DNA from: Sulfurospirillum oryzae
Lineage (GTDB): Bacteria; Campylobacterota; Campylobacteria; Campylobacterales; Sulfurospirillaceae
NCBI RefSeq assembly: GCF_025770725.1
Contig: NZ_JANZKZ010000002.1
Location: 620,001-684,000 of the forward strand
Reading direction: 5' to 3'
DNA length: 64,000 nt
A program made the position numbers and the translations under genes. Below, piece after piece: positions 1 through 64,000 of this stretch. The notes beneath the pieces were generated by a model that was given only the letters and a program-made list of their open reading frames with translations, searched no databases and was not told the DNA's origin. Within the stretch, counting starts at the first letter, position 1, and each line of letters opens with the position of its first letter.

Positions 1-301
1 AAAGATTGACACAGACCAAATCAATTCCCTCAATACCATGCTCTTTTGCCACTTCAACATGTGCAGGCAAGTCTCTACGATGCAAAATGCCTCCGTGAAT
101 CATAGGGTTGAGTGTTTTCACACGTCCGTCAAACATCTCAGGAAATTTAGTCACTTCACTGATTTCAAGTGCTTTCACACCCTCTTCTTTTAAAAGTTTA
201 TAGGTTCCACCCGTTGAAATAATTTCAAAGCCCAATGCCGCCAAATCCTTGGCAAACTCCACGATTCCCGTTTTATCACTGACACTAATTAACGCTCTCA
301 C
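1..301 (-). CDS. purH: PurH, bifunctional AICAR formyltransferase/IMP cyclohydrolase (N-terminal part)
   Basis: Cytosolic enzyme of the last two steps of de novo IMP synthesis. Only the first 100 codons are present; the gene leaves the left edge. The translation begins [13 protein letters not shown] and contains [23 protein letters not shown] and IHGGIL, all typical of the N-terminal cyclohydrolase (MGS-like) domain. The start is GTG at 301, chosen because AAGGAAG lies just upstream and no in-frame ATG is nearby. It is divergent from the dsbB-like gene. Another purine gene, purL, lies about 6 kb away on the same strand but in a separate unit. Confidence 0.93.
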
Positions 302-405
302 GCACTTCCTTTTTGACATGTTAAAGATTTGTTTATTTATTTATTTTACAATACGTTGGTTTTAGTAACGATTAAATACAATACGCAAATTTTCCGGAGC
401 AATAA

Positions 406-840
406 ATGACCCCATCACAAAACACGTCAAACCTCACATGGACACTTCTTTTTCTCTGTTGGTTGACGGCCATGATCGCAACACTTGGAAGCCTATTTTT
501 CAGTGAAGTCATGCTTTTCCCGCCCTGTGTTATGTGTTGGTATCAACGCATTTGTATGTACCCTTTAGCTATTATTTTTCTCGTCGCACTTTTAAGTAAC
601 GATAAAAATGTTTTTAAATACGCTATGCCACTTGTTCTCTTAGGGCTTTTCTTTGCCATTTATCAAAATTTGCTCTACTATGGCATTTTGCCTGAAGCCG
701 CAGCGCCATGCTCACAAGGTGTTTCTTGTACGAGTGATTATATTAACTGGTTTGGGTTTATCACCATTCAATTGCTCTCGCTTGTTTCTTTTGTCACAGT
801 TTTCACCCTACTCATCTTTTTAAAACGAAAGGCTTCTTAA
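406..840 (+). CDS. DsbB-like disulfide bond formation protein
   Basis: Inner-membrane quinone reductase that would reoxidise a periplasmic DsbA-type thiol oxidase. It has 144 residues and about four membrane segments (roughly 11-31, 50-64, 70-90, 115-138). The first redox pair is CVMC at 41-44, followed by WYQR as in DsbB/BdbC proteins. The second pair is C102 and C108 in the loop before the last helix. The ATG follows CCGGAG with good spacing. The DsbA-like gene starts 3 nt after the stop codon, so the two are almost certainly co-transcribed and work as an oxidation pair. The assignment is by motif and context; DsbB versus BdbC naming is not resolved. Confidence 0.88.
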   Translation: MTPSQNTSNLTWTLLFLCWLTAMIATLGSLFFSEVMLFPPCVMCWYQRICMYPLAIIFLVALLSNDKNVFKYAMPLVLLGLFFAIYQNLLYYGILPEAAAPCSQGVSCTSDYINWFGFITIQLLSLVSFVTVFTLLIFLKRKAS

Positions 841-843
841 CTC

Positions 844-1470
844 ATGAAAAAACAGACACTTATTATTGCTTCACTCTTTACACTTGTTCTTCTCTTTGTC
901 GGAGGAAGTTATCTTTATAAAAATGCTGACCATAGCGTTACTGGAGAAAAGACAACTGCGCTAATGCGCCCACACGCTTATGTTCTAGGAAATCCTAATG
1001 CTAAAACAACCATTGTAGAATTTTTTGATCCTGCTTGCGGTACATGTAAAAGTTTTTACCCCTTTGTCAAAAATATTCTCAAACAAAATCCTGACAAACT
1101 AAAGCTTGTTTTACGTTATGCACCCTTTCATACCGATTCATACTATGTTGTACAAATGATTGAAGCGGCACGATTACAAGGCAAATATCTTGAAGCCATT
1201 GAAGTCATTTACAAATACCAAGATAAATGGGCAAGCCACGGCACGCCCAATATTGGGCTCATTTGGGGATTTTTACCTGAGGTGGGAATTGACATCGATA
1301 AATTAAAAGACGATATGAAAAAACCTGAGATCGATGCGCTCATCAAACAAGACATCGCCGATACGAAAACACTTGGTGTCAATGCAACACCAGAGTTTTT
1401 TGTCAATGGAAAGCCACTCACAAAGTTTGGATACAAAGAGCTTCAAGCACTCATTGAATCCGAGCTTTAA
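844..1470 (+). CDS. DsbA-like periplasmic thiol:disulfide oxidoreductase
   Basis: Thioredoxin-fold protein expected to oxidise or handle cysteines of exported proteins. It has 208 residues. A single hydrophobic segment at about 5-23 acts as signal or membrane anchor. The active site CGTC is at 65-68 after VEFFDPA, and the cis-proline loop NATPEFF is near residue 183, as in the DsbA/BdbD family. It sits 3 nt downstream of the DsbB-like gene. The CGTC dipeptide differs from the CPHC of E. coli DsbA, so oxidase rather than isomerase activity is inferred mainly from the DsbB partner. Confidence 0.87.
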   Translation: MKKQTLIIASLFTLVLLFVGGSYLYKNADHSVTGEKTTALMRPHAYVLGNPNAKTTIVEFFDPACGTCKSFYPFVKNILKQNPDKLKLVLRYAPFHTDSYYVVQMIEAARLQGKYLEAIEVIYKYQDKWASHGTPNIGLIWGFLPEVGIDIDKLKDDMKKPEIDALIKQDIADTKTLGVNATPEFFVNGKPLTKFGYKELQALIESEL

Positions 1471-1476
1471 GAGCGA

Positions 1477-1965
1477 TTACCCCTGTTTTGGAGGCATGAT
1501 TTCATTGTAACCATGAAGTCTAATGTCACGACGTCTTTGAGCGTCATGGCAACGCCTCTTTTCCACATCGCTCTCTGGTACAAAGGTTGGCACAGGTGTG
1601 GGCCTTCCTTTGTCATCAACGGCAACCATCGTAAAAAAACAGCTGTTCGTATGGGTTGCTATCCCTTTTTGAATATTTTCTGCAATAACTTTAATACCAA
1701 CTTCCATCGATGTTTTGCCCGTATAATTAACACTCGCTAAAAACGTCACCAGCGTTCCAACAGGGATTGACTGTTTAAAGATGACTTGATCAACGGACAT
1801 CGTCACAACATAACCACCACAATAGCGTGATGCACACGCATACGCTACTTGATCGAGAAGTTTTAAAAGATCTCCTCCATGAACATTGCCAGAAAAATTG
1901 GCTTTATCGGGTGTCATTAAAACAGACATACTTAATGTGTGTCGCTCAAAAGGCGTGGATAGCAT
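1477..1965 (-). CDS. Acyl-CoA thioesterase, hotdog fold (YciA/BFIT type)
   Basis: Hydrolyses acyl-CoA thioesters in the cytosol. Its 162 residues form one hotdog domain. The motif GNVHGGDLLKLLDQVAY at about 26-42 carries the conserved N/H-GG and catalytic Asp region of the YciA-type family. The tail after about residue 130 is basic (EKRRCHDAQRRRD), which is common in this group. The start codon directly follows the TAG of the upstream TerB/J-domain gene, so the two form a leftward pair. Substrate chain length cannot be read from the sequence. It converges on the dsbA-like gene. Confidence 0.88.
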   Translation of the reverse strand: MLSTPFERHTLSMSVLMTPDKANFSGNVHGGDLLKLLDQVAYACASRYCGGYVVTMSVDQVIFKQSIPVGTLVTFLASVNYTGKTSMEVGIKVIAENIQKGIATHTNSCFFTMVAVDDKGRPTPVPTFVPESDVEKRRCHDAQRRRDIRLHGYNEIMPPKQG

Positions 1966-2718
1966 CTAATTTTTTTCCTTTTTTATCATCTCATACGCTT
2001 CATTAATCTCTTGAAGCTTCGTCGTCGCGGCATCAATAATGCTTTGATCTTTTCCCTGCCCCATTAAAATGTCAGGATGATACTCTTTGACTAAAGCGCG
2101 ATATTTCTTTTTTATACTCTCCATATCTTCGCTCGGATCTGCTCCTAAAACTGCATAGGCATTTTTTATTCCCATCTGCGCTTTTGAGGCTTTATTGGCA
2201 TAAAATTGCTCAAATGAAGCGATAAGTCTTTCAAAATCAGCCCGTTTGATCTCTAACGCATTGGCAATATCTTCGGTGATCATAAATTCAGCTTGCGAGA
2301 ATTCATTATCTATAAAAGCTAGATTGAGTAGATATTCCATCACTTTGAGACGTTTGGCATACTCATTTTGAGTCAATCTAAGGTATTTTTGAGAGATAAT
2401 CAGTGTATTGTCAAAACTTTGCATCTCTTTTTGATAAATGTCTTTAAGCCCCTCGCGTACACTTTCACTGTTTTCAAACACACGTGAAATGTCCGTCAAC
2501 GTTAAGCTTAAAAGTTCAGCTTCTAGTTCGCTCACACGACCATCTGCTTTAGCCACTTTTGCCATAAGCGCGACTAAAAGCCCCGCCTCATGCTCGCTCA
2601 AATCACCTCTTAACGTTTGCTTGACATCCATATTAATGTGCTGGTATGCCTCTGTTTGGTAGTTTTTTGTCAGTAAATAAAATACAACGAGAACGACTGC
2701 AATAATGACGTAGGTCAT
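1966..2718 (-). CDS. TerB/J-domain co-chaperone-like protein (DjlA-like)
   Basis: The 250-residue protein has an N-terminal hydrophobic anchor (about 3-17), a helical TerB-like region (about 35-160, with KVAKADGRVSELE and AFIDNEFSQAE) and a C-terminal J-domain (about 185-250) containing the HPD tripeptide in EYHPDIL. J-domains stimulate DnaK-family ATPases, so a membrane-tethered co-chaperone is the likely role. The reading frame is open further upstream to 2874, but ATG 2718 is preferred: it follows AAAGGTG and places the hydrophobic anchor at the N-terminus, while the extension would overlap the divergent malY-like gene. The domain calls are visible; the physiological substrate is unknown. 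Confidence 0.82.
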   Translation of the reverse strand: MTYVIIAVVLVVFYLLTKNYQTEAYQHINMDVKQTLRGDLSEHEAGLLVALMAKVAKADGRVSELEAELLSLTLTDISRVFENSESVREGLKDIYQKEMQSFDNTLIISQKYLRLTQNEYAKRLKVMEYLLNLAFIDNEFSQAEFMITEDIANALEIKRADFERLIASFEQFYANKASKAQMGIKNAYAVLGADPSEDMESIKKKYRALVKEYHPDILMGQGKDQSIIDAATTKLQEINEAYEMIKKEKN

Positions 2719-2757
2719 TTTTTCACCTTTACATGTAAAACTTGATTTATCAAAATA

Positions 2758-2766
2758 TGTTACAAT
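2758..2766 (+). promoter_or_regulatory. Extended -10 promoter for the MalY-like gene
   Basis: TGT followed by TACAAT (2761-2766) forms a TGn-TAnAAT extended -10 element 29 nt upstream of the ATG. No good -35 is seen, which is usual for Campylobacterota promoters. Confidence 0.5.
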
Positions 2767-2794
2767 CATTACACTAAAAAAAAGGACAATTTTG

Positions 2795-3931
2795 ATGTTT
2801 AATTTTGATGAGATCGTCGATAGAACCAAGACGCCTAGCGAAAAATGGGACAAGTACAAAGGGACGGATGTCATCCCCGCATGGGTTGCCGATATGGATT
2901 TTAAATCACCTCCATGTGTGATAGATGCCCTTCAAAAGAGAGTGCATGAGGGTGTTTTTGGGTATACCGCCATCGATGATGAAACTTACGATGCGATTAT
3001 TGCATTTCTCAAACGCCACTATAACTGGGAGATTAAAAAAGAGTGGATTCTCTTTACACACGGTGTTGTCAGTAGTATGAATATTGCCTGCATGGCTGTG
3101 GAAACTGAAACTGTTATGACCACAACACCGATTTATCCACACTTCATCAAAGCCCCCAAACATGCAAACAAAGAAGTTCTAGCCATTGCGATGAAAGAAG
3201 AGAACAATCGCTGGGTGCTGGATTTTGAAGCGATGGAGAGAGCCATTAAGCCTACATGTAAGCTCTTTATGCTCTGCAACCCTTACAATCCCGCAGGAAC
3301 TGTTTTTACATGTAAAGAGTTAGAACAACTGGGCGCTTTTTGTTTAAAACACGATCTTACCATCTGCTCCGATGAAATCCATGCCGATCTGCTTTTGAAT
3401 TCAAAGACTAAACACATTCCTATCGCTTCACTAAACGAGGCGCTAGCGCAAAAAAGCATTACCTTAATGGCACCGAGTAAAACGTTTAACATTGCAGGAC
3501 TTCAAGCCTCATTTGCCATTATTCCGAGTAGCACGCTTCGCAAAAACTTTCAAAAGACAATGGGAAGTATGGTCGGAGGCATCAATCTTTTGGGCATTAC
3601 AGCACTTAAAGCGGCATACCTAGAAGGCGATGCGTGGCTTGGTGAACTTCGTACCTATTTGGCTGAAAATCTTAAAATGGTGCAAGACTTTGTCAGCAAA
3701 AATCCAAAGCTAAAGCTTTTAGATCAAGAGGCAACCTTTCTCGCGTGGATCGACGCAACAGCCTTACATGTAAAGAGTCCGTATGAGTTCTTTTTGAACT
3801 TTGGCGTTGGACTGAGCGATGGCGAACCTTTTGGCGACAAAAATTTTATACGCCTCAATTTTGGAACACAAAAAAGTGTTTTAGAAGAGATTTTAAAGCG
3901 TATGCAAAAGGCGATGGATAGCCTATGCTAA
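2795..3931 (+). CDS. MalY/PatB-family PLP-dependent C-S lyase or aminotransferase
   Basis: Fold-type I PLP enzyme of 378 residues, full length for the MalY/PatB group, which cleave cystathionine or cysteine conjugates to pyruvate, ammonia and a thiol. Visible features: the N-terminal WVADMDFKSPP motif of this group, the CNPYNPAGTVF loop, SDEIHADL with the pyridine-binding Asp (about 193), and the Schiff-base lysine in APSKTFN (about 229). ATG 2795 has AAGGA 8 nt upstream; a TTG three bases earlier is less likely. The phosphoesterase gene overlaps its 3' end by 7 nt. A C-S lyase role in methionine or sulfur metabolism is likely but aminotransferase activity cannot be excluded. Confidence 0.88.
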   Translation: MFNFDEIVDRTKTPSEKWDKYKGTDVIPAWVADMDFKSPPCVIDALQKRVHEGVFGYTAIDDETYDAIIAFLKRHYNWEIKKEWILFTHGVVSSMNIACMAVETETVMTTTPIYPHFIKAPKHANKEVLAIAMKEENNRWVLDFEAMERAIKPTCKLFMLCNPYNPAGTVFTCKELEQLGAFCLKHDLTICSDEIHADLLLNSKTKHIPIASLNEALAQKSITLMAPSKTFNIAGLQASFAIIPSSTLRKNFQKTMGSMVGGINLLGITALKAAYLEGDAWLGELRTYLAENLKMVQDFVSKNPKLKLLDQEATFLAWIDATALHVKSPYEFFLNFGVGLSDGEPFGDKNFIRLNFGTQKSVLEEILKRMQKAMDSLC

Positions 3932-4806
3932 AACTCTTTTTCTCGCTTGTTTTTTCACTCTGCCTTTACGCAACGCCAGTTAGTCATATTGTCGTTTTAG
4001 GAGATCCTCATTTACCGGGTAAAAATATGCCTATGAAAGAGCAAGTCATTGAGCATATCAATCAATGGAATGATGTCAGCATGGTCGTAGCAGTAGGCGA
4101 TCTTTGCTCAAGGGCTGGTACGCAAGAAGAGTACGCCTTTGTCAAAGCTTATTTTGCCAAACTCACCAAACCTCTTTATGCCATTACGGGCAACCATGAC
4201 TTTATCTACACCGATGAACTAGACGGCAATGGCAAATTTCAACACGCATCAAAAGAGATTCAAGATGAAAAACTGAAGCGTTTTCAAGCCATATTTGGAC
4301 TTTCAAAGCTTTATTATAGCGTTGAGAAAGCTCCCTATTTGCTTATTTTCCTCTCAGCAGATGACCCACAGTACTTAACCAAGCTTTCCGATGAGCAGTT
4401 TAGGTGGTTTGAACATGAGCTTCAAACGCACTCTAAAACACCAACCATCGTCTTTTTTCACGCCCCACTCGATCATACATTAGACAATTACAACCATTGG
4501 GCAAATACACCCAATTTTATCGCTCAACCCAAAGAGAAATTGCATCAGCTCATCTTAAACAATCCCCAGCTTTTTTTATGGGTCAGTGGGCATACACACA
4601 CATCAGCCAAAGAGCCTAGTTATGCTTCTGCTATCAATCGCGTTGAACATGTCACCAACATCCACAATGCTGATATGAATAAAGAAAATATTTGGACAAA
4701 CTCTTTGTTTTTATATGACAATAATGTTACGATTAAAACGTACGATCACACTGAAAAAAAATGGTTAAACGCGCTAGAACGTACCATTTTTATACCAAAA
4801 TTTTAG
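3925..4806 (+). CDS. Exported calcineurin-like metallophosphoesterase
   Basis: Dinuclear-metal phosphohydrolase, probably periplasmic. It has 293 residues. A signal-like hydrophobic stretch (1-16) precedes the ordered family motifs: GDPH (26-29), GDLCS (58-62), GNHD (89-92), FHAPLDH and near the C-terminus GHTHTS. All metal ligands of the family appear intact. It overlaps the end of the MalY-like gene by 7 nt and so is translationally coupled to it. The substrate (nucleotide, phospholipid or cyclic nucleotide) is not determinable. Confidence 0.85.
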   Translation: MLKLFFSLVFSLCLYATPVSHIVVLGDPHLPGKNMPMKEQVIEHINQWNDVSMVVAVGDLCSRAGTQEEYAFVKAYFAKLTKPLYAITGNHDFIYTDELDGNGKFQHASKEIQDEKLKRFQAIFGLSKLYYSVEKAPYLLIFLSADDPQYLTKLSDEQFRWFEHELQTHSKTPTIVFFHAPLDHTLDNYNHWANTPNFIAQPKEKLHQLILNNPQLFLWVSGHTHTSAKEPSYASAINRVEHVTNIHNADMNKENIWTNSLFLYDNNVTIKTYDHTEKKWLNALERTIFIPKF

Positions 4807-4848
4807 GAAAAAATGGCTAATATACGGCACTTTTTGATGAGGATTTGA

Positions 4849-5469
4849 ATGAAACACTATCTATTTGCACTTTGCGCCTGCTTGTTTTTACTCAGTGGTT
4901 GCGCCCAAAAAGAGTTTACTCAAAACGCCCCTGCAGTACCTGAACAAATTAAAGATGATACCCCGAAACGCCAAGAAATCATAAAAAATGCGCTCAAGCA
5001 TCAAGGCAAAGTCGATGGTGGAGATTGTTCTGGATTTGTTACACTGGTCAACAAAGAAAGCACAGAGCCTTTTTTTACACCTGTAGAGCTCAATGGCTAT
5101 TTTGAAGACACAAGACGCTCTTTAGCCATCTACAATCTTTTAGAAGACCAAAATCGTATCTACCAAGAAAAACCTCGTGTTGGCGATCTTATCTTTTTTG
5201 CCAATACCGTTAAAAAATACGCTAAATCTAAAAGCGATGTCAATATCACACATATTGGTATCATTACTAAAATTGATCCTGATGAAACGGTCTATTTTAT
5301 TCACCATACCAAAGGAAAAAATTTGATTAGCCAAATGAATCTTAACTATCCAACCGTTGCGATGTATGACAATAAATTGGTCAACTCTTATATGGAAAAA
5401 TGCACCAAAAATGAGGGACATCAGTGTTTAGCTCCTGCTTATTTTAGTGCTTATGGGAAAATAAAATGA
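4849..5469 (+). CDS. NlpC/P60-like lipoprotein 1
   Basis: The 206-residue protein has a lipoprotein signal peptide with lipobox LSGC (Cys18). It then shows the Cys-His-His pattern of NlpC/P60 or CHAP amidases: Cys60 in DGGDCSGFV, His135 in NITHIGI, and His152/153 in FIHHTKGK. These enzymes cut cell-wall peptides, so a peptidoglycan-acting outer-membrane lipoprotein is likely. It overlaps the next gene by 4 nt (ATGA); that gene is a clear paralogue, pointing to tandem duplication. The overall similarity to classical NlpC is weak, so the family call rests on the catalytic pattern. Confidence 0.72.
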   Translation: MKHYLFALCACLFLLSGCAQKEFTQNAPAVPEQIKDDTPKRQEIIKNALKHQGKVDGGDCSGFVTLVNKESTEPFFTPVELNGYFEDTRRSLAIYNLLEDQNRIYQEKPRVGDLIFFANTVKKYAKSKSDVNITHIGIITKIDPDETVYFIHHTKGKNLISQMNLNYPTVAMYDNKLVNSYMEKCTKNEGHQCLAPAYFSAYGKIK

Positions 5470-6221
5470 AAAAATGGTTTGCTTACAGTATTGTGGCTCT
5501 TTTATTCACTGGATGTGCGCCAACAATAGTAGAAACACCTGCGGCACCTATGGCAGAAAACACTCAAACTGAGCAGAAAATGTACCTTGGAGAAAAACCT
5601 TCCAACGACTTTTTTCTAAGACAAGAGCATGAAAGCTTTGACTTGCGCCCCATGCCTGAACTCTCCAGACGTGAGGCTATTGTACACAACGCATTGATGT
5701 ATTTAGGGAAACGCGATGGAGGCGACTGTTCAGGCTTTGTAAGTCTTATCAATTACAAAACAGGAGCACCCTTTTACCAAGAAAAAGAGTTAAGTCAAAG
5801 TTTTGACAATGCAAGAAAATCGCGTGCAATGTTCAATCTCATGTCTAAAAAAGGTAATGCTTTTGAGACAACATTGCCCAATATTGGCGATCTTGTCTTT
5901 TTTGAAAATACCGAGCGAAAACCTGCCGTAAAAACAAAGGGCAAAGGAAAAACGCCTGTTAAAAAACCTGCCGTTCAAGTGGCTGAAAACATTACACACG
6001 TAGGCATTGTCACTAAAGTTGAGCCAGATGGAACGGTTGAGTTTATTCACCACTCCAATGGCAAAAATATCTTGGATTATATGAATTTTAATTATCCAAT
6101 GCTCACCAACAAAGATGGCAAAGTCATTAATACCTATATGAAGCGTTGCCCATCCCAAAAAGGTGCAGCACAACCGCAATGTATGAATATCGCCTTTTTT
6201 GTGGCGTACGGAACATTTTAG
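5466..6221 (+). CDS. NlpC/P60-like lipoprotein 2 (paralogue of the upstream gene)
   Basis: The 251-residue protein has a lipobox FTGC (Cys17), then a roughly 55-residue linker longer than in its neighbour, then the same catalytic core: Cys88 in DGGDCSGFV, the His of NITHVGIV, and FIHHSNGK. The two paralogues share YPxxxxxxGKVxNxYMxxC-type C-terminal blocks. An insertion of Lys/Pro-rich sequence (KTKGKGKTPVKKPAVQ) sits between the Cys and first His in this copy only. A peptidoglycan peptidase role is inferred. A bidirectional terminator follows. Confidence 0.72.
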   Translation: MKKWFAYSIVALLFTGCAPTIVETPAAPMAENTQTEQKMYLGEKPSNDFFLRQEHESFDLRPMPELSRREAIVHNALMYLGKRDGGDCSGFVSLINYKTGAPFYQEKELSQSFDNARKSRAMFNLMSKKGNAFETTLPNIGDLVFFENTERKPAVKTKGKGKTPVKKPAVQVAENITHVGIVTKVEPDGTVEFIHHSNGKNILDYMNFNYPMLTNKDGKVINTYMKRCPSQKGAAQPQCMNIAFFVAYGTF

Positions 6222-6284
6222 GTTTTACATATAAGACAAGTAGAAACTAAAGATAGTTAGAAAGTTAAAATAATTTAAAAGAAA

Positions 6285-6308
6285 TAAGAGGTGCTTTCGC
6301 ACCTCTTA
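6285..6308. terminator. Rho-independent terminator between lipoprotein 2 and purL
   Basis: A 10-bp perfect stem (TAAGAGGTGC / GCACCTCTTA) with TTTC loop lies between convergent genes. Runs of T or A on both sides suit termination in either direction. Confidence 0.85.
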
Positions 6309-6313
6309 GAGTT

Positions 6314-8515
6314 TTAGATGTCTTGCTCAATAACTTCTTGGAAGCGGTTAAAATAACGCTCTTTGATTGCTTCAACTGATTTTGAAATATCGTTACATAT
6401 AAAGTTACTTCCACCTACGGTTCCAATTTTAACAGCCGTAATTCCAATAGCTTTCACCATTGATTCAAAGCCCGCTTCGTCGTTTACTTCAACGATAGCG
6501 CGAGAGAAGCTCTCAGCGAAAATATCTTTTGCATCGTTACATGTAACCTTACATGTAAGACCTTTTCCACTTTTAGCGACCATTTTAGCCAGAGCAATAG
6601 CGATACCACCCACATTGACATCTTTGGCTGCGTTTAAATAGCCTTTTTTATTGGCTTCGATGACCAATTCCCATAGTTTTAGCTCTTTGTCATAATCAAG
6701 CTCTGCAAGTGTTCCCTCAACTTTGCCATAAAGCTCTTTCATATACAAGCTACCACCAAAGTCACTTTTGGTTTCACCGATAAGATAAATCGAAGCGCCC
6801 TCTTTTTGGAAGCTTGATGGAAGCGTTTTGTTCGCATCATCATTCAAACCCACCATAACGATTGCAGGGGTTGGGAAAACACCAATACCATTGGTTTCAT
6901 TGTAAAGCGATACGTTACCGCTGACGACAGGTGTATTTAGTTTTGCACATGCCTCTTTGATGCCATAACAGCCCTCAGCAAATTGCCACATGACTTCAGG
7001 GTTTTCAGGATTGCCGTAATTTAGACAGTCTGTAATCGCCAAAGGTCGTGCGCCACTCATCGCAACGTTTCTACCACTCTCAGCCACTGCAGCTGCAGCA
7101 CCCATTTTTGGGTCAATGTAGTTATAACGTGGGTTACAGTCACTGCTCATAGAGAGTGCTTTGCCATTTTCTTTGATGCGAATCACACTTGCATCAAGGC
7201 TTCCTGGTGCTTTGATTGTATTGGTTTGTACGGTTGAGTCGTATTGGTCAAAAATCCATGATTTATCGCTGACTTCGACGGAATTTAAAAGGGTGTCAAA
7301 TGCTTTTTGGTTCTCTACTTTTGCAAAATCATTGATCGTTGTGTTTTTTATAGAAGCCAAATAAGCTGGCTCTTTAGTTGGTCTATCATAAATAGGCGCT
7401 TGTTCGCTCACAGGTTGTACTGGCATATCCGCCACTCTCTCACCATGCCAGAAGAGTTCCATATTACCTGTTGCGGTTACTTCACCGATGATTTCAGCAT
7501 TGAGATCCCATTTTCTAAAGATTTCGACGACTTTATCTTCATACCCTTTTTTCGCACAGATGAGCATACGCTCTTGCGATTCTGAGAGCATAAATTCAAA
7601 TGGTTGCATTCCCTCTTCACGTGCAGGGACTTTATCTAAGTGCATGATCATACCACTACCACTACGTCCTGCCATCTCAAATGAGCTAGAAGTCAAGCCA
7701 GCAGCTCCCATATCTTGGATACCCACGATGTAGTCTGTTTTAAAGAGTTCTAAACATGCTTCCAAAAGAAGTTTTTCTGCAAATGGGTCACCTACTTGTA
7801 CGGTTGGGCGTAGGCTTTTGTTGGCTTCGGTGAAGCTATCACTTGCCATAACCGCACCACCAAGTCCATCACGACCCGTTTTTGAGCCAACGTAGACAAC
7901 AGGATTACCGATACCTTCTGCACGTCCATAGAAAATTTCATCACTTTTTGCAAGACCGAGTGTAAATGCGTTAACCAAGATATTGCCATTATAGCTCTCA
8001 TCAAAGAAGGTCTCACCACCGATGGTAGGAACCCCCATACAGTTACCGTATCCTCCGATACCCGCAACAACACCACGTACCAAATAGCGTTGGTGATGGG
8101 ATGTGTCATCATTATTTGTGACATTACCAAAACGAAGAGAGTTCATGTTGGCTACAGGACGAGCGCCCATCGTAAAGACGTCTCTTAAAATGCCGCCAAC
8201 ACCCGTTGCCGCACCTTGATAAGGCTCGATAAAACTTGGGTGATTGTGTGATTCCATTTTAAAGACCGCTGCCATGCCATCGCCTACATCGATAACACCT
8301 GCATTTTCACCTGGTCCTTGAATAACCCAAGGAGCCTTCGTTGGAAAACCATTCAGATATTTTTTACTGGATTTGTAAGAGCAGTGCTCACTCCACATGG
8401 ATGAGAAGATACCGATCTCTAGCATATTAGGCTCTCGTCCTAAAATGTTCAAAATATTTTCATATTCGTCTTTGGTTAACTTATGTTTTTTTAACACTGC
8501 GTCTAAATTTTCCAT
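6314..8515 (-). CDS. purL: Phosphoribosylformylglycinamidine synthase subunit PurL
   Basis: ATP-dependent step 4 of purine synthesis (FGAR to FGAM), in the cytosol with PurS and PurQ. Its 733 residues match the small-type PurL. Visible motifs include [36 protein letters not shown]-like [12 protein letters not shown], and the second-half DCLNYGNPE and SGNVSLYNE. The last 120 residues encode two tandem copies of the TTACATGTAA repeat as [10 protein letters not shown]. Transcribed alone and leftward; purS and purQ are not in this window. Confidence 0.96.
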
Positions 8516-8576
8516 GGATTGTTGCCCTATGTGATGTAATTAAAATAGGCTTATTTTACACAAAGGGAGCTAAAAG

Positions 8577-10463
8577 TTAGTTTTGACGAAAAGTTACCTC
8601 CAAAGCTTCTGCACTCATAGGCTTTGCAAAAAGATAACCTTGCATGCTGTCACAACCATTTTCAATAAGGAATGCTTTTTGTTCTTCCGTTTCAACACCT
8701 TCGGCCAATACTTCAAGTTCGAGTGTTTTTCCTAGCGCAATGATTGCTTTTGAAATGGCTTGATCATCCTTATCGTATGGCAAATCTTTAATGAAGGAGC
8801 GATCAATTTTAAGTTTATGCAGTGGCAACTGTTTAAGATAGCTCAAAGAAGAATATCCTGTTCCAAAATCATCAATGGATATTTTGTAGCCCAAATTTTT
8901 CAATTTTTTCAATGTTTTAGCAAATTGGTCAGGATTGTTCATAAAACAACTTTCTGTCACTTCAAATTCTATCGTTAAAGCGCTTACCCCTATATTTTCA
9001 CGAATTGCTTCAATTTTTTCAACAAAGTCTTCCTCTTCGATCTGGATACTAGAGATATTGATTGCAACAATACCTTCAAAAAAGTTTTGTTTATGCCACA
9101 CTTTAATTTGCTCTAATGCTTTTCTAAAAATCAACAATCCAAGAGGAATAATCAGCCTCGTCTCTTCTGCTCTCGCAATAAAATTATTGGGCATCATAAA
9201 CCCATTCGTAGGATGTTGCCACCTCACTAGTGCTTCGAGTCCAATTAATTTGCTTGTTTGAAGATTGATTTGAGGTTGAAAATGAATGACAAACTCATCG
9301 TTTTCAATCGCATCTTTCAGATCATTATCTAACTTAGAAATATTTAAAAGACGTTCTGTCATAGAGAATGTATAAAAAGCATAACACTTTTTACTGCTAA
9401 TTTTTTTAGCTTCGTACATCGCAGTATCAGCATTTTTAAAAAGAGATTCAAAACTCTTGCCATCTTGGGGGCAACACGCTACACCCATGCTCACACTCAA
9501 TTTAAAATGTTCTTTTGCGACGGCAATAGGTATATCCAAACTTTCTACGAGTTTTTCACACAATGCTTCTACATGTAAATGTCCATTGGTAAGAATAACA
9601 AACTCATCTCCGCCTACGCGTGCGAGAAAATCAGTTTCTCTCAAACGTGACTTAAAGCGCTCTGCCACTGCTTGAATGACTTTATCGCCCAATGTATGTC
9701 CATACATATCATTGATGGTTTTAAAACGATCCAAATCCAAAAATATGAAGGCTAATGCTTGCTCTTCTAACAAACGCTTTTCAAGCTCTTGCTTTAAATA
9801 AGCACGATTTGGAAGTTTGGTTAAAGGATCATTCAGTGCTAAAAAAAGCATCTCTTTTTGTGAATTTTTACGATCACTAATATCACGATGTGTTCCAGCA
9901 AGCCTTAAAGCAGCACCCATATCATCGCGTTCTACAACGGCACCTGAACCTTCTATCCAAACCCAGTGACCATCGCGATGACGCATCCGAAATTCTATAA
10001 CATAAGGTTTATTATTGCTAATGGTATTTTCAATCGCTTTTTTTGCAATAAGTTGATCATCAGGATGAATACGCTCTGACCAATCCGTATCTTTTTCATC
10101 AATATCACTACGTTTCAAACCTAAAAAAGAGAGCCAAGTGTCGTTGACAATGTGGGTATGATGTACATAATCCCAATCCCAATAACCCAAATTGGCACCT
10201 TGTATCACGTGTTCTAACCGCTGTTTATGTTCAGTAATCTTCTTCTGCATTGCTTCTATCTGAAGAATTTTTGCTTTTATAAGCCCAAAAAGAAGTAATG
10301 ACGTTATAAGGATAAAAAAGAAACCTTTATAGGTTGAAAGCGTTGTGAACAAAGGAATATTATCGGCAAAATACCCTACTGCACGATCTGAAAAATAGAT
10401 CCACAAAGCAGCAAAAATAGCGTAGATTAGAACAATACGTAAAGGATTCATACTAGCACGCAT
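8577..10463 (-). CDS. Membrane PAS-GGDEF-EAL c-di-GMP protein
   Basis: The 628-residue dual-domain cyclic-di-GMP enzyme has two N-terminal membrane segments (about 8-24 and 46-64) and a PAS/PAC sensor (about 82-198). The diguanylate cyclase domain (about 205-365) has intact GGDEF at 284-288 and an inhibitory-site RxxD (RETD, 275-278) five residues before it. The EAL phosphodiesterase domain (about 375-628) has EAL at 410-412, DDFGTGYSSL and AEGVET. Both catalytic signatures look complete, so synthesis, hydrolysis or both are possible. ATG 10463 follows GAGGTGATCC. It is divergent from tatB. Confidence 0.9.
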   Translation of the reverse strand: MRASMNPLRIVLIYAIFAALWIYFSDRAVGYFADNIPLFTTLSTYKGFFFILITSLLLFGLIKAKILQIEAMQKKITEHKQRLEHVIQGANLGYWDWDYVHHTHIVNDTWLSFLGLKRSDIDEKDTDWSERIHPDDQLIAKKAIENTISNNKPYVIEFRMRHRDGHWVWIEGSGAVVERDDMGAALRLAGTHRDISDRKNSQKEMLFLALNDPLTKLPNRAYLKQELEKRLLEEQALAFIFLDLDRFKTINDMYGHTLGDKVIQAVAERFKSRLRETDFLARVGGDEFVILTNGHLHVEALCEKLVESLDIPIAVAKEHFKLSVSMGVACCPQDGKSFESLFKNADTAMYEAKKISSKKCYAFYTFSMTERLLNISKLDNDLKDAIENDEFVIHFQPQINLQTSKLIGLEALVRWQHPTNGFMMPNNFIARAEETRLIIPLGLLIFRKALEQIKVWHKQNFFEGIVAINISSIQIEEEDFVEKIEAIRENIGVSALTIEFEVTESCFMNNPDQFAKTLKKLKNLGYKISIDDFGTGYSSLSYLKQLPLHKLKIDRSFIKDLPYDKDDQAISKAIIALGKTLELEVLAEGVETEEQKAFLIENGCDSMQGYLFAKPMSAEALEVTFRQN

Positions 10464-10590
10464 TGGATCACCTCTTCATTACACTTTTCTATTGAGTTTA
10501 TTATACTGTATAGTTCAAGACATTTATAGTAATTTGATAAAAATTCAGCTAAAATCCAAAGTTCAATTTAACTCTGAGGCGGGATATTTC

Positions 10591-11019
10591 ATGTTTGGTA
10601 TGGGTATAGGAGAAATCCTTGTTATTGTGATTGTTGCTATTATATTTTTAGGTCCAGAGAAGCTTCCTGAGGCAATGGTCAAAGGTGCAAAATTTTTTAA
10701 AACACTTAAAACCAGCATCAATGACGTCAAAAGTACCTTTGAACAAGAGATGAAAATCCAAGAGCTTAAAGAAGAAGCACTTACTTATAGAAAAAAACTT
10801 GATGAAGCAACGACAAGTGCGCGTAAAGTCATCACGTTTGATGAACTTGAAGAGATCAAAAAAACAACACAGGGTGTCAATGACTCTTTAAAAGAGCTTG
10901 AAAATAGCGTTAAAGAAAGTGCAGCGCTTGAAACGTCTGCACCTACAACCACACAGCAACCAACATTGATTACCGAAACCGAAACACCTAAAGAGATAAA
11001 AAAAGAGGTAAATGCCTAA
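10591..11019 (+). CDS. tatB: Sec-independent translocase protein TatB
   Basis: Membrane component that receives twin-arginine substrates together with TatC. It has 142 residues. A short N-terminal helix (GIGEILVIVIVAIIFLGPEK, about 4-23) with the glycine-proline hinge is followed by an amphipathic helix and a long charged, low-complexity tail. The frame is open from 10492, but MFGMGIGEI at 10591 matches the family start. Its stop overlaps the tatC start (TAATG). A tatA gene is not in this window. Tat export would serve the molybdenum and iron-sulfur enzymes typical of this group. Confidence 0.92.
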   Translation: MFGMGIGEILVIVIVAIIFLGPEKLPEAMVKGAKFFKTLKTSINDVKSTFEQEMKIQELKEEALTYRKKLDEATTSARKVITFDELEEIKKTTQGVNDSLKELENSVKESAALETSAPTTTQQPTLITETETPKEIKKEVNA

Positions 11020-11783
11020 TGTTTGATGAGTTAAAGCCCCATTTAGCAGAACTTCGTAAAAGACTTTCAATTTCACTCGTTGTTATTTTAGTAATGTTTC
11101 TTGTCTGTTTTTCATTCTGGCAACCTATTCTTGCTTGGATGATTGCTCCACTCAAAGCAGTTTTGCCTGAAGGAAGTAATGTTATCTTTACAGGCGTGCA
11201 AGAGCCCTTTTTCACCGCTATGAAGGTTGCTTTTTTTGCTGGATTTATCCTCTCACTGCCTGTTCTTTTTTGGCAATTTTGGCTTTTTGTAGCACCTGGA
11301 CTTTATGAGAATGAAAAAAGATTAGTTGTGCCCTTTGTAGCAGCTGCAACATTGATGTTTACAATGGGAGCTGCATTTTGTTATTACATTGTCGTTCCAC
11401 TCGCTTTTGGCTTTTTGATTGCTTTTGGTAGTGCCCTTTTTACAGCTCTCCCGAGCATCGGCGAGTATGTCGGCTTCTTTACAAAGTTTTTAGTGGGATT
11501 TGGACTCTCTTTTGAAATGCCTGTTGTTATCTTTTTCTTTGCAAAACTTGGGCTTGTCGATGACAAAGGGCTCAAAGAGTTCTTTCGCTATGCCATTGTT
11601 ATTATTTTTATTATGGCGGGAATTTTAACACCACCTGATATTCTTTCACAGTTTTTAATGGCAGCCCCTCTTCTAATCCTTTATGGTATTTCTATCCTGG
11701 TAGCAAAAGCGGTTAATCCGTATATCCCGCCTGAAGTTGATGAAACAGCAGAAGAAGAGACTGAAGAGAAGAGTGAGGAATAG
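11019..11783 (+). CDS. tatC: Sec-independent translocase protein TatC
   Basis: The 254-residue multispanning Tat receptor has about six membrane helices. Family blocks are visible: HLAELRKRL at the N-terminus, VQEPFFTAMKVAFF, and FVAPGLYENEK with the essential Glu before the loop. The C-terminal tail is acidic. It overlaps tatB by one base and is followed 3 nt later by the likely queA start, so tatB-tatC-queA probably form one transcript. Confidence 0.96.
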   Translation: MFDELKPHLAELRKRLSISLVVILVMFLVCFSFWQPILAWMIAPLKAVLPEGSNVIFTGVQEPFFTAMKVAFFAGFILSLPVLFWQFWLFVAPGLYENEKRLVVPFVAAATLMFTMGAAFCYYIVVPLAFGFLIAFGSALFTALPSIGEYVGFFTKFLVGFGLSFEMPVVIFFFAKLGLVDDKGLKEFFRYAIVIIFIMAGILTPPDILSQFLMAAPLLILYGISILVAKAVNPYIPPEVDETAEEETEEKSEE

Positions 11784-11786
11784 ACA

Positions 11787-12806
11787 ATAGACCCGCTTTT
11801 AAAATCGACTTACGACTACACACTCCCACCTGAGCTTATCGCCACACATCCTGTTGAACCTAGGGATGAGGCGAGGCTTTTGGTGTTTGATCGCAAGAGT
11901 GGCGTTATAACCCACACCCTTTTCAAACATCTTTTTGACTTTTTACCCGCTGATGTCGCTGTGCTTCTTAACGATACAAAAGTTGTTAAAGCACGCATTT
12001 TTGGTAAAAAAGAGAGCGGCGGCGAAGTCGAGGTGCTTCTTAACGCACCCTTACAGGAAAACCTCTACTCTGTTTACATCAGAGGGCGTGTCAAAGTGGG
12101 GACAAAGCTCTTTTTTGATGAGAAGATGGAAGCAGAGATTAGAGAGCTCAAAGAGGATGGCACACGTATTGTTGCGTTTAGCCAAGAGGGAAAACCACTT
12201 CACACAAAAGCCCTTTTTGATGTTTTAGAGAAAATTGGACATATTCCTCTTCCTCCTTATATCAAACGCGAAGATACAGATGATGATAGTGTAGACTATC
12301 AAACAGTCTTCGCCAAAGAACAAGGTGCGGTTGCAGCACCAACGGCTTCATTGCACTTTACAGACACTATGTTTGAAGTGTTAAAAAAGCGTTATGAAAC
12401 CCACTTTTTAACCTTACATGTAGGGGCTGGAACCTTTAAGCCTGTGGAAGCCGAACACATCAAAGATCACATCATGCACTCTGAGATTTACACCATCCCT
12501 TCTCTTACATGTAAACTCATCGAAAGCCCAAAGAACATCCTAGCTGTCGGAACAACCGTGACACGGACCGTTGAATATTTTGCACGAACAAAAGTACCGG
12601 TTGGGAAATGTGACCTCTTTTTACATCCACAAAATTGCCCTATTCGAGTCAACCATCTCTTGACCAATTTTCATCTTCCAAAATCAACGTTGATTATGTT
12701 AGTAGCTTCTTTTGTGGGGATTGAAAAAACGCTAGAACTCTACGAAGAAGCCGTAAAAGAGAAATATCGTTTCTTCTCTTACGGCGATGCGATGTTAATT
12801 ATCTAA
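11787..12806 (+). CDS. queA: S-adenosylmethionine:tRNA ribosyltransferase-isomerase, ATA start
   Basis: Adds the epoxycyclopentanediol precursor of queuosine to tRNA using the ribosyl group of SAM. Typical QueA blocks are present: ELIATHPVEPRDEARLLV, HIPLPPYI, LHVGAGTFKPV and TNFHLPKSTL. Family similarity clearly begins upstream of the first conventional start (TTG 11880). The frame is closed by the tatC TAG at 11781, and the only plausible initiator before the conserved block is ATA at 11787, six bases after GAGGAA. From there the protein has 339 residues, normal for QueA. Either ATA is used, helped by coupling to tatC, or the base is a sequence error. Confidence 0.9.
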   Translation: MDPLLKSTYDYTLPPELIATHPVEPRDEARLLVFDRKSGVITHTLFKHLFDFLPADVAVLLNDTKVVKARIFGKKESGGEVEVLLNAPLQENLYSVYIRGRVKVGTKLFFDEKMEAEIRELKEDGTRIVAFSQEGKPLHTKALFDVLEKIGHIPLPPYIKREDTDDDSVDYQTVFAKEQGAVAAPTASLHFTDTMFEVLKKRYETHFLTLHVGAGTFKPVEAEHIKDHIMHSEIYTIPSLTCKLIESPKNILAVGTTVTRTVEYFARTKVPVGKCDLFLHPQNCPIRVNHLLTNFHLPKSTLIMLVASFVGIEKTLELYEEAVKEKYRFFSYGDAMLII

Positions 12807-12807
12807 T

Positions 12808-12828
12808 TAGAGTTCTTACAGAACTCTA
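12808..12828. terminator. Terminator between queA and the flagellar-like gene
   Basis: TAGAGTTC / GAACTCTA, an 8-bp perfect stem with loop TTACA, lies between convergent genes. Confidence 0.7.
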
Positions 12829-13110
12829 TTAAGCTTTCATATCCAATAAAGACCCTAGCATCTCATTTTGAGTTTTAATGGTAGTGGCATTAGCTTCAAA
12901 ACTTTTATCAAGTGTAATTTGATCGGTAAATTCTGTCGCTAAATCAGTACCATTAGCTGATTTACTACTTTGTGCGACAACAGAATTATTTTGATTTGTA
13001 ATGGTTGTTTGTGTAGCGCTATATTTATCAGTATTAACATTCGCAACATTATTGGCGCTGTTATTCATCCAGTTAGACATAGCCATCATGGCAGTTGAAT
13101 TGATTTGCAT
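12829..13110 (-). CDS. Miniature flagellar rod/hook-like protein
   Basis: The 93-residue protein has no signal peptide. Its N-terminal third (NWMNNSANNVANVNTDKY) resembles the Flg_bb_rod motif of FlgB, FlgC, FlgE and FlgG. Its C-terminal third (FTDQITLDKSFEANATTIKT followed by LGSLLDMK) resembles the FlgC/FlgE/FlgG C-terminal helix. The middle, which in true axial proteins holds the folded domain, is reduced to a short Asn/Ser/Thr-rich linker. AAGGAG precedes the ATG. It may be an axial adaptor or an accessory protein; no other flagellar gene is nearby. Function is inferred from resemblance only. Confidence 0.65.
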   Translation of the reverse strand: MQINSTAMMAMSNWMNNSANNVANVNTDKYSATQTTITNQNNSVVAQSSKSANGTDLATEFTDQITLDKSFEANATTIKTQNEMLGSLLDMKA

Positions 13111-13134
13111 GATTGCTCCTTTCTCATTATTTGT

Positions 13135-13151
13135 GAACTATACTCTAGTTC
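13135..13151. promoter_or_regulatory. Inverted repeat upstream of the flagellar-like gene
   Basis: GAACTA-TACTC-TAGTTC, 6-bp arms with 5-bp spacer, lies 25-41 nt upstream of the ATG at 13110. On the minus strand it contains TATAGT, a possible -10, so it could be an operator over the promoter. Confidence 0.35.
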
Positions 13152-13182
13152 CCTTGAAATAAATATAAAGAGTTTGAAGTAT

Positions 13183-13869
13183 CTATTTTACAAGTGTTTT
13201 AAGCGCTTCATTCATAGTAAGAATCATCTGAGGATTTGTATCTTTATGAAAAGCGAAGTAAAGATCGCTCTCTTTGAGTACATAAACAACTTCATATTCA
13301 GACACATCACTTCCCATCTCTTTTAAGAGTGAAAATGCGGCCTCAACACTAAAAGCAATGGCATCCACACGGTTTTCTCTAAGTTTTTTAAGCTGTGATG
13401 TACGATTTGCAAAACGCTCCAAATTCTCTACATTTAAGCCAAAATCTAAAAGTGCTTTCTCGGAAGCTGTATCAGGGATCGTTGCAATCTTGTAATGACG
13501 CAACGATTCTGGTGTTGTTACCTTGATGTGGGAACTTTTCTTCGCAACAATACCTAATGTCATTTTTCCAACAGGTCCAACCCACTGAAAAAAGGCCTCA
13601 CGCTCAGGCGTGCGGACAGTGCTATAAAGCATTGTATTGTTTTCATGTAAAACTTCATGGTAACCTCTTGCCCAAGGCAAAAGTTGAATCGTATTTTCAA
13701 AAAGTTGATGACCACATTTGGCAAAGAGTTCTTCAACAAGATGCGTGGAAAGCCCTCTTACTTTACCATTTTCTAAAAAATTATAGGGAGGACTTTGCTC
13801 TGTATAAACTTTAAAAACTTCTGCATAAAGCGTTAAAGAGAAAAAAGCTAAAAGCAAAAAAAGCTTCAT
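13183..13869 (-). CDS. Orphan solute-binding protein, family 3 type
   Basis: The 228-residue periplasmic protein has a clean signal peptide (MKLFLLLAFFSLTLYA) followed by a family-3 solute-binding fold: VYTEQSPPYNFLENGKVRG near the mature start, and a C-terminal lobe with EVVYVLKESDLYFAF. No ABC permease or ATPase is adjacent. It overlaps the HD-GYP regulator by 4 nt (ATGA), making it the third gene of a kinase-regulator-binding protein operon. That suggests it feeds a ligand signal to the hybrid kinase rather than a transporter (inference). The ligand is unknown. Confidence 0.78.
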   Translation of the reverse strand: MKLFLLLAFFSLTLYAEVFKVYTEQSPPYNFLENGKVRGLSTHLVEELFAKCGHQLFENTIQLLPWARGYHEVLHENNTMLYSTVRTPEREAFFQWVGPVGKMTLGIVAKKSSHIKVTTPESLRHYKIATIPDTASEKALLDFGLNVENLERFANRTSQLKKLRENRVDAIAFSVEAAFSLLKEMGSDVSEYEVVYVLKESDLYFAFHKDTNPQMILTMNEALKTLVK

Positions 13870-14885
13870 AATTCACCTTGTGAGCGTTGAAGGGACTTCC
13901 AAGTGTAAATAAACATATCAAAATTGTCGAGTAAAATCTCAGTAATTGTTGGATCAAACTGTGATCCTGACATCATTTCAAAATAGTCTCTTACCGCTTT
14001 TTCTTCCCAAGGGTCTTTGTAAACACGTTTGTCAAGTAAAGAGTCAAAAACATCGGCTACAGCACAAATTCTTCCTACCAATGCAATATTCTCGCCCTTT
14101 TTACCATAAGGATACCCTTCGCCATCCCAACGCTCATGGTGCTCAAGTGCAATGATTGCCGCCAAACGCATCAACTCAAACTCTGAGTCAATCAACATGT
14201 TATAGCCTAAAAGAGAATGGCTTTTCATCACTTCCCATTCAGCAGTATCAAGCTTTGAAGGTTTATTGAGTATCTCATCGTTAATGCCAACTTTGCCAAT
14301 ATCATGGAGAATGGCAGCCATTTTGACCTTTTCACATTCCGCTTCGTCTTGACCTAAAAATTTACAAAAAAGATAGCAAAACTCTGCAACACGTCTGAGA
14401 TGCTGACCTGTTTCTTTGGATTTCAACTCTGCAATAGAAGCCGATAGATAGGTCATTTCATGGTTTAATTTGCGAATCTCAACAGTCTGATCTTCTACTT
14501 GTTGTTGCAAATTTGATTGGAGTTTATACAAACTCACGTGGGTTTTAACGCGAGCTTTTAAAACAGTCGCATGAAAGGGCTTTGAAATGAAATCAACGGC
14601 ACCTACATTAAATCCTATTTCTTCAAAGTCACTTCCGTCATTGGCGGTGAGAAAAATAACGGGAATATGATGCGTTTTATCACTATGCTTCAGTCTACGG
14701 CACACTTCGTAGCCTGTCATAAGTGGCATATTAATATCAAGTAAAATGAGATCAGGTTGTATTGATTCTGCTAAAGTGATCCCTTTTTTGCCCTCTTTTG
14801 CAGCATAAACTTCATATTCTCCAAGAAGAGAAGTAAGCATCTCAATGTATTCAGGAGTATCATCTATCACCAGAATCTTAGCCAT
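13866..14885 (-). CDS. Response regulator with HD-GYP c-di-GMP phosphodiesterase domain
   Basis: The 339-residue protein has a receiver domain (about 3-118) with phospho-acceptor Asp50 in LILLDINMP and conserved Lys102. A coiled linker follows, then an HD-GYP domain (about 155-335) with HD at 194-195 (LHDIGKVGIND), HHERWDGEGYP at 249-259 and following metal ligands. All HD-GYP signature residues appear intact, so phosphorylation-controlled hydrolysis of c-di-GMP is likely. It follows the hybrid kinase gene by one base, its likely phosphodonor. Confidence 0.92.
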   Translation of the reverse strand: MAKILVIDDTPEYIEMLTSLLGEYEVYAAKEGKKGITLAESIQPDLILLDINMPLMTGYEVCRRLKHSDKTHHIPVIFLTANDGSDFEEIGFNVGAVDFISKPFHATVLKARVKTHVSLYKLQSNLQQQVEDQTVEIRKLNHEMTYLSASIAELKSKETGQHLRRVAEFCYLFCKFLGQDEAECEKVKMAAILHDIGKVGINDEILNKPSKLDTAEWEVMKSHSLLGYNMLIDSEFELMRLAAIIALEHHERWDGEGYPYGKKGENIALVGRICAVADVFDSLLDKRVYKDPWEEKAVRDYFEMMSGSQFDPTITEILLDNFDMFIYTWKSLQRSQGEL

Positions 14886-14886
14886 A

Positions 14887-17787
14887 CTATTTGATCTCCT
14901 TACTCAACTGCTCCAAACTCTCCAATGCAGCATCAAAATCAAAAGTTTTACATGCCAAAAGAAGTGTTTTAAACAATTCATGCTCACGTAATGATTCATA
15001 AGTAGCAAGCTGTTCTAAAAGAGAGGTAACTTTAGAGACATTTGACATCTCCAACGCATCAGAAAGCTCTTTTAACAACGCTATTAACGTCTGTTTATCG
15101 TGTGCTAATTGTATATTTGCAGTATAAGTTTTTGGATCAAGCTGATCATACTCTGAGCGTAAAGTCGCTAAAAGAGCGCGATGTTCTTCTAACACAGGCT
15201 CAAGAGGTGCTTCTTTTATGGAATTATGTTCTTTTAAGAATTGCTCTAAATGATTGAAAGCTTGTTCTAAAATAAAAACACCAACTGTACCACTTAACCC
15301 TTTTAGAGTGTGTGCGTAGTCAATCAATGTTGTTAATTCTTGTTTTTCAACGAATGTTTTTAAGCGCTCAGGAAGCTGAAGATACGTATCGTAAAAATTA
15401 TAAAAAAGTTTCTGCCATAACGCTTCATTACCACCCAATTTTTTGATCGCCTCTTTTTTACTAAAACGTTGCTTGGTGCGTTTTTTAGTGCTGGTTTGTT
15501 GTTTTGGTGCAATCGAAAGGCTTACATGTAAAACTTCTAAAAGTGTGCCATAAAAGTCTTCGACTTCAAAAGGCTTACCAATATGCGCATCCATTCCCGA
15601 TTGAATACATTTTTCAATATCTTGAACCATCACATTGGCAGTCATCGCTACAATAGGAGTTAAGACATTAAGCTCTTTGCGGATGATACGTGTCGCCTCA
15701 TACCCATCCATGAGTGGCATTTGAACATCCATCAAGATAAGATCATACGGATGTTCTTGCTCTTGAATTAATTCCACAGCTTCCAAACCATTGCGTGCGA
15801 TTTCGACTTTTGCATGAGTTTCTTTCAGCAAATAAGTCGCTACTTCAAGATTAATGTCATTATCTTCTACAATTAAAATACGTTTAGAAGAGAGGTCGAT
15901 CTTAGAAGGATCAAAAAGTGGTGTTTGCGAAGCTACGGTACATAAAGAGACGAGTTCGTCATAAAGCATTGAAGGATTAATAGGTTTTTTCAAAAAGGAC
16001 TGAATCCCTGCACGATAAATGCGCTCTTTAATCTCCACATCATCATTGGTTGCTATCATAAGAACAGAAGGCAATTCAGACAAAGAGATGCTTTGTAATA
16101 ACCGTTCATAATAATCAACTCCATTACTGCCCTTGGATAGCTCATAGTCAAGAATAATGAGATGATAAGGTGTGGCTATATTTTTAATCTTTGAAACCAC
16201 GTCATCACTGCTTTTTTGAGCAGTCACAAAGAAGCCAAAAGATCGGATAAAATCACAGAGCATATCACTGACTTTTTTCTGATCAACTATGACTAAAATA
16301 CGTAATGGCTCATACGTCCCTGAGTTGTTTTCATACTGAATATCTAGCCCTTTGGCTATTGGTAAATTGAGCGTAAAGCTAAAGAGACTTCCTCTCCCCT
16401 CTTCACTTTCTAAAGTAATGTGTCCATGCATCATCGACGCTAACTGAGTACAAATGTAAAGCCCCAAGCCTGTACCACCATGTTTTCGCGTTACAGAAGC
16501 ATCAAGCTGACCAAATGCTTGAAAGAGTAAAGATTGTTTCTCTTTTGCAATGCCAAGACCACTGTCTTTGACATTAAATGTCAAAGTTGCGGTATTGTCC
16601 TCATTAACCTTTTCGACAACGCTTAAAATCACAGCGCCTTCTCTGGTAAACTTAATCGCATTGCTCAAAAAATTATTGATGATTTGCATAATTTTACACG
16701 GATCACCCTTGAAAAAACGGTTGGTTTCCACGAAATCACACTGAAAGTCAATGCCTTTTTCTTTGGCCAAAACAGAGAAAATAGAACAACTCTTTTTTAA
16801 CTCTTTGTGTAAATCAAAAGCAATAGCTTCAACTTCCATCTTGCCTGCTTCGATTTTGGAAAAATCTAAAATATCATTGATAATACGTAGAAGAACAGAA
16901 GATGCCTCTTTAATTTTACTGACATAACTGGCTTGAGTGCTGTTCATTGCCGTTTTACTAATCAGATGCGACATACCCATAATGGCATTCATAGGTGTTC
17001 GAATTTCATGGCTCATATTGGCTAAAAATTCTGATTTGTAACGGCTTGCGTCTTCAAGTTCTTTGGTACGCTGTTTTACTTTTTCATCAAGGAGCATATT
17101 CTCTTGTTTCAAAGTATCGAACAAACCTTTGAGTTTAATTCTCGTTTTATCTAAAGCAAAACCCAGTGTGCCTATTTCATCGTTTTCGTCCCATTCAAAA
17201 GGAACATCAAGCTTTTGTTGGGCTAAGAGATTGGAGTGTCCTACTAAACGTCGAATTGGCTTAATAATTTTATAGTAGTAAATCCATGAGATAACAAAGA
17301 CTAAAAAAAGAATTTGTAAAAAAAAGATTGAGCCAAAAAGCGTTATGTCAGAAACGACCGAAGACACAACATCTTGACGTTTAAAGCCCATTTCTAAAGA
17401 GCCTATAACAACATTATCTTTTTCTAATGTTCTTTGCAAAAAAAGCGTATCGTCATTATTTCCAACTTTTTCCTTGCTTTCCCATTCTAAGAAAAGTTTA
17501 CCATCACTGTCTTTGACATAAACAAATTTCAGATTAGGATCAAGTAAAAGCTGCTCAAGCATCTTTTGTCCAAGTTCTGGATAAAAATTCCATAAAGACT
17601 CAACGAAAATTGCTGATGAGAGATTGAATTTTTTGGTATTGAGAGTTGTGAACTCTTCTTGTTTTGTTTTGTATGTACTATTGACATACGTAAGCATCAA
17701 AAGAGGCAGAGGTAACAAAAGCGAGATGATAATCATCACCGCTAATGCTTGTAATAAAGAGACGCGATACAACATTGCTCTAATCAT
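14887..17787 (-). CDS. Hybrid sensor histidine kinase with two receivers and HPt
   Basis: Membrane kinase of 966 residues. Order: TM1 (14-34), periplasmic sensor loop (35-147), TM2 (148-171), HAMP (172-225), coiled coil, HisKA with phospho-His260 in NMSHEIRTPMN, HATPase (about 370-490, GGTGLGLYI), a receiver-like domain REC1 (about 510-625), a canonical REC2 (about 640-755, LILMDVQMPLMDGYEATR) and an HPt domain (about 785-880, His in AHTLKGLSGTVG). REC1 keeps an Asp in LIILDYELS but has a divergent acidic pocket. The next gene encodes an HD-GYP regulator, so the relay likely ends in c-di-GMP turnover. Start uncertain: ATG 17787 or 17775. Confidence 0.92.
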   Translation of the reverse strand: MIRAMLYRVSLLQALAVMIIISLLLPLPLLMLTYVNSTYKTKQEEFTTLNTKKFNLSSAIFVESLWNFYPELGQKMLEQLLLDPNLKFVYVKDSDGKLFLEWESKEKVGNNDDTLFLQRTLEKDNVVIGSLEMGFKRQDVVSSVVSDITLFGSIFFLQILFLVFVISWIYYYKIIKPIRRLVGHSNLLAQQKLDVPFEWDENDEIGTLGFALDKTRIKLKGLFDTLKQENMLLDEKVKQRTKELEDASRYKSEFLANMSHEIRTPMNAIMGMSHLISKTAMNSTQASYVSKIKEASSVLLRIINDILDFSKIEAGKMEVEAIAFDLHKELKKSCSIFSVLAKEKGIDFQCDFVETNRFFKGDPCKIMQIINNFLSNAIKFTREGAVILSVVEKVNEDNTATLTFNVKDSGLGIAKEKQSLLFQAFGQLDASVTRKHGGTGLGLYICTQLASMMHGHITLESEEGRGSLFSFTLNLPIAKGLDIQYENNSGTYEPLRILVIVDQKKVSDMLCDFIRSFGFFVTAQKSSDDVVSKIKNIATPYHLIILDYELSKGSNGVDYYERLLQSISLSELPSVLMIATNDDVEIKERIYRAGIQSFLKKPINPSMLYDELVSLCTVASQTPLFDPSKIDLSSKRILIVEDNDINLEVATYLLKETHAKVEIARNGLEAVELIQEQEHPYDLILMDVQMPLMDGYEATRIIRKELNVLTPIVAMTANVMVQDIEKCIQSGMDAHIGKPFEVEDFYGTLLEVLHVSLSIAPKQQTSTKKRTKQRFSKKEAIKKLGGNEALWQKLFYNFYDTYLQLPERLKTFVEKQELTTLIDYAHTLKGLSGTVGVFILEQAFNHLEQFLKEHNSIKEAPLEPVLEEHRALLATLRSEYDQLDPKTYTANIQLAHDKQTLIALLKELSDALEMSNVSKVTSLLEQLATYESLREHELFKTLLLACKTFDFDAALESLEQLSKEIK

Positions 17788-17860
17788 GAATAAAGACTCT
17801 TTCTCTCAGACTTTTTACCCAAGTTCTCGATATCTTACAAAGAAACAAAATCTTAAGAAC

Positions 17861-17874
17861 TTAAGCTAGCTTAA
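17861..17874. promoter_or_regulatory. 14-bp perfect palindrome upstream of the hybrid kinase
   Basis: TTAAGCTAGCTTAA lies in the gap between the beta-CASP gene and the kinase operon, just beside CTTAAG-AA-CTTAAG. Candidate operator for the kinase operon or a weak terminator for the upstream gene; no independent support. Confidence 0.3.
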
Positions 17875-17905
17875 CTATAACATTTTCAAATCAGTATTGT
17901 CAATT

Positions 17906-19300
17906 TTATAAATAGATAGTCTCCGCCTTTTTAACAATATGAATCTTACTTTCAATATTTTCTTTCAAATAAGCCTTAAAAAGTTCCAATTTATCAAGCT
18001 CTCCGTGAATCAAATAAAGCGTATTGAGCCCTTTAATCTGTTTAATCCACGATAACATATCAGCTCGATCAGCATGTGCAGAAAAACCATTGATTGTATA
18101 CAGTTTTGCACGTACTTTGATCTCTTCACCATAAATACGAACAAACTCTTCACCATCAATGATGGCACGTCCTAATGTACCTTTCACTTGGAAGCCTACA
18201 AAAATAATGGCATTTTTCGGGTTCCAAATACGTTGTTTAAGGTGGTGTAAAACTCTACCACCGTTACACATGCCGCTTCCAGCGATAATAATAGCGCGAC
18301 TTTCGACATCGTTAATTTCCATAGAATCTTTTTTGCGAGGTGTATACTGAAGCTCAGGAAATGAAAATGGATCATCACCAAGACTGACACGTAACCCCAA
18401 GGCTTGATTGAGTTGCGCAGGGTATTTGTTGTAAATTTTGGTCGCTTCAATCGCTAATGGGCTATCTAAAAAGACATGGCAATTGTGTAATTCTCCAGAT
18501 TGGTGCATCTGATGCAATAACCATAAAATTTCTTGTGTTCGCTCTAATGCAAAAGAAGGAATGACAACATTGCCGCCATTTGCAAGCGTTTGAGTGACCG
18601 CCTCTTTGAACTCTTTAATACTCTCATCTAACGCTTTATGTTCTCTATCGCCATACGTTGATTCAATAAAAAGAGTATCTGTATGTTCAATGGAACTAAG
18701 ATGATTGAGTAATATGCGGTTTTTACTACCAAGGTCACCCGAAAAAACGACGCTTTTATGCAATGTGTCTTCTTCGTAATTGACTTCTATAAAAGCACTT
18801 CCCATAATATGCCCAGCATTATGAAAACGAAGCTTCAAATAAGGCGCAATTTTTATCAATTCATCGTACTTGACGCGACGCATCTTTTTGGTAAAGAGTT
18901 GCTCAACATGCTCTTTGGTATAGAGTGGTTCTTGTACAGTGTTCTCTTCACCACGACGCAGTGCTTTTCTAAGTTGAGTTTCATACTCTTCTTGAAGCAA
19001 TCCCGCACTATCTAAAAGCATAATGTAAGCAATGTCAAGCGTTGCATCGGTTGAGATAATTTCGCCTTGAAATCCCTCTTTGATAAGCTTTGGAACCCTT
19101 CCAATATGGTCAATATGGGCATGTGTTAAAACCAAATAATTGATAGATGTTACGTCAAAAGGAAAAGGCTCATAGTTGTCACGCCAGTGCTCACCTTGAA
19201 TCATTCCGCAATCGATCAAAATCTTTATGGATTGAACTTCCAATAAATGACATGAACCTGTAACCATTGTCGCGGCGCCATACGATGTGACTTTTGCCAT
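17906..19300 (-). CDS. Metallo-beta-lactamase/beta-CASP RNase-like protein
   Basis: The 464-residue cytosolic protein has the metallo-beta-lactamase zinc motif THAHIDHIGRVP (59-70), a later GHIMGSAFIEV, SGDLGSKN, and the beta-CASP insert with ALERTQEIL and GMCNGGRVLHHL. The C-terminal RMM-type block is GFSAHADRADMLSWI. This combination matches the CPSF73/YSH1-like exonuclease group, which cuts RNA, rather than RNase J, which is longer. Strong AAGGGGAA site before ATG. It begins 10 nt after the acyl-CoA synthetase gene. Substrate RNA unknown. Confidence 0.9.
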   Translation of the reverse strand: MAKVTSYGAATMVTGSCHLLEVQSIKILIDCGMIQGEHWRDNYEPFPFDVTSINYLVLTHAHIDHIGRVPKLIKEGFQGEIISTDATLDIAYIMLLDSAGLLQEEYETQLRKALRRGEENTVQEPLYTKEHVEQLFTKKMRRVKYDELIKIAPYLKLRFHNAGHIMGSAFIEVNYEEDTLHKSVVFSGDLGSKNRILLNHLSSIEHTDTLFIESTYGDREHKALDESIKEFKEAVTQTLANGGNVVIPSFALERTQEILWLLHQMHQSGELHNCHVFLDSPLAIEATKIYNKYPAQLNQALGLRVSLGDDPFSFPELQYTPRKKDSMEINDVESRAIIIAGSGMCNGGRVLHHLKQRIWNPKNAIIFVGFQVKGTLGRAIIDGEEFVRIYGEEIKVRAKLYTINGFSAHADRADMLSWIKQIKGLNTLYLIHGELDKLELFKAYLKENIESKIHIVKKAETIYL

Positions 19301-19310
19301 AATTTCCCCT

Positions 19311-21203
19311 TTAATGTATAAATTTGTCGATAATCTCTTTGTATTTTTTTTCTATCACGTGTCGTTTCTTTTTAAATGTATTGGTAAGCTCTTCGCCCAC
19401 CGTAAATTCTTTCTCTAAAAAATGAATATTTTGTAATTTTTCAAACGGTTTGAACCCTTGTCCTTGATGCAAGAGGTCGTTCATTTCACTTTTTATTTTC
19501 GCAACAATCTGCTTATCGTCCATCACTTGCTCGATATTTTGTACAGCTTTATTAAAGTGCTCCGCTACATACTCTTTGAGCTTTTCAAAATCAGGAACAA
19601 TGAGCGCACCCAACCCTTTTTTTGTGTGCCCAACAAGAATAGCATCTGTGATAAATGGCAACATTGATATAGTAGATTCAATACGACTAGGGTCAACGTT
19701 TTCGCCACTAGCAAGTACGATAATCTCTTTGGAACGCCCTGTAATAACAAGCTCACCCTTAATGGTCAGCTTTGCAAGATCTCCCGTTTTAAAGAAACCA
19801 TCTTCACTAAAACTTTTGGCATTTTCTTCAGGATTGCGGTAGTAACCGTGCATTACTTGCTCACCTTTAACCCAAATCTCACCAATCTCACCTGCACCTA
19901 ACTGATCGCCCGCTTTGTTAACGATTTTTAGCGTTGTGTCTTTCACGGGTAGTCCCAATGTTGCAAACGTATTGCATTGCAAAGCACGTCCCGCAATAGT
20001 CGGTGCGCACTCCGTCATACCATAAGCGTTAACAATACGAATCCCAATAGCATCAATCCATGTATCTAAAAAATCAGGTAAAGCGCCACCACCACTTACG
20101 GCAAGACGCAATCTTCCCCCAAATTTTTCCTGCACAAGAGAAAGTTTTTTCTTAGCAATAGCATTGAGTGGTGCAAGCAGTAAGCGTTTAAAAAATGCAA
20201 CTGTTTTATCTTTACATGTAAAAAGAAATGAGCGTTTTTCAAAACAAGGAAGTTCATCTTTTAAAACACGGTCAGCATGATTATAAGCAGCAGAAATAGC
20301 AACCAATTTGTTAAAAAGTTTGGCTTTTTTAGGATCTTTTTTTTCTAATGCCGTGTTAATCTTCGTATACATAGACTCCCAAAGTCTTGGAACAGTAGCG
20401 ACGATAGTTGGCTTATAATGCTCTAAATCATTGGCAAATGTTTTAATGGTTGAATAAACTGTACAACACCCTTTAGAAAGGGCTACATACTCAGCTGCAC
20501 GCTCAAAAATATGCCATGAAGGGAGAATGGAAACCCAAACATCACTACTTTGTAAAGCAATTAAAGGAGGAAGTTCACGTACATTGTACATAATGTTTCT
20601 ATGGCTTAAAGGCACACCTTTAGGTGTCCCTGTTGTTCCAGAAGTGTAAATGATCGTGACAATGTCTTCTTCATCTAAAAAATCTTTACCTACTCTAAAG
20701 GCTTCGATCTCATTATCATGAATCATTTTGTCTTTTAAAATATCTTTGTACGAGTAGATATTGCTTAACAAAGAGTGTACTTTAGGTGCTTCCAAAATAA
20801 AAATAGCTTTGAGTTTTAAATGATTGAGCATCATTTCATGTCTAATATAGATGTGTTCATCTTCAACAATGAGAAATTCGGCACCCGAATGAGTGAGAAT
20901 AAACTCAAGCTCTTGCGTAGGCGTATCGCAGCCTCTTGGAATACTAATAGCCCCCAAAGAGATCAGTGCTAGATCGGTGACCATCCACTCATAGCGGTTG
21001 TCACACAAAAACATAACTTTAGAGCCTTTCTCGATCTTTTTAGCTTTAAAAGCGCGAGAAAGAACTAAAACATCCTCAAATAATTTTTCATACGTAACTT
21101 CAAATTCTTTATCTGCTACCTTATAGATAAAGGCTTTATTTTCTTTATGCTGTTCATACGTCTTGATAAACATATGAAACAACGTGTTTTCTTCACGATG
21201 CAA
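19311..21203 (-). CDS. Long-chain acyl-CoA synthetase (AMP-forming, FadD15-like)
   Basis: Activates fatty acids to acyl-AMP and then acyl-CoA at the membrane. It has about 630 residues. The P-loop IIYTSGTTGTPKGVP, motif VNAYGMTECAPT, and the TGD motif (GFFKTGDLAKLT) with a C-terminal lysine-rich swivel domain identify the ANL superfamily, bacterial FACL type. TTG 21203 is preferred since AAGGA precedes it by 6 nt; ATG 21173 and TTG 21209 are alternatives. It lies directly upstream of the beta-CASP gene in the same direction. Confidence 0.88.
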   Translation of the reverse strand: MHREENTLFHMFIKTYEQHKENKAFIYKVADKEFEVTYEKLFEDVLVLSRAFKAKKIEKGSKVMFLCDNRYEWMVTDLALISLGAISIPRGCDTPTQELEFILTHSGAEFLIVEDEHIYIRHEMMLNHLKLKAIFILEAPKVHSLLSNIYSYKDILKDKMIHDNEIEAFRVGKDFLDEEDIVTIIYTSGTTGTPKGVPLSHRNIMYNVRELPPLIALQSSDVWVSILPSWHIFERAAEYVALSKGCCTVYSTIKTFANDLEHYKPTIVATVPRLWESMYTKINTALEKKDPKKAKLFNKLVAISAAYNHADRVLKDELPCFEKRSFLFTCKDKTVAFFKRLLLAPLNAIAKKKLSLVQEKFGGRLRLAVSGGGALPDFLDTWIDAIGIRIVNAYGMTECAPTIAGRALQCNTFATLGLPVKDTTLKIVNKAGDQLGAGEIGEIWVKGEQVMHGYYRNPEENAKSFSEDGFFKTGDLAKLTIKGELVITGRSKEIIVLASGENVDPSRIESTISMLPFITDAILVGHTKKGLGALIVPDFEKLKEYVAEHFNKAVQNIEQVMDDKQIVAKIKSEMNDLLHQGQGFKPFEKLQNIHFLEKEFTVGEELTNTFKKKRHVIEKKYKEIIDKFIH

Positions 21204-21262
21204 GCACAATCCTTAACATTTCAAATTACGTTTATTGTAATCTTTATTCCTGAAAGAGAGGC

Positions 21263-21823
21263 TTAACGTGAACGAAATGCTTTGAAAACAAAGAAAATAA
21301 TTACGATTTGAACTAGCAAAAGAAGACCATGCAAATAATAAACTTGCATTTCTTTATCAACAATACCAAAAAATTCAATGATTTTATAAAAAAGATAGGA
21401 GAGTATCATCCCCGCAAGATAGCCCTTTTGTTTAATGACATCCGCAAAAGAGAGTAAAGAAGTACGTTTAAGTGCAAGCGTTTCCACCCGCATAAGATAA
21501 TTTCCAAAAACAAAGGTAACTTGATACGAAATATAAATAAAAAGCACACTGCTATAGTCATATTTAAAAATAAGAAAACTCACTATGATAAACAGTGTCA
21601 GTAATTCCACTAAAAGTGTAATGCGGTAAAAAACGAGAAGATTCATCATCTTCTCGTAACCTTTCGCCACTAAAAGTAAACCTATGGCAAGCCCAATTCC
21701 TCCTAATGAGAAAATAGAAGGCTCAAGCGGTGTATAAAGCACAAAAATACTTCCCACCGCGAGCCCAAAAAAGAGGGAATTGAACAGTTTATACCAAAGG
21801 TAGGGGCGTAGGACTATACTCAT
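21263..21823 (-). CDS. Multispanning membrane protein coupled to the TonB receptor
   Basis: Unrecognised hydrophobic protein of 186 residues with about six predicted membrane segments and few charged loops (YEKMMNLLVFYR, LMRVETLALKRT). Its ATG overlaps the stop of the TonB-dependent receptor gene by one base (TAATG), indicating translational coupling and a shared task, perhaps movement or processing of the imported ligand across the inner membrane. No family signature was found. Convergence with nothing: the acyl-CoA synthetase downstream runs the same way. Confidence 0.7.
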   Translation of the reverse strand: MSIVLRPYLWYKLFNSLFFGLAVGSIFVLYTPLEPSIFSLGGIGLAIGLLLVAKGYEKMMNLLVFYRITLLVELLTLFIIVSFLIFKYDYSSVLFIYISYQVTFVFGNYLMRVETLALKRTSLLSFADVIKQKGYLAGMILSYLFYKIIEFFGIVDKEMQVYYLHGLLLLVQIVIIFFVFKAFRSR

Positions 21824-23862
21824 TAAAACCTCGCGTTGAAACCAACCATATAGGTTCGCTCATAATTAATGGGATAAACACTTGGTGTTGCTCCGCCAAA
21901 ATCAACAAACATTGCATTTTTTTCATCAAAAAGATTATTCACTTTTGCGAAAAATTCATAGTTTTTATATGTATAGGTTGCTGATATGTCCGTGACATGA
22001 TAACTTTCCATTTTGCCATAGCTTCCATCAAAATCATCTATAGCATACGCTCTTGATTTATACGTTTGCGAAAGAAGTAATGTTACAGGCTTTATAGGGT
22101 TGTACCCTAAGGCAATTTTAGCCGTATGCGGTGAAACACCCGGGATTTTTCTACCATTATACAAGCCACCACTACCATCATCAACAATTTTTGTATCAAC
22201 ATAGGTGTAATTAAGAATTGTAAAAAGGTTTGAAAAAATTTGATACCGCTCTGAAAGTTCAAAACCTTTTTTTTCTGTTTCTTTCAAATTGGTATTGTAT
22301 CCACTGAGACTATTATAATAAATTTCATCATCTACCCATGTATAATAAAGAGTGCCTTTAAGGGTATGAGGATAACTGATATAATTAAAACCTATATTAA
22401 TTGTATCTGCTTGCATTGGTTTTATAAAACCATTAAACTGAGTTCCTATGATATTCCAAAACGCATCATAGACAGGATTAAAAAACCTATCAATATCAGG
22501 TGCTTGAAATGAGTGATTAAAATTGGTAAATACCGAAGTTTTAGAATTGATTTTGTAGTTATACCCAAGATCGTACGCTTGAAGTGATGTATCAGATTCA
22601 AGATTTTGCGTTGAACTTTTATAGGTATATTTTACTTTTTCATCCCTATATCCTGAGGAAAACGTATGGCTATCCAAGAGATAATCTGCTTTGACATATA
22701 CTCCCAAGTTCTCTTTCGTTGTTTCATTATTTCCACTATCACGCTCACCATTAAATCCTTGAACACCAATTAACGCTTTTACTGAAGTATCGTTGTAAAG
22801 TAATTTAGTATCAAAGCTTTTATAATCATAATCGTAGCTTGAACGATACCCTCCTGAAGTATATTTGGACACTTTATCTTCATCAAAGAGTTGTGCATCA
22901 AAAGATAATTTTTGATTTATTTTATAATTCGTTCCTGCATTAAGAACGTCTGATCTATAATACTGGTTAGAATAACCTTTAATTTTATCTAACTCATCAT
23001 TTTTATATTCAGCATACGATAATGAATTTGAATAATTCACATTCATTTTAGAAAATGTTTTACCAAGATTGAAGCTCAAATCTTCAATCGGAGTTACGGT
23101 TGCTTTAATAGACTTATTACGGTTCCAGCTCTCATCTTTCGTACCATCATTTGATACTTGTTTAAAACCATTATGGCTATAATCATCAATATAACCTGAA
23201 ATAGAAAATTTTTCCTCTTTAACACCTACACCTAAAGAACCAAACCAGAGACCATTATCACCCACATAGCTTTTAACAACTGCACCCTCGTAATCTTTGG
23301 TGATAATGTTAATGGCACCTGCATTAGCGCCGTCACCATACTCAACAGAACCCGTACCTTTAATGATTTCTATTTTTTCAATGCTATCAATTGGAATCGA
23401 TGAAAGCAGTTGCGGAACTTGATCAATGGTGTTTAAACGTCTTCCATTAACAGTTACAACAGTGTTTTGATAGCCATAACCTAAGCCGTAGCCTCGCATA
23501 TCAATAGCTTGTGTAAAAGGATTACCGTAACTTGGCATAGCAGTAACAGAAGTTTGGGTGTTTAAAAATTCGTAGATATCTTTGGAGTGAGATTGCTCAA
23601 TCTCTTTTTTGTTATAGACTTCAGATGCAAATGGCGCACCAACTTCACTAACCTTGATCTTCTTTGAGATCACCACAACAGGCGCACTGCTCTCTTCGAG
23701 TACTTCTGTTGTTTCAGAGGATGCTTCAGCTTTTGGCGTATACAGTTGCTTTTCATTATCTACGACACTTTGCCCTTCACTTGCAAGTGCAATCGTAGCA
23801 TTTAAAGCAAGTATAGCTGCTAGGCTAAAATACTTTCCTCTAAATCCTTTCAGATTTTTCAT
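21823..23862 (-). CDS. TonB-dependent outer-membrane receptor
   Basis: Outer-membrane importer of 679 residues. Signal peptide ends near ALAS (about 28). A linker is followed by a plug domain with FLNTQTSVTAMPSYG, MRGYGLGYGYQNTVVTVNG and GTGSVEYGDGANAGAINI, then a 22-strand-type barrel ending in the canonical aromatic terminus (MVGFNARF). Candidate substrates are siderophores, metals or cobalamin; the plug resembles the CirA/BtuB class but ligand cannot be told. Coupled to a small membrane protein. A divergent promoter region of 172 nt separates it from the potassium system. Confidence 0.9.
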   Translation of the reverse strand: MKNLKGFRGKYFSLAAILALNATIALASEGQSVVDNEKQLYTPKAEASSETTEVLEESSAPVVVISKKIKVSEVGAPFASEVYNKKEIEQSHSKDIYEFLNTQTSVTAMPSYGNPFTQAIDMRGYGLGYGYQNTVVTVNGRRLNTIDQVPQLLSSIPIDSIEKIEIIKGTGSVEYGDGANAGAINIITKDYEGAVVKSYVGDNGLWFGSLGVGVKEEKFSISGYIDDYSHNGFKQVSNDGTKDESWNRNKSIKATVTPIEDLSFNLGKTFSKMNVNYSNSLSYAEYKNDELDKIKGYSNQYYRSDVLNAGTNYKINQKLSFDAQLFDEDKVSKYTSGGYRSSYDYDYKSFDTKLLYNDTSVKALIGVQGFNGERDSGNNETTKENLGVYVKADYLLDSHTFSSGYRDEKVKYTYKSSTQNLESDTSLQAYDLGYNYKINSKTSVFTNFNHSFQAPDIDRFFNPVYDAFWNIIGTQFNGFIKPMQADTINIGFNYISYPHTLKGTLYYTWVDDEIYYNSLSGYNTNLKETEKKGFELSERYQIFSNLFTILNYTYVDTKIVDDGSGGLYNGRKIPGVSPHTAKIALGYNPIKPVTLLLSQTYKSRAYAIDDFDGSYGKMESYHVTDISATYTYKNYEFFAKVNNLFDEKNAMFVDFGGATPSVYPINYERTYMVGFNARF

Positions 23863-24034
23863 TTATTCTCCTTAAAATTTGGGAAAATTATTTTATCTAA
23901 AAAACAACTATTTAGATAGATTTTCACCTCAAATACCCATTTATCTTTACATGTAACCGTTAAAAATTTGATACAATAGCCTAGCAAAATGGAGAAAAGA
24001 TTCGTAATAAGCCTGATTACGGAGAAGGAATAGA

Positions 24035-25366
24035 ATGAATCAAAAGACCTTACGGATTATCTTTTTTAGTTATCTTACGGTTGTTTTTATAGGCGCTATT
24101 TTATTGATGCTTCCTTTTGCCCATGTGGGGAAATTGATGTTTATCGATGCACTTTTTACCTCCACTTCAGCAACATGTGTAACAGGACTTGTGGTCAAAA
24201 TCACTCCTGAGGATTTTACATTTTTCGGGCAATTTGTCATTTTGATCTTAATGCAAGTTGGTGGTGTTGGGTACATGAGTATCGTCACCCTCTTCTTCTT
24301 GTTTATGAAAAAAAATCTCAATATCCATGAAAAGAACATGGCAAAAGAGTCTCTAAACTACTCTACCAACCTTGACATTCAAAATTTTCTTCAAAAAGTC
24401 TTTCTCTTTACACTCATTATCGAATCTTTAGGCGCTTTTATTTTGACACTTCGTTTTGCGACACACATGCCACTGCACAAAGCGATCTGGCAAGGCATCT
24501 TTCACTCCGTAGCCGCTTTTAACAACGCTGGTTTTTCAACCTTCAGAGACAATCTTATAGGCTATCAAACCGACTTTACTGTTTTAGTGACAGTTGGATT
24601 TCTTATTATTTTGGGAGGTATTGGCTATTTGGTACTGGTTGAACTTCATGCAAAAGCTACCCATAAACGCTTTATGCTCTCTGCCCATACCAAAATCACG
24701 CTTGTTGGTACACTCATTCTCATTGTTTCAGGAACGTTTCTTTTCTTAGCGATAGAATGGGATAACAAAGGTATTTTTGGCAATATGTCGCTCTACCATA
24801 GTCTCCTTAACAGCTTTTTTCTCTCCGTCAACTTTAGAACTTCTGGTTTTAATAGCTTAGATCTTTCACAACTTAGTGATGCTTCACTTTTTTGTTCCAC
24901 TATTTACATGATGACAGGTGGAGGGGCTGGAAGTACCGCTGGCGGTATTAAAATCACCACTGTTGCAGTGCTTATCATTGCAACGATCCATACTATCAAG
25001 ATCAGCAACCAGCAACCTAATGCTTTTAAGCGTACCATTTCACCCGAAGTCATTAACCGTTCTTCTGCCATTATCCTTGTTGCTTCGTTTATTACCATCA
25101 TGGCAACGGTTATACTCACCGAGACTCAACACACCAAGTTTATGCAAACGCTTTTTGAGGTCGTCTCCGCCTTTTGTACCGTTGGTGTTTCGGTTGGAAA
25201 TGGTGATGTACTTAGTCTTTCAGACAAATTTAGCACTTTTGGAAAATCCATCATCATTGCACTCATGCTCATCGGACGTATGGGTATTTTTGCTTTTGGA
25301 TTTTTGATTATGGGAAGAGAGAAAATTAAACATATACAGTACCCTGAAGGAAGGATTTTACTATGA
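24035..25366 (+). CDS. TrkH/KtrB-type potassium transport membrane subunit
   Basis: The 443-residue channel-like K+ (or Na+/K+) translocating subunit has four membrane-pore-membrane repeats. The first filter loop reads TSTSATCVTGLVV, and later repeats show AAFNNAGFSTF, FRTSGFNSLDL and TVGVSVGNGD, each with the key glycine. The size matches KtrB/TrkH of the shorter kind. The gene overlaps the TrkA/KtrA subunit by 4 nt (ATGA). A TTACATGTAA copy lies 79-88 nt upstream of the ATG. Confidence 0.92.
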   Translation: MNQKTLRIIFFSYLTVVFIGAILLMLPFAHVGKLMFIDALFTSTSATCVTGLVVKITPEDFTFFGQFVILILMQVGGVGYMSIVTLFFLFMKKNLNIHEKNMAKESLNYSTNLDIQNFLQKVFLFTLIIESLGAFILTLRFATHMPLHKAIWQGIFHSVAAFNNAGFSTFRDNLIGYQTDFTVLVTVGFLIILGGIGYLVLVELHAKATHKRFMLSAHTKITLVGTLILIVSGTFLFLAIEWDNKGIFGNMSLYHSLLNSFFLSVNFRTSGFNSLDLSQLSDASLFCSTIYMMTGGGAGSTAGGIKITTVAVLIIATIHTIKISNQQPNAFKRTISPEVINRSSAIILVASFITIMATVILTETQHTKFMQTLFEVVSAFCTVGVSVGNGDVLSLSDKFSTFGKSIIIALMLIGRMGIFAFGFLIMGREKIKHIQYPEGRILL

Positions 25367-26025
25367 AAACTTACGCCGTTATAGGCCTTGGAAAATTTGG
25401 CTTTCACATTGCCAAAGGGCTTGCTGAGCAAGGTATGGACATCATCGCCATCGACAATGATCCGCATAAAATTCAAGTCATTAGTGAGTACATTGAAGAT
25501 GCTATTATTTTGGACAGTACCGATATAAAAGCCCTTCAAGAAGCGGGTGTTGTAGGGCTTGATACGGTTATCATCAGCATTGGTGAGAACATTGAAGCGA
25601 GTATTTTAACACTAATGGCGCTCAAAGAGCTGGACAATAAAACCATTATTGCTAAAGCTATTACCCTGACGCATGGCGAGATTTTAGCAAGACTTGGAGC
25701 TTTTAAAGTTATTTATCCAGAGCGTGAATCAGCCAAAAAGCTGGTTGAAAATCTTGTTGGGAATGTTGTGATAGACCAAGTCGACTTTAGCAGCACCATA
25801 AAAATTGCTAAATTTTCCGTGACAAAATCGCTCGTTGATAAAATGGTTAAAGATATTGAAAGCATGTTTGAAAACGAGATTCATCTCATTGCCTGCAAAA
25901 CCAGAGACAATTGGATATTTGATGTTGAAAAAACTTATAAAATTCGTGAAAATGATATGCTCGCTTTTATCGGTAAAAAAGCCTTTATTGAGAAGCTGAG
26001 AAACCTTACCAAATCTGAAAGTTAA
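25363..26025 (+). CDS. TrkA/KtrA-type regulatory RCK subunit of potassium uptake
   Basis: The 220-residue cytosolic gating subunit has an RCK_N Rossmann domain with GLGKFGFHIAKGLAEQG (7-23) and Asp at the end of beta-2 (IAIDNDPHK), binding NAD(H) or ATP. An RCK_C domain follows from about 135 on. The single RCK pair indicates KtrA-like organisation instead of the duplicated E. coli TrkA. Translationally coupled to the membrane subunit; followed by a terminator with two TTTACATGTAAA palindromes. Confidence 0.92.
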   Translation: MKTYAVIGLGKFGFHIAKGLAEQGMDIIAIDNDPHKIQVISEYIEDAIILDSTDIKALQEAGVVGLDTVIISIGENIEASILTLMALKELDNKTIIAKAITLTHGEILARLGAFKVIYPERESAKKLVENLVGNVVIDQVDFSSTIKIAKFSVTKSLVDKMVKDIESMFENEIHLIACKTRDNWIFDVEKTYKIRENDMLAFIGKKAFIEKLRNLTKSES

Positions 26026-26026
26026 T

Positions 26027-26081
26027 CTTTACATGTAAAGCCTCTTTTAACAAAGTGTTGTTATAACCTTTACATGTAAAG
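26027..26081. repeat. Two direct copies of CTTTACATGTAAAG after the potassium operon
   Basis: 14-bp copies at 26027-26040 and 26068-26081, 27 bp apart, flanking and partly building a terminator hairpin. The densest pair in the window besides the two copies inside purL (6537-6558). Confidence 0.85.
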
Positions 26082-26090
26082 AGGTTTTTC
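26041..26090 (+). terminator. Terminator after the potassium operon, built with palindrome repeat
   Basis: CCTCTTT at 26041 pairs with AAAGAGG near 26078-26084, followed by TTTTT. Inside are a nested TAACAA/TTGTTA hairpin and one copy of the 14-bp CTTTACATGTAAAG, whose 3' half supplies part of the closing stem. A second identical 14-mer (26027-26040) precedes the stem. Confidence 0.7.
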
Positions 26091-26145
26091 TCCATTTCCC
26101 AGCACCCTCTTGCACAATTTTTCATCATCCTAAAAAGGAGTGTTT

Positions 26146-26511
26146 ATGAAATTCAATCCTCTAACGCCAGAAGAAGAATATGTCATCCTTCACAAAGGTA
26201 CGGAAATGCCTTTTTCTGGGCAATATAACACTTTTTATGCTCATGGCACTTACCACTGTAAACGTTGCTTTGCGCCCCTTTATCGTTCAAATAGCAAGTT
26301 TGATTCGCACTGTGGCTGGCCTAGCTTTGATGATGAAATAGAAGATGCAATAAAGCGTGAAACTGACCGTGATGGAAGACGCACTGAAATACTCTGTAAT
26401 ACCTGTGGAGCGCATCTTGGACATGTTTTTGAAGGCGAGGGTTTGACGCCTAAAAATACCCGCCACTGTGTCAATTCCATATCTCTTTTATTTGTACCAG
26501 AATCTGAGTAG
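26146..26511 (+). CDS. msrB: Peptide-methionine (R)-S-oxide reductase MsrB
   Basis: The 121-residue protein reduces methionine-R-sulfoxide in proteins. Visible: [10 protein letters not shown], the zinc-binding CKRC and CNTC pairs, [17 protein letters not shown] and the catalytic Cys in [12 protein letters not shown] 26146 follows AAGGAG with ideal spacing; an in-frame GTG six bases earlier is unlikely. It is a stand-alone MsrB without fused MsrA. Confidence 0.95.
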
Positions 26512-26525
26512 TTTTTTGTTTATGC

Positions 26526-26531
26526 TATAAT
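26526..26531 (+). promoter_or_regulatory. Extended -10 promoter for the leader peptide/CNNM transcript
   Basis: TATAAT preceded by TGC (TG at 26523-26524). It lies 31 bases before the leader ATG and about 93 before the CNNM gene. Confidence 0.6.
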
Positions 26532-26561
26532 ACGGCACAAAATATTTTAAAGGAATTCTAA

Positions 26562-26627
26562 ATGTCCCCAAGTGAACCAGACTCGCGTAGTTGTAGCTTA
26601 CATCTTACTCTAGGCAGTCTATCATGA
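26562..26627 (+). CDS. Possible 21-residue leader peptide before the CNNM gene
   Basis: ATG 26562 follows a strong AAAGGAA site and opens a 21-codon frame whose TGA overlaps the ATG of the CNNM/CBS gene (ATGA). The N-terminus reads MSPSEPDSR, with two prolines interleaved with acidic residues; this recalls the EPD-rich start of the Salmonella mgtL leader, where such sequences destabilise translating ribosomes at low Mg2+. The main gene has only a weak site of its own, so its translation may depend on this frame. Existence is supported by site and overlap only. Confidence 0.45.
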   Translation: MSPSEPDSRSCSLHLTLGSLS

Positions 26628-27700
26628 CTCTACTTCTTGTCTATCTTTCTCTCGTTTTATTTGTCTCGTTTCTCTGTTCCATTTTAGAGGCTGTTTTGCT
26701 CTCAAGCACCGACTCTTATATTGAAACACTCCCAAAAGAAAATAATGAAACCGCTATTTCTATGCTCAAAGAGCTCAAATCTAACATAGACGTACCGATC
26801 TCTTCTATCTTGACATTCAACACCTTTGCTCATACTATGGGTGCTGCAGGAGTAGGTGCGCAAGCGCAAGTGCTTTTTGGAAATGAATGGCAAACCGCTG
26901 TGGCATTCGTCGTTACGTTGCTTATTTTATATATCGCAGAAATCATCCCTAAAACTATTGGTGCTTTGTACTGGAAAAAACTCCTCATTCCATCAGGTTA
27001 TACGATCTCTTTTCTTGTGACACTCACCTACCCTTTTGTATGGGTTTCATCACTCTTGACCAATTACATTTCAAAAAACAAGAAAAAGCATCCAAACTTT
27101 TCACGCGATGAGATCATGGCCGTTGTCGCGATGGGTGAAAAAGATGGTTCTATTTTGAGTAAAGAGAGTGATTTGATCGAAAATCTTTTAAAACTTAAAA
27201 ATATTAAAGCCAAAGATATTATGACACCAAGAAGTGTTGTGTTTGCATTGCCCTCATCTACAACCATTGAAGAAGCTATCGAAGATGATCGTATGTACAT
27301 CCACTCGCGTATCCCTGTTTTTGGTGAGACATTGGATGATGTCGTGGGCATTGTTTTTAACCAACGAATTCTTGAAGAGAGCGTTGAAGATCATGATAAA
27401 ATCACGCTTGAAGACATCGCGCATGAAGTACACATGGTCTCGGAAAACTTGCCTGTTCCAAACTTGATCGACCAGTTTGTCAAACGCAAAACACACCTTT
27501 TCATAGTCTTTGACAGCTACGGACAAACGGCGGGTGTTGTGACACTTGAAGATGCCATCGAGACGCTTTTGGGCGTTGAAATCGTTGATGAGATGGACGA
27601 AGTCGAAGACATGCAAGTCTTTGCCAAAGATCGCAGTAAAAAGTTCCAAGACCGCATGAAAGTAGAACGTAAAAAGATCGAAAAAGCGAAAGTGAATTAA
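26624..27700 (+). CDS. CNNM (DUF21)/CBS-domain membrane protein, Mg2+/Co2+ transporter family
   Basis: The 358-residue protein has a DUF21/CNNM membrane domain (about 1-175, four hydrophobic segments with IAEIIPKTIGALY), then a CBS pair (about 195-320: IMTPRSVVFALP, HSRIPVFGETLDDVVGIV, GQTAGVVTLEDAIETLLG) and a charged C-terminal tail. It lacks the CorC_HlyC domain seen in longer relatives. Family members are implicated in Mg2+ efflux or resistance. It overlaps a possible leader peptide at its start. Confidence 0.85.
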   Translation: MTLLLVYLSLVLFVSFLCSILEAVLLSSTDSYIETLPKENNETAISMLKELKSNIDVPISSILTFNTFAHTMGAAGVGAQAQVLFGNEWQTAVAFVVTLLILYIAEIIPKTIGALYWKKLLIPSGYTISFLVTLTYPFVWVSSLLTNYISKNKKKHPNFSRDEIMAVVAMGEKDGSILSKESDLIENLLKLKNIKAKDIMTPRSVVFALPSSTTIEEAIEDDRMYIHSRIPVFGETLDDVVGIVFNQRILEESVEDHDKITLEDIAHEVHMVSENLPVPNLIDQFVKRKTHLFIVFDSYGQTAGVVTLEDAIETLLGVEIVDEMDEVEDMQVFAKDRSKKFQDRMKVERKKIEKAKVN

Positions 27701-27712
27701 ATACGTTAAAAA

Positions 27713-27744
27713 GTAAAGAGGTTTTACATGTAAAGCCTCTTTAC
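27713..27744. terminator. Hairpin with palindrome in the loop between convergent genes
   Basis: GTAAAGAGG pairs with CCTCTTTAC (9 bp); the loop is a TTTTACATGTAAAG palindrome that could itself pair. It overlaps the stop codon of the histidine phosphatase. T-runs are weak, so terminator function is likely but not strong. Confidence 0.6.
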
Positions 27745-28334
27745 AAAACTTTTCGATACCGCCACTGCATACTTTGTTGATCCCACGTTAATTCATTGAC
27801 ACACGCATAGGGTTGGATGATGCTAAACATATCATTGATCTCAACGCCAAAAAGATGCGATAAAATCATTCGGTTAACGCCTGCATGTGCCACAATAATA
27901 ATCGTACCCGTTGTACTATGAATGATTTCATCAAAAGCTCTTCTTGCGCGCACTGCCATATCATGAAAACTCTCGCCATTAGGTGGTGTAAAGTACTCCA
28001 AATTTTCGCCTCTTTGAGCATACAGTTTAGGATAGTTTAATTTGATATCAGACATCAAGACATTTTCCCAATCCCCCATATCAATCTCACACAATGCCTC
28101 AACAACTTGATACGTGATATCTTGATCATTGCACAAAACTTCAGCCGTTTGTAAACAACGCTTAAGAGGACTCGTAAAGATAGCGTTAAAGGGAATCGCT
28201 TTAAAATAATCGCGTAATGCTTCAGCTTGCTCCATTCCTAGCGCATCCAGTGGTACATCTGTTCGACCCAAATACCTTTTTTCGTTTCCATTATCAATGT
28301 ATCCATGACGAAGCAGATAGACTTTTTCAACCAT
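27741..28334 (-). CDS. Histidine phosphatase (phosphoglycerate mutase-like)
   Basis: The 197-residue protein has the phosphohistidine motif LLRHGYIDN near the start, TSPLKRCLQTAE, the catalytic Glu in EIDMGDWE and the second His in VAHAGVNRM, as in the CobC/broad-specificity branch. It is the last gene of the aldehyde-oxidoreductase run and overlaps the NTP-transferase/HD gene by 8 nt. In that context it may dephosphorylate a cofactor intermediate; this is inference. Confidence 0.85.
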   Translation of the reverse strand: MVEKVYLLRHGYIDNGNEKRYLGRTDVPLDALGMEQAEALRDYFKAIPFNAIFTSPLKRCLQTAEVLCNDQDITYQVVEALCEIDMGDWENVLMSDIKLNYPKLYAQRGENLEYFTPPNGESFHDMAVRARRAFDEIIHSTTGTIIIVAHAGVNRMILSHLFGVEINDMFSIIQPYACVNELTWDQQSMQWRYRKVL

Positions 28335-29433
28335 ACGGGAAATCCTTACATGTAATGTTATTTATCTTTGCAATAATCGCTTTTACAGCATTTAAACGTT
28401 TGGTAATGTTGCGCTGTGCTTCGAGATTTCCTTCGCATTTGTTAAATGCCTTTTCAAAACGCTTTTCATAACCGCACACCTCATCTTCACTGACCAGCTT
28501 GTCGGCTAAAAAAAGCAGTTCATTGGCGTTTAAAGGATCTTTCGCATCAACCTCAATATCCATGTGTGTTTCAATGATATGAGCGATATTCTCATAGCCC
28601 ATTTCACGAAGTTTTTGCGCACCAACAAATGCATGATTTCTCTCTTGTCGTGCAATGTCATGTAACAATGCCGCCGCACTTAAACTATTTTTATTGATAC
28701 AAAGGTTAAAAGAAGCAATGTAATCATAAAGACTCATTGCCATAGATTCTACTGCTTTACAATGCTTGATAATGTGCTCAGGCACCTCATCTTGGTGCAT
28801 GATCGCTAAACACTCCTCTTTGGTTGGCGCACCAAACGAGTCATACGCTTTTAGCGCTTTATAATCCTCGGGTGTATCCATATCCATTAAAACCGATTGT
28901 TCGCACACGTTTACATGTAAAGCATCATCTTTAAACGCTTCCAAAACACGTTTAAGCCCACCCTCACCACTGCTTGCAAGAATCAGCTCTTTATATTTCA
29001 TGTCGATCAATGGCGGATGCCCTTTTCGCCCCAAAAACGTCGGGTAAATCACCCCTTTGCCTTCACACGCATACGCCTCATACAAACGTTCAAGGCTCCC
29101 AACTTTTATGAGTGGGATGTCCACAGGTTGCATATAAAAGGCACTCAGCGTTTCATCGATGACACTCAGCCCTTTTTGAATAGAGCTAAACATACCTTTG
29201 TCATAATCCTCGTTATAAACAATAGAAACATCATCATCTTTTAAAGCTTCTCTTATCTCATCTTGCCTGTGCCCAACGACCACATAGATATGCGTTATCC
29301 CGTGCGCTTTATAGGTCTGAATCAGACGTTTTAGCGCACTGGTTTGACCCAATGGCAAAAGAGGTTTAAAGTCGTGCATTCGGGAAGAATACCCAGCAGC
29401 AATGATAAGAACGGCGATGTTGCTCTTTGTCAT
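28327..29433 (-). CDS. MobA-like NTP transferase fused to HD domain
   Basis: The 368-residue protein has an N-terminal nucleotidyltransferase (about 1-190) with LIIAAGYSSRMHDFKPLLPL, QPVDIPL and GRKGHPPLI. This resembles MocA/MobA-type enzymes that attach CMP or GMP to molybdopterin. The C-terminal part (about 200-368) is an HD phosphohydrolase-like domain with LLHDIARQ. Such transferases equip XdhC-dependent enzymes with molybdopterin cytosine dinucleotide, which D. gigas-type aldehyde oxidoreductase uses. From memory this matches the Desulfovibrio DVU_1551-type family. It starts 3 nt after the xdhC-like gene. Confidence 0.82.
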   Translation of the reverse strand: MTKSNIAVLIIAAGYSSRMHDFKPLLPLGQTSALKRLIQTYKAHGITHIYVVVGHRQDEIREALKDDDVSIVYNEDYDKGMFSSIQKGLSVIDETLSAFYMQPVDIPLIKVGSLERLYEAYACEGKGVIYPTFLGRKGHPPLIDMKYKELILASSGEGGLKRVLEAFKDDALHVNVCEQSVLMDMDTPEDYKALKAYDSFGAPTKEECLAIMHQDEVPEHIIKHCKAVESMAMSLYDYIASFNLCINKNSLSAAALLHDIARQERNHAFVGAQKLREMGYENIAHIIETHMDIEVDAKDPLNANELLFLADKLVSEDEVCGYEKRFEKAFNKCEGNLEAQRNITKRLNAVKAIIAKINNITCKDFPYG

Positions 29434-29436
29434 TTC

Positions 29437-30471
29437 CTAACTTCTTTTAACTCTGATAAGCTCCGCTACAATGCTAATAGCGATCTCTTCAGGCGTTTGA
29501 GCATTGATGGGAACCCCCACAGGACAGCACACCTCATCTAGCTTATTTTGAGCATATCCCTCTTGCAAGAGTTGGTTGTAAACATAATTTTTTTTAGTTT
29601 TACTCCCAATCATACCGATATATTTCGCCTTCGCATGAAGCGTTTGCTCTAAAACGATTTTGTCTACACCTCTGGTAACAATGACAATGTAGCTATTTTT
29701 AGCGATTCCCACATCTTTAATCAACCCTTCATACGAAGAGGGAACCACATGAATTTCATCCGCTGTAGGAAAGCGCTCTTTGTTAGCAAAAGCGTCCCTG
29801 TCGTCTAAAACAACTGTGTAGAAACCAAGTGGTTTCGTCAGTGCGGCAATTTGCTGAGAAATATGCCCTGCCCCTACAATATAAAGCCGATCGGTATTGT
29901 AAAAAGGCTCAATCATATACTTGCTTTTCCCAACAAAAAGATGAAATTTGACACGATAGAAATTTTCTCTAAGCGAATCCGCAATCTTTTGAACCTCTTT
30001 ATCTTCTTCACCAAACAGATCCGTTTCTGTGCATATCCATTTGTTTTTGCCAAAAGCACGTTTATTTGGCTGTGAAATATTCGTAATCATCACAAAATCA
30101 GCACCAGAGGCTTTAAGCTCTTTTGCTTTATGATAAACATTGAGTTGGTGAATATCCAAAGCATCAAGGTACTCTAAAAGAACACTCACTTCGCCACCAC
30201 ACACCATACCAGCCGCTCTTGCATCATCATCGGTGAGTTCAATATCTTCAATGGAACCCTGTTTTGTTTTAAATACCTCAGGCGCTAATTGAATCGCCAT
30301 CGCTTCGAGTGTGCCTCCGCCTATCGTTCCCTCAATTGATCCATTTTTGCGAATCATCATCTTAGCCCCAGCTTCTCTAGGCGCTGAACCACTTTTTTCT
30401 AAAATAGTTGCCGTAACCACTTCGTGTTGTTCATTTAAGCTCTCCACAATATGCTCAATGATGGTTTTCAT
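29437..30471 (-). CDS. XdhC/CoxI-family molybdenum hydroxylase maturation factor
   Basis: The 344-residue protein has an N-terminal XdhC_CoxI domain with EKSGSAPREAGAKM and GTIGGGTLEA, and a C-terminal Rossmann-like XdhC_C domain with IVGAGHISQQIAALT and CPVGVPINAQTPEEIAISI. XdhC proteins bind the molybdenum cofactor and insert it, with the terminal sulfido ligand, into xanthine dehydrogenase-type enzymes. The gene lies between the ligase and the NTP transferase, with only 3-nt gaps, so it probably matures Mop of the same operon. Confidence 0.9.
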   Translation of the reverse strand: MKTIIEHIVESLNEQHEVVTATILEKSGSAPREAGAKMMIRKNGSIEGTIGGGTLEAMAIQLAPEVFKTKQGSIEDIELTDDDARAAGMVCGGEVSVLLEYLDALDIHQLNVYHKAKELKASGADFVMITNISQPNKRAFGKNKWICTETDLFGEEDKEVQKIADSLRENFYRVKFHLFVGKSKYMIEPFYNTDRLYIVGAGHISQQIAALTKPLGFYTVVLDDRDAFANKERFPTADEIHVVPSSYEGLIKDVGIAKNSYIVIVTRGVDKIVLEQTLHAKAKYIGMIGSKTKKNYVYNQLLQEGYAQNKLDEVCCPVGVPINAQTPEEIAISIVAELIRVKRS

Positions 30472-30474
30472 CTA

Positions 30475-31773
30475 TTATCCTTTGTTTCTTTGGTTGTCTA
30501 TTTTTCTTTTGATCATGCTGTTAGTAATTTTGATTGAATGATCATCTTCTTCAATATCAAGGGTGAGATCAAATTCAAACGCAAAGTGCTCTTTTATGTT
30601 TTGAATGACCTCTTTCTTAAGTGCTTCGCTCTCCTCTTTGTTGGCAAGGATTAGCTTTACATGTAAAGCATGATTCTCACCCACGGTAAGTTTATAATCC
30701 AAGATGCGAGAAAAACGTAAAAGAATTTCATCTACCTCTCGTAAATGAATTTCGTGCCCATTGATGCTTACTTTGTTTTCAATGCGCCCAAGCACTTTCT
30801 CCATTCTGCGAAGAAACGTACCACAGGCACACGGTTGTGTTAAAAAGCGTGCCATATCGCCTGTTTTATAACGAATAAGAGGCATCGCTTGGCGATTAAA
30901 CGTTGTAAAAACAACCTCACCATACTCGCCCTCTCGCACAGGCTTCCCAGTGATGGGGTCTATAATTTCAAAGTACAGATGGTTCTCTCTTAAATGATAG
31001 CCATCAAGGCATTCACACTCAACGCCTCCACCATAGCCCATCTCGCTCATACCGTAGTGGTTAAAGACCTTGCACGCTCCTTGATGACTCAGTGACTCCA
31101 CAAGTGCCTCAGGCACATAATCAGTGCTTAAAAGCACTTTTTTGATCTGTTTATAAAAGAGTTCTGGCCTAACACGGCTTAGGTAAAGCACCTGCATAGG
31201 AATGCCCACAATGCAAGTAATGTTATTTTCCCCAATGCACTGTGCTGTTTTCTCAACGTCTTGTAAAACACCATGCACTATACACGCGATGTTTGAGCGA
31301 GAAAGTGCCTTTTTGAGCAAATCCCCGATGCTTCCATAAGAGGGACCTGGAAGCAGTACCATTACGTTGTCGCTTTCATCAACCAAACAGTTCATGCCAT
31401 ACTGAAAAAAATCAATCGTCGCTTCCAAATCCTCATGCGTGAAAAAGATGCGCTTTTCATCGCCTGTTGTGCCAGAGGTATTTAAAGTGACAATGCGCTC
31501 AACATCATGGCTTGGAACCGATAAAAAATCATGGGCGTTTCGTTTAATATCTTCCGGTGTTGTAAAAGGAAGAGTTTCAAAATCTTTCAGTGACGCAATA
31601 GCACTTAAATCAATATCACCGAGTTTTTCTTGATAAAATCGGCTTTTATTTTTTGCATAGGTCAAGGTTTTAATGAGTTCACCCAACTGATACGCTTTTA
31701 AAACCTCTTGGCTTTTATGCGCTAGCTGTGTGCGCTCAAGTATCCAATGCTCCAACGGTGTGACTTGCATCAT
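30475..31773 (-). CDS. AMP-forming ligase, phenylacetate-CoA ligase/F390 synthetase-like
   Basis: The 432-residue adenylate-forming enzyme is shorter than typical acyl-CoA synthetases. Motifs: TLNTSGTTGDEKRIFFT (P-loop-like), NHYGMSEMGYGGGVEC, YKTGDMARF and a C-terminal ligase subdomain with KITNSMIKRK. It overlaps the radical SAM gene by 4 nt. A similar ligase sits in Desulfovibrio mop neighbourhoods (DVU_1553-type, from memory). Its acid substrate is unknown; it may build a small molecule used in enzyme maturation or activate the carboxylate product of Mop. Confidence 0.83.
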   Translation of the reverse strand: MMQVTPLEHWILERTQLAHKSQEVLKAYQLGELIKTLTYAKNKSRFYQEKLGDIDLSAIASLKDFETLPFTTPEDIKRNAHDFLSVPSHDVERIVTLNTSGTTGDEKRIFFTHEDLEATIDFFQYGMNCLVDESDNVMVLLPGPSYGSIGDLLKKALSRSNIACIVHGVLQDVEKTAQCIGENNITCIVGIPMQVLYLSRVRPELFYKQIKKVLLSTDYVPEALVESLSHQGACKVFNHYGMSEMGYGGGVECECLDGYHLRENHLYFEIIDPITGKPVREGEYGEVVFTTFNRQAMPLIRYKTGDMARFLTQPCACGTFLRRMEKVLGRIENKVSINGHEIHLREVDEILLRFSRILDYKLTVGENHALHVKLILANKEESEALKKEVIQNIKEHFAFEFDLTLDIEEDDHSIKITNSMIKRKIDNQRNKG

Positions 31774-33107
31774 TTCCTCTTTGTGTCTCGATAAAGAGAC
31801 TCTCCATTCATATTGGTCATGTTATACATGCAAAAAGGGATAAGCTTTCCATCAAGAGTAGAGACATGAATACAACAATCTCGAATGCGTTCCAAATTCA
31901 CATTCCAAGCATCTTGAAACGCCATACCAGAGAGGCTAAAAGCGTTGTTTTGAATGGAGCTTAGGATTTTGTCCCAATCTGAGAGTTTCTCTTCTTGGAC
32001 TTGTTTTTGATACGACCAATTACGTGCCACAAACGCTTTAGCCTTGGTCGCTCCTACTTCTGCTTTTTCACTTTCACTGGAACAACAAGAGCGTTTGCTA
32101 ATAGGCTTTAAAACACCCTCTTCTATCAGATAATTACCATTAAACGAACAGAGCGCATTTTCACATCCTGGGGGTTGCATACTTTGCATACTGACCATCT
32201 GATGGGTTTGTTCGCAAATGCACTCCATCACTTCAGGCAGCGTAATGCGATCTTCATCTTTTGGCGCTTCGGGAATACGTCCAAAATAGCTTACCGGTTG
32301 AAAATGCACACCTCTAATCGCAGGAGACCTGCTTATGCCAAAACGTATGATCTCACCAATACTATCCACATTGATATGGGGTACGATGGTAGGAACAAGC
32401 ACAACGCCAATGCCGTGTTTTCGGCAATTTTCAATCGCTTGGCATTTAACATCAAAGAGAGCCTTTCCACGCAGTTTTTCATAAATCGCATCATTAATGC
32501 CATCAAATTGTAAAAAGATAGAGTTAAGCCCCGCTTCTTTGAGGGCTTTTACGTACGCTTCATCTTTTGCCATTCGGATGCCATTGGTATTGACCTGAAT
32601 AAAAGGAAAACCAAGTTCAACGCCTATACGAATAATCTCTGAAAGATCGTCTCTCACTGTTGGCTCTCCACCTGAGAGTTGGATGTTGCATTTACCTGAG
32701 ACCTTTAAAATGTTCTCAAACTGAAAACGCAACTGCTCTAGCGAGGGATCGATACTTTTAGCATCCAGTGCATCCGCAAAACAGAAACGACAGTTAAGGT
32801 TACAACGAGATGTCACCTCAATGAGCGCCGTGCAGGTATGTTGTCTGTGCGCACTGCAAAGCCCACAATCATACGGGCACCCATGTTCGACTGGCGTAAT
32901 GGGATTTTTGATGTAGGCTCTCTCTTTGATGCGAATCCACTCACGCATCGGTGTTGCACCTCGCCATAACACCGTTTCAAACGTTCCATGTTCTAAACAT
33001 GTTTTGAGCATGAACGCACCATCCTTTTCTTCGACAATAAAAGCCTCAAGCTTATTCAAACAGATAGGGCAAAGGCTTTCAGTGTGCATCAAAGGATCAA
33101 ACGTCAT
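31770..33107 (-). CDS. Radical SAM protein of the aldehyde oxidoreductase cluster
   Basis: The 445-residue protein has an N-terminal zinc-ribbon-like region (CPIC near residue 18), a CPYDCGLC motif, then the SAM-cluster motif SRCNLNCRFCFA and GGEPTVRDDL. This arrangement resembles the MJ0619/tetraether-synthase-like group that acts on lipids or cofactors. The C-terminus has RSCCSSESEK, a Cys pair where some relatives may carry selenocysteine (memory, uncertain). No in-frame UGA is used here. It sits between the C_GCAxxG_C_C and ligase genes. The reaction is unknown. Confidence 0.83.
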   Translation of the reverse strand: MTFDPLMHTESLCPICLNKLEAFIVEEKDGAFMLKTCLEHGTFETVLWRGATPMREWIRIKERAYIKNPITPVEHGCPYDCGLCSAHRQHTCTALIEVTSRCNLNCRFCFADALDAKSIDPSLEQLRFQFENILKVSGKCNIQLSGGEPTVRDDLSEIIRIGVELGFPFIQVNTNGIRMAKDEAYVKALKEAGLNSIFLQFDGINDAIYEKLRGKALFDVKCQAIENCRKHGIGVVLVPTIVPHINVDSIGEIIRFGISRSPAIRGVHFQPVSYFGRIPEAPKDEDRITLPEVMECICEQTHQMVSMQSMQPPGCENALCSFNGNYLIEEGVLKPISKRSCCSSESEKAEVGATKAKAFVARNWSYQKQVQEEKLSDWDKILSSIQNNAFSLSGMAFQDAWNVNLERIRDCCIHVSTLDGKLIPFCMYNMTNMNGESLYRDTKRK

Positions 33108-33112
33108 TGCAT

Positions 33113-33559
33113 CTACTCTCTAGTGCCGTACTCGTAACCATGCTCTATCAAAATCTCACAGACTTTGATGTATGCTTTTTGAATCATACCTGCACAGATA
33201 GTTTTATAACTGAAATCAGCTCCCGAAAAATCCCTTTCTCCAATGAGTGTAACACATTTGGTTGAGCCAAATTCCGTTTTAAACCACTCGTGCAATTCTC
33301 TTACCATCCGTTGAAAATCGTCATTTGCATCTTCAGTTTCGTTTCCTTTTGCACCATAAAGCCCTAAAACACCAATGCCCCCCGTAAGCACACCGCAAGT
33401 TTTTTGTGTGTCGGCAATGCCCCTGCAAAGGCCTTGCGCGGAGCGTACCAAGTCATCATTGTGAGACCCTTCATCTTCAAGAGCGAGTTTATACATCATC
33501 TGCGCACAGCAAAAGCCCGCTGATGAGAATTTAAATAAACGTAGTGATAAATCATCCAT
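33113..33559 (-). CDS. C_GCAxxG_C_C-family redox protein
   Basis: The 148-residue protein has cysteines in the family pattern: AGFCCAQMMYK near the start, LCRGIADTQKTCGVLTGGIG, and later single cysteines (TKCVTLIG, KTICAGM). The family often sits next to redox enzymes and is thought to bind a cluster or cofactor. ATG 33559 overlaps the stop of the methyltransferase gene (TAATG) and follows AGGAGAAAAG; the frame upstream to 33607 is not needed. Precise role unknown; part of the mop maturation set by context. Confidence 0.85.
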   Translation of the reverse strand: MDDLSLRLFKFSSAGFCCAQMMYKLALEDEGSHNDDLVRSAQGLCRGIADTQKTCGVLTGGIGVLGLYGAKGNETEDANDDFQRMVRELHEWFKTEFGSTKCVTLIGERDFSGADFSYKTICAGMIQKAYIKVCEILIEHGYEYGTRE

Positions 33560-34284
33560 TACTTTTCTCCTTTTTTCCCGATTAAGATAAAATAACCAGG
33601 TTTGCATTGTTTGATATTTTGTTCAAAAAAACAGCATGTTTGGGGTGCTTCGCCTTCAATGGTTTTATTCCAAAAAGTTCCCATAGACCCGTGTGAAAAA
33701 ATGATTTTGACCATGAGTTCTTTGAGTAAAGAAGAACAATCCTCCAAAAGCATAATTTCAAAGCCAATCTTTTCTAACATCTCTTTTAAAGAAAGTAGAT
33801 CATGCATTCCACGCATACACGAAGTGATGGAAAAATTATCCAGTTGGCTTATGGTTTCAGGATTTTTCGCATAAACATCGTTGATCACAAACCAGCCGCC
33901 TTTCTCTAAAACTCTAAACACCTCTTTTAGCGTTACATGTAAATCATTCATAAGCGACAACGTACACTCTGCTAAAACACACTCAAAACTTTCATTTTCA
34001 AAAGGAAGAGAATCACCTGAGCCTGAAATGAAAGTCGCAAAAGGGTTTTTTGCTTTTGCAACTGCAAGCAATTTTTCAGAAGGATCAATGCCAACAACTT
34101 TTATCCCATGATTTTTGTAAAGATACGAAGCAGTAGCCCCCATACCACACCCCAAATCAAGGATTCGGTCTTGTTTACGTAAAGCACAAAAGTCAACTGC
34201 TTTATCAGTGAGTTTAAATCCTCCTGGACGCAAGGTTTCACCTGTGGCTTCTTGCATACAGCTACTTTCATAAACGTTTATCAC
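33559..34284 (-). CDS. SAM-dependent class I methyltransferase of the mop cluster
   Basis: The 241-residue protein has a Rossmann methyltransferase core: motif I LDLGCGMGATASYL, motif II VVGIDPSEKLL, motif III-IV LPFENESFECVLAECTLSLM and FRVLEKGGWFVIND. The GTG start at 34284 is chosen because GGAGGA lies 7-12 nt before it and the upstream gene ends 1 nt away; longer in-frame starts overlap that gene. The C-terminal tail has QTCCFFEQN with two cysteines. From memory it resembles the DVU_1556 type. Its methyl acceptor is unknown. Confidence 0.83.
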   Translation of the reverse strand: MINVYESSCMQEATGETLRPGGFKLTDKAVDFCALRKQDRILDLGCGMGATASYLYKNHGIKVVGIDPSEKLLAVAKAKNPFATFISGSGDSLPFENESFECVLAECTLSLMNDLHVTLKEVFRVLEKGGWFVINDVYAKNPETISQLDNFSITSCMRGMHDLLSLKEMLEKIGFEIMLLEDCSSLLKELMVKIIFSHGSMGTFWNKTIEGEAPQTCCFFEQNIKQCKPGYFILIGKKGEK

Positions 34285-34285
34285 G

Positions 34286-34492
34286 CTACTTGTCCTCCAG
34301 CCCTTTTTCGACTTCAAGTATTTTTCCCAAAGCCAAATCTTCACTAATAAAAACCATATTACAAGTTGGGCATTTTAAAAGATCAACTTCAAAATTGCCA
34401 TCAAGATAGCGGACTTTTACCTTTTTTGAAACCAATGCTTGATGGCATTTGTCACACATCCATGGGGTTGTTGTATCGATTTTATTTTCCAT
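34286..34492 (-). CDS. Small CxxC zinc-ribbon/redox protein of the mop cluster
   Basis: The 68-residue protein has two CxxC pairs (CDKC near residue 13 and CPTC near 44), giving a rubredoxin-like or zinc-ribbon core flanked by short helices. ATG 34492 follows the stop of the upstream flavin/iron-sulfur gene by 1 nt. Similar to the DVU_1557-type small protein in Desulfovibrio (memory). It could bind Zn2+ or iron and act as electron or cofactor carrier; no direct evidence. Confidence 0.78.
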   Translation of the reverse strand: MENKIDTTTPWMCDKCHQALVSKKVKVRYLDGNFEVDLLKCPTCNMVFISEDLALGKILEVEKGLEDK

Positions 34493-34493
34493 G

Positions 34494-36863
34494 TTAGGAC
34501 TCCACCACTTCCATTCTATGGCTGTAAACATCTTTAATCGAGATGTTATTGCCCTCTTCTTCGTACTCCACCCAAAATGTCACATTTTGAATTCTCAGAC
34601 GTGCAAGATAACTTGATGTTTGAGGGTTGAAAAATCGCTCTTTGTGTGTAATAGAATGATCCACTACTTTTTCAATATCACTCAGCAAAATAAATCGCTT
34701 TTCCATGAGTGCAACTATTTCGTCTGCAAGATGTAGTGTAAAATCATAAGCCTTACTCATAGGACACACCTCCTCCTCTTCGTTCCATATTTCTTTAAGA
34801 AGCTCTTTTTTAACTCGCTTTCGATTGTTTTGTCGATCTGAGAGTGTTGGCATTTTTTGTGGGGCATCTTGGTTAACTTCATTGCCATAAATGATGTCCA
34901 AAATGTGATACGCTTTTTTGTTGCCTTTGACGATAGCAGCTTTACACATCGCACAATAGACAAGAACATCTTGTTCACTCTCACTGATTCGATCTTTTAC
35001 AAAATCTTCTGCTTGCTCAGGATTGGCATTTGAGACTAAACCACCGTAACCACAACATTTTGCTTTTTCTTTGGAGTATTCAAGCTCTTGAATGGTGTAG
35101 CCTAAGGTTTTCACGATGCTTCGTACACTATCATGAATCCCTGCATTGTGCCTAGTCGCACACGCATCATGAATGCAAAGTTCTCGCTTCCCTTTTTTAA
35201 TATCAACCTCAGGTAAACCGTATTTGTCAAACACTTCCCATAAGGAGATGGTTTTGATCATCGGCAGATACTTTTCAAACGTTGCCGCACAACTTGAACA
35301 GGCTAAGATAAATGTTGGCTCACCCATCTCTTCCCATGTTTTGTGTATTTTTTGGATACTTTCAGGCATCAGATCAAGCCTTCCCGCCCAATCAGCAGGT
35401 GCCCCACAACAACCCAAATAAAGACCAACATCATTGTCAGCATCTTTGTCTTTAATCACGCCCACCAAATGCTTATAAATATTACCAATATAATCCGTAT
35501 GCGTTGAGCTCAGTTGACACCCTGGGTAAAAGAGATAACCCGTTTTTCCTGATCCCTTATACAATCCTCTCGCATACGCTGAAAAGGCGATGACAGGATA
35601 ATAAAAAAGATCTTTGGATTGTTCTTTACTCGGTTGTTTACGAACCATCGAGAAGTAATCACTATGGCTAAACTGCATATCTTTGAGTGCAAAATCATGT
35701 GCCGAGAGTGGCATTTTTCCTTTTTCAACCATACTTTCCCTTGTGAGATGAATGATCTCCTTCATGCCAATATCAACAGGGCAAACAACTTGACACAAAC
35801 CACACTGTGTGCATGAGTTAATCATTTTATTGGCATGGTGAGTTCCTAAAATAATGCGTTCATTTTGATTAATCGTTCGAATATAACTATCAGGTGTGAT
35901 GTTGAAACGTTGCAGGTGGACACACGCGTTTATACATTCATTGCATTGGCATTTGAGGCATCGTTTTGCCTCTTGTGTTGCTTCATTTTCCCCATAAACA
36001 TCCGCGCTTTTTACAATCGTTTCAAGGGGTTGTACTTTATCAATTTTAAAATCTAATTTTGTTTTAAAAACTCCCTCACGTTCTCGTGATGCCAACATAG
36101 ATGTTTTTGTAATGTAGCGATCAATCGAGACGGCAGAGCGTTTGCCAGAACTTACGAAATCAATAATACCGCCGCTGTTATTTTGAATTTTGCCTCCAAT
36201 AAATAAAGAGGATTCATTCGCTTGAAATGTATGGGGGTTAATCTCATATACTTTGTCCCAAACACCCGTACCTAAATAAACAGCATCGTATTTTTCACTA
36301 TAATTTTTTAGATCTTCTTGTGACACTTCAGTATTAAAATAAACCAAAATGCCTTTTTTTTCAATCACGGAGAGTTCTTCTTCAATAACACTGGTCTCTA
36401 AACCTTTGCCTTCATAATCCCAAAGGCTTCCGCCTATTCGGTTGGATTTTTCATAAATCGTGACTTGATAGCCTTTTTTATCCAATTCAACGGCGACAAC
36501 AATACCACTTAATCCTCCACCAACAACGGCAACCGTGCCTTTTTGTTTTGGTAAAGAGAGTGATTTTTTAGGTAGCACATAGCCTAAATCAATAACGGTT
36601 TTTTCAAGTTCGCTGATGCGTATACTTCCACCGATCTCTTTTCGAATACACTGCGTTTCGCAAGGGTGGTTACAAATTTTTCCAATAAGTCTGCTAAAAG
36701 GAATTCTGTTTTCCATGATTTTGTAAGCTTTGGCAAAATCACCTTTTTCAATTTCAGACACAAATGCAATCACATCCAAATGAACAGGACACGATGCTAC
36801 ACATATCGGAGGTTCTGAATGAATACATTGATTGCCAATTTCCAGTAATTTATCTAAATCCAT
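34494..36863 (-). CDS. Multidomain flavin/iron-sulfur/CCG electron-transfer protein
   Basis: The 789-residue protein appears to combine several electron-transfer modules. Order: an N-terminal GltD-like [4Fe-4S] domain (about 10-80, CVASCPVHLD, CNHPCETQC), an FAD/NAD Rossmann domain (VAVVGGGLSG near 111), a dicluster ferredoxin (CLKCQCNECINAC and CTQCGLCQVVCPVD), and two HdrD/GlpC-type CCG domains (LGCCGAPADW; CCGYGGLVS). A C-terminal region of about 100 residues is unrecognised. It is directly downstream of mop, so it likely passes electrons from aldehyde oxidation to NAD+, thiols or quinone. Similar genes adjoin mop in Desulfovibrio (memory). Confidence 0.85.
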   Translation of the reverse strand: MDLDKLLEIGNQCIHSEPPICVASCPVHLDVIAFVSEIEKGDFAKAYKIMENRIPFSRLIGKICNHPCETQCIRKEIGGSIRISELEKTVIDLGYVLPKKSLSLPKQKGTVAVVGGGLSGIVVAVELDKKGYQVTIYEKSNRIGGSLWDYEGKGLETSVIEEELSVIEKKGILVYFNTEVSQEDLKNYSEKYDAVYLGTGVWDKVYEINPHTFQANESSLFIGGKIQNNSGGIIDFVSSGKRSAVSIDRYITKTSMLASREREGVFKTKLDFKIDKVQPLETIVKSADVYGENEATQEAKRCLKCQCNECINACVHLQRFNITPDSYIRTINQNERIILGTHHANKMINSCTQCGLCQVVCPVDIGMKEIIHLTRESMVEKGKMPLSAHDFALKDMQFSHSDYFSMVRKQPSKEQSKDLFYYPVIAFSAYARGLYKGSGKTGYLFYPGCQLSSTHTDYIGNIYKHLVGVIKDKDADNDVGLYLGCCGAPADWAGRLDLMPESIQKIHKTWEEMGEPTFILACSSCAATFEKYLPMIKTISLWEVFDKYGLPEVDIKKGKRELCIHDACATRHNAGIHDSVRSIVKTLGYTIQELEYSKEKAKCCGYGGLVSNANPEQAEDFVKDRISESEQDVLVYCAMCKAAIVKGNKKAYHILDIIYGNEVNQDAPQKMPTLSDRQNNRKRVKKELLKEIWNEEEEVCPMSKAYDFTLHLADEIVALMEKRFILLSDIEKVVDHSITHKERFFNPQTSSYLARLRIQNVTFWVEYEEEGNNISIKDVYSHRMEVVES

Positions 36864-36946
36864 TCTTGTCTCTCCTCTTTTTCTAGCATTAAAGTTACAT
36901 GATGAGCGAGATACAAAAGTATCTCACCCATCATTACAGCTGAAAA

Positions 36947-39670
36947 CTATTTTTTCAAAGCTGCTAAAACTTTCTCTGGACGTGCTGGCAAGTGAGTAAC
37001 TCTTGCACCACACGCATTGTAAATCGCGTTAATAATCGCTGCGTGAGGAGCCGCAAGAGGCATTTCACCCGCACCAGAAGCACCGTAGAAGTTGTTTGCT
37101 CTTGGTGTTTCGGTATAGATAAGATTCAAGCTATCAGGAACATCTTTGATTTTTGGAATACCACAACCAGTAAGTGTTGTATGTTTTTTGAGATCATCAA
37201 AGTCTTCACTAAGTGCTAGACCAATACCTTGAGTCAAACCACCGTACATTTGACCATCAGCGGCTAGTTTATTGATGATAGTACCGATGTCTGAAGCGAG
37301 TGTCATTTTCTCAACTTGTGTTTTACCCGTTGTGACATCAACCTCAACTTCTGCTACACAAACGCCGTACATGTAACCCGCAAATGGATTTCCTTGTCCG
37401 CCTGTTGGAGGTGTGTCAGTACATGGTGCTGTCCATTTACCCATGTATTTAACTTCACGACCTTCAGCAACCATCTCAGCATAAGTTCTGTATGTACCAT
37501 CTGCTTTTTTCAAACCTTCAAGTAAGTTACGGCACGCAACTGTGATCGCATTACCTGTTACAAGGTTTTGACGGCTACCGCCTGATGGTCCACTGTTTGG
37601 TGTTTTAGTCATATCGTTCATGACTAGATCAATTTGATCAACAGTAAGATTGAGTGGTCTTAGTGTTTCGTGTGCATAAGTCAATGTACCGATATCTGCA
37701 CCTTGTCCATGATCTTCCCATGATGTACCAACAGCTACACCTTTTGGTGTAATTTCTGCCCATGCTTCAGATGTGTCTGGACCATCCAAACCACAACCAT
37801 AAATATTAACAGAAACGCCAACACCGTATTTTTTGACTCCATCACTAGCTGCATTTTTTGCAGCAGCTGTTTTTTTAGCAAGCTCATAAACTGGACGTGA
37901 TTTATCAAACAATCCTTCCAAACAGTATGCATCTGGAGCACAACCTGTTGGTGTTGTTGCACCTGGTCTATAAATATTTTTATATCTGAATTCAAATGGA
38001 TCAAACCCTGCTTTAACCGCTAATTCATCAATAAGTACTTCGGATGGGAACATGATCTCAGGAGCACCGTATCCACGGAATGCTGAACCCCAACCATGGT
38101 TTGTACAAACAGTGCGTCCGTTACCACGGATATTAGCAATATTATAACCAGCACCACCAAATTGGAAGCCACGTTGAGTTAACAAGTCACCAAATTCTGA
38201 GTAAGGACCATGGTCAACGCTCCAATCAGACTCTAATGCCAAGAGTTTACCCTCTTTATCAGCAGCCATTTTCATGGTTGTCCAGAATGGTGAACGTTTA
38301 CCTGTATAAGTGATTTGTTGGAACATATTAAATTCAAGATAAACTGGTCTTCCAGTAGCCAATGTTGCAACACCTAAGAGTGCTTCAATCGTTGGACTAA
38401 ATTTATAACCAAATGTCGCACCGATATTGTTTTGAACAATAAAGACATCTTCAGCTTTCATGCCAAGACCTTCTGCAATCATCAATGAGTGGAAGTGAAG
38501 TGCAATACTCTTAGAGTGAATAATCAACTTGCCTTCATCATTAACATACGCAAAACCAACATCTGGCTCAAGAGGTAAGTGTGGTTGTCTTTGTACATAG
38601 AAGTTGTCTTCAACAACATGTGGAGCACTTTTCATAATAGAAGATGTTTCGCCACCTTTTGCGATATAGTTTGTAAAGTAAACGTTAGGAGTGCCCGGAT
38701 GAATTTCAATCGCATCGTCTGCCATCGCATCTGGTGCATTCATATAAGCTGGTAATTCTTCCAATACCACTTTAACTTTGTCCACACCCGCATGAGCCGC
38801 TTTTTCATTGTCCGCTAAAACGATAGCAATCGCATCACCAAATTGGAAGATTTTTTTGTCATTTAAGATTGGTCTGTCAAGTCCATCACCTTTGTTAGAA
38901 GGGAATGCCAAACCGTTAATGCGGTTTGTTCCTTTTACATCTTTATACGTAAGAACAGCTACAACACCTGGAACTTTTTTAGCTTCTTCAGTGTCGATTG
39001 AGATGATATTAGCATGAGAAACTTTTGCTTGAACAAGTTTTGCATGAAGCGTAGTTGAAGGAAGTTTCAATCCTAAATCAGCACCGAAATCCCATGTTCC
39101 CATAACTTTTGCCATTGCAGATGGACGAATGAGTGATGAACCGATTAAAGAAGCACCCTCTGGGATTTTTTTCCAGAAATCTTTAACAGTCATTTCACCT
39201 CTAACAAGTTTTGCAGCATCCATAACCGCATCAACGAGAGGTTTGTATCCTGTACAACGACACAAGTTTTTATTTTTTTGGAACCAGTCTCTGACTTCTT
39301 CACGGGTTGGATTGTCATTTTGCTCAAGAAGTGCTTTAGCTGAAACGATGAAACCTGGAGTACAGAAACCGCATTGTGCGCCACCATGTACCATCCATGC
39401 AATTTGAAGTGGGTGAAGCTTGTCTTTAGTACCTACACCTTCAATGGTGATGATTTCATCATTATCTTCAACTTTTTTCATCTTAGTAATACAAGCTCTA
39501 ACGAGTTTGTTGTTAAGAATAACGGTACACGTACCACATTCTCCGCTACCACAACCTACTTTTGTTCCTGTAAGTCCGAGCTGTTTTCGTAATACATCAG
39601 ATAATTTTTCTTCTGCATCTGCAACCAAAGTTGTTTTGGCACCATTGATAATTATTGTTCTTTTTAACAT
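36947..39670 (-). CDS. mop: Molybdenum aldehyde oxidoreductase Mop (single-chain, no FAD)
   Basis: Oxidises aldehydes to carboxylic acids. The 907 residues equal the D. gigas enzyme length. First [2Fe-2S] motif GCGSGECGTC (about 39-48), second GAQCGFCTPG (about 97) with NLCRCTGY, then Moco domains without an FAD domain. GSAFRGYGAPE and the catalytic GASGAGEMPL are present; the Glu of the latter is at residue 869, the same number as in D. gigas Mop. Highly regular codon choice suggests strong expression. Start ATG follows GAGGTAACA. First gene of a 10-gene operon; the divergent kinase/regulator pair likely controls it. Confidence 0.94.
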   Translation of the reverse strand: MLKRTIIINGAKTTLVADAEEKLSDVLRKQLGLTGTKVGCGSGECGTCTVILNNKLVRACITKMKKVEDNDEIITIEGVGTKDKLHPLQIAWMVHGGAQCGFCTPGFIVSAKALLEQNDNPTREEVRDWFQKNKNLCRCTGYKPLVDAVMDAAKLVRGEMTVKDFWKKIPEGASLIGSSLIRPSAMAKVMGTWDFGADLGLKLPSTTLHAKLVQAKVSHANIISIDTEEAKKVPGVVAVLTYKDVKGTNRINGLAFPSNKGDGLDRPILNDKKIFQFGDAIAIVLADNEKAAHAGVDKVKVVLEELPAYMNAPDAMADDAIEIHPGTPNVYFTNYIAKGGETSSIMKSAPHVVEDNFYVQRQPHLPLEPDVGFAYVNDEGKLIIHSKSIALHFHSLMIAEGLGMKAEDVFIVQNNIGATFGYKFSPTIEALLGVATLATGRPVYLEFNMFQQITYTGKRSPFWTTMKMAADKEGKLLALESDWSVDHGPYSEFGDLLTQRGFQFGGAGYNIANIRGNGRTVCTNHGWGSAFRGYGAPEIMFPSEVLIDELAVKAGFDPFEFRYKNIYRPGATTPTGCAPDAYCLEGLFDKSRPVYELAKKTAAAKNAASDGVKKYGVGVSVNIYGCGLDGPDTSEAWAEITPKGVAVGTSWEDHGQGADIGTLTYAHETLRPLNLTVDQIDLVMNDMTKTPNSGPSGGSRQNLVTGNAITVACRNLLEGLKKADGTYRTYAEMVAEGREVKYMGKWTAPCTDTPPTGGQGNPFAGYMYGVCVAEVEVDVTTGKTQVEKMTLASDIGTIINKLAADGQMYGGLTQGIGLALSEDFDDLKKHTTLTGCGIPKIKDVPDSLNLIYTETPRANNFYGASGAGEMPLAAPHAAIINAIYNACGARVTHLPARPEKVLAALKK

Positions 39671-39701
39671 GTTGTTACCTCATATATATAGTATTTACAT
39701 T

Positions 39702-39717
39702 CTCTTACGTGTAAGAG
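39702..39717. promoter_or_regulatory. Inverted repeat 1 upstream of mop
   Basis: CTCTTAC-GT-GTAAGAG, 7-bp arms, 32-47 nt upstream of the mop ATG; position fits control of a mop promoter. Confidence 0.45.
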
Positions 39718-39718
39718 A

Positions 39719-39743
39719 TATGCAAAAAGGGCATATTTGCATA
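39719..39743. promoter_or_regulatory. Inverted repeat 2 upstream of mop
   Basis: TATGCAAA and TTTGCATA, 8-bp arms with 9-bp spacer, adjoining repeat 1. A related element occurs at 39781-39799 (ATATGC / GCATAT). Possible paired sites for the OmpR-type regulator. Confidence 0.45.
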
Positions 39744-39780
39744 CATAAGCTTTCCGAAAATCTCATTTTAGATGTCTTAA

Positions 39781-39799
39781 ATATGCTATTTTTGCATAT
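39781..39799. promoter_or_regulatory. Inverted repeat 3 upstream of mop
   Basis: ATATGC-(7 nt)-GCATAT. Sequence related to repeat 2, centred 59 bp further from mop, about 5.5 helical turns. Confidence 0.4.
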
Positions 39800-40127
39800 T
39801 ACACACTATGAAAAATCAAAAAACTCACCAATTTAAACCCACCATGAAAAGCACCTACCTACATTGTATTATTCATGTTGTATAGAATGTTTTTTGGCCT
39901 CCCTTAGTATGTGTATTTTTGTTGTCAATTCAAAGTATATACTAGGCATATAGCATGAATATAGCAAAAGCCTTTATCTGAAAATTTAATTAAAAAAAAT
40001 ATTATGAATGAGTAACATGTTTACATGTAAAGTTTTATCTTTTGGATAATATGGCAAAAAAAAGCTTTTTTGTAAGCTGCTATTTGGTATCTTTAGCCAA
40101 AGCTCAAATGGTGGAGGAACACGTTTT

Positions 40128-42017
40128 TTGAAAACATACAATTTTTGTTATGAAACAGGATCACTACCGAGTATTATAAATTTTACGCTATTTGAACATG
40201 AAAAAAATATTTTAGTACAGATATTTTGTGGTCAAGGGAAAGAAGTATTAAAGTACGTTAGTGACGTCATCCTCAGCCATATTCCTCACGCCATTTGTCT
40301 AGGAACTACAACCGATGGAGAAATATTCGGTGAGCGCATTACAACATTGCAAACCATTATTTCCATTAGTATTTTTGAACACACTTTCATCAAAACAGCC
40401 TATATCCAAGACGAAGATTCGTTTCAATGCGGCATGCAGTTGGCATCTGATTTGATTACTCCCAATACAAAGTTGCTCATTCTTTTTTCAGATGGTACCC
40501 GTATGAATGCAGAAGAGTTTTTAAAAGGTGTTGAGTCTTATGATCCGACAATACCTATTTGTGGCGGTATGGCAGGAGATAATGGAAAATTTGAGCAAAC
40601 CTATATTTCTTCACAGAACACTATTTTAAGTGAAGGGGTCGTTGGTGTCTCTTTAAATTCTGATATTCTTCGCGTTGCTACGGATTATAAATTTGACTGG
40701 AAACCTATAGGATTAGAGCATACGATTACAAAAGTCCAAGATAATAAAGTTTACTTGATAGACAATATAAAAGCTGCCGAGTTTTACGATAAATACCTCG
40801 GCAGCAATTTCTCACAAACAGAATTTCCCTTAATCCTTGAAAAAAATGGCATCATTATGGCAAGAGCTGTCATTGGAAAACATGAAGATGGAAGTCTAAG
40901 TTACAGTGGCAATTTCAAAGAAGGTGATAAAGTCAGAATTGGCTTTGGCGATGCCGAGTCTTTAATGAAAGATCCCATAGAAGTCTTAGAAAACTTGCAT
41001 TCTATTGATGTAGAAACATTTTTTATCTTCTCTTGTATGGCACGCAGAAGGTTTATGCCATTTTTAATCAAACTGGGTATTGGGTCATTTTCAAAAACAG
41101 CCGCAACTTCAGGATTTTTCACCTATTCAGAATTCTATCATCAAAATGGACACAATAAACTCCTCAATCAAACACTCACGGTTGTTGCGTTAAGTGAATC
41201 GGGAAAGAGTGTCCCTGCTTTAAGAAGCACAAATAAAGAGGAAAGTAAAAAAGACACCTCTTATTCTAAAACGATTGAATCATTGACTCACTTAATTGAA
41301 CAAAGTGCAAGGGATTATGATGAGCAGTCTAAACGCTTAGAGCAACAGATGAATTATTCAAAAAACCTTTTGGAATCTCATAGGCAATTTTTACGCTACA
41401 CGGTTCACGAGATGAACACTCCTTTAAGTGTCATTATGAGCAATATAGAACTGCATGAGATGGAATTTGGAAAAAGTGTTTATTTGGAAAATATTGAAGT
41501 TGGCATTAAAAGTATTTTTTCGATGTACGATGATTTGAGTTATTTGGTTAAAAAAGACCATATTCACTATTTGAAACAAAAGATTGATTTAGTCGATTAT
41601 GTTCGTAGTCGCATCGATTTTTTTGCTCAAGTTGCCGATAAAGCAAAATCCATGTTTCTCTTTGAAACGAATCACAATAAGATTTATATCTCCTTTAATG
41701 AGACAAAATTGCAACGCATCATCGACAACAACCTCACCAATGCTATCAAATATACATTTGAGAATGAAAAGATTATTGTTTCTTTACATAAAGAGAACGA
41801 TAACTGCCATTTTTGTGTAGCATCTCATTCACGAAAAATTCAAAAACCTGAAAAAATATTTGAAGAATTCTACCGTGAAGAGAAAGCACAAGATGGCTTT
41901 GGGCTGGGGCTCAATCTCGTTAAAAGAATTTGTAAGGAAGAAAACGTGAAAATTACACTGCATTCAGATGAGACAATCACATCCTTTTCGTATCAATTCA
42001 AGGTTGACAACGCATGA
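40128..42017 (+). CDS. FIST-domain sensor histidine kinase
   Basis: The 629-residue soluble kinase has FIST_N (about 25-215; GTTTDGEIFGE, CGGMAGDNGKF), FIST_C (about 220-355; FSCMARRRFM), a coiled coil (375-420), HisKA with phospho-His427 in TVHEMNTPLSV, and HATPase (NNLTNAIKYTF, GFGLGLNLV). FIST domains are small-ligand sensors, often predicted to bind amino acids. TTG start at 40128 has GGAGGA 9 nt upstream. Overlaps its regulator gene by 4 nt. No membrane segments, so it senses a cytosolic signal; divergence from mop suggests aldehyde or a related compound, which is inference. Confidence 0.88.
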   Translation: MKTYNFCYETGSLPSIINFTLFEHEKNILVQIFCGQGKEVLKYVSDVILSHIPHAICLGTTTDGEIFGERITTLQTIISISIFEHTFIKTAYIQDEDSFQCGMQLASDLITPNTKLLILFSDGTRMNAEEFLKGVESYDPTIPICGGMAGDNGKFEQTYISSQNTILSEGVVGVSLNSDILRVATDYKFDWKPIGLEHTITKVQDNKVYLIDNIKAAEFYDKYLGSNFSQTEFPLILEKNGIIMARAVIGKHEDGSLSYSGNFKEGDKVRIGFGDAESLMKDPIEVLENLHSIDVETFFIFSCMARRRFMPFLIKLGIGSFSKTAATSGFFTYSEFYHQNGHNKLLNQTLTVVALSESGKSVPALRSTNKEESKKDTSYSKTIESLTHLIEQSARDYDEQSKRLEQQMNYSKNLLESHRQFLRYTVHEMNTPLSVIMSNIELHEMEFGKSVYLENIEVGIKSIFSMYDDLSYLVKKDHIHYLKQKIDLVDYVRSRIDFFAQVADKAKSMFLFETNHNKIYISFNETKLQRIIDNNLTNAIKYTFENEKIIVSLHKENDNCHFCVASHSRKIQKPEKIFEEFYREEKAQDGFGLGLNLVKRICKEENVKITLHSDETITSFSYQFKVDNA

Positions 42018-42682
42018 AAATTTTACTCTTAGAAGATGATATACTGCTTAACGAATCGATCACAAAGTACCTCACGACCGTTGGTCATGCCATAACTTCT
42101 GCCAGGGACGGTAATGTGTGCTTAGAAATCTTAGAGAAAGAAAAATTTGACTTGCTCGTTTTTGACATTAATGTGCCCAACATTAATGGCTTGAGCATTT
42201 TGGAGACATTGCACGCGCAAAAAAAGATCATACCTATTATTTTTATCTCTGCTCTTATTGACATCGAAGATATATCAAGAGCTTTTGAACTTGGATGCTA
42301 TGATTATTTGAAAAAACCTTTTCATTTAAAAGAGCTCAACCTGAGAATCGATAGAATTTCAAAAACCGCTAAAAAAGAGATGCATCACAAAGTCCTCTCT
42401 GCCTCTTACAGTTTCAATAATGAAAATATGACGCTTTACTTTCATGATGAGCCCCAGGTTTTATCCAAACGACAACTTCAAATTATCCAATTTCTGGCAC
42501 ACAATCGAGGATTTGTCTGTAGCTACGATATGTTCAGAGAAAGTGTATGGAGTGATTTCGATATGGATGTTGACGAAGCAACCATACGAACAGAAGTCAA
42601 TCGCCTAAAAAATCATTTGAAAGAAGATTTCATCGTCAATATTAGAGGTAGTGGCTATATGATTAAAGTTCCTTCATTGTAA
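42014..42682 (+). CDS. OmpR-family response regulator paired with the FIST kinase
   Basis: The 222-residue protein has a receiver domain (1-118) with acidic pair EDD (7-9), phospho-acceptor Asp51 in LVFDINVPN and the Lys in KKPFH. Its winged-helix DNA-binding domain (about 130-220) has DVDEATIRTEVNRLKNHL and the terminal GSGYMIK. Translationally coupled to the kinase (ATGA). Likely binds the inverted repeats before mop; a CTTTACATGTAAAG palindrome follows its stop codon. Confidence 0.93.
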   Translation: MKILLLEDDILLNESITKYLTTVGHAITSARDGNVCLEILEKEKFDLLVFDINVPNINGLSILETLHAQKKIIPIIFISALIDIEDISRAFELGCYDYLKKPFHLKELNLRIDRISKTAKKEMHHKVLSASYSFNNENMTLYFHDEPQVLSKRQLQIIQFLAHNRGFVCSYDMFRESVWSDFDMDVDEATIRTEVNRLKNHLKEDFIVNIRGSGYMIKVPSL

Positions 42683-42738
42683 GGCGTTTGTTACTTTACA
42701 TGTAAAGGTTTTATTGATTGTAAAAGTTAAACTTCTAT

Positions 42739-43176
42739 TTATACACCAATGTCTTCATTCCAAAGTTCAGGATTTTTTTCTATAAAAGATTCCATCAGTT
42801 GGCGACATTTTGGCTCATTCATCACTTCAACCTCAACACCTCGTGACCTTACGTACGATTCTGGTCCACAAAAGGTATGGTTTTCACCGATAACAACTTT
42901 TGGTATGCCATAAAGCAAAATGGCACCACTGCACATATCGCAAGGAGATAACGTAGAATAAAGCGTTGCTCTTTTATAATCACGTGCGCTCAGTCGCCCA
43001 GCATTTTCCAAACAGTCCATTTCTGCATGCAACACAGCACTTCCTTTTTGAACTCTTTGGTTGTGACCACGTCCGACGATTTTACCGTCTATCACAAGAA
43101 CAGAACCAATAGGTATACCACCCTCATCCAAACCTTTTTGGGCTTCTTCTATGGCTGCTTCTAAAAATTTATCCAT
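42739..43176 (-). CDS. Cytosine/nucleoside deaminase, fungal Fcy1-like
   Basis: The 145-residue zinc deaminase has HAE at 50-52 (His50, catalytic Glu52) and SPCDMC with Cys79 and Cys82. The C-terminal half (TLYSTLSPCDMCSGAILLYG, VVIGEN, ESFIEKNPELWNEDIG) closely recalls the small yeast cytosine deaminase rather than the TIM-barrel bacterial CodA or tRNA deaminase TadA. Cytosine or guanine-type substrates are likely; TadA lacks this C-terminal WxEDIG block. The -10 TATAAT lies on the minus strand at 43217-43212. Confidence 0.85.
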   Translation of the reverse strand: MDKFLEAAIEEAQKGLDEGGIPIGSVLVIDGKIVGRGHNQRVQKGSAVLHAEMDCLENAGRLSARDYKRATLYSTLSPCDMCSGAILLYGIPKVVIGENHTFCGPESYVRSRGVEVEVMNEPKCRQLMESFIEKNPELWNEDIGV

Positions 43177-43211
43177 TGTTTTTCCCTTTTAGTGTTCATA
43201 GATTGCTTTGT

Positions 43212-43217
43212 ATTATA
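43212..43217 (-). promoter_or_regulatory. -10 element for the deaminase gene
   Basis: TATAAT on the minus strand (GCTATAATAC), 36-41 nt upstream of the deaminase ATG; AAAGGGAAA forms the ribosome site. Confidence 0.55.
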
Positions 43218-43317
43218 GCTTCTTTACTATGTTTGATTAGGTGCGGAAGCTAAACTTTGAGGAGTTAACTTTTGGTTGCTTTACATGTAAAAAATGAAAT
43301 TTTGGAAAGTTAAAAGT

Positions 43318-43956
43318 TTAGTTCCCACTCTTTATGCTATCTGCGATTTCATAGCTTAATTCTTCAATTTTGCCACAAACAAAGACACCAAATATTTCTA
43401 AAATTGATAAATAGTTATTGTCTGCTGATAGTGCACTATACCCATTTACCTTTATAGATGTTGGATGAATTAACTTTGAGCAAAGCTTATGCATTGCCAA
43501 ATGCTCATTTTTATAACCATATTGCCCAGCTAACACTCCCATATTGAAATATTTTTTTTGACAAACATAAGGGCTTTCATTAAGACTTTGATCTGTAAAA
43601 TTTTTGACTTCTTCTAACTCAGATATATCTTTGTGATGATTACGTAAAAGCCCAATAAAACCATTTTGGATCTCTATTGTATCTTGATGCATTTGTCCAA
43701 GCCATTCATCAAGTCCTTCATCGCTGTCATATATATGCTTAGTTATTAAATATAGTTCAAATAAGTTTCTAACCTGAATACTAGTTAAAGTCAAATCAAC
43801 TCTACCAGCAATAAATCTATTCAATTCTCTTTCTATTTCTTTAAAAAGATTTACAAAAACAAATACCTTTATAGAACTATTTTCAAAATTATTAAACATA
43901 CTTACAAAATTAGAAATTACATTTTTAGCCGTTTCTAAACTTTCATTATGCACCAT
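43318..43956 (-). CDS. Hypothetical protein, DUF5677-like
   Basis: Mostly helical 212-residue cytosolic protein without signal or membrane segments. It has conserved-looking YLITKHIYDSDEGLDEW and SKLIHPTSIKVNG, the latter recalling DUF5677/abortive-infection-type helical proteins. It appears more A+T-rich than the flanking deaminase and sirtuin genes and is spaced from both, suggesting later insertion. I cannot assign a function. Confidence 0.7.
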   Translation of the reverse strand: MVHNESLETAKNVISNFVSMFNNFENSSIKVFVFVNLFKEIERELNRFIAGRVDLTLTSIQVRNLFELYLITKHIYDSDEGLDEWLGQMHQDTIEIQNGFIGLLRNHHKDISELEEVKNFTDQSLNESPYVCQKKYFNMGVLAGQYGYKNEHLAMHKLCSKLIHPTSIKVNGYSALSADNNYLSILEIFGVFVCGKIEELSYEIADSIKSGN

Positions 43957-43994
43957 CTACATCTCCTATGATCATATCTTACTCCATCAAAAAC

Positions 43995-44693
43995 TTATGA
44001 TATTTGTAAAAACCTCTCCACATCCCCAACTATCTCATCCACCGCCTCAGTCGCTTTTTGATGCAACACTTTCGTATAAACCCTCTCGTTAATGGCATCG
44101 CTTGGCTCTAAATTATTGAGGATTGCAACTTTTACATGTAAAGCAAAATGATCCATAGCAATGACGTTTCCACTTGAGCCGATGATGACAAGAAACTCGC
44201 AGTTTTCCATCGCCTCATAAAGGTGTTCATACATGGGTGCAGGTTCACCAAAGAAGACGATGTCGGGGCGAAAGGAGCCTCCGCAGCTTTTACATGTAAA
44301 GGTTCGCTCTTGTTTGGCGTAGCCGATGAGATGGGTTGTGCCACACTGTTCACAACGAAGGCGTGGTAAAAAACCGTGCAAGTGTAAAATGTCAATGCAG
44401 CCTGCTCTCTCGAAAAGGTCATCCACATTTTGGGTGATGAGGGCAATGTCATTGGGGTATTTTTCTTGTAGTTTGGCGATGGCATGGTGTGCGGCATTGG
44501 GCTTGACGGAGGAGAGTTGTTCACGTCTGGCATCGTAAAATGCCAAAGTGTTTTCTCTATTCCAGCTCAAACACCCTGCCTGACAGATCTCTTCGATGCG
44601 GTACTTTTCCCACAATCCATCCGTGTCGCGAAAGGTGGAGAGTCCACTCTCTGCACTGATGCCCGCTCCTGAGAAAATCACAATCCGTGCCAT
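43995..44693 (-). CDS. NAD-dependent protein deacylase, Sir2 family
   Basis: The 232-residue protein has FSGAGISAESGLSTFRD near the N-terminus, TQNVDDLFERAG, the catalytic His in LHLHGFLP, a zinc ribbon (CEQC and CKSC) and DIVFFGEPAP. Class III (CobB/SirT5-like) features: an Ala in GAGISAES and YDARREQ, which carries the Tyr/Arg pair seen in desuccinylases. It removes acyl groups from protein lysines using NAD+. It contains two copies of the palindrome repeat. Separated by 13 nt from the upstream hydrolase gene. Confidence 0.92.
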   Translation of the reverse strand: MARIVIFSGAGISAESGLSTFRDTDGLWEKYRIEEICQAGCLSWNRENTLAFYDARREQLSSVKPNAAHHAIAKLQEKYPNDIALITQNVDDLFERAGCIDILHLHGFLPRLRCEQCGTTHLIGYAKQERTFTCKSCGGSFRPDIVFFGEPAPMYEHLYEAMENCEFLVIIGSSGNVIAMDHFALHVKVAILNNLEPSDAINERVYTKVLHQKATEAVDEIVGDVERFLQIS

Positions 44694-44706
44694 CTGTATT
44701 ACCTCT

Positions 44707-45498
44707 TTATAGTTTTGCTAAAAACGCTTTCATTGCCTCGTTACAATCTGTTGGATTTTCAACAACGCTCATGTGCGCAGCATGTTTAATGAGTACAAAC
44801 TGGGCATCCTTAATCTGATCTGCCATCGCTTTCATGCGTAGTGGTGGCGTAAGCGCATCAAGTTCACCGCAAAGCAAGAGTGTTGGAAGCTCAATAGAGG
44901 GCAAATAGGCACTTGTGTCATTGCGTGTTAACATCGCAAACAAGCACCCTTTCACGCCGATGGAATTAAACTTTATCGACTTAGCAATGCGTTTGTCCAC
45001 TGCCTCTTTATGCTCTTTTTTGTAAACATCACTGTAACATCGCCCGATAAAATTTTTAGAAAAAGAAGACAAGCCTTGAGCGTTGATGCGTCTTATGACA
45101 TCGGAGCGTTTGAGTTTCGCTTCATTGTCATCGGCGTTTGAAGTGGTATCGCATAAAATGACCGCTGAAAAGTTACTTTCCATACGTTCTACGGCACGAA
45201 GAACGATGTAACCACCCATCGAAAAACCACACAATATAGGTGGCTTTTCAATTCTTAGCTCACGTATAAGCATCTCCAAGTCATCGACAAACGATTCCAT
45301 TGTAAACTGTCCATCGCCCACAGAAGAGTCTCCAAGCCCACGAATGTCGTATGCTACACAGTAGTAGGTATCACGAAGAGCCGCTATTTGCTCACTCCAC
45401 ATCGTGTGGTCATACGGAAAACCGTGTAAAAAAATGATTGCTCTATTTTTTTGATTGCCTTCCAGTAAAACCGATAACCCACCAACTGTTTTTTTCAT
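44707..45498 (-). CDS. Alpha/beta hydrolase
   Basis: The 263-residue protein has IIFLHGFPYDHTMW (oxyanion strand), the nucleophile elbow CGFSMGGYIVL, Asp in LLCGELDALTP and His in KHAAHMSVVENP, a complete Ser-Asp-His triad of the 3-oxoadipate enol-lactonase/esterase-like group. Start ATG 45498 with AAAGGAT upstream is chosen; the frame is open to 45528 and would overlap metH. It starts 29 nt downstream of the metH stop. Substrate unknown. Confidence 0.85.
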   Translation of the reverse strand: MKKTVGGLSVLLEGNQKNRAIIFLHGFPYDHTMWSEQIAALRDTYYCVAYDIRGLGDSSVGDGQFTMESFVDDLEMLIRELRIEKPPILCGFSMGGYIVLRAVERMESNFSAVILCDTTSNADDNEAKLKRSDVIRRINAQGLSSFSKNFIGRCYSDVYKKEHKEAVDKRIAKSIKFNSIGVKGCLFAMLTRNDTSAYLPSIELPTLLLCGELDALTPPLRMKAMADQIKDAQFVLIKHAAHMSVVENPTDCNEAMKAFLAKL

Positions 45499-45527
45499 TT
45501 TTATATCCTTTGTATGCACATTATACA

Positions 45528-48500
45528 TCAGACATTAAAATATAACGCCTCCTTGTGGTGCATTACGATAGCGGTGGTACTTTGCTCAGGATGAATTTGA
45601 AATGTTTCGCTGAGTTCTATGCCAAACTCTTCTGGCTTTAAAAGATCAAAAATGATTCTGGTATCTTCCAAGGCAGGGCATGCTGGGTAACCAAATGAAT
45701 AACGACACCCATGATAGCGCTTCATTTGCACATCGCGCAAACTATGCCCTTCACTCTCAGCGATGCCAAGATCGAGGCGTATCTGTTTATGTGCAATTTC
45801 AGCAAGAGCTTCTGCTAATTCAACACTAAGACCATGTACAAAGAAGTACTCGGTAAAATTGCCCGCATCGTAAAGCTCTTTTTCATACGCAGAGAACTTT
45901 GGTCCTGCACTTACACACGTTAAAGCTAAAACATCATGGCGAGAAGGAGAAATAAAATCACTCAAAGAGCGATACGGGTTTCTATTTTGACGCGGAAAGT
46001 CAAAAACTTTGATGGCTCTACTTTTAATCGCTTCGATGCTTTCACGATTGACCTCTTTCTCACTAAAGTAGCCATCACTCTCATCAAAAAGGTAAAGGTT
46101 GTTTTCATTTGATCGTGCTGGGTAGTAACCATAGATGATGGTCGGCTCAAAAAGTCCAAGTCTCTCGATGTCCGCTTTTACCCTCTCATAGGTCGGGTAA
46201 AGCACTTCATCTAGCTGCTTCTGCTTCTCTTCTTTGCTCTGCCCTTTTCCACTGTAACCCCAACGTTGTGCGAAAAGAATTTTGTGATTGATCCACGAAA
46301 ACGCCAACTCTTTAACATCGGTTTTAAGCACACGTCTGCCCCAAAATGGAGGTGTCGGAATGGCAATGTCGCGGCTTGGCATTTTGATCTGTTCAAATGA
46401 AGGCATCTCTTTAACTTCTTTATTGGCACGATTCACGCTATTGTCAATGACAGGTCGATCAAAAGAGGTATCAAAATTTTTCGCCTCAATGCGACTCATC
46501 GCCGTTAATCCCTCAAAGGCATCTTTGCAGTAATAAATCGGTCCATCGTAAATTGGACGGCAAAAATCCTCAACAAAGTTGTCAGTCAGTGCCGCACCCC
46601 CTAAAATAACAGGGATTTTGATGCCCATTTTCTGCATTGCTTCTAGGTTTTCTTTCATGACATTGGTCGATTTCACCAAAAGCCCGCTCATGCCGATGGC
46701 ATCTGCATTGTGCTCTTTAAGTGCTTCTAGAAATTGTTCCAAATCAGCCTTAATACCGATGTTAATGACCCTAAAACCATTGTTACTTAAAATGATATCC
46801 ACAAGGTTTTTACCCACATCATGCACATCGCCTTTAACGGTTCCGATGATCAGCGTTGTGGTCGTACTCTTCTGGGTTTTTGGCAAATAAGGCTGTAAAA
46901 AATCCACGGCCGCTTTCATAACTTCAGCCGACTGAAGCACAAAAGGCAACTGCATTTTTCCACTACCGAAAAGCTCGCCAACCACTTTCATCGCATCGAT
47001 CAAAATCTCATTGACGATGATTTCAGCGGCTATCTCATCTTTTGCTGTTGGTAAAAGAGTGAGCATACGCTCTTTATCGCCATCGATAAGCAATGTCGAA
47101 ATTTTCTCTTTGGTACTCATAGCAAGATACGCCGCGTCACTCTCGTCTTTATTTTCAACCACACCCTCAAAATGTGAAATGAATTTAAAAAGCGGATCGC
47201 CCTCAACTCTTCGGTTAAAGAGTAAATCTTCACAGATTTTTTTATCCACGTCGCTGATCTTGTGCATTGGAAGCGTGTTTTTAACATTGACGATCGCCAT
47301 GCTCAGACCCGCTTCGACACAATGGTGTAAAAAGACGGAGTTTAGGTATTCGCGTGCGTGTTTTGCCAAACCAAAAGAGATGTTTGAAACACCCAAAACA
47401 AAGCCTACTTCAGGGTGCATTGCGTGAAATTCACGAATGGCATCAATGGTTTCAATCGCCGCCGTGTGATACTCAGGATCACCACTACCCACCGTAAACG
47501 TCAAAAGATCAAAGACTAAGTCTTCGGGATGAATACCATGTTTTTCCGTTGCTAAGGTATAAATGCGCTCTGCAATAGCCACTTTTTGCGCTTTGCTTTT
47601 TGCCATTCCTACTTCATCAATGGTCAAACAGACCAATGCCGCACCAAAGCGTTTGGCAAGAGAGCAGACTTTATCGAACTTTTCGATGCCATCTTCAAGG
47701 TTCACCGAGTTGATGATAGGCTTACCACCAATGAGTTTGAGTGCCACTTCAAGAGCCGGAACTTGAGTGGTGTCAGGCATAAGAGGTAGAGCAATTTTTT
47801 GCACATAACGCCCCATGACTTCTTTGGTGTCTTTGTGCTCGTCCCGTCCTGCAAACCCGACACTCACATCAATGCCATGCGCGCCACTGCGAACTTGTTG
47901 CTGTGCTACACTGAGCGTGCCATCGTAGTCTTCGGCAAGAAGTAGTTCACGAAACGCTTTTGAGCCTGTGGCGTTGCTTCGCTCGCCTATTAAAAAAGGT
48001 GCTGGGTCTTGTTTGAGTGCTCTGATTTCAAATAAAGAGGCGATGCTTCGTGGCATTTCCCCTTTAGGCGCAAGCGGCTTTTTGCCTTCCACACGTTTGG
48101 CTAGCTCTAAAATGTGTTGAGGCGTCGTACCACAACATCCGCCTAAGATGCTAACGCCTGCAATTTGTGTAAATTTTTCTTGAAGTTCGGCAAATTCACG
48201 AGGTCCCATTGGGTAAAAGGTATAGCCACCACGGTTTTGAGGAAGCCCCGCATTGGCATGCACACTGATGGGTTTACCCCAAACAGAACTAAGCGTTTTC
48301 ACATGCTTTTCGACCTGCTCAGGCCCTGTGCCACAGTTAAAGCCTAGACTTAAAATATCAAAAGGTTCTAAGATCGTTGCGATGGTCGTAGCATCCGTTC
48401 CAATGAGCATCGTGCCACTCAGTTCAATTGTGACAGAAACCATAATCGGAAGCTTTACATGTAACTCTTTTTGAGCGTCCATAATGGCATGAAGTGCGGC

Positions 48501-48998
48501 TTTAATTTGCAAAGGGTCTTGCGCGGTTTCAATGAGAAAAAGATCCGCCCCACCATCGATTGCTCCACGCGCCGCTTCTTTGTAGCCTTCATACATTGCA
48601 TCATAACCAATATGCCCTAAAGAAGGCAGTTTTGTCCCAGGTCCAAACGCAGCGGCTGTAAAACGTGGCTTTTGCTCTGTGGCAAAATCTGCACACGCTT
48701 CTTTAACGATATTTGCACCCGCTTTTGCTAACTCATAAGTACGTTCACCGATGCCGTAATCGTCCAAAACCCACGGCAAAGCACCAAAGGTGTTGGTCTT
48801 GATAATGTCAGCACCTGCCAGTAAATAACCACGATGGATTTTAGAAATTTCATCTTTACATGTAACATTTAAAAGCTCGTTACATCCCTCTTTGCCTTCC
48901 CATTGCTCAGGAGAAATCTGCAAAGCTTGGATCTGCGTGCCCATCGCACCATCGATGACTAAAATTTTTTCTTTTATGAGTTCTTGAAGTGTTGCCAA
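45528..48998 (-). CDS. metH: Cobalamin-dependent methionine synthase MetH
   Basis: Transfers methyl from methyltetrahydrofolate to homocysteine. The 1156 residues hold four modules. The homocysteine domain comes first ([12 protein letters not shown]; zinc Cys in [12 protein letters not shown]). Next is the pterin-binding domain ([15 protein letters not shown]). The B12 domain has the DxHxxG motif in [12 protein letters not shown] with SGLL. The C-terminal activation domain (SAM binding) has [21 protein letters not shown] start at 48998 follows AGGAAT. The alpha/beta hydrolase follows it. It carries two palindrome repeats. Confidence 0.96.
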
Positions 48999-49080
48999 GT
49001 GAAATTCCTAGTGTGTTATAACGTATCTTTTATAATATCAAAAGTTTGGTAAGGTGAGAATAAAGAGCGGTTTTTAGATC

Positions 49081-49107
49081 ATGAAGAGGTGTTTTATACC
49101 TCTTCAT
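49081..49107. terminator. Hairpin between livJ-like gene and metH
   Basis: ATGAAGAGGT / ACCTCTTCAT, 10-bp perfect stem with 7-nt loop. A TTACATGTAA copy lies at 49114-49123, between it and the stop of the binding-protein gene. T-rich on the plus side only. Confidence 0.65.
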
Positions 49108-49125
49108 TTTTCGTTACATGTAAAA

Positions 49126-50244
49126 TTATGGATTGACGGTAGATTTGTAAACAGCTTTACCACCACTGATCACTTTAATAACAGCCGAACGAGTTGCATT
49201 ACCATTTTTATCGATAGAAATGAGACCTGAAACCCCTTCAAAGTTGGTGGTTTTTTTGATCTCATCGTTGATGCACACGCTATCTTCTGGGTTTGCACAA
49301 CGATTGATCGCGTCCACAAAAAGATTATACGCATCAGCCCCTAGCGTTGAAAATGAGTTAATCTCTTTTTTACCTGTCTTTTTCTCATAAGCAGCTAAAA
49401 ACTCTTTAGACTTTTGCGTTGGAGGCACGGTGTAATCAAAATAATCAGTAAACATGTGTCCTTCTACGCTATCACCACCCAGCTCTATAAACGTTGGATT
49501 AGCTACACTTTCACCCGATAGAAATGGCTTATTAAGCCCAACTTGTTTCGCTTGACGTGTGATGAGCGCACCCTCGGCATGATACAATGGCATAAAGACA
49601 AAATCAGGATTTAAAGCTTTAATTTGGGAAACGACTGCTTTAAAGTCTTTATCACCCGAATTGACCTTAAGCTCCTTAATCACTTTACCACCATTGGCAA
49701 CAAACGCATCCGTAAAAGTTTTAGAAAGCCCGATAGAATAAACTTGCGCTTGATCTACAATCGAAACAGCCGTTTTGAGCTTTAACTCTTTCGCGGCATA
49801 ATTCGCAACAATATTTCCTTGAAATGAGTCCGTATAGCACACGCGATTGCCATAGGTTCTATTGTCATTCAATTTATCGTTGGTTGCCACTGTTGCAATG
49901 ACAGGAATCTGTTTTTTATCGGCGATGGAAAGAACTTGCGCTGTATTGCTGCTTGTAATTTCTCCAATAATTCCCACAACTTTATCCGAAGTAATCAATC
50001 TTGTTGTCGCTGTGGCAGACTCGACTTTATCGCCTTTGCTATCGACTAAGACCAATTTTACAGTATCTCCGTTTTTCAATTTTGGCGCAAGGTCATGAGC
50101 AAACTCAATACCTTCATACGTAACTTGACCATAAGCAGCCAAAGAACCGCTCATAGGTAAAATAACACCTACATTAATCTCTTTTGCAAATAAAGATGTT
50201 GTAACTATGCTTGCAAGGGTTGCAAGCGTTAATACACGACGCAT
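49126..50244 (-). CDS. Branched-chain amino-acid ABC substrate-binding protein
   Basis: The 372-residue periplasmic binding protein has a signal peptide (about 1-20, LATLASIVTTSLFA) and a type I fold with INVGVILPMSGSLAAYGQ and GEITSSNTAQVLSIADK. No permease or ATPase genes follow here, so the transporter parts are elsewhere or it serves a chemoreceptor. LivJ/LivK-like; specific ligand not determinable. Confidence 0.88.
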   Translation of the reverse strand: MRRVLTLATLASIVTTSLFAKEINVGVILPMSGSLAAYGQVTYEGIEFAHDLAPKLKNGDTVKLVLVDSKGDKVESATATTRLITSDKVVGIIGEITSSNTAQVLSIADKKQIPVIATVATNDKLNDNRTYGNRVCYTDSFQGNIVANYAAKELKLKTAVSIVDQAQVYSIGLSKTFTDAFVANGGKVIKELKVNSGDKDFKAVVSQIKALNPDFVFMPLYHAEGALITRQAKQVGLNKPFLSGESVANPTFIELGGDSVEGHMFTDYFDYTVPPTQKSKEFLAAYEKKTGKKEINSFSTLGADAYNLFVDAINRCANPEDSVCINDEIKKTTNFEGVSGLISIDKNGNATRSAVIKVISGGKAVYKSTVNP

Positions 50245-50420
50245 TATATTTCTCCTATTTGGTTAATGCTCAGAAGTGTAGCAGAACTCTGTTTTAATGT
50301 CAAGTAATTCGACCTATTTAGTAGTGTATAAAGAACGGGCATTAAAAGATGGCACTATTATTCGACACAATAGACTCAAAACATTACATGTAAAAAGAAA
50401 GAAAGCAAAAAAGAAGTTCA

Positions 50421-50440
50421 GAAGAGGCAAAAGCCTCTTC
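50421..50440. terminator. Terminator after the soluble chemoreceptor
   Basis: GAAGAGGC-AAAA-GCCTCTTC, 8-bp perfect stem; on the minus strand a T-rich tract follows after the stem. A palindrome repeat (50384-50393) lies just beyond. Confidence 0.7.
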
Positions 50441-50469
50441 TTTATAATAGTAAGTAAATTGCGAAAGAG

Positions 50470-51651
50470 TTAAGCGTGATTGTTTTCAGCGGTATCGAGT
50501 GCTTGAGAGACATCTACGATAATTTGAAGTTTTTTAATAATCTCATTCATCGCGCGACTCTCTTCTTGCGCAGCGATGCTAATGCGCTCTACTTCTGACT
50601 GTGTTTTGATGATTTCATCGACCGTGCGTTGAAGCGCTGGAACAATTTGATCGACCACTTTTTGAACATCCATGATGGAGATGCGAATATTATCGGTTGA
50701 TTTGTTACTTTGATCGGAAAGTTTACGTACTTCACTTGCAACGACGGCAAACCCACGTCCATGATCACCCGCACGTGCTGCTTCAATGGTTGCATTAAGT
50801 GCCAAAAGGTTCGTCTCGCTTGCTATATATTTGATTGCGGTGGTGATGTTACCAATCTGTTCTACCGCTTCGGTCAATTCTTGTGCCATATTGTTTGTGA
50901 CTTGAACATTTTGGACCTCTGAAGCCAATTTACTATTGACGATAACAATCGTATTGGCGGTATCTTCGATAGATTGGGAGGCTGTTTGCGTAATCGTAGA
51001 TATCTCTTTGGTTAATGTCGCAAGTTTTTTTGAAATATCGCGTGCTTCTTGCAACGCTTTATCGCTATTGATAGCCGTGACAATTTGTGCCAAACCGCTG
51101 ACACTCTCAGCCGTAGCCGTACGAGGTGGGCTTGGGATAACCGTTACATCAGGGCGCAAGTAGTGACTGTATTTGGTATAGAGTGCTTTACCCGAAGAGA
51201 CATAACCATCGGTTCCAATGATGTATTTAGCATCACTAAGCGCCTCTCTTGTTTCGCTTTCGCTACACTCGTCAAATGGAATAATTTTATATCCTACATG
51301 ATTGAGATTGTAAAATTTGAGAAATTTGAGTAATACATTCGCACCTGAAGCACTATTATTAAATATGACAACATTTTCGCCATCAGGAATTCGACCAATT
51401 GCCACAAAGAAATCAGTAGGAGGAACAAATTCAACTGAAATCACTTTTTCTTTGCCATATTTTTTGATCATTTCATCGTAGCGATTTGCAAAGCAAACAA
51501 CTAAGTCAAAGTTTGCAACGTCAAAATTTTGGTAATTACTAAGGGTAGCTTTTTGGTAAGTGGCGGCAGTAGAAAGAGTGGCATCGACTAAAGAAACAAG
51601 CTCTTGGGTTGTTGCTTCGTTCGCTCCAATTAAGAGTAGATTAACGCTCAT
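50470..51651 (-). CDS. Soluble methyl-accepting chemotaxis protein with binding-fold sensor
   Basis: The 393-residue protein has no membrane segment. The N-terminal part (about 1-190) looks like a two-lobe ligand domain resembling the PrpR_N/helicase-like sensory fold ([33 protein letters not shown]). The C-terminal MCP signalling hairpin (about 200-375) has the tip [20 protein letters not shown] and [14 protein letters not shown]. It would couple a cytosolic signal to CheA. The sensor fold assignment is tentative. Confidence 0.82.
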
Positions 51652-51855
51652 GTACTTTCCTTATAATCAATTGTTATAGTCACATTCAGGTCATGTAAAA
51701 GTTAAAGTTTGCCATTATTCTATGCCATTCTTAATAAAGCAATTCTTTATTCGTATATTATAAGGAAAAAATATGACAAAAAAGGGATTAAAAATAAGCA
51801 AGCCTTTTTTTTTAATCGTTGTATAATAAACCAAATTTTTCAGAAGGTCTTTGTA

Positions 51856-52476
51856 ATGTTTGATATTCAGAACTATTACAGCTTTATTGGAGCTATTTTA
51901 GTGTTTCAACTTCTACCTGGTGCTGGCACGATTGCTATCTTAAATGCTACGGCACGTAATGGTATTAATGCAGGACTCGGTGCCGTATTTGGAACACTTT
52001 TGGGTGATTTTGTTTTTATGATCGCAGCCCTTGCAGGACTTGCCGCCATTATGCAACAAAACCCATTTCTCTTTGAGCTTTTACAATACTTTGGTTCAGC
52101 TTACCTTATATGGCTAGGTATTGGATTATTACGGACTAAAATTGAACCTGAAAAAACGAAGATAGAACCTAAAAAGTCGGCATGGATCTATCTTAGACAA
52201 GCCTTTTTTGTGAGCATCACAAACCCAAAAGTGATGCTTTTCTTTGTTGCATTTTTTCCACTTTTTTTAAGGACTGATGCAACACAAACAACGCTGGTTG
52301 CTATGATTTTACATGTAAGTCTTATTAGCTTTATTTATCAAACACTTCTTGTCCTTTTAGGTAACACCGTTGCACGTAAACTCAAAGCCTTTCCATTGGC
52401 ACGCAAAGTTGCCACGCGTCTTGCTGGCTTTGCACTCGTCGCATTTGGTATTAAACTTGCCATCAACAATCGATAA
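51856..52476 (+). CDS. LysE/RhtB-family amino-acid exporter
   Basis: The 206-residue inner-membrane protein has about six membrane segments and the family block LPGAGTIAILNATARNGINAG near residues 18-38. Exports amino acids or analogues. The frame is open from 51709, but ATG 51856 with AGAAGG upstream matches the family N-terminus. It is followed 12 nt later by another exporter gene. Confidence 0.9.
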   Translation: MFDIQNYYSFIGAILVFQLLPGAGTIAILNATARNGINAGLGAVFGTLLGDFVFMIAALAGLAAIMQQNPFLFELLQYFGSAYLIWLGIGLLRTKIEPEKTKIEPKKSAWIYLRQAFFVSITNPKVMLFFVAFFPLFLRTDATQTTLVAMILHVSLISFIYQTLLVLLGNTVARKLKAFPLARKVATRLAGFALVAFGIKLAINNR

Positions 52477-52488
52477 AAGAGCTTTTCA

Positions 52489-53361
52489 ATGCCTTTAAAA
52501 CATATCTTGCTGACGCTTGGAGTCGTAGCCATTTGGGGAATAAATTTTGTGGTCATTCAAGTAGCCCTTAAAGAGATTCCTCCTATTCTCCTCACTTTTT
52601 TGCGTTTTTTCTTTGCAGCTTTTCCTGCGGTCTTTTTTCTCAAGCGTCCTAAAAACACCTCATGGAAACTGCTCTTTTGCTACTCTTTGAGCATGTTCGT
52701 TCTTGATTTTTCGCTTCTTTTTTCGGGAATGTATGTGGGCGTAAGCTCTGGTATTGCTTCACTCAGTCTTCAAACACAAGTTTTTTTTACTGCCATCTTG
52801 GCGGTTGTTTTCCTCAAAGAAAAAATGACATTGGCCAAGATAGTAGGAGCACTTGTTGCTTTTTCAGGCATTATCTATGTTGGTTTTCACACCGGAGGCG
52901 ATGTCAATCTTTTTGGGTTGTTGCTTGTTGAAGGAGCGGCTTTTTCTTGGGCAGCAGGTAATCTTTTTTCCAAACGCATCGGTCATGTCGACATGCTCTC
53001 TTTGGTCGTCTGGGGAAGTTTGCTCTCGTTGCCTTTTTTACTTGCCCTCTCATTTGCCTTAGAATTGCACCTATGGAGTTTTGAGAAAATGGCGCATCTG
53101 TCATGGCTCAGTATTGGCTCAATCGCTTATCTTGTCTATCCTGTCACACTTTTTGGCTTTGCCATTTGGAGCTTTTTACTCAGTCGCTACCCAGCAACCA
53201 CCGTCGCTCCCTTTACGCTTCTTGTTCCTGTCTTTGGTTTTTCAGCATCAGCTCTTCTTGTGAACGAAGCGCTTCCTAGCTGGAAACTTGTGGCTGCTTT
53301 TTTGATTGTATCAGGGCTTGTTATCAACCTCTACGGCGACCTTATTTTCAAGCGGACTTAA
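52489..53361 (+). CDS. EamA/DMT-family exporter
   Basis: The 290-residue protein has ten membrane helices in two EamA repeats, with AIWGINFVVIQVALKEIPP at the start of the first and EGAAFSWAAGNLFSKRI in the second. Resembles O-acetylserine/cysteine exporter-like and other metabolite exporters. Co-directional with the LysE exporter, probably one transcript. Substrate unknown. Confidence 0.88.
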   Translation: MPLKHILLTLGVVAIWGINFVVIQVALKEIPPILLTFLRFFFAAFPAVFFLKRPKNTSWKLLFCYSLSMFVLDFSLLFSGMYVGVSSGIASLSLQTQVFFTAILAVVFLKEKMTLAKIVGALVAFSGIIYVGFHTGGDVNLFGLLLVEGAAFSWAAGNLFSKRIGHVDMLSLVVWGSLLSLPFLLALSFALELHLWSFEKMAHLSWLSIGSIAYLVYPVTLFGFAIWSFLLSRYPATTVAPFTLLVPVFGFSASALLVNEALPSWKLVAAFLIVSGLVINLYGDLIFKRT

Positions 53362-53460
53362 CTTCACGACAACCACACACGTTAGACAATAACTTTTTTC
53401 GGTAACCATTTTGTTTTTTTTACGTACTAGAATACGCCAACAAAAAACAAAGGTATTCTC

Positions 53461-55344
53461 GTGCTTTTTAAAACAAAAATTATCCTGACCGTATCTATTT
53501 TGATGTTTTTAAGCCTTATCTCTTTTAGCCTCTTTAGTTATCAAGACACTAAAAAAAACAGTATCCATCAAATCGAGTCAAGTCTCACAATGGCATCTCG
53601 CTCCTTTAAGGACTATATAGATCTTCTCATTGGTACGAAGAAAAGCAACATTGAAAGTGCATCAAGATTTTTTAAAGACATTGACATTAGAACGCTTCAT
53701 GATATGACAGAAAAACTCAAAGAAACCACTAAAATCGTCGGTGCCGTTGATTCTTATGTTGGATTTGAAGATGGTGGTATGATCTGGGGCAGTGATAAGA
53801 ATAGACCACAAGGGTACGATCCTAGAACACAACATTGGTATACAAAAGCCAAACAAAGCAAAACCATTTGCATCACCGATGCGTATGAAGAAGCGACCAG
53901 CAAAATGCTTATGATTACGATTATGGCACCTATATTTGATGAAAACAATACATTTATAGGTGTCTTAGGTGTCGATATAGCCCTTAATTCCTTAACAAAG
54001 ACCATCTCAGAAATCAAATTTGATGGAGGATATGGCATTTTACAAGATACCAAAGGCATCATTGTCGTGCATCCAAATCAAGCGTTAATTGGTAAAAATT
54101 TAGCCGATTTTGTGCCAAGCTTAACAAGTCAATTCGATGAAAAACAAGAGGGAATCATTAATTATAATTACAATGGAATTGATAAATTATATGCTTACAA
54201 TATTTCAGCACAAAGCGGATGGAGAATAGCCATCGCTTTTGACAAATCAACATCTTATTCTTTTTTAAACCTTCAAATCAAAAAGCTTTTTTTCATGGGC
54301 TCACTCATGCTTCTTGGTTCTATCATTATTATTGTGCTTTTAATCAAAGCCCTTTTAATGCCACTTGATAGGTTAGGAAATATTGCCTATGAGCTTTCAA
54401 GCGCCCATGGCGATCTTAGCCAAAGGCTTGAAGTTAGGGGCAATGATGAATTTGGAAAAGTTTCATTGTACATTAACACTTTCATAGCAAAGCTTCATGA
54501 GATTGTCACAAATTCAAAAGCGATTAGCCATAAAAATTTTTCAATATCACAGCAACTTTCCAAAAACACATCCGAAATGGTACGCAATGTAGAAGCAGAA
54601 TCAAAAATTATTCTTACAACGAAACAAGAAGGAAATGCCCTCACACGTGCCATTGAAAATTCTGTTGAAAAAGTAAAATCATCTCATTTCGTCTTAGACA
54701 AAACACAAAAAGAGATGAACAACGTTAAAACAAAATTTGAAAAGTTAGAGCATACCATGCAAATAACCGCTCAGAAAGAACAAGATTTGGCTGAAAAACT
54801 CAATCATGTCAGTCATAATACAAATGAAATCAGAGATGTCTTAGGGATTATTCGCAATATTGCCGATCAAACCAATCTTTTAGCACTCAATGCGGCTATT
54901 GAAGCAGCGCGTGCAGGTGAGCATGGTCGTGGATTTGCTGTTGTAGCCGATGAAGTTCGCAAACTCGCAGAGAGCACACAAAAAAGCCTTGTCGAAATTG
55001 ATGCAACCGTTAATGTTGTTGTGCAATCTATTATGGATGCCAATACCGATATCGCACACAATGCACACGAAGTGCATAATCTTGTGACCCTTTCTTTGGA
55101 ACTTGAAAAAAGTATAGGCGATATTGATGTCATTATCCAAGAGACAATTGCCAATACAGCACAAACGGTTGATAGCTTCATTTTTACATCAGAAAAAATA
55201 AACCAGATGGTCGAAGAAGTTGAAAAAGTTAACATTCTCTCTCAAGAAAATGTTTGCAGCATCGAGAATATCTCTAAAGCATCAGAAGAGCTCTACCGCA
55301 TGAATGAAAATCTCAATAATGAACTTCAAAAATTCAAATCCTAA
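53461..55344 (+). CDS. Transmembrane chemoreceptor with dCACHE sensor
   Basis: The 627-residue chemotaxis receptor has TM1 (about 8-25) and a periplasmic double-CACHE domain (about 35-275; [31 protein letters not shown]). TM2 (about 280-300) and HAMP (about 303-355) follow, then the signalling hairpin with [20 protein letters not shown] and [17 protein letters not shown]. dCACHE domains bind amino acids, amines or organic acids. GTG start with AAAGGTATTC upstream. Ligand unknown. Confidence 0.93.
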
Positions 55345-55367
55345 AAAGGCTTGATTGTTTTACATGT

Positions 55368-55394
55368 AACGAGAAGTGAAAACTACTTCTCGTT
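55368..55394. terminator. Bidirectional terminator after the dCACHE receptor
   Basis: AACGAGAAGT / ACTTCTCGTT, 10-bp stem with 7-nt loop, then AATTTTT on the plus side. Overlaps the stop codon of the opposing transferase gene. A TTACATGTAA copy ends inside its 5' edge (55360-55369). Confidence 0.8.
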
Positions 55395-57320
55395 AATTTT
55401 TGTTAAATTTTCACGTCTTTGAGTCGCTTTTTCTTCATCAAACGAGAGATTTAATGTTTGATTTAACAGATCCAAACTAAGCTTCTTGTCTGCATTGAGT
55501 GTCTCAGCTGTTACCTCACCGCCCAGTTTTCCTAACGCATAACAGTATTTGCCTTTAAGCGTTACATTGTTTTCATTGCCTAAAGCATTAATGCGTGTAC
55601 ATTTGTCCACCCATAAAAACGCATCCTCAGCATGATAATCATGTAAATACCCAAAGAGTTTAACCGTCTCAAAAAATTTGAGTTTGACTTCAAAGAAAGG
55701 GCTTACTTCCAAATTTTCACTTATATGCAATAAAATCGGAAATTTGTAAAGGGTTGAACCTATTTTGAGATTGTTTTTTGTTGTATCCAAAACTAAGTCT
55801 TGCTCAATTTTTGGAAATTCCCAAAAGCGACTAATCTCTTTTGACCATGCGTTTAAAAGCTTATCGAGATCTTTAAATTCTTCCATCAAAGAAGATTCAT
55901 CACCCAACAGATTTCTGCTTAAACCCACACTGGCTTTATAGCCTAAAAAAGGTAGAAGTGTCGCACTAATATCAAGTGTACTTCCTGTCTTCTCAACTTT
56001 ATCGCCATGGCTAAGACGTGGATCAATGATCATAAATTGATTGCGACGTTCACCCTTCATTAGATCGTCAATCGCCATATTGTGCATCGCAAGATGATCA
56101 GATGCTACAACGATGATCGTATTTTTACCATAAGGGGAGTCTTGAATCTGCTTAATAAATTTTGAAATCAACTCATCTGAACAAATAACCGCATTGAGCA
56201 TGGAATTGCTTCCATCTTTATACTGTTGTCGTTTACAACTTTTAGAAACATGCCCGTAAGGATGGTGTGTGTCCATTGTAGAGACGAACATCGCAAATTT
56301 TTGTTTATTTTTGGAAAACTTTTTAAAATCATTCATCGCTATTTCAAACAGCGTGTCATCATAAAGTCCCCACGGTGTTTGATAACTTTGATTTTGAAGT
56401 GATGGTTTAAGCTCTTTGATGCCTTTTATATCATCAAATTGATGGGTTTTATAGAGTTTATCTACGCCTGCAAACTCTAGCGGCGAACCACTGCGATAGA
56501 TGAGCTTATAGCCTTCTTTATGAAGCATATCACTCATACAAACAGCACCGGAATAAAAGGTGCTCATCTTAGACATCGAGTTGCCTTGTGGAGAGTTTGA
56601 ACCCGTAGAAGGCGTCACCAAAGGAATACCACACATAACAGATGTCATACCCGCAATTGTCCAACTGGTTCCCCACGCTTGTTTAATCTGCGTAAAGGAG
56701 GTGCTTTGTTCTCTTATAGGACGTAAATCTGTGACTAAAGAGGGAAATATTTTTTCATCAAAGTAAGTGTCCTCAAAACTTTCGGCAAAGATATAAACAA
56801 GATTAGGATGGTTTTCGCTAATAGATGTGAGCGAAGCTGTCTTATAATAATCCGAAAAACTGTACTGAAGGCTTAATGGATTTTCAACACCAATAGCATT
56901 GAGTACACTCTCACCTAAAAACCGAATCGTTGGATGAAGAATCAAAGCAGCACTCAATGCAGATGCTGAGATAATGCGTTTGAGTTTCTGATGCTCTTGC
57001 AAAACACTATTTTTAAGTAACCGATAATAAAAAACGGAAAGCGCAAGGCTGCCAATTAAAAGGGCTATTGCCGTTGCAATGATTAAATAATAATCACCAA
57101 AGCCAGAGCCATCAAGTCCATAACGTAGATGGAAGATGACAGCATCATTAATGCCTTCTCCTGTGAAATAGTTAGAGACAATATAAAAGGCACTAAGCAC
57201 CATATAGATAAAAATAGTCATCGCACCGATCATGGCGCTTTTAGGACTATGCGTACGATTTTTAGAAGTAAAGAGCGCGATAAGAAAAAGTCCTGCGGAT
57301 AACCATAGTATGTTATTCAT
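55383..57320 (-). CDS. OpgB/LTA-synthase-like membrane sulfatase-family transferase
   Basis: The 645-residue inner-membrane protein has four N-terminal membrane segments (to about 145), then an alkaline-phosphatase-like domain: AESFEDTYFDEKIFPSL, GTSWTIAGMTSVMCGIPL (candidate Thr/Ser nucleophile), STMDTHHPYGH, and VVASDHLAMHN. The blocks recall E. coli OpgB, which transfers phosphoglycerol to periplasmic glucans. A phosphoglycerol or phosphoethanolamine transferase acting on glycans or lipids is likely. The C-terminal domain (about 510-645) is unrecognised. Confidence 0.82.
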   Translation of the reverse strand: MNNILWLSAGLFLIALFTSKNRTHSPKSAMIGAMTIFIYMVLSAFYIVSNYFTGEGINDAVIFHLRYGLDGSGFGDYYLIIATAIALLIGSLALSVFYYRLLKNSVLQEHQKLKRIISASALSAALILHPTIRFLGESVLNAIGVENPLSLQYSFSDYYKTASLTSISENHPNLVYIFAESFEDTYFDEKIFPSLVTDLRPIREQSTSFTQIKQAWGTSWTIAGMTSVMCGIPLVTPSTGSNSPQGNSMSKMSTFYSGAVCMSDMLHKEGYKLIYRSGSPLEFAGVDKLYKTHQFDDIKGIKELKPSLQNQSYQTPWGLYDDTLFEIAMNDFKKFSKNKQKFAMFVSTMDTHHPYGHVSKSCKRQQYKDGSNSMLNAVICSDELISKFIKQIQDSPYGKNTIIVVASDHLAMHNMAIDDLMKGERRNQFMIIDPRLSHGDKVEKTGSTLDISATLLPFLGYKASVGLSRNLLGDESSLMEEFKDLDKLLNAWSKEISRFWEFPKIEQDLVLDTTKNNLKIGSTLYKFPILLHISENLEVSPFFEVKLKFFETVKLFGYLHDYHAEDAFLWVDKCTRINALGNENNVTLKGKYCYALGKLGGEVTAETLNADKKLSLDLLNQTLNLSFDEEKATQRRENLTKINEK

Positions 57321-57451
57321 TGTTGTTTTTATTCCTCTTTTATTTTAGGAGCGTATTATATCTTGTTGTTAAAAAATTGTATAAAAAATTGTTCTTTTTG
57401 CAAACTGATTAAATTTTAATCAATTAGTTGAGCATATTAAAATCCGCTAAG

Positions 57452-57460
57452 TGATACAAT
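57452..57460 (+). promoter_or_regulatory. Extended -10 promoter for amt
   Basis: TGA-TACAAT, 31 nt upstream of the amt start. No sigma-54 (GG-N10-GC) element recognised in the gap, unlike NtrC-controlled amt genes of enterobacteria. Confidence 0.5.
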
Positions 57461-57490
57461 TTCATCAGTTCAACATTTTAGGAGGATTTC

Positions 57491-58819
57491 ATGAGAAGTA
57501 AACTACTTTCTCTCGCAACATTGTTGCCTTTATCAACATTGTGGGCTGCAGAAGAAGCGGCTTCAGAAGCAACAGCAGAAGTTGCTGAAAAGGTTTTAAC
57601 CCTTGACGTTGGTAACACTGCGTGGGTGTTAACAGCAACAGCATTGGTCATGCTAATGACACCAGCTGGTTTGGCACTTTTTTATGGCGGTATGTCTCGC
57701 TCTAAAAACTTGCTTAACACAATTGCAATGAGTGTTATGGGTTACATCGTGGCAGCCGTTGTTTGGGTCATAGCAGGTTACACTTTGGCGTTTGGTACAG
57801 ATATCGGTGGTGTTATCGGTTTTGACAGCCTCTTCCTAAGTGGCATCAAGGTAACAGACCTTTGGGCAACTGGTAGCATTCCTGTGCTTCTTTTCGTTGC
57901 ATTTCAAATGACTTTTGCAGGCATTACAGTTGCTCTTGCAAGTGGTGCTATCATTGAGAGATTAAAGTTTTCAACATGGATCGTTTTTGCGGCTATTTGG
58001 ATTCTAGCGGTTTATGCTCCTATTGCTCACTGGGTATGGGGTGGCGGATTTTTATCAAAACTTGGCGTTCTTGACTTTGCGGGCGGTACCGTTGTTCACA
58101 TCAATGCTGGTGTTGCAGGTCTAGTCGTAGCGCTTATGTTAGGTAAACGTGCAGACTTTGGTAAAGCGATGTTCCCTTCATCTGTAACACTTACTGTACT
58201 TGGTGCAAGTATGTTATGGTTTGGCTGGTTTGGATTCAACGCAGGTAGCGAATTAGGAGCTGACGGTATTGCGGCAAGTGCATTCCTTGTAACCAACACA
58301 GCAGCAGCGACAGCAGCACTTTCTTGGATGGCAATTGAGTATGTAACTTACAAAAAGTTCACACTTCTTGGTATCGCTTCTGGTATCGTAGCGGGTCTTG
58401 TTGCGATCACTCCAGCAGCAGGTTTTGTTGACACAGCAGGCTCTTTGATTATCGGTGCAGTTGCTGGTATCGTTGCATTCTACGGTGTAAATGGCTTGAA
58501 AAAAGCACTTAAATACGATGACTCACTAGACGCATTTGGTATTCACGGAGTAGCAGGTATCTGGGGCGCACTTGCTACTGGTATTTTTGCTAACCCAGAA
58601 GTGAATGAGCTTGGTAAAGGTTTACTTTATGGTAACGCAGATCAAGTGATGATTCAAATTGAAGGTATCATTGTAACAATCGTCTATACCGCAATCGTTA
58701 CAGCAGTTGTCTTTAAAATCGCGTCTATCTTAACCGGTGGTGCAAGAGTAAGCGCAGAGGCTGAGTCACAAGGTTTGGATGAAGTAGAGCACGGCGAAAA
58801 AGCCTTCAACTTAAGATAA
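57491..58819 (+). CDS. amt: Ammonium transporter Amt
   Basis: The 442-residue trimeric ammonium channel has a signal-like N-terminus (cleavage near LWAA), eleven membrane helices, the family motif LALFYGGMSRSKNLLN, VHINAGVAGLV with pore residues, and DSLDAFGIHGVAGIWGAL including the second conserved His. The PII gene glnK follows after 12 nt, the usual pair in which PII blocks Amt at high nitrogen. Confidence 0.96.
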   Translation: MRSKLLSLATLLPLSTLWAAEEAASEATAEVAEKVLTLDVGNTAWVLTATALVMLMTPAGLALFYGGMSRSKNLLNTIAMSVMGYIVAAVVWVIAGYTLAFGTDIGGVIGFDSLFLSGIKVTDLWATGSIPVLLFVAFQMTFAGITVALASGAIIERLKFSTWIVFAAIWILAVYAPIAHWVWGGGFLSKLGVLDFAGGTVVHINAGVAGLVVALMLGKRADFGKAMFPSSVTLTVLGASMLWFGWFGFNAGSELGADGIAASAFLVTNTAAATAALSWMAIEYVTYKKFTLLGIASGIVAGLVAITPAAGFVDTAGSLIIGAVAGIVAFYGVNGLKKALKYDDSLDAFGIHGVAGIWGALATGIFANPEVNELGKGLLYGNADQVMIQIEGIIVTIVYTAIVTAVVFKIASILTGGARVSAEAESQGLDEVEHGEKAFNLR

Positions 58820-58822
58820 TAA

Positions 58823-59170
<348 letters not shown>

Positions 59171-59177
59171 TCTTTAT

Positions 59178-59199
59178 GTGGGCAGATCATTCTGCCCAC
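59178..59199. terminator. Terminator after glnK
   Basis: GTGGGCAGA-TCAT-TCTGCCCAC, 9-bp perfect stem between convergent genes, overlapping the stop of the opposing hypothetical gene. Confidence 0.8.
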
Positions 59200-59909
59200 A
59201 ACTCTTCCTCTTCTTCTCTTAAATCTTTTTCTTCTTTCATACGGTAAGTCATCACAAGATTAAAGCAAAGCTCACTCAGCATCATCAAATCCCACATGGA
59301 AAGTATCTCTAAAAAAGGCATTCCCTCTTCGAGCTCTTCAAAATTAATCTTACATGTAAACGTATAGGCATCATTAGGAGCGCCAAGTTCGGGAAGGTTG
59401 AGCGAGTATTGAAACGCGAAAGTCATGTCAGCATTGCGCCCCATACGACGAATGCGTTTGAGTGTGCCATCAAAATCTTTTTCACTTAAACGAATTTCGG
59501 AGTGGATGTTATGGGAGAGGACATTGCGGACAAACGAGACAATATCAAAAAAGTTCTCGTACTGCTCACCAAAGAGCTTTTGCATAAAAATTTTAAAAGG
59601 GCTATCGAACCTTAGGCTCTCAACCGTCGCCATGCAAATGCCACGAAATGCATTGAACTCAACAAAATACTCAAAAAGAGAGATCTCCTCTTTTTTGGTT
59701 TGACGCGCATTGGCTAACAGCTCTTGAATGATCTCTGCATTAAAGTAATAAGCCTTGTCGTTTTCATATTTTTTGACCACAAAAAGACTTCTATCGTTTA
59801 AATCCTCTGTTTTAGAAAGCTTGCCTAAAAACTCTCCCATGTGCAAAAAGTAGAAGTTTTGCTCTACAAGCAAAAGGGCATCATCGAGTAAAATTTCAGT
59901 ATCGGTCAT
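59187..59909 (-). CDS. Hypothetical protein coupled to the molybdopterin oxidoreductase
   Basis: Unrecognised 240-residue cytosolic protein without signal or membrane segments. It is predicted to be mainly helical, with YFNAEIIQELL and SFVRNVLSHNIHSEIRLSE, and a very acidic end (EEKDLREEEEELWAE). The helical block with RNxxxH (VRNVLSHNIH) recalls HEPN-like folds but the match is weak. ATG 59909 overlaps the stop of the oxidoreductase gene (ATGA). The reading frame extends further but would overlap that gene. It might be a dedicated partner; unknown. Confidence 0.68.
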   Translation of the reverse strand: MTDTEILLDDALLLVEQNFYFLHMGEFLGKLSKTEDLNDRSLFVVKKYENDKAYYFNAEIIQELLANARQTKKEEISLFEYFVEFNAFRGICMATVESLRFDSPFKIFMQKLFGEQYENFFDIVSFVRNVLSHNIHSEIRLSEKDFDGTLKRIRRMGRNADMTFAFQYSLNLPELGAPNDAYTFTCKINFEELEEGMPFLEILSMWDLMMLSELCFNLVMTYRMKEEKDLREEEEELWAE

Positions 59910-61651
59910 TTCACTTTTTCCAATTTCACTTTCATCTCTTGATAAATGGCGCAATTGCCCTCTTGGCTCATGGCATGAGGGGTCAGTCTGTTGGCATTTT
60001 TTGCTCCACTGTGCAAAAGCAAGCAGTCATCACGCAACTTATCGCTTGGCATGACTGAGTATTCGGCACTCCCATAGCAATTACTAAGCCGTACTCTCTC
60101 TTCTTGCTCCAAGCCTAAACAAAGGGGCACATAAAGATAATCGTCGGTGACAAATTGCGAATTGAGCGACTTGTTTTGCTTTGCAGCAATGAGAAAAAAG
60201 CCCTCCTCTTCCATAAAGTCATCCTCAAACTCTTCTAAAAATTCAAACTTACCGCTTTTCGTGTAAAACGTTTTTTCATACGGCAAATCTATGTATGTTT
60301 TAGAGATTAAAAAGCCTTCTTTTTCAACGCTGTTAGAGGCAATAACACCCTCAATAATACGCTCTTCACTCTCAAGAGGATTAAATCCAAACGTCTTTAA
60401 AAGTGTTTGCGTAAGGTCGTATTCACTGATGCCTACTTTGCTCTCCACCAACTTTGGCATACGCCCTATAAAAGAATGACCGTAGCTTAATTTCAGATCT
60501 TCTTTTGCCATAAATGTTTTAGCAGGAATGACTAAATGTGCCTTTGCAGATGTCTCATTTTCATGCAGCCCAAAATAAACCACGCATTTTGCTTTATCAA
60601 TCCCCTCTACGACTTTAGAGGTACAAGGCATTTGGCTCAGAGGGTTGCCACCTTGAATAAAGATAAGATCGTATTTGCCAAAATTGGCAATAGGTAAAGG
60701 CTCTTTTTTCGCCTCCACTTTAAATGGAGCGTCAAAACCAAATCCACTATTAGAGAGATACCCAACGCCACAACCTATTTTTCCAAAAAGCCCTAGCATG
60801 GCTCCAAAAGCATCAATGGCACGCAAAACACTGTGTCCAAAGCTGTATTTTTGCACACCAATACCCACTAAAATAGAGACTTTTTTACCTTTGATAAGGC
60901 GGAGTAACTCGCCTATCTCATCCAAATTCACCTGCGCATTGTCGAGCAATTTACGCATAGGAATACCGCTGATAAAATCAAAAAAATCTTTGTAATTCAG
61001 CGTTCGTTCTTTTAAAAAAGTTTGATCTTCCATCTCTTCCATTGCCACTAAACGACAGAGTAAAAGTGCTAAATAAAGATCACCTTTGGGTTTAATCTGA
61101 ATGTGAAGAGCGGCATTGCTGGTGAGGTCGATTTTGACAGGATCAATGACGATAAGCGTTTTGCCTTTTAAGGAGGGAAGCATGTGCGAGTTCGTGACCG
61201 TAGGGTTTCGTCCCCACAAAATAACCACTTCAGCATCTTTTACATGTAAAGGTGAAAGAGCGAGGTTTGCGCCTCTACTCTCACACACACCCGCATCGCC
61301 TGCCTCATCACAAAGTGAGCCAGAAGCAAGAGTAGCTTTATGGTCTGCAAAAAAGCGCTTTGTGACACCTTGCATGATGCCTAAGTTGCCACTCCCTTTA
61401 AAAAAAAGTGTTTTTGAGGGTTCATGCACTCTTAGTTTCTCGCTTAAAATAGCAAGTGCTTCTTCCATTTTGACACTTTGCCCCAAATAGCGTGGCTCCT
61501 CAATGCGTTCAAAGGTATGGAAGTGGTTGAGATGGTGGCAGAGGTACCCTTGTGTGATCGGATGATCTTTATTGCCTTTGAGCTTGAGCTCTTTTGTGAC
61601 AGCGATACTGCATCCATCAAAACAATCCAGTGGGCAAGTAGTCAAGCGCAT
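59906..61651 (-). CDS. Small molybdopterin oxidoreductase, DMSO-reductase superfamily
   Basis: The 581-residue protein has an N-terminal [4Fe-4S] motif C6-x3-C10-x3-C14 with Cys38 (TTCPLDCFDGCSI, GYLC). GSLCDEAGDAGV carries the Cys likely near Mo. VILWGRNPTVTNSHML and a C-terminal molydop-binding domain (NCYGSAEYSVMPS, VRLSNCYGS) complete it. No Tat signal, so cytosolic. It is shorter than formate dehydrogenase (about 700-800) and nearer the small formate dehydrogenase-/thiosulfate reductase-like group. Reaction unknown; coupled to the 240-residue unknown gene. Confidence 0.83.
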   Translation of the reverse strand: MRLTTCPLDCFDGCSIAVTKELKLKGNKDHPITQGYLCHHLNHFHTFERIEEPRYLGQSVKMEEALAILSEKLRVHEPSKTLFFKGSGNLGIMQGVTKRFFADHKATLASGSLCDEAGDAGVCESRGANLALSPLHVKDAEVVILWGRNPTVTNSHMLPSLKGKTLIVIDPVKIDLTSNAALHIQIKPKGDLYLALLLCRLVAMEEMEDQTFLKERTLNYKDFFDFISGIPMRKLLDNAQVNLDEIGELLRLIKGKKVSILVGIGVQKYSFGHSVLRAIDAFGAMLGLFGKIGCGVGYLSNSGFGFDAPFKVEAKKEPLPIANFGKYDLIFIQGGNPLSQMPCTSKVVEGIDKAKCVVYFGLHENETSAKAHLVIPAKTFMAKEDLKLSYGHSFIGRMPKLVESKVGISEYDLTQTLLKTFGFNPLESEERIIEGVIASNSVEKEGFLISKTYIDLPYEKTFYTKSGKFEFLEEFEDDFMEEEGFFLIAAKQNKSLNSQFVTDDYLYVPLCLGLEQEERVRLSNCYGSAEYSVMPSDKLRDDCLLLHSGAKNANRLTPHAMSQEGNCAIYQEMKVKLEKVK

Positions 61652-61692
61652 CGTTATACCTCATTGCAGAGTTAATTAGATGCAATTATACC

Positions 61693-63381
61693 TCAGTTAT
61701 CCAAATGAAGCAGTTTATCTTCCAATATTTCTAAGGTCAATGTTTCATACGTTTCAAGATCAATGTGTTGATACTGCATAATCAAATTCTGCTCACTCAA
61801 AAGTTGATCGACTTTAGAATAATCCATGTGCGTATGAGGCTTTACATGTAAGACTAAAAAATTATCACTGTATACCCGAACAATAATGGCATCAGGATAA
61901 ATTTCTTTAATGGTTTGAGCAATTAAATGCAAAAATTCATCGCCTTTTTTCCAACCATATTGTTTATTGTAAGAGGCAAAATTAGTGCAATTGAGGTGAT
62001 CAATACAAAGCATTTTAAAGCGACAGTCATTTGCGTGAGCAAAGAGAAATTTGAGATAATTGACGTTATAAAAACCTGTCAGTTGATCACGGAAATAGTA
62101 TGAAAAACGCATCTCCTCCAGTAAATCTTTTGGCATCTGCGTTGTGTCTTCAGGAAGTTTGATGCCTGCAAAAACGCTGTGCGCAATCTCAACAATAAAC
62201 GGGTTAAATTGTTTACCGCTCTCCTCTTTTAAAATACTCAAAGCTTCTTCGAGGCTCAAACTTTTACGATATGCCCTATTGGTTGTCATTGCATCAAAAG
62301 CATCTGCTACCGTAATAATTTGTGAGAAAAAAGGAATGTGCTCGGCTTTAAGACCATGGGGATAACCAAGACCATCATAACGCTCATGATGGTGCAGCAC
62401 AACATGGGCAAGCAAGGAGAATGGTTCACGAGAGAGCAATTCATAGCTTGCTGTTGAATGGCGTTTAATTAAGGAGTATTCAATGGAACTCAGTTTATCA
62501 GGTTTGAGCAAAATAGCATCAGGAATTTCGATTTTACCGATGTCATGCAACATTCCTGCTTTGTAAATAAAGTCAGCATCATCACTGCTATATCCCATTT
62601 CAATAACAAGCATCTTGGCATATTCAGCCACTCTTTGGCTATGCCCAGCAGTATAACTGTCACGTTTTTCCATCATGTCAATGAGTGCGTACATGCTCTC
62701 TTCATACATTTTTGTTTTTTCGTTCAGATAGTTGCGCCCGCGTGCATGAATCCACCAAATTGCAAAAAGCCCCAAAAGCCATGTTCCCAAATAGGTCACA
62801 ATAAGAAAATAAAAACTTTGCGGATTTGCCTTAAAAAATGCGGGTACTTGCATCTGAATTGTTGTGTAACCTAGTAAATCCCCAATCGCTGATTCTTTAT
62901 GGACATGGCAAGAGATACATGCTTTATTGGCAAACATAGGCTTCACATAAAAAAGATATTTCGTGCCTTCATTTTCATAAATAGTAAAACTATCATGGCG
63001 CTCTTCTTTAACATTGTGAAAAGCTTTTTTAATAGAAGGTTTCAAATCTGAATGCGTAAAATCTTTGGAAACAGGGGCAATGTCAAATTCCATGTTACTC
63101 TGTTTTGCAAGGAGAGCAAGAAGATCTTTGAGGGAAAAATTCGTTCGAAAATTATAACGTTCATCATCACTCATCGCTTTTGCTTTTTGCTCATAAACCC
63201 AAAAAACGAAGGCAAGAGACTCTTCGGCTACGCCTTTGATTCGTTCTAACGAGTTTTCTTCGATGTGTTTTTCTTCGTTATAAAATTGATACACCACGAA
63301 AACTGTTGTTAAAAGCGTCCAGAAGATTGTTAATAAAATAGCAATTTGTTTAAAATATTTAATACGTTTGCTTACTGACAT
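61693..63381 (-). CDS. Heme-c HD-GYP sensor with degenerate GGDEF domain
   Basis: The 562-residue membrane protein has TM1 (about 12-31), a periplasmic DUF3365/Tll0287-like domain with a heme c site CISCH (155-159), TM2 (about 190-211), and an HD-GYP domain with HD at 279-280 (MLHDIGKIEIPD) and HHHERYDGLGYP (330-341). The C-terminal region (about 440-562) looks like GGDEF but reads VRVYSDNFLVL in place of the GGDEF loop, so it is probably an inactive regulator. Likely a redox- or gas-responsive c-di-GMP phosphodiesterase. Confidence 0.86.
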   Translation of the reverse strand: MSVSKRIKYFKQIAILLTIFWTLLTTVFVVYQFYNEEKHIEENSLERIKGVAEESLAFVFWVYEQKAKAMSDDERYNFRTNFSLKDLLALLAKQSNMEFDIAPVSKDFTHSDLKPSIKKAFHNVKEERHDSFTIYENEGTKYLFYVKPMFANKACISCHVHKESAIGDLLGYTTIQMQVPAFFKANPQSFYFLIVTYLGTWLLGLFAIWWIHARGRNYLNEKTKMYEESMYALIDMMEKRDSYTAGHSQRVAEYAKMLVIEMGYSSDDADFIYKAGMLHDIGKIEIPDAILLKPDKLSSIEYSLIKRHSTASYELLSREPFSLLAHVVLHHHERYDGLGYPHGLKAEHIPFFSQIITVADAFDAMTTNRAYRKSLSLEEALSILKEESGKQFNPFIVEIAHSVFAGIKLPEDTTQMPKDLLEEMRFSYYFRDQLTGFYNVNYLKFLFAHANDCRFKMLCIDHLNCTNFASYNKQYGWKKGDEFLHLIAQTIKEIYPDAIIVRVYSDNFLVLHVKPHTHMDYSKVDQLLSEQNLIMQYQHIDLETYETLTLEILEDKLLHLDN

Positions 63382-63470
63382 CTATTTTGGTAATCTTTTC
63401 TTTATATAGTTAAAATAATTTAACTTAATTATGCCAAAATTAACCTTAATGAACTATTGAAGCAGAAAAA

Positions 63471-63500
63471 GTGAAAGCACACCCAAAAGTGCGCTTTCAC
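63471..63500 (-). terminator. Terminator after glyS
   Basis: GTGAAAGC / GCTTTCAC 8-bp stem extended by an AC/GT pair. On the minus strand the stem is followed by CTTTTTC, fitting termination of glyS. Confidence 0.8.
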
Positions 63501-63511
63501 CCAAGAAGAAA

Positions 63512-64000
63512 TTAAATACTGATCTCTTTAATATCAGCAATTGATTTAAACGCGTTGTAGATAGAGGCAATTAGATTTTGACGATTGGCTCGCACACTTA
63601 AATCTTCGGTGTTAACCATAACGTTATCAAAGAACGCATCAATTTGCGGTTTAAGTGCAAATAAGACATCCAAGTTCTCTTCAAAAGAGTTATAAGTTTT
63701 AGAGACAACCACTTTAAAAGCAGCGTAAAGCTCTTTTTCATAGCTATTATCAAAGAGTTTTTCATCCACTGGAGTTTCAGTTGAAACATCCATGTTTTTG
63801 ATAATGTTCGCTACACGTTTAAAGGTTGAAAACATCTCTTTAAACCCATCATCTTGAACGATAGTTGAGAGTGCTTTAATCTTTTGTGAAAGCCTGACAA
63901 TATCTCGCTCACCGCTGCTGATAACTGCCGTAATGATGGAAGGATTGACATCGAAGAATTGGTACATTCTCTCTAAAAAGAAGGTTTCCAAGACATTAAA
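63512..64000 (-). CDS. glyS: Glycyl-tRNA synthetase beta subunit GlyS (C-terminal part)
   Basis: The last 162 residues of the beta chain of the tetrameric glycyl-tRNA synthetase. It contains VDEKLFDNSYEKELYAAF, LKPQIDAFFDNVMV and VRANRQNLI, the anticodon-binding DALR-like end of GlyS. The frame runs past the right edge (TTT AAT GTC at 64000-63992), so the true start is outside the window. A terminator follows the stop codon. Confidence 0.93.
   Translation of the reverse strand, partial: FNVLETFFLERMYQFFDVNPSIITAVISSGERDIVRLSQKIKALSTIVQDDGFKEMFSTFKRVANIIKNMDVSTETPVDEKLFDNSYEKELYAAFKVVVSKTYNSFEENLDVLFALKPQIDAFFDNVMVNTEDLSVRANRQNLIASIYNAFKSIADIKEISI

Follow-up and report, generated by a model that had tools for sequence, protein, structure and literature searches.

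The best described relatives of the enzyme encoded here are the aldehyde oxidoreductases (Mop) of Desulfovibrio gigas (1VLB/1SIJ) and D. desulfuricans (1DGJ), the former being the first reported crystal structure of a mononuclear molybdenum enzyme (PMC3877041). According to the consulted sections of that source, D. gigas Mop (DgAOR) holds an ordinary pyranopterin cytidine dinucleotide (MCD) with two dithiolene sulfurs and an equatorial oxo ligand, an extra anomalous sulfur is absent, and dissolved crystals show the kinetics of the as-isolated enzyme; its activity differs between batches, some of which require reductive activation. The proposed acceptor, in the part of PMC10223205 consulted, is flavodoxin. 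The enzyme papers, in the sections consulted, are silent on the operon and on the radical SAM (TrsS) branch described below. Maturation of xanthine-oxidase-family enzymes has been described for the XdhC/MocA type (PMC2997495), and the xdh, pao and puc operons, as described there, lack TrsS and its companions LIG, MT and CGCA. For C. ljungdahlii, the consulted part of PMC5640608 notes tandem sets of Mop, an FAD/CCG protein, a four-Cys protein and a C_GCAxxG protein, and suggests a membrane electron carrier for the CCG pair; that part is silent on TrsS, LIG, MT and the maturation genes accompanying the tandem. Mycofactocin and its dehydrogenases (PMC3023750) offer an analogy only, in that radical SAM genes track oxidoreductases needing a special electron acceptor, but the radical SAM family is a different one and the present kit is not known to have a precursor peptide.

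In the window, by which we mean the whole 64,000-nucleotide stretch of Sulfurospirillum oryzae DNA analysed, the minus strand carries from 27741 to 39670 ten tightly spaced genes, Mop and nine partners, whose ten open reading frames were all verified:

36947..39670, minus strand: mop, molybdopterin (MCD)-dependent aldehyde oxidoreductase, xanthine-oxidase family, 907 aa
34494..36863, minus strand: DIC, 789 aa, FAD, 4Fe-4S dicluster and two CCG (HdrB-type) motifs; NF045663
34286..34492, minus strand: RDX, small CxxC...CxxC protein, DVU_1557, DUF7479; NF045645
33559..34257, minus strand: MT, class I SAM-dependent methyltransferase, DVU_1556; NF045667
33113..33559, minus strand: CGCA, C-GCAxxG-C-C family protein, DVU_1555; NF045669, PF09719
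31770..33107, minus strand: TRS, radical SAM protein TrsS, Tes-like; NF045646, PF23545 N-terminal ribbon
30475..31773, minus strand: LIG, PaaK-like adenylate-forming enzyme, DVU_1553; NF045666
29437..30471, minus strand: XDHC, XdhC-family aldehyde oxidoreductase maturation factor; NF045664
28327..29433, minus strand: NTP, MocA-like NTP transferase with a fused HD domain, DVU_1551; NF045665, PF12804 and PF01966
27741..28334, minus strand: PHO, histidine phosphatase, alpha-ribazole-phosphatase-like; PF00300, TIGR03162 just under cut-off
40128..42682, plus strand: sensor histidine kinase and response regulator, divergent; FIST, FIST_C, HisKA, HATPase_c

Since the genes share one strand and their intergenic distances with trimmed starts are only -8, 3, 3, -4, 5, -1, 28, 1 and 83 nt, they can be taken as a single operon. 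Nine of the ten proteins passed the curated NCBIfam cut-offs, while the phosphatase fell short by 0.7 bit (162.2 bits against 162.9 for TIGR03162). A sequence-only reading had proposed a ten-gene aldehyde oxidoreductase operon resembling the DVU_155x sets, and the frames, the spacing and the above-cut-off matches to those very family models bear this out; the members it named are all present, but it left the FAD/Fe-S protein DIC undiscussed. Its inclusion of the phosphatase also holds, as PHO is the final kit gene in most loci and is joined to NTP as one protein in one genome (L138). The listed start codons of MT, CGCA and RDX are probably too far upstream, the probable starts being near 34257 for MT (frame open to 34344, family match from residue 36 of the long frame), 33559 for CGCA (open to 33607) and 34492 for RDX (open to 34531). 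Ten Sulfurospirillum-type loci have the FIST-domain kinase next to the operon, at one end or the other; kinase and response regulator are possible regulators of it. A promoter scan gave sites no more numerous than in shuffles, and tRNA and Rfam scans of the 64-kb window found nothing.

Three groups can be told apart among the partners of Mop: XDHC-NTP-PHO as the MCD module, DIC-RDX as the pair for electron transfer, and MT-CGCA-TRS-LIG as the chemistry module. The window Mop matched NF045668 over residues 3-906 with 1587.8 bits (cut-off 1100), has the Pfam domains Fer2, Fer2_2, Ald_Xan_dh_C and MoCoBD_1/2, and would carry two [2Fe-2S] clusters; the FAD domain is absent, as in the crystallised enzymes, to which it is identical over its full length at 63% (1DGJ) and 61% (1SIJ). 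From this identity we infer MCD binding and aldehyde oxidation. Its score against the selenium-dependent XDH model TIGR03311 was 448.9 bits, under the cut-off of 830.45. The D. gigas gene, recognised because its product matches 1SIJ/1VLB at 100%, sits in the same operon type with its own TrsS, and an NTP match was absent from the 34 kb examined around it. XDHC (411 bits, cut-off 350; C91-G-G invariant) and NTP (432 bits, cut-off 315), the latter a probable MCD synthase, share with the XdhC/MocA type the conserved cysteine and the MocA-like domain, but NTP here has an HD domain and a phosphatase partner. Our literature search found nothing on Sulfurospirillum Mop, and for DVU_1551-1559 and TrsS it turned up nothing beyond entries in tables of proteome and selenoproteome data.

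DIC matched NF045663 with 994 bits (cut-off 530), its AlphaFold model has a pLDDT of 88, and both its CCG motifs (C449/485/486/522/525 and C568/603/604/637/640) are invariant. In profile alignment its residues 18-205 and 204-368 correspond to 101-291 and 451-629 of the Nfn/GltD-type chain; as the profile skips residues 292-450 of 9bov_A, DIC lacks the inserted NAD(P)H-binding domain of that type. This domain anatomy, together with its linkage (DIC adjoins mop in nearly every locus), makes DIC the likely electron-transfer partner of the flavin-less Mop. RDX scored 96.7 bits against NF045645 (cut-off 60). We also considered placing RDX in the TrsS module and rejected this, because RDX goes with DIC in split genomes. 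An unexpected feature of RDX is its almost invariant C-terminus, ...LEDK-COOH, with 72 of 74 orthologues ending in EDK, whereas the other kit proteins have variable C-termini.

TrsS is a structural sister of the tetraether lipid synthase Tes, yet belongs to a separate family: it scored 668.6 bits against its own model NF045646 (cut-off 490) and 376.1 bits against the Tes model NF045702, under the cut-off of 450, and the structures nearest to its fold are 7TOL/7TOM (TM 0.80-0.82). Ligand mapping onto Tes/GDGT-MAS (MJ0619, 7TOL), in which the residues match one to one within the region covered by the alignment, showed that TrsS keeps C13/C16/C37/H40, C77/C81/C84/H87, C102/C106/C109 (the radical SAM motif CX3CX2C), M395 and C411/C412/C426, and the SAM contacts F110, R213, Q270, S273 and R277. 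The rubredoxin, N-cluster and SAM-cluster motifs, the labile methionine and the three C-terminal cysteines are common to both, and three [4Fe-4S] sites and a rubredoxin-type iron site are predicted for TrsS. It differs from Tes in a shorter C-terminal region, in a stretch of 68 rather than 114 residues separating the two aligned blocks, in an additional invariant C92, in a nearly invariant Val415 where Tes has Tyr459 (reported completely conserved in archaeal Tes), and in an operon context of molybdenum hydroxylase instead of lipids. A selenoprotein form was considered and dropped, since the sole in-frame TGA (G465) falls past the last conserved residues and is uninformative. Likewise dropped was MJ0619 as a pterin methylase, which would have hinted at MCD methylation, because later work left this unconfirmed and shows lipid coupling (PMC9433317).

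Among the remaining chemistry proteins, MT scored 252 bits against NF045667 (cut-off 155) and CGCA 153 bits against NF045669 (cut-off 103), with C34, C71, C118 and C138 invariant; a PHROGs search with CGCA gave no match. LIG (462 bits against NF045666, cut-off 300) has the conserved PaaK-type adenylation motifs TSGTTG, HYGMSE and TGD, and its nearest solved structure is the phenylacetate-CoA ligase 4R1L. In PaaK-type CoA ligases the CoA half-reaction needs the C-terminal lid domain; the window protein (432 aa) has this lid, and several orthologues of 350-379 aa lack it. To our knowledge TrsS, LIG, MT and CGCA do not occur in xdh, pao or puc operons, and the earlier view that the kit lies outside ordinary xanthine-dehydrogenase needs is sustained in so far as this branch has no place in ordinary XDH maturation.

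The same genes in the same arrangement are found again in Campylobacterota, Clostridia, Desulfobacterota and Chloroflexi; set and order are fixed across 80 Mop loci, with all nine partners present in 42 of the 60 long loci. The co-occurrence search suggested by the sequence-only reading gave near-perfect pairing of Mop with TrsS in three lineages; expressed as genomes with both, Mop only, TrsS only and neither, the counts were 23/0/0/21 in the window's family, 163/7/6/71 in the Desulfovibrio-type family (p 4e-46; exceptions mostly contig ends) and 15/1/0/375 in Clostridia (p 4e-26). Eight Mop loci without a local TrsS have one elsewhere in the genome, seven above the cut-off and one slightly below. 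In one of the split genomes MOP-DIC-RDX-XDHC-NTP-PHO stand together (L056) and MT-CGCA-TRS-LIG elsewhere (L096/L184), and L065 is split likewise. The C. ljungdahlii tandem (L024) has two MOP-DIC-RDX-XDHC sets and a single TRS, MT, LIG, NTP and PHO, as expected for enzymes acting in trans. Several genomes have a second, solitary Mop copy. Neither Mop nor TrsS is absolutely tied to the other, since one genome (G063) has TrsS and LIG and lacks Mop, and in another (G114) two divergent Mop-like genes occur with XDHC and NTP, but the kit is absent from their surroundings and TrsS gave no match; TrsS paralogues also adjoin a Se-dependent XDH/YqeB cluster or a CobW-type GTPase. The operon seems mobile between phyla, as two records labelled Lachnoclostridium and Lacrimispora (L017, L059) hold a Mop 85-86% identical to that of the window.

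We therefore weighed what the chemistry module might do for Mop. The reading we favour, and to which we give about even weight, is that the ten genes work together as a conserved unit serving a flavin-less, cytoplasmic aldehyde oxidoreductase, in which the TrsS branch makes no lasting molybdenum ligand and its factor acts beside Mop. Judged by family, NTP would make MCD and XDHC insert it, with PHO in the same nucleotide chemistry. DIC with RDX, going by domain anatomy and linkage, would accept electrons from the [2Fe-2S] clusters of Mop and relay them onward, standing in for the absent FAD domain. By kinship with Tes, LIG would adenylate a carboxylic acid, MT methylate, and TrsS take hydrogen from an unactivated carbon to form a C-C or C-S bond, assisted by CGCA as a thiol/redox protein; the output would be a small organic factor, more likely a redox carrier or cofactor on the DIC-RDX side or else one with a transient maturation role. 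The fixed gene set and order, the co-occurrence, the separable modules, the lack of an NAD(P)H domain in DIC, the Tes ligands and fold of TrsS and the ordinary MCD of D. gigas Mop speak for this scheme; the proposal of flavodoxin, not DIC, as acceptor (PMC10223205, part consulted), the two genomes uncoupling Mop from TrsS and the paralogues beside other clusters speak against it. A more specific version, which we regard as possible but doubtful, is that MT-CGCA-TRS-LIG yields an organic redox cofactor not described so far, or alters the RDX C-terminal tail, to carry Mop electrons, the bond being formed by Tes-type radical C-C or C-S chemistry.

The sequence-only reading had instead looked to an unrecognised ligand or modified cofactor in Mop, made or attached by the TrsS branch. 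In the form weighed here, the branch might modify MCD or the Mop polypeptide, and the group might be labile and lost in aerobic purification. The near-perfect tracking, the shared operon with XDHC, NTP and PHO, the single-copy enzymes for two C. ljungdahlii Mops, which fit catalytic maturation, and the batch variation and reductive activation of DgAOR all agree with it; the ordinary MCD, oxo ligand and normal crystal-derived kinetics of D. gigas Mop (PMC3877041, sections consulted), an enzyme of the same operon type, count against it, so that the product of the helpers is probably not a ligand to be seen at the metal. A labile group may have been lost from D. gigas Mop on purification, or a modification may be needed only transiently, but we hold the idea as a whole to be quite improbable. 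It is also rather unlikely that Mop is a pathway step and not the beneficiary, oxidising an aldehyde to an acid that LIG activates and MT and TrsS convert further in biosynthesis or catabolism: aldehyde, acid and acyl-adenylate do follow in natural order, the closest LIG relatives are phenylacetate-CoA ligases and the lid-less orthologues are compatible with adenylate chemistry without CoA, but Mop specificity is broad (PMC3877041, sections consulted), DVU_1559 shows up well in the proteome, one TrsS/LIG/MT set is common to two Mops, and second Mop copies are solitary in several genomes. Bacterial Tes homologues in general have been proposed as synthases of tetraether- or diabolic-acid-type lipids (PMC8941075), and TrsS is near Tes in sequence and fold; that it is such an enzyme, with the adjacency of mop incidental or related to fatty aldehydes, is nevertheless very unlikely, as its presence tracks Mop in three lineages, it misses the Tes cut-off, and it departs from Tes in the inter-block stretch and at Val415. 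We see hardly any chance that the two genes are functionally unconnected and merely transferred together on an anaerobe island, for although the Lachnoclostridium and Lacrimispora records suggest an operon crossing phyla, the pairing holds where TrsS is unlinked from Mop, and the two are absent jointly.

Judging from the genomes, a textbook Mop enzyme is accompanied by its own dedicated FAD/Fe-S/CCG protein, and also by a radical SAM branch with kinship to the tetraether synthase of archaea. The natural electron acceptor of D. gigas Mop has so far only been proposed, and if the reading of a redox cofactor or modified RDX tail is true, decades of work on the D. gigas enzyme would have been done in the absence of the partner that naturally takes its electrons. 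Should the branch make no cofactor, the strict Mop-TrsS linkage would still want an explanation; should it make one, anaerobes would have a cofactor pathway that is new. In some cases a bacterial Tes homologue may be part of a molybdoenzyme operon and should then not be taken for a marker of membrane-spanning lipids.

The mop operon of the window and its neighbours are as follows.
27741-39670, minus strand: mop operon of ten ORFs, arranged head to tail
34286-34531, minus strand: RDX gene, with orthologues in loci L014-L101 and L162-L181
40128-42682, divergent from the mop operon: FIST-domain sensor kinase and response regulator
In the order of transcription the operon encodes Mop (MCD-dependent aldehyde oxidoreductase), DIC (FAD/4Fe-4S/CCG protein), RDX (small CxxC...CxxC protein), MT (SAM-dependent methyltransferase), CGCA (C-GCAxxG-C-C protein), TrsS (TRS, Tes-like radical SAM protein), LIG (PaaK-like adenylate-forming enzyme), XDHC (XdhC-family maturation factor), NTP (MocA-like NTP transferase with HD domain) and PHO (histidine phosphatase). 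With starts trimmed, mop and DIC are 83 nt apart and the other gaps range from -8 to 28 nt. Nine of the ten proteins belong to named NCBIfam families by the curated cut-offs, PHO being 0.7 bit short of the ribazole phosphatase model, and the single MoCoBD_1 match in the genome (2.63 Mb, 11 contigs) is the Mop of the window. The operon proposed in the sequence-only reading, mop together with a multigene kit, is real and its linkage is strong; around a known enzyme it groups a set that NCBIfam annotates but that is functionally uncharacterised. Other Sulfurospirillum-type loci also have the FIST kinase adjoining the operon, even where it lies at the opposite end.

Scanning the Mop alignment against genome contigs yielded 80 loci, spanning Campylobacterota, Clostridia, Desulfobacterota, Chloroflexi, Coriobacteriales and one Bacteroidales MAG, the closest to the window's Mop being mainly from Sulfurospirillum. 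The same gene order was repeated with few changes, and all nine partners were present in 42 of the 60 loci having at least 9.5 kb after mop. Mop in loci L017 and L059, from records labelled Lachnoclostridium and Lacrimispora, is 85-86% identical to that of the window, which suggests transfer of the operon between phyla. The co-occurrence of the kit with mop, which the earlier reading had proposed to search for, was borne out for TrsS in three lineages: both genes were present in 23 genomes of the window's family, neither in 21 and one alone in 0; in the family to which a Desulfovibrio sp. belongs (247 genomes) the counts were 163 with both, 7 with Mop only, 6 with TrsS only and 71 with neither; and in the class that includes Clostridium homopropionicum (391 genomes) they were 15, 1, 0 and 375, the Fisher p-values ignoring shared ancestry and hence being indicative only. 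Among the six TrsS-only genomes of the Desulfovibrio-type family, two have a piece of Mop where a contig ends, in two the kit begins with DIC close to the end of a contig and in one TrsS itself is at a contig end, so that only genome G063 looks like a true exception. The Mop-only genomes are mostly contig ends as well; G114 (locus L158), which has XDHC, NTP and a pair of divergent Mop-like genes (43% identical) and lacks the TrsS branch, may be a true Mop-only case. A genome-wide check of eight Mop loci without local TrsS found TrsS over the cut-off elsewhere in seven genomes and just below it in the eighth (G050, 472 vs 490 bits), while it gave no such match in four other, fragmentary genomes (G055, G057, G058 and G059).

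Split operons show which kit genes travel together. In Desulforhabdus, MOP-DIC-RDX-XDHC-NTP-PHO lie together (L056) and LIG-TRS-CGCA-MT elsewhere (L096/L184), where a second RDX and a remnant of DIC also occur; in L065, MT-CGCA-TRS-LIG is separate from MOP-DIC-RDX; and in G492 a Mop-XDHC pair lies some 25 kb away from the entire kit, DIC included. A tandem duplication in C. ljungdahlii (L024) has produced two MOP-DIC-RDX-XDHC sets, the first MOP being cut by the locus end, with one copy each of TRS, MT, LIG, NTP and PHO and a broken second CGCA, a pattern expected of single-copy enzymes acting in trans as against partners retained with each Mop. In L138 (7322-9079) NTP and PHO are fused in one 585-aa protein adjoining molybdate ABC transporter genes, linking the phosphatase to the chemistry of the molybdenum cofactor.

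The closest solved structure to TrsS is the tetraether lipid synthase Tes (GDGT-MAS; E 4e-89), which aligns with the first 300 residues and with another 50 close to the C-terminus, and the AlphaFold model of TrsS (pLDDT 88) matched 7TOL/7TOM at TM 0.80-0.82, well above the next match. When the pieces were aligned using the residue numbering of the Tes paper, C13/C16/C37/H40 fell on the rubredoxin site, C77/C81/C84/H87 on the N-terminal cluster, C102/C106/C109 on the SAM cluster, F110/R213/Q270/S273/R277 on the contacts around 5'-deoxyadenosine, and M395, C411, C412 and C426 on Tes Met439, C455, C456 and C470. In a 49-row alignment all are invariant except F110 and R213, which are nearly so, and S273, which is neither. 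TrsS has Val415 in place of Tyr459, a residue that is conserved throughout archaeal Tes; its two aligned blocks are 68 residues apart, where the Tes chain has 114 between them, and it misses the Tes family cut-off. Since in Tes a C-S intermediate on an auxiliary cluster precedes C-C coupling (PMC9433317) and the ligand residues align, TrsS would most likely activate an unactivated C-H and form a C-C or C-S bond. A pterin substrate, suggested by the old MJ0619 annotation, was dropped because that annotation could not be confirmed (PMC9433317).

Does the kit then modify the cofactor of Mop, as the sequence-only reading had it? One protein of genome G077 matches the 1SIJ sequence at 100% identity, from which we infer the genome to be that of D. 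gigas. After its Mop come, within about 11 kb, DIC, RDX, MT, CGCA, TRS, LIG, XDHC and PHO, the same order as in the window. PMC3877041 describes the molybdenum of the D. gigas enzyme with two dithiolene sulfurs of a pyranopterin cytidine dinucleotide, an equatorial oxo at the position of the xanthine oxidase sulfido, no further sulfur on molybdenum in anomalous maps, and as-isolated behaviour retained by dissolved crystals. An ordinary cofactor in an enzyme from a kit-type operon makes a permanent extra ligand unlikely; a labile ligand made by the kit is possible. A kit-made modified cofactor, though possible, is not favoured. Our guess, preferred over it, is that the kit would yield a small molecule that serves alongside Mop or, transiently, during maturation. 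XDHC C91 is invariant and is probably the counterpart of the R. capsulatus XdhC cysteine discussed for sulfuration (PMC2997495); oddly, this cysteine is kept although the crystallised D. gigas member works without a sulfido ligand.

DIC residues 18-205 and 204-368 align to an Nfn/GltD-type chain, skipping chain residues 292-450, which implies that it retains the FAD domain but not the one that binds NAD(P)H. Two HdrB-type cysteine motifs lie in the C-terminal part (C449/485/486/522/525 and C568/603/604/637/640), both invariant in the alignment, and EtfD is among the top fold matches of DIC. Since Mop, unlike xanthine oxidase, has no FAD domain, DIC is a good candidate for the flavin partner that Mop lacks, though the acceptor proposed in D. 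gigas is flavodoxin (PMC10223205) and for the C. ljungdahlii DIC homologue the suggestion was a membrane carrier (PMC5640608). The free C-terminus of RDX, ...LEDK, is near-invariant across phyla: 72 of 74 orthologues have EDK as their last residues, and 26 further ORFs (some of them from divergent kits, with one locus entering twice and one counted before) gave EDK in 23 and EEK in 3. None of the other kit proteins has a conserved C-terminus, at most 16 of 75 sharing the last three residues; the EDK end is a candidate docking tail or modified C-terminus. LIG of L066, L083, L089, L090 and L092 is 350-379 aa long and keeps the adenylation motifs without the C-terminal lid domain.

TrsS was also found in other surroundings. 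Divergent copies adjoin Mop-like enzymes of 42-44% identity (L137, L143); another, the second TrsS of C. ragsdalei, is next to a CobW-type GTPase (L142, 9233-11760); in L136 a copy and an MbdU-like protein accompany a selenium-dependent xanthine dehydrogenase, YqeB, YgeW and a dihydropyrimidinase/hydantoinase; and G063, a genome without Mop, has two TrsS with LIG and an HgdB/double-cubane-like protein (L146, 14231-19349). These divergent neighbourhoods indicate that TrsS chemistry extends beyond Mop, while the Mop kit seems to depend on TrsS.
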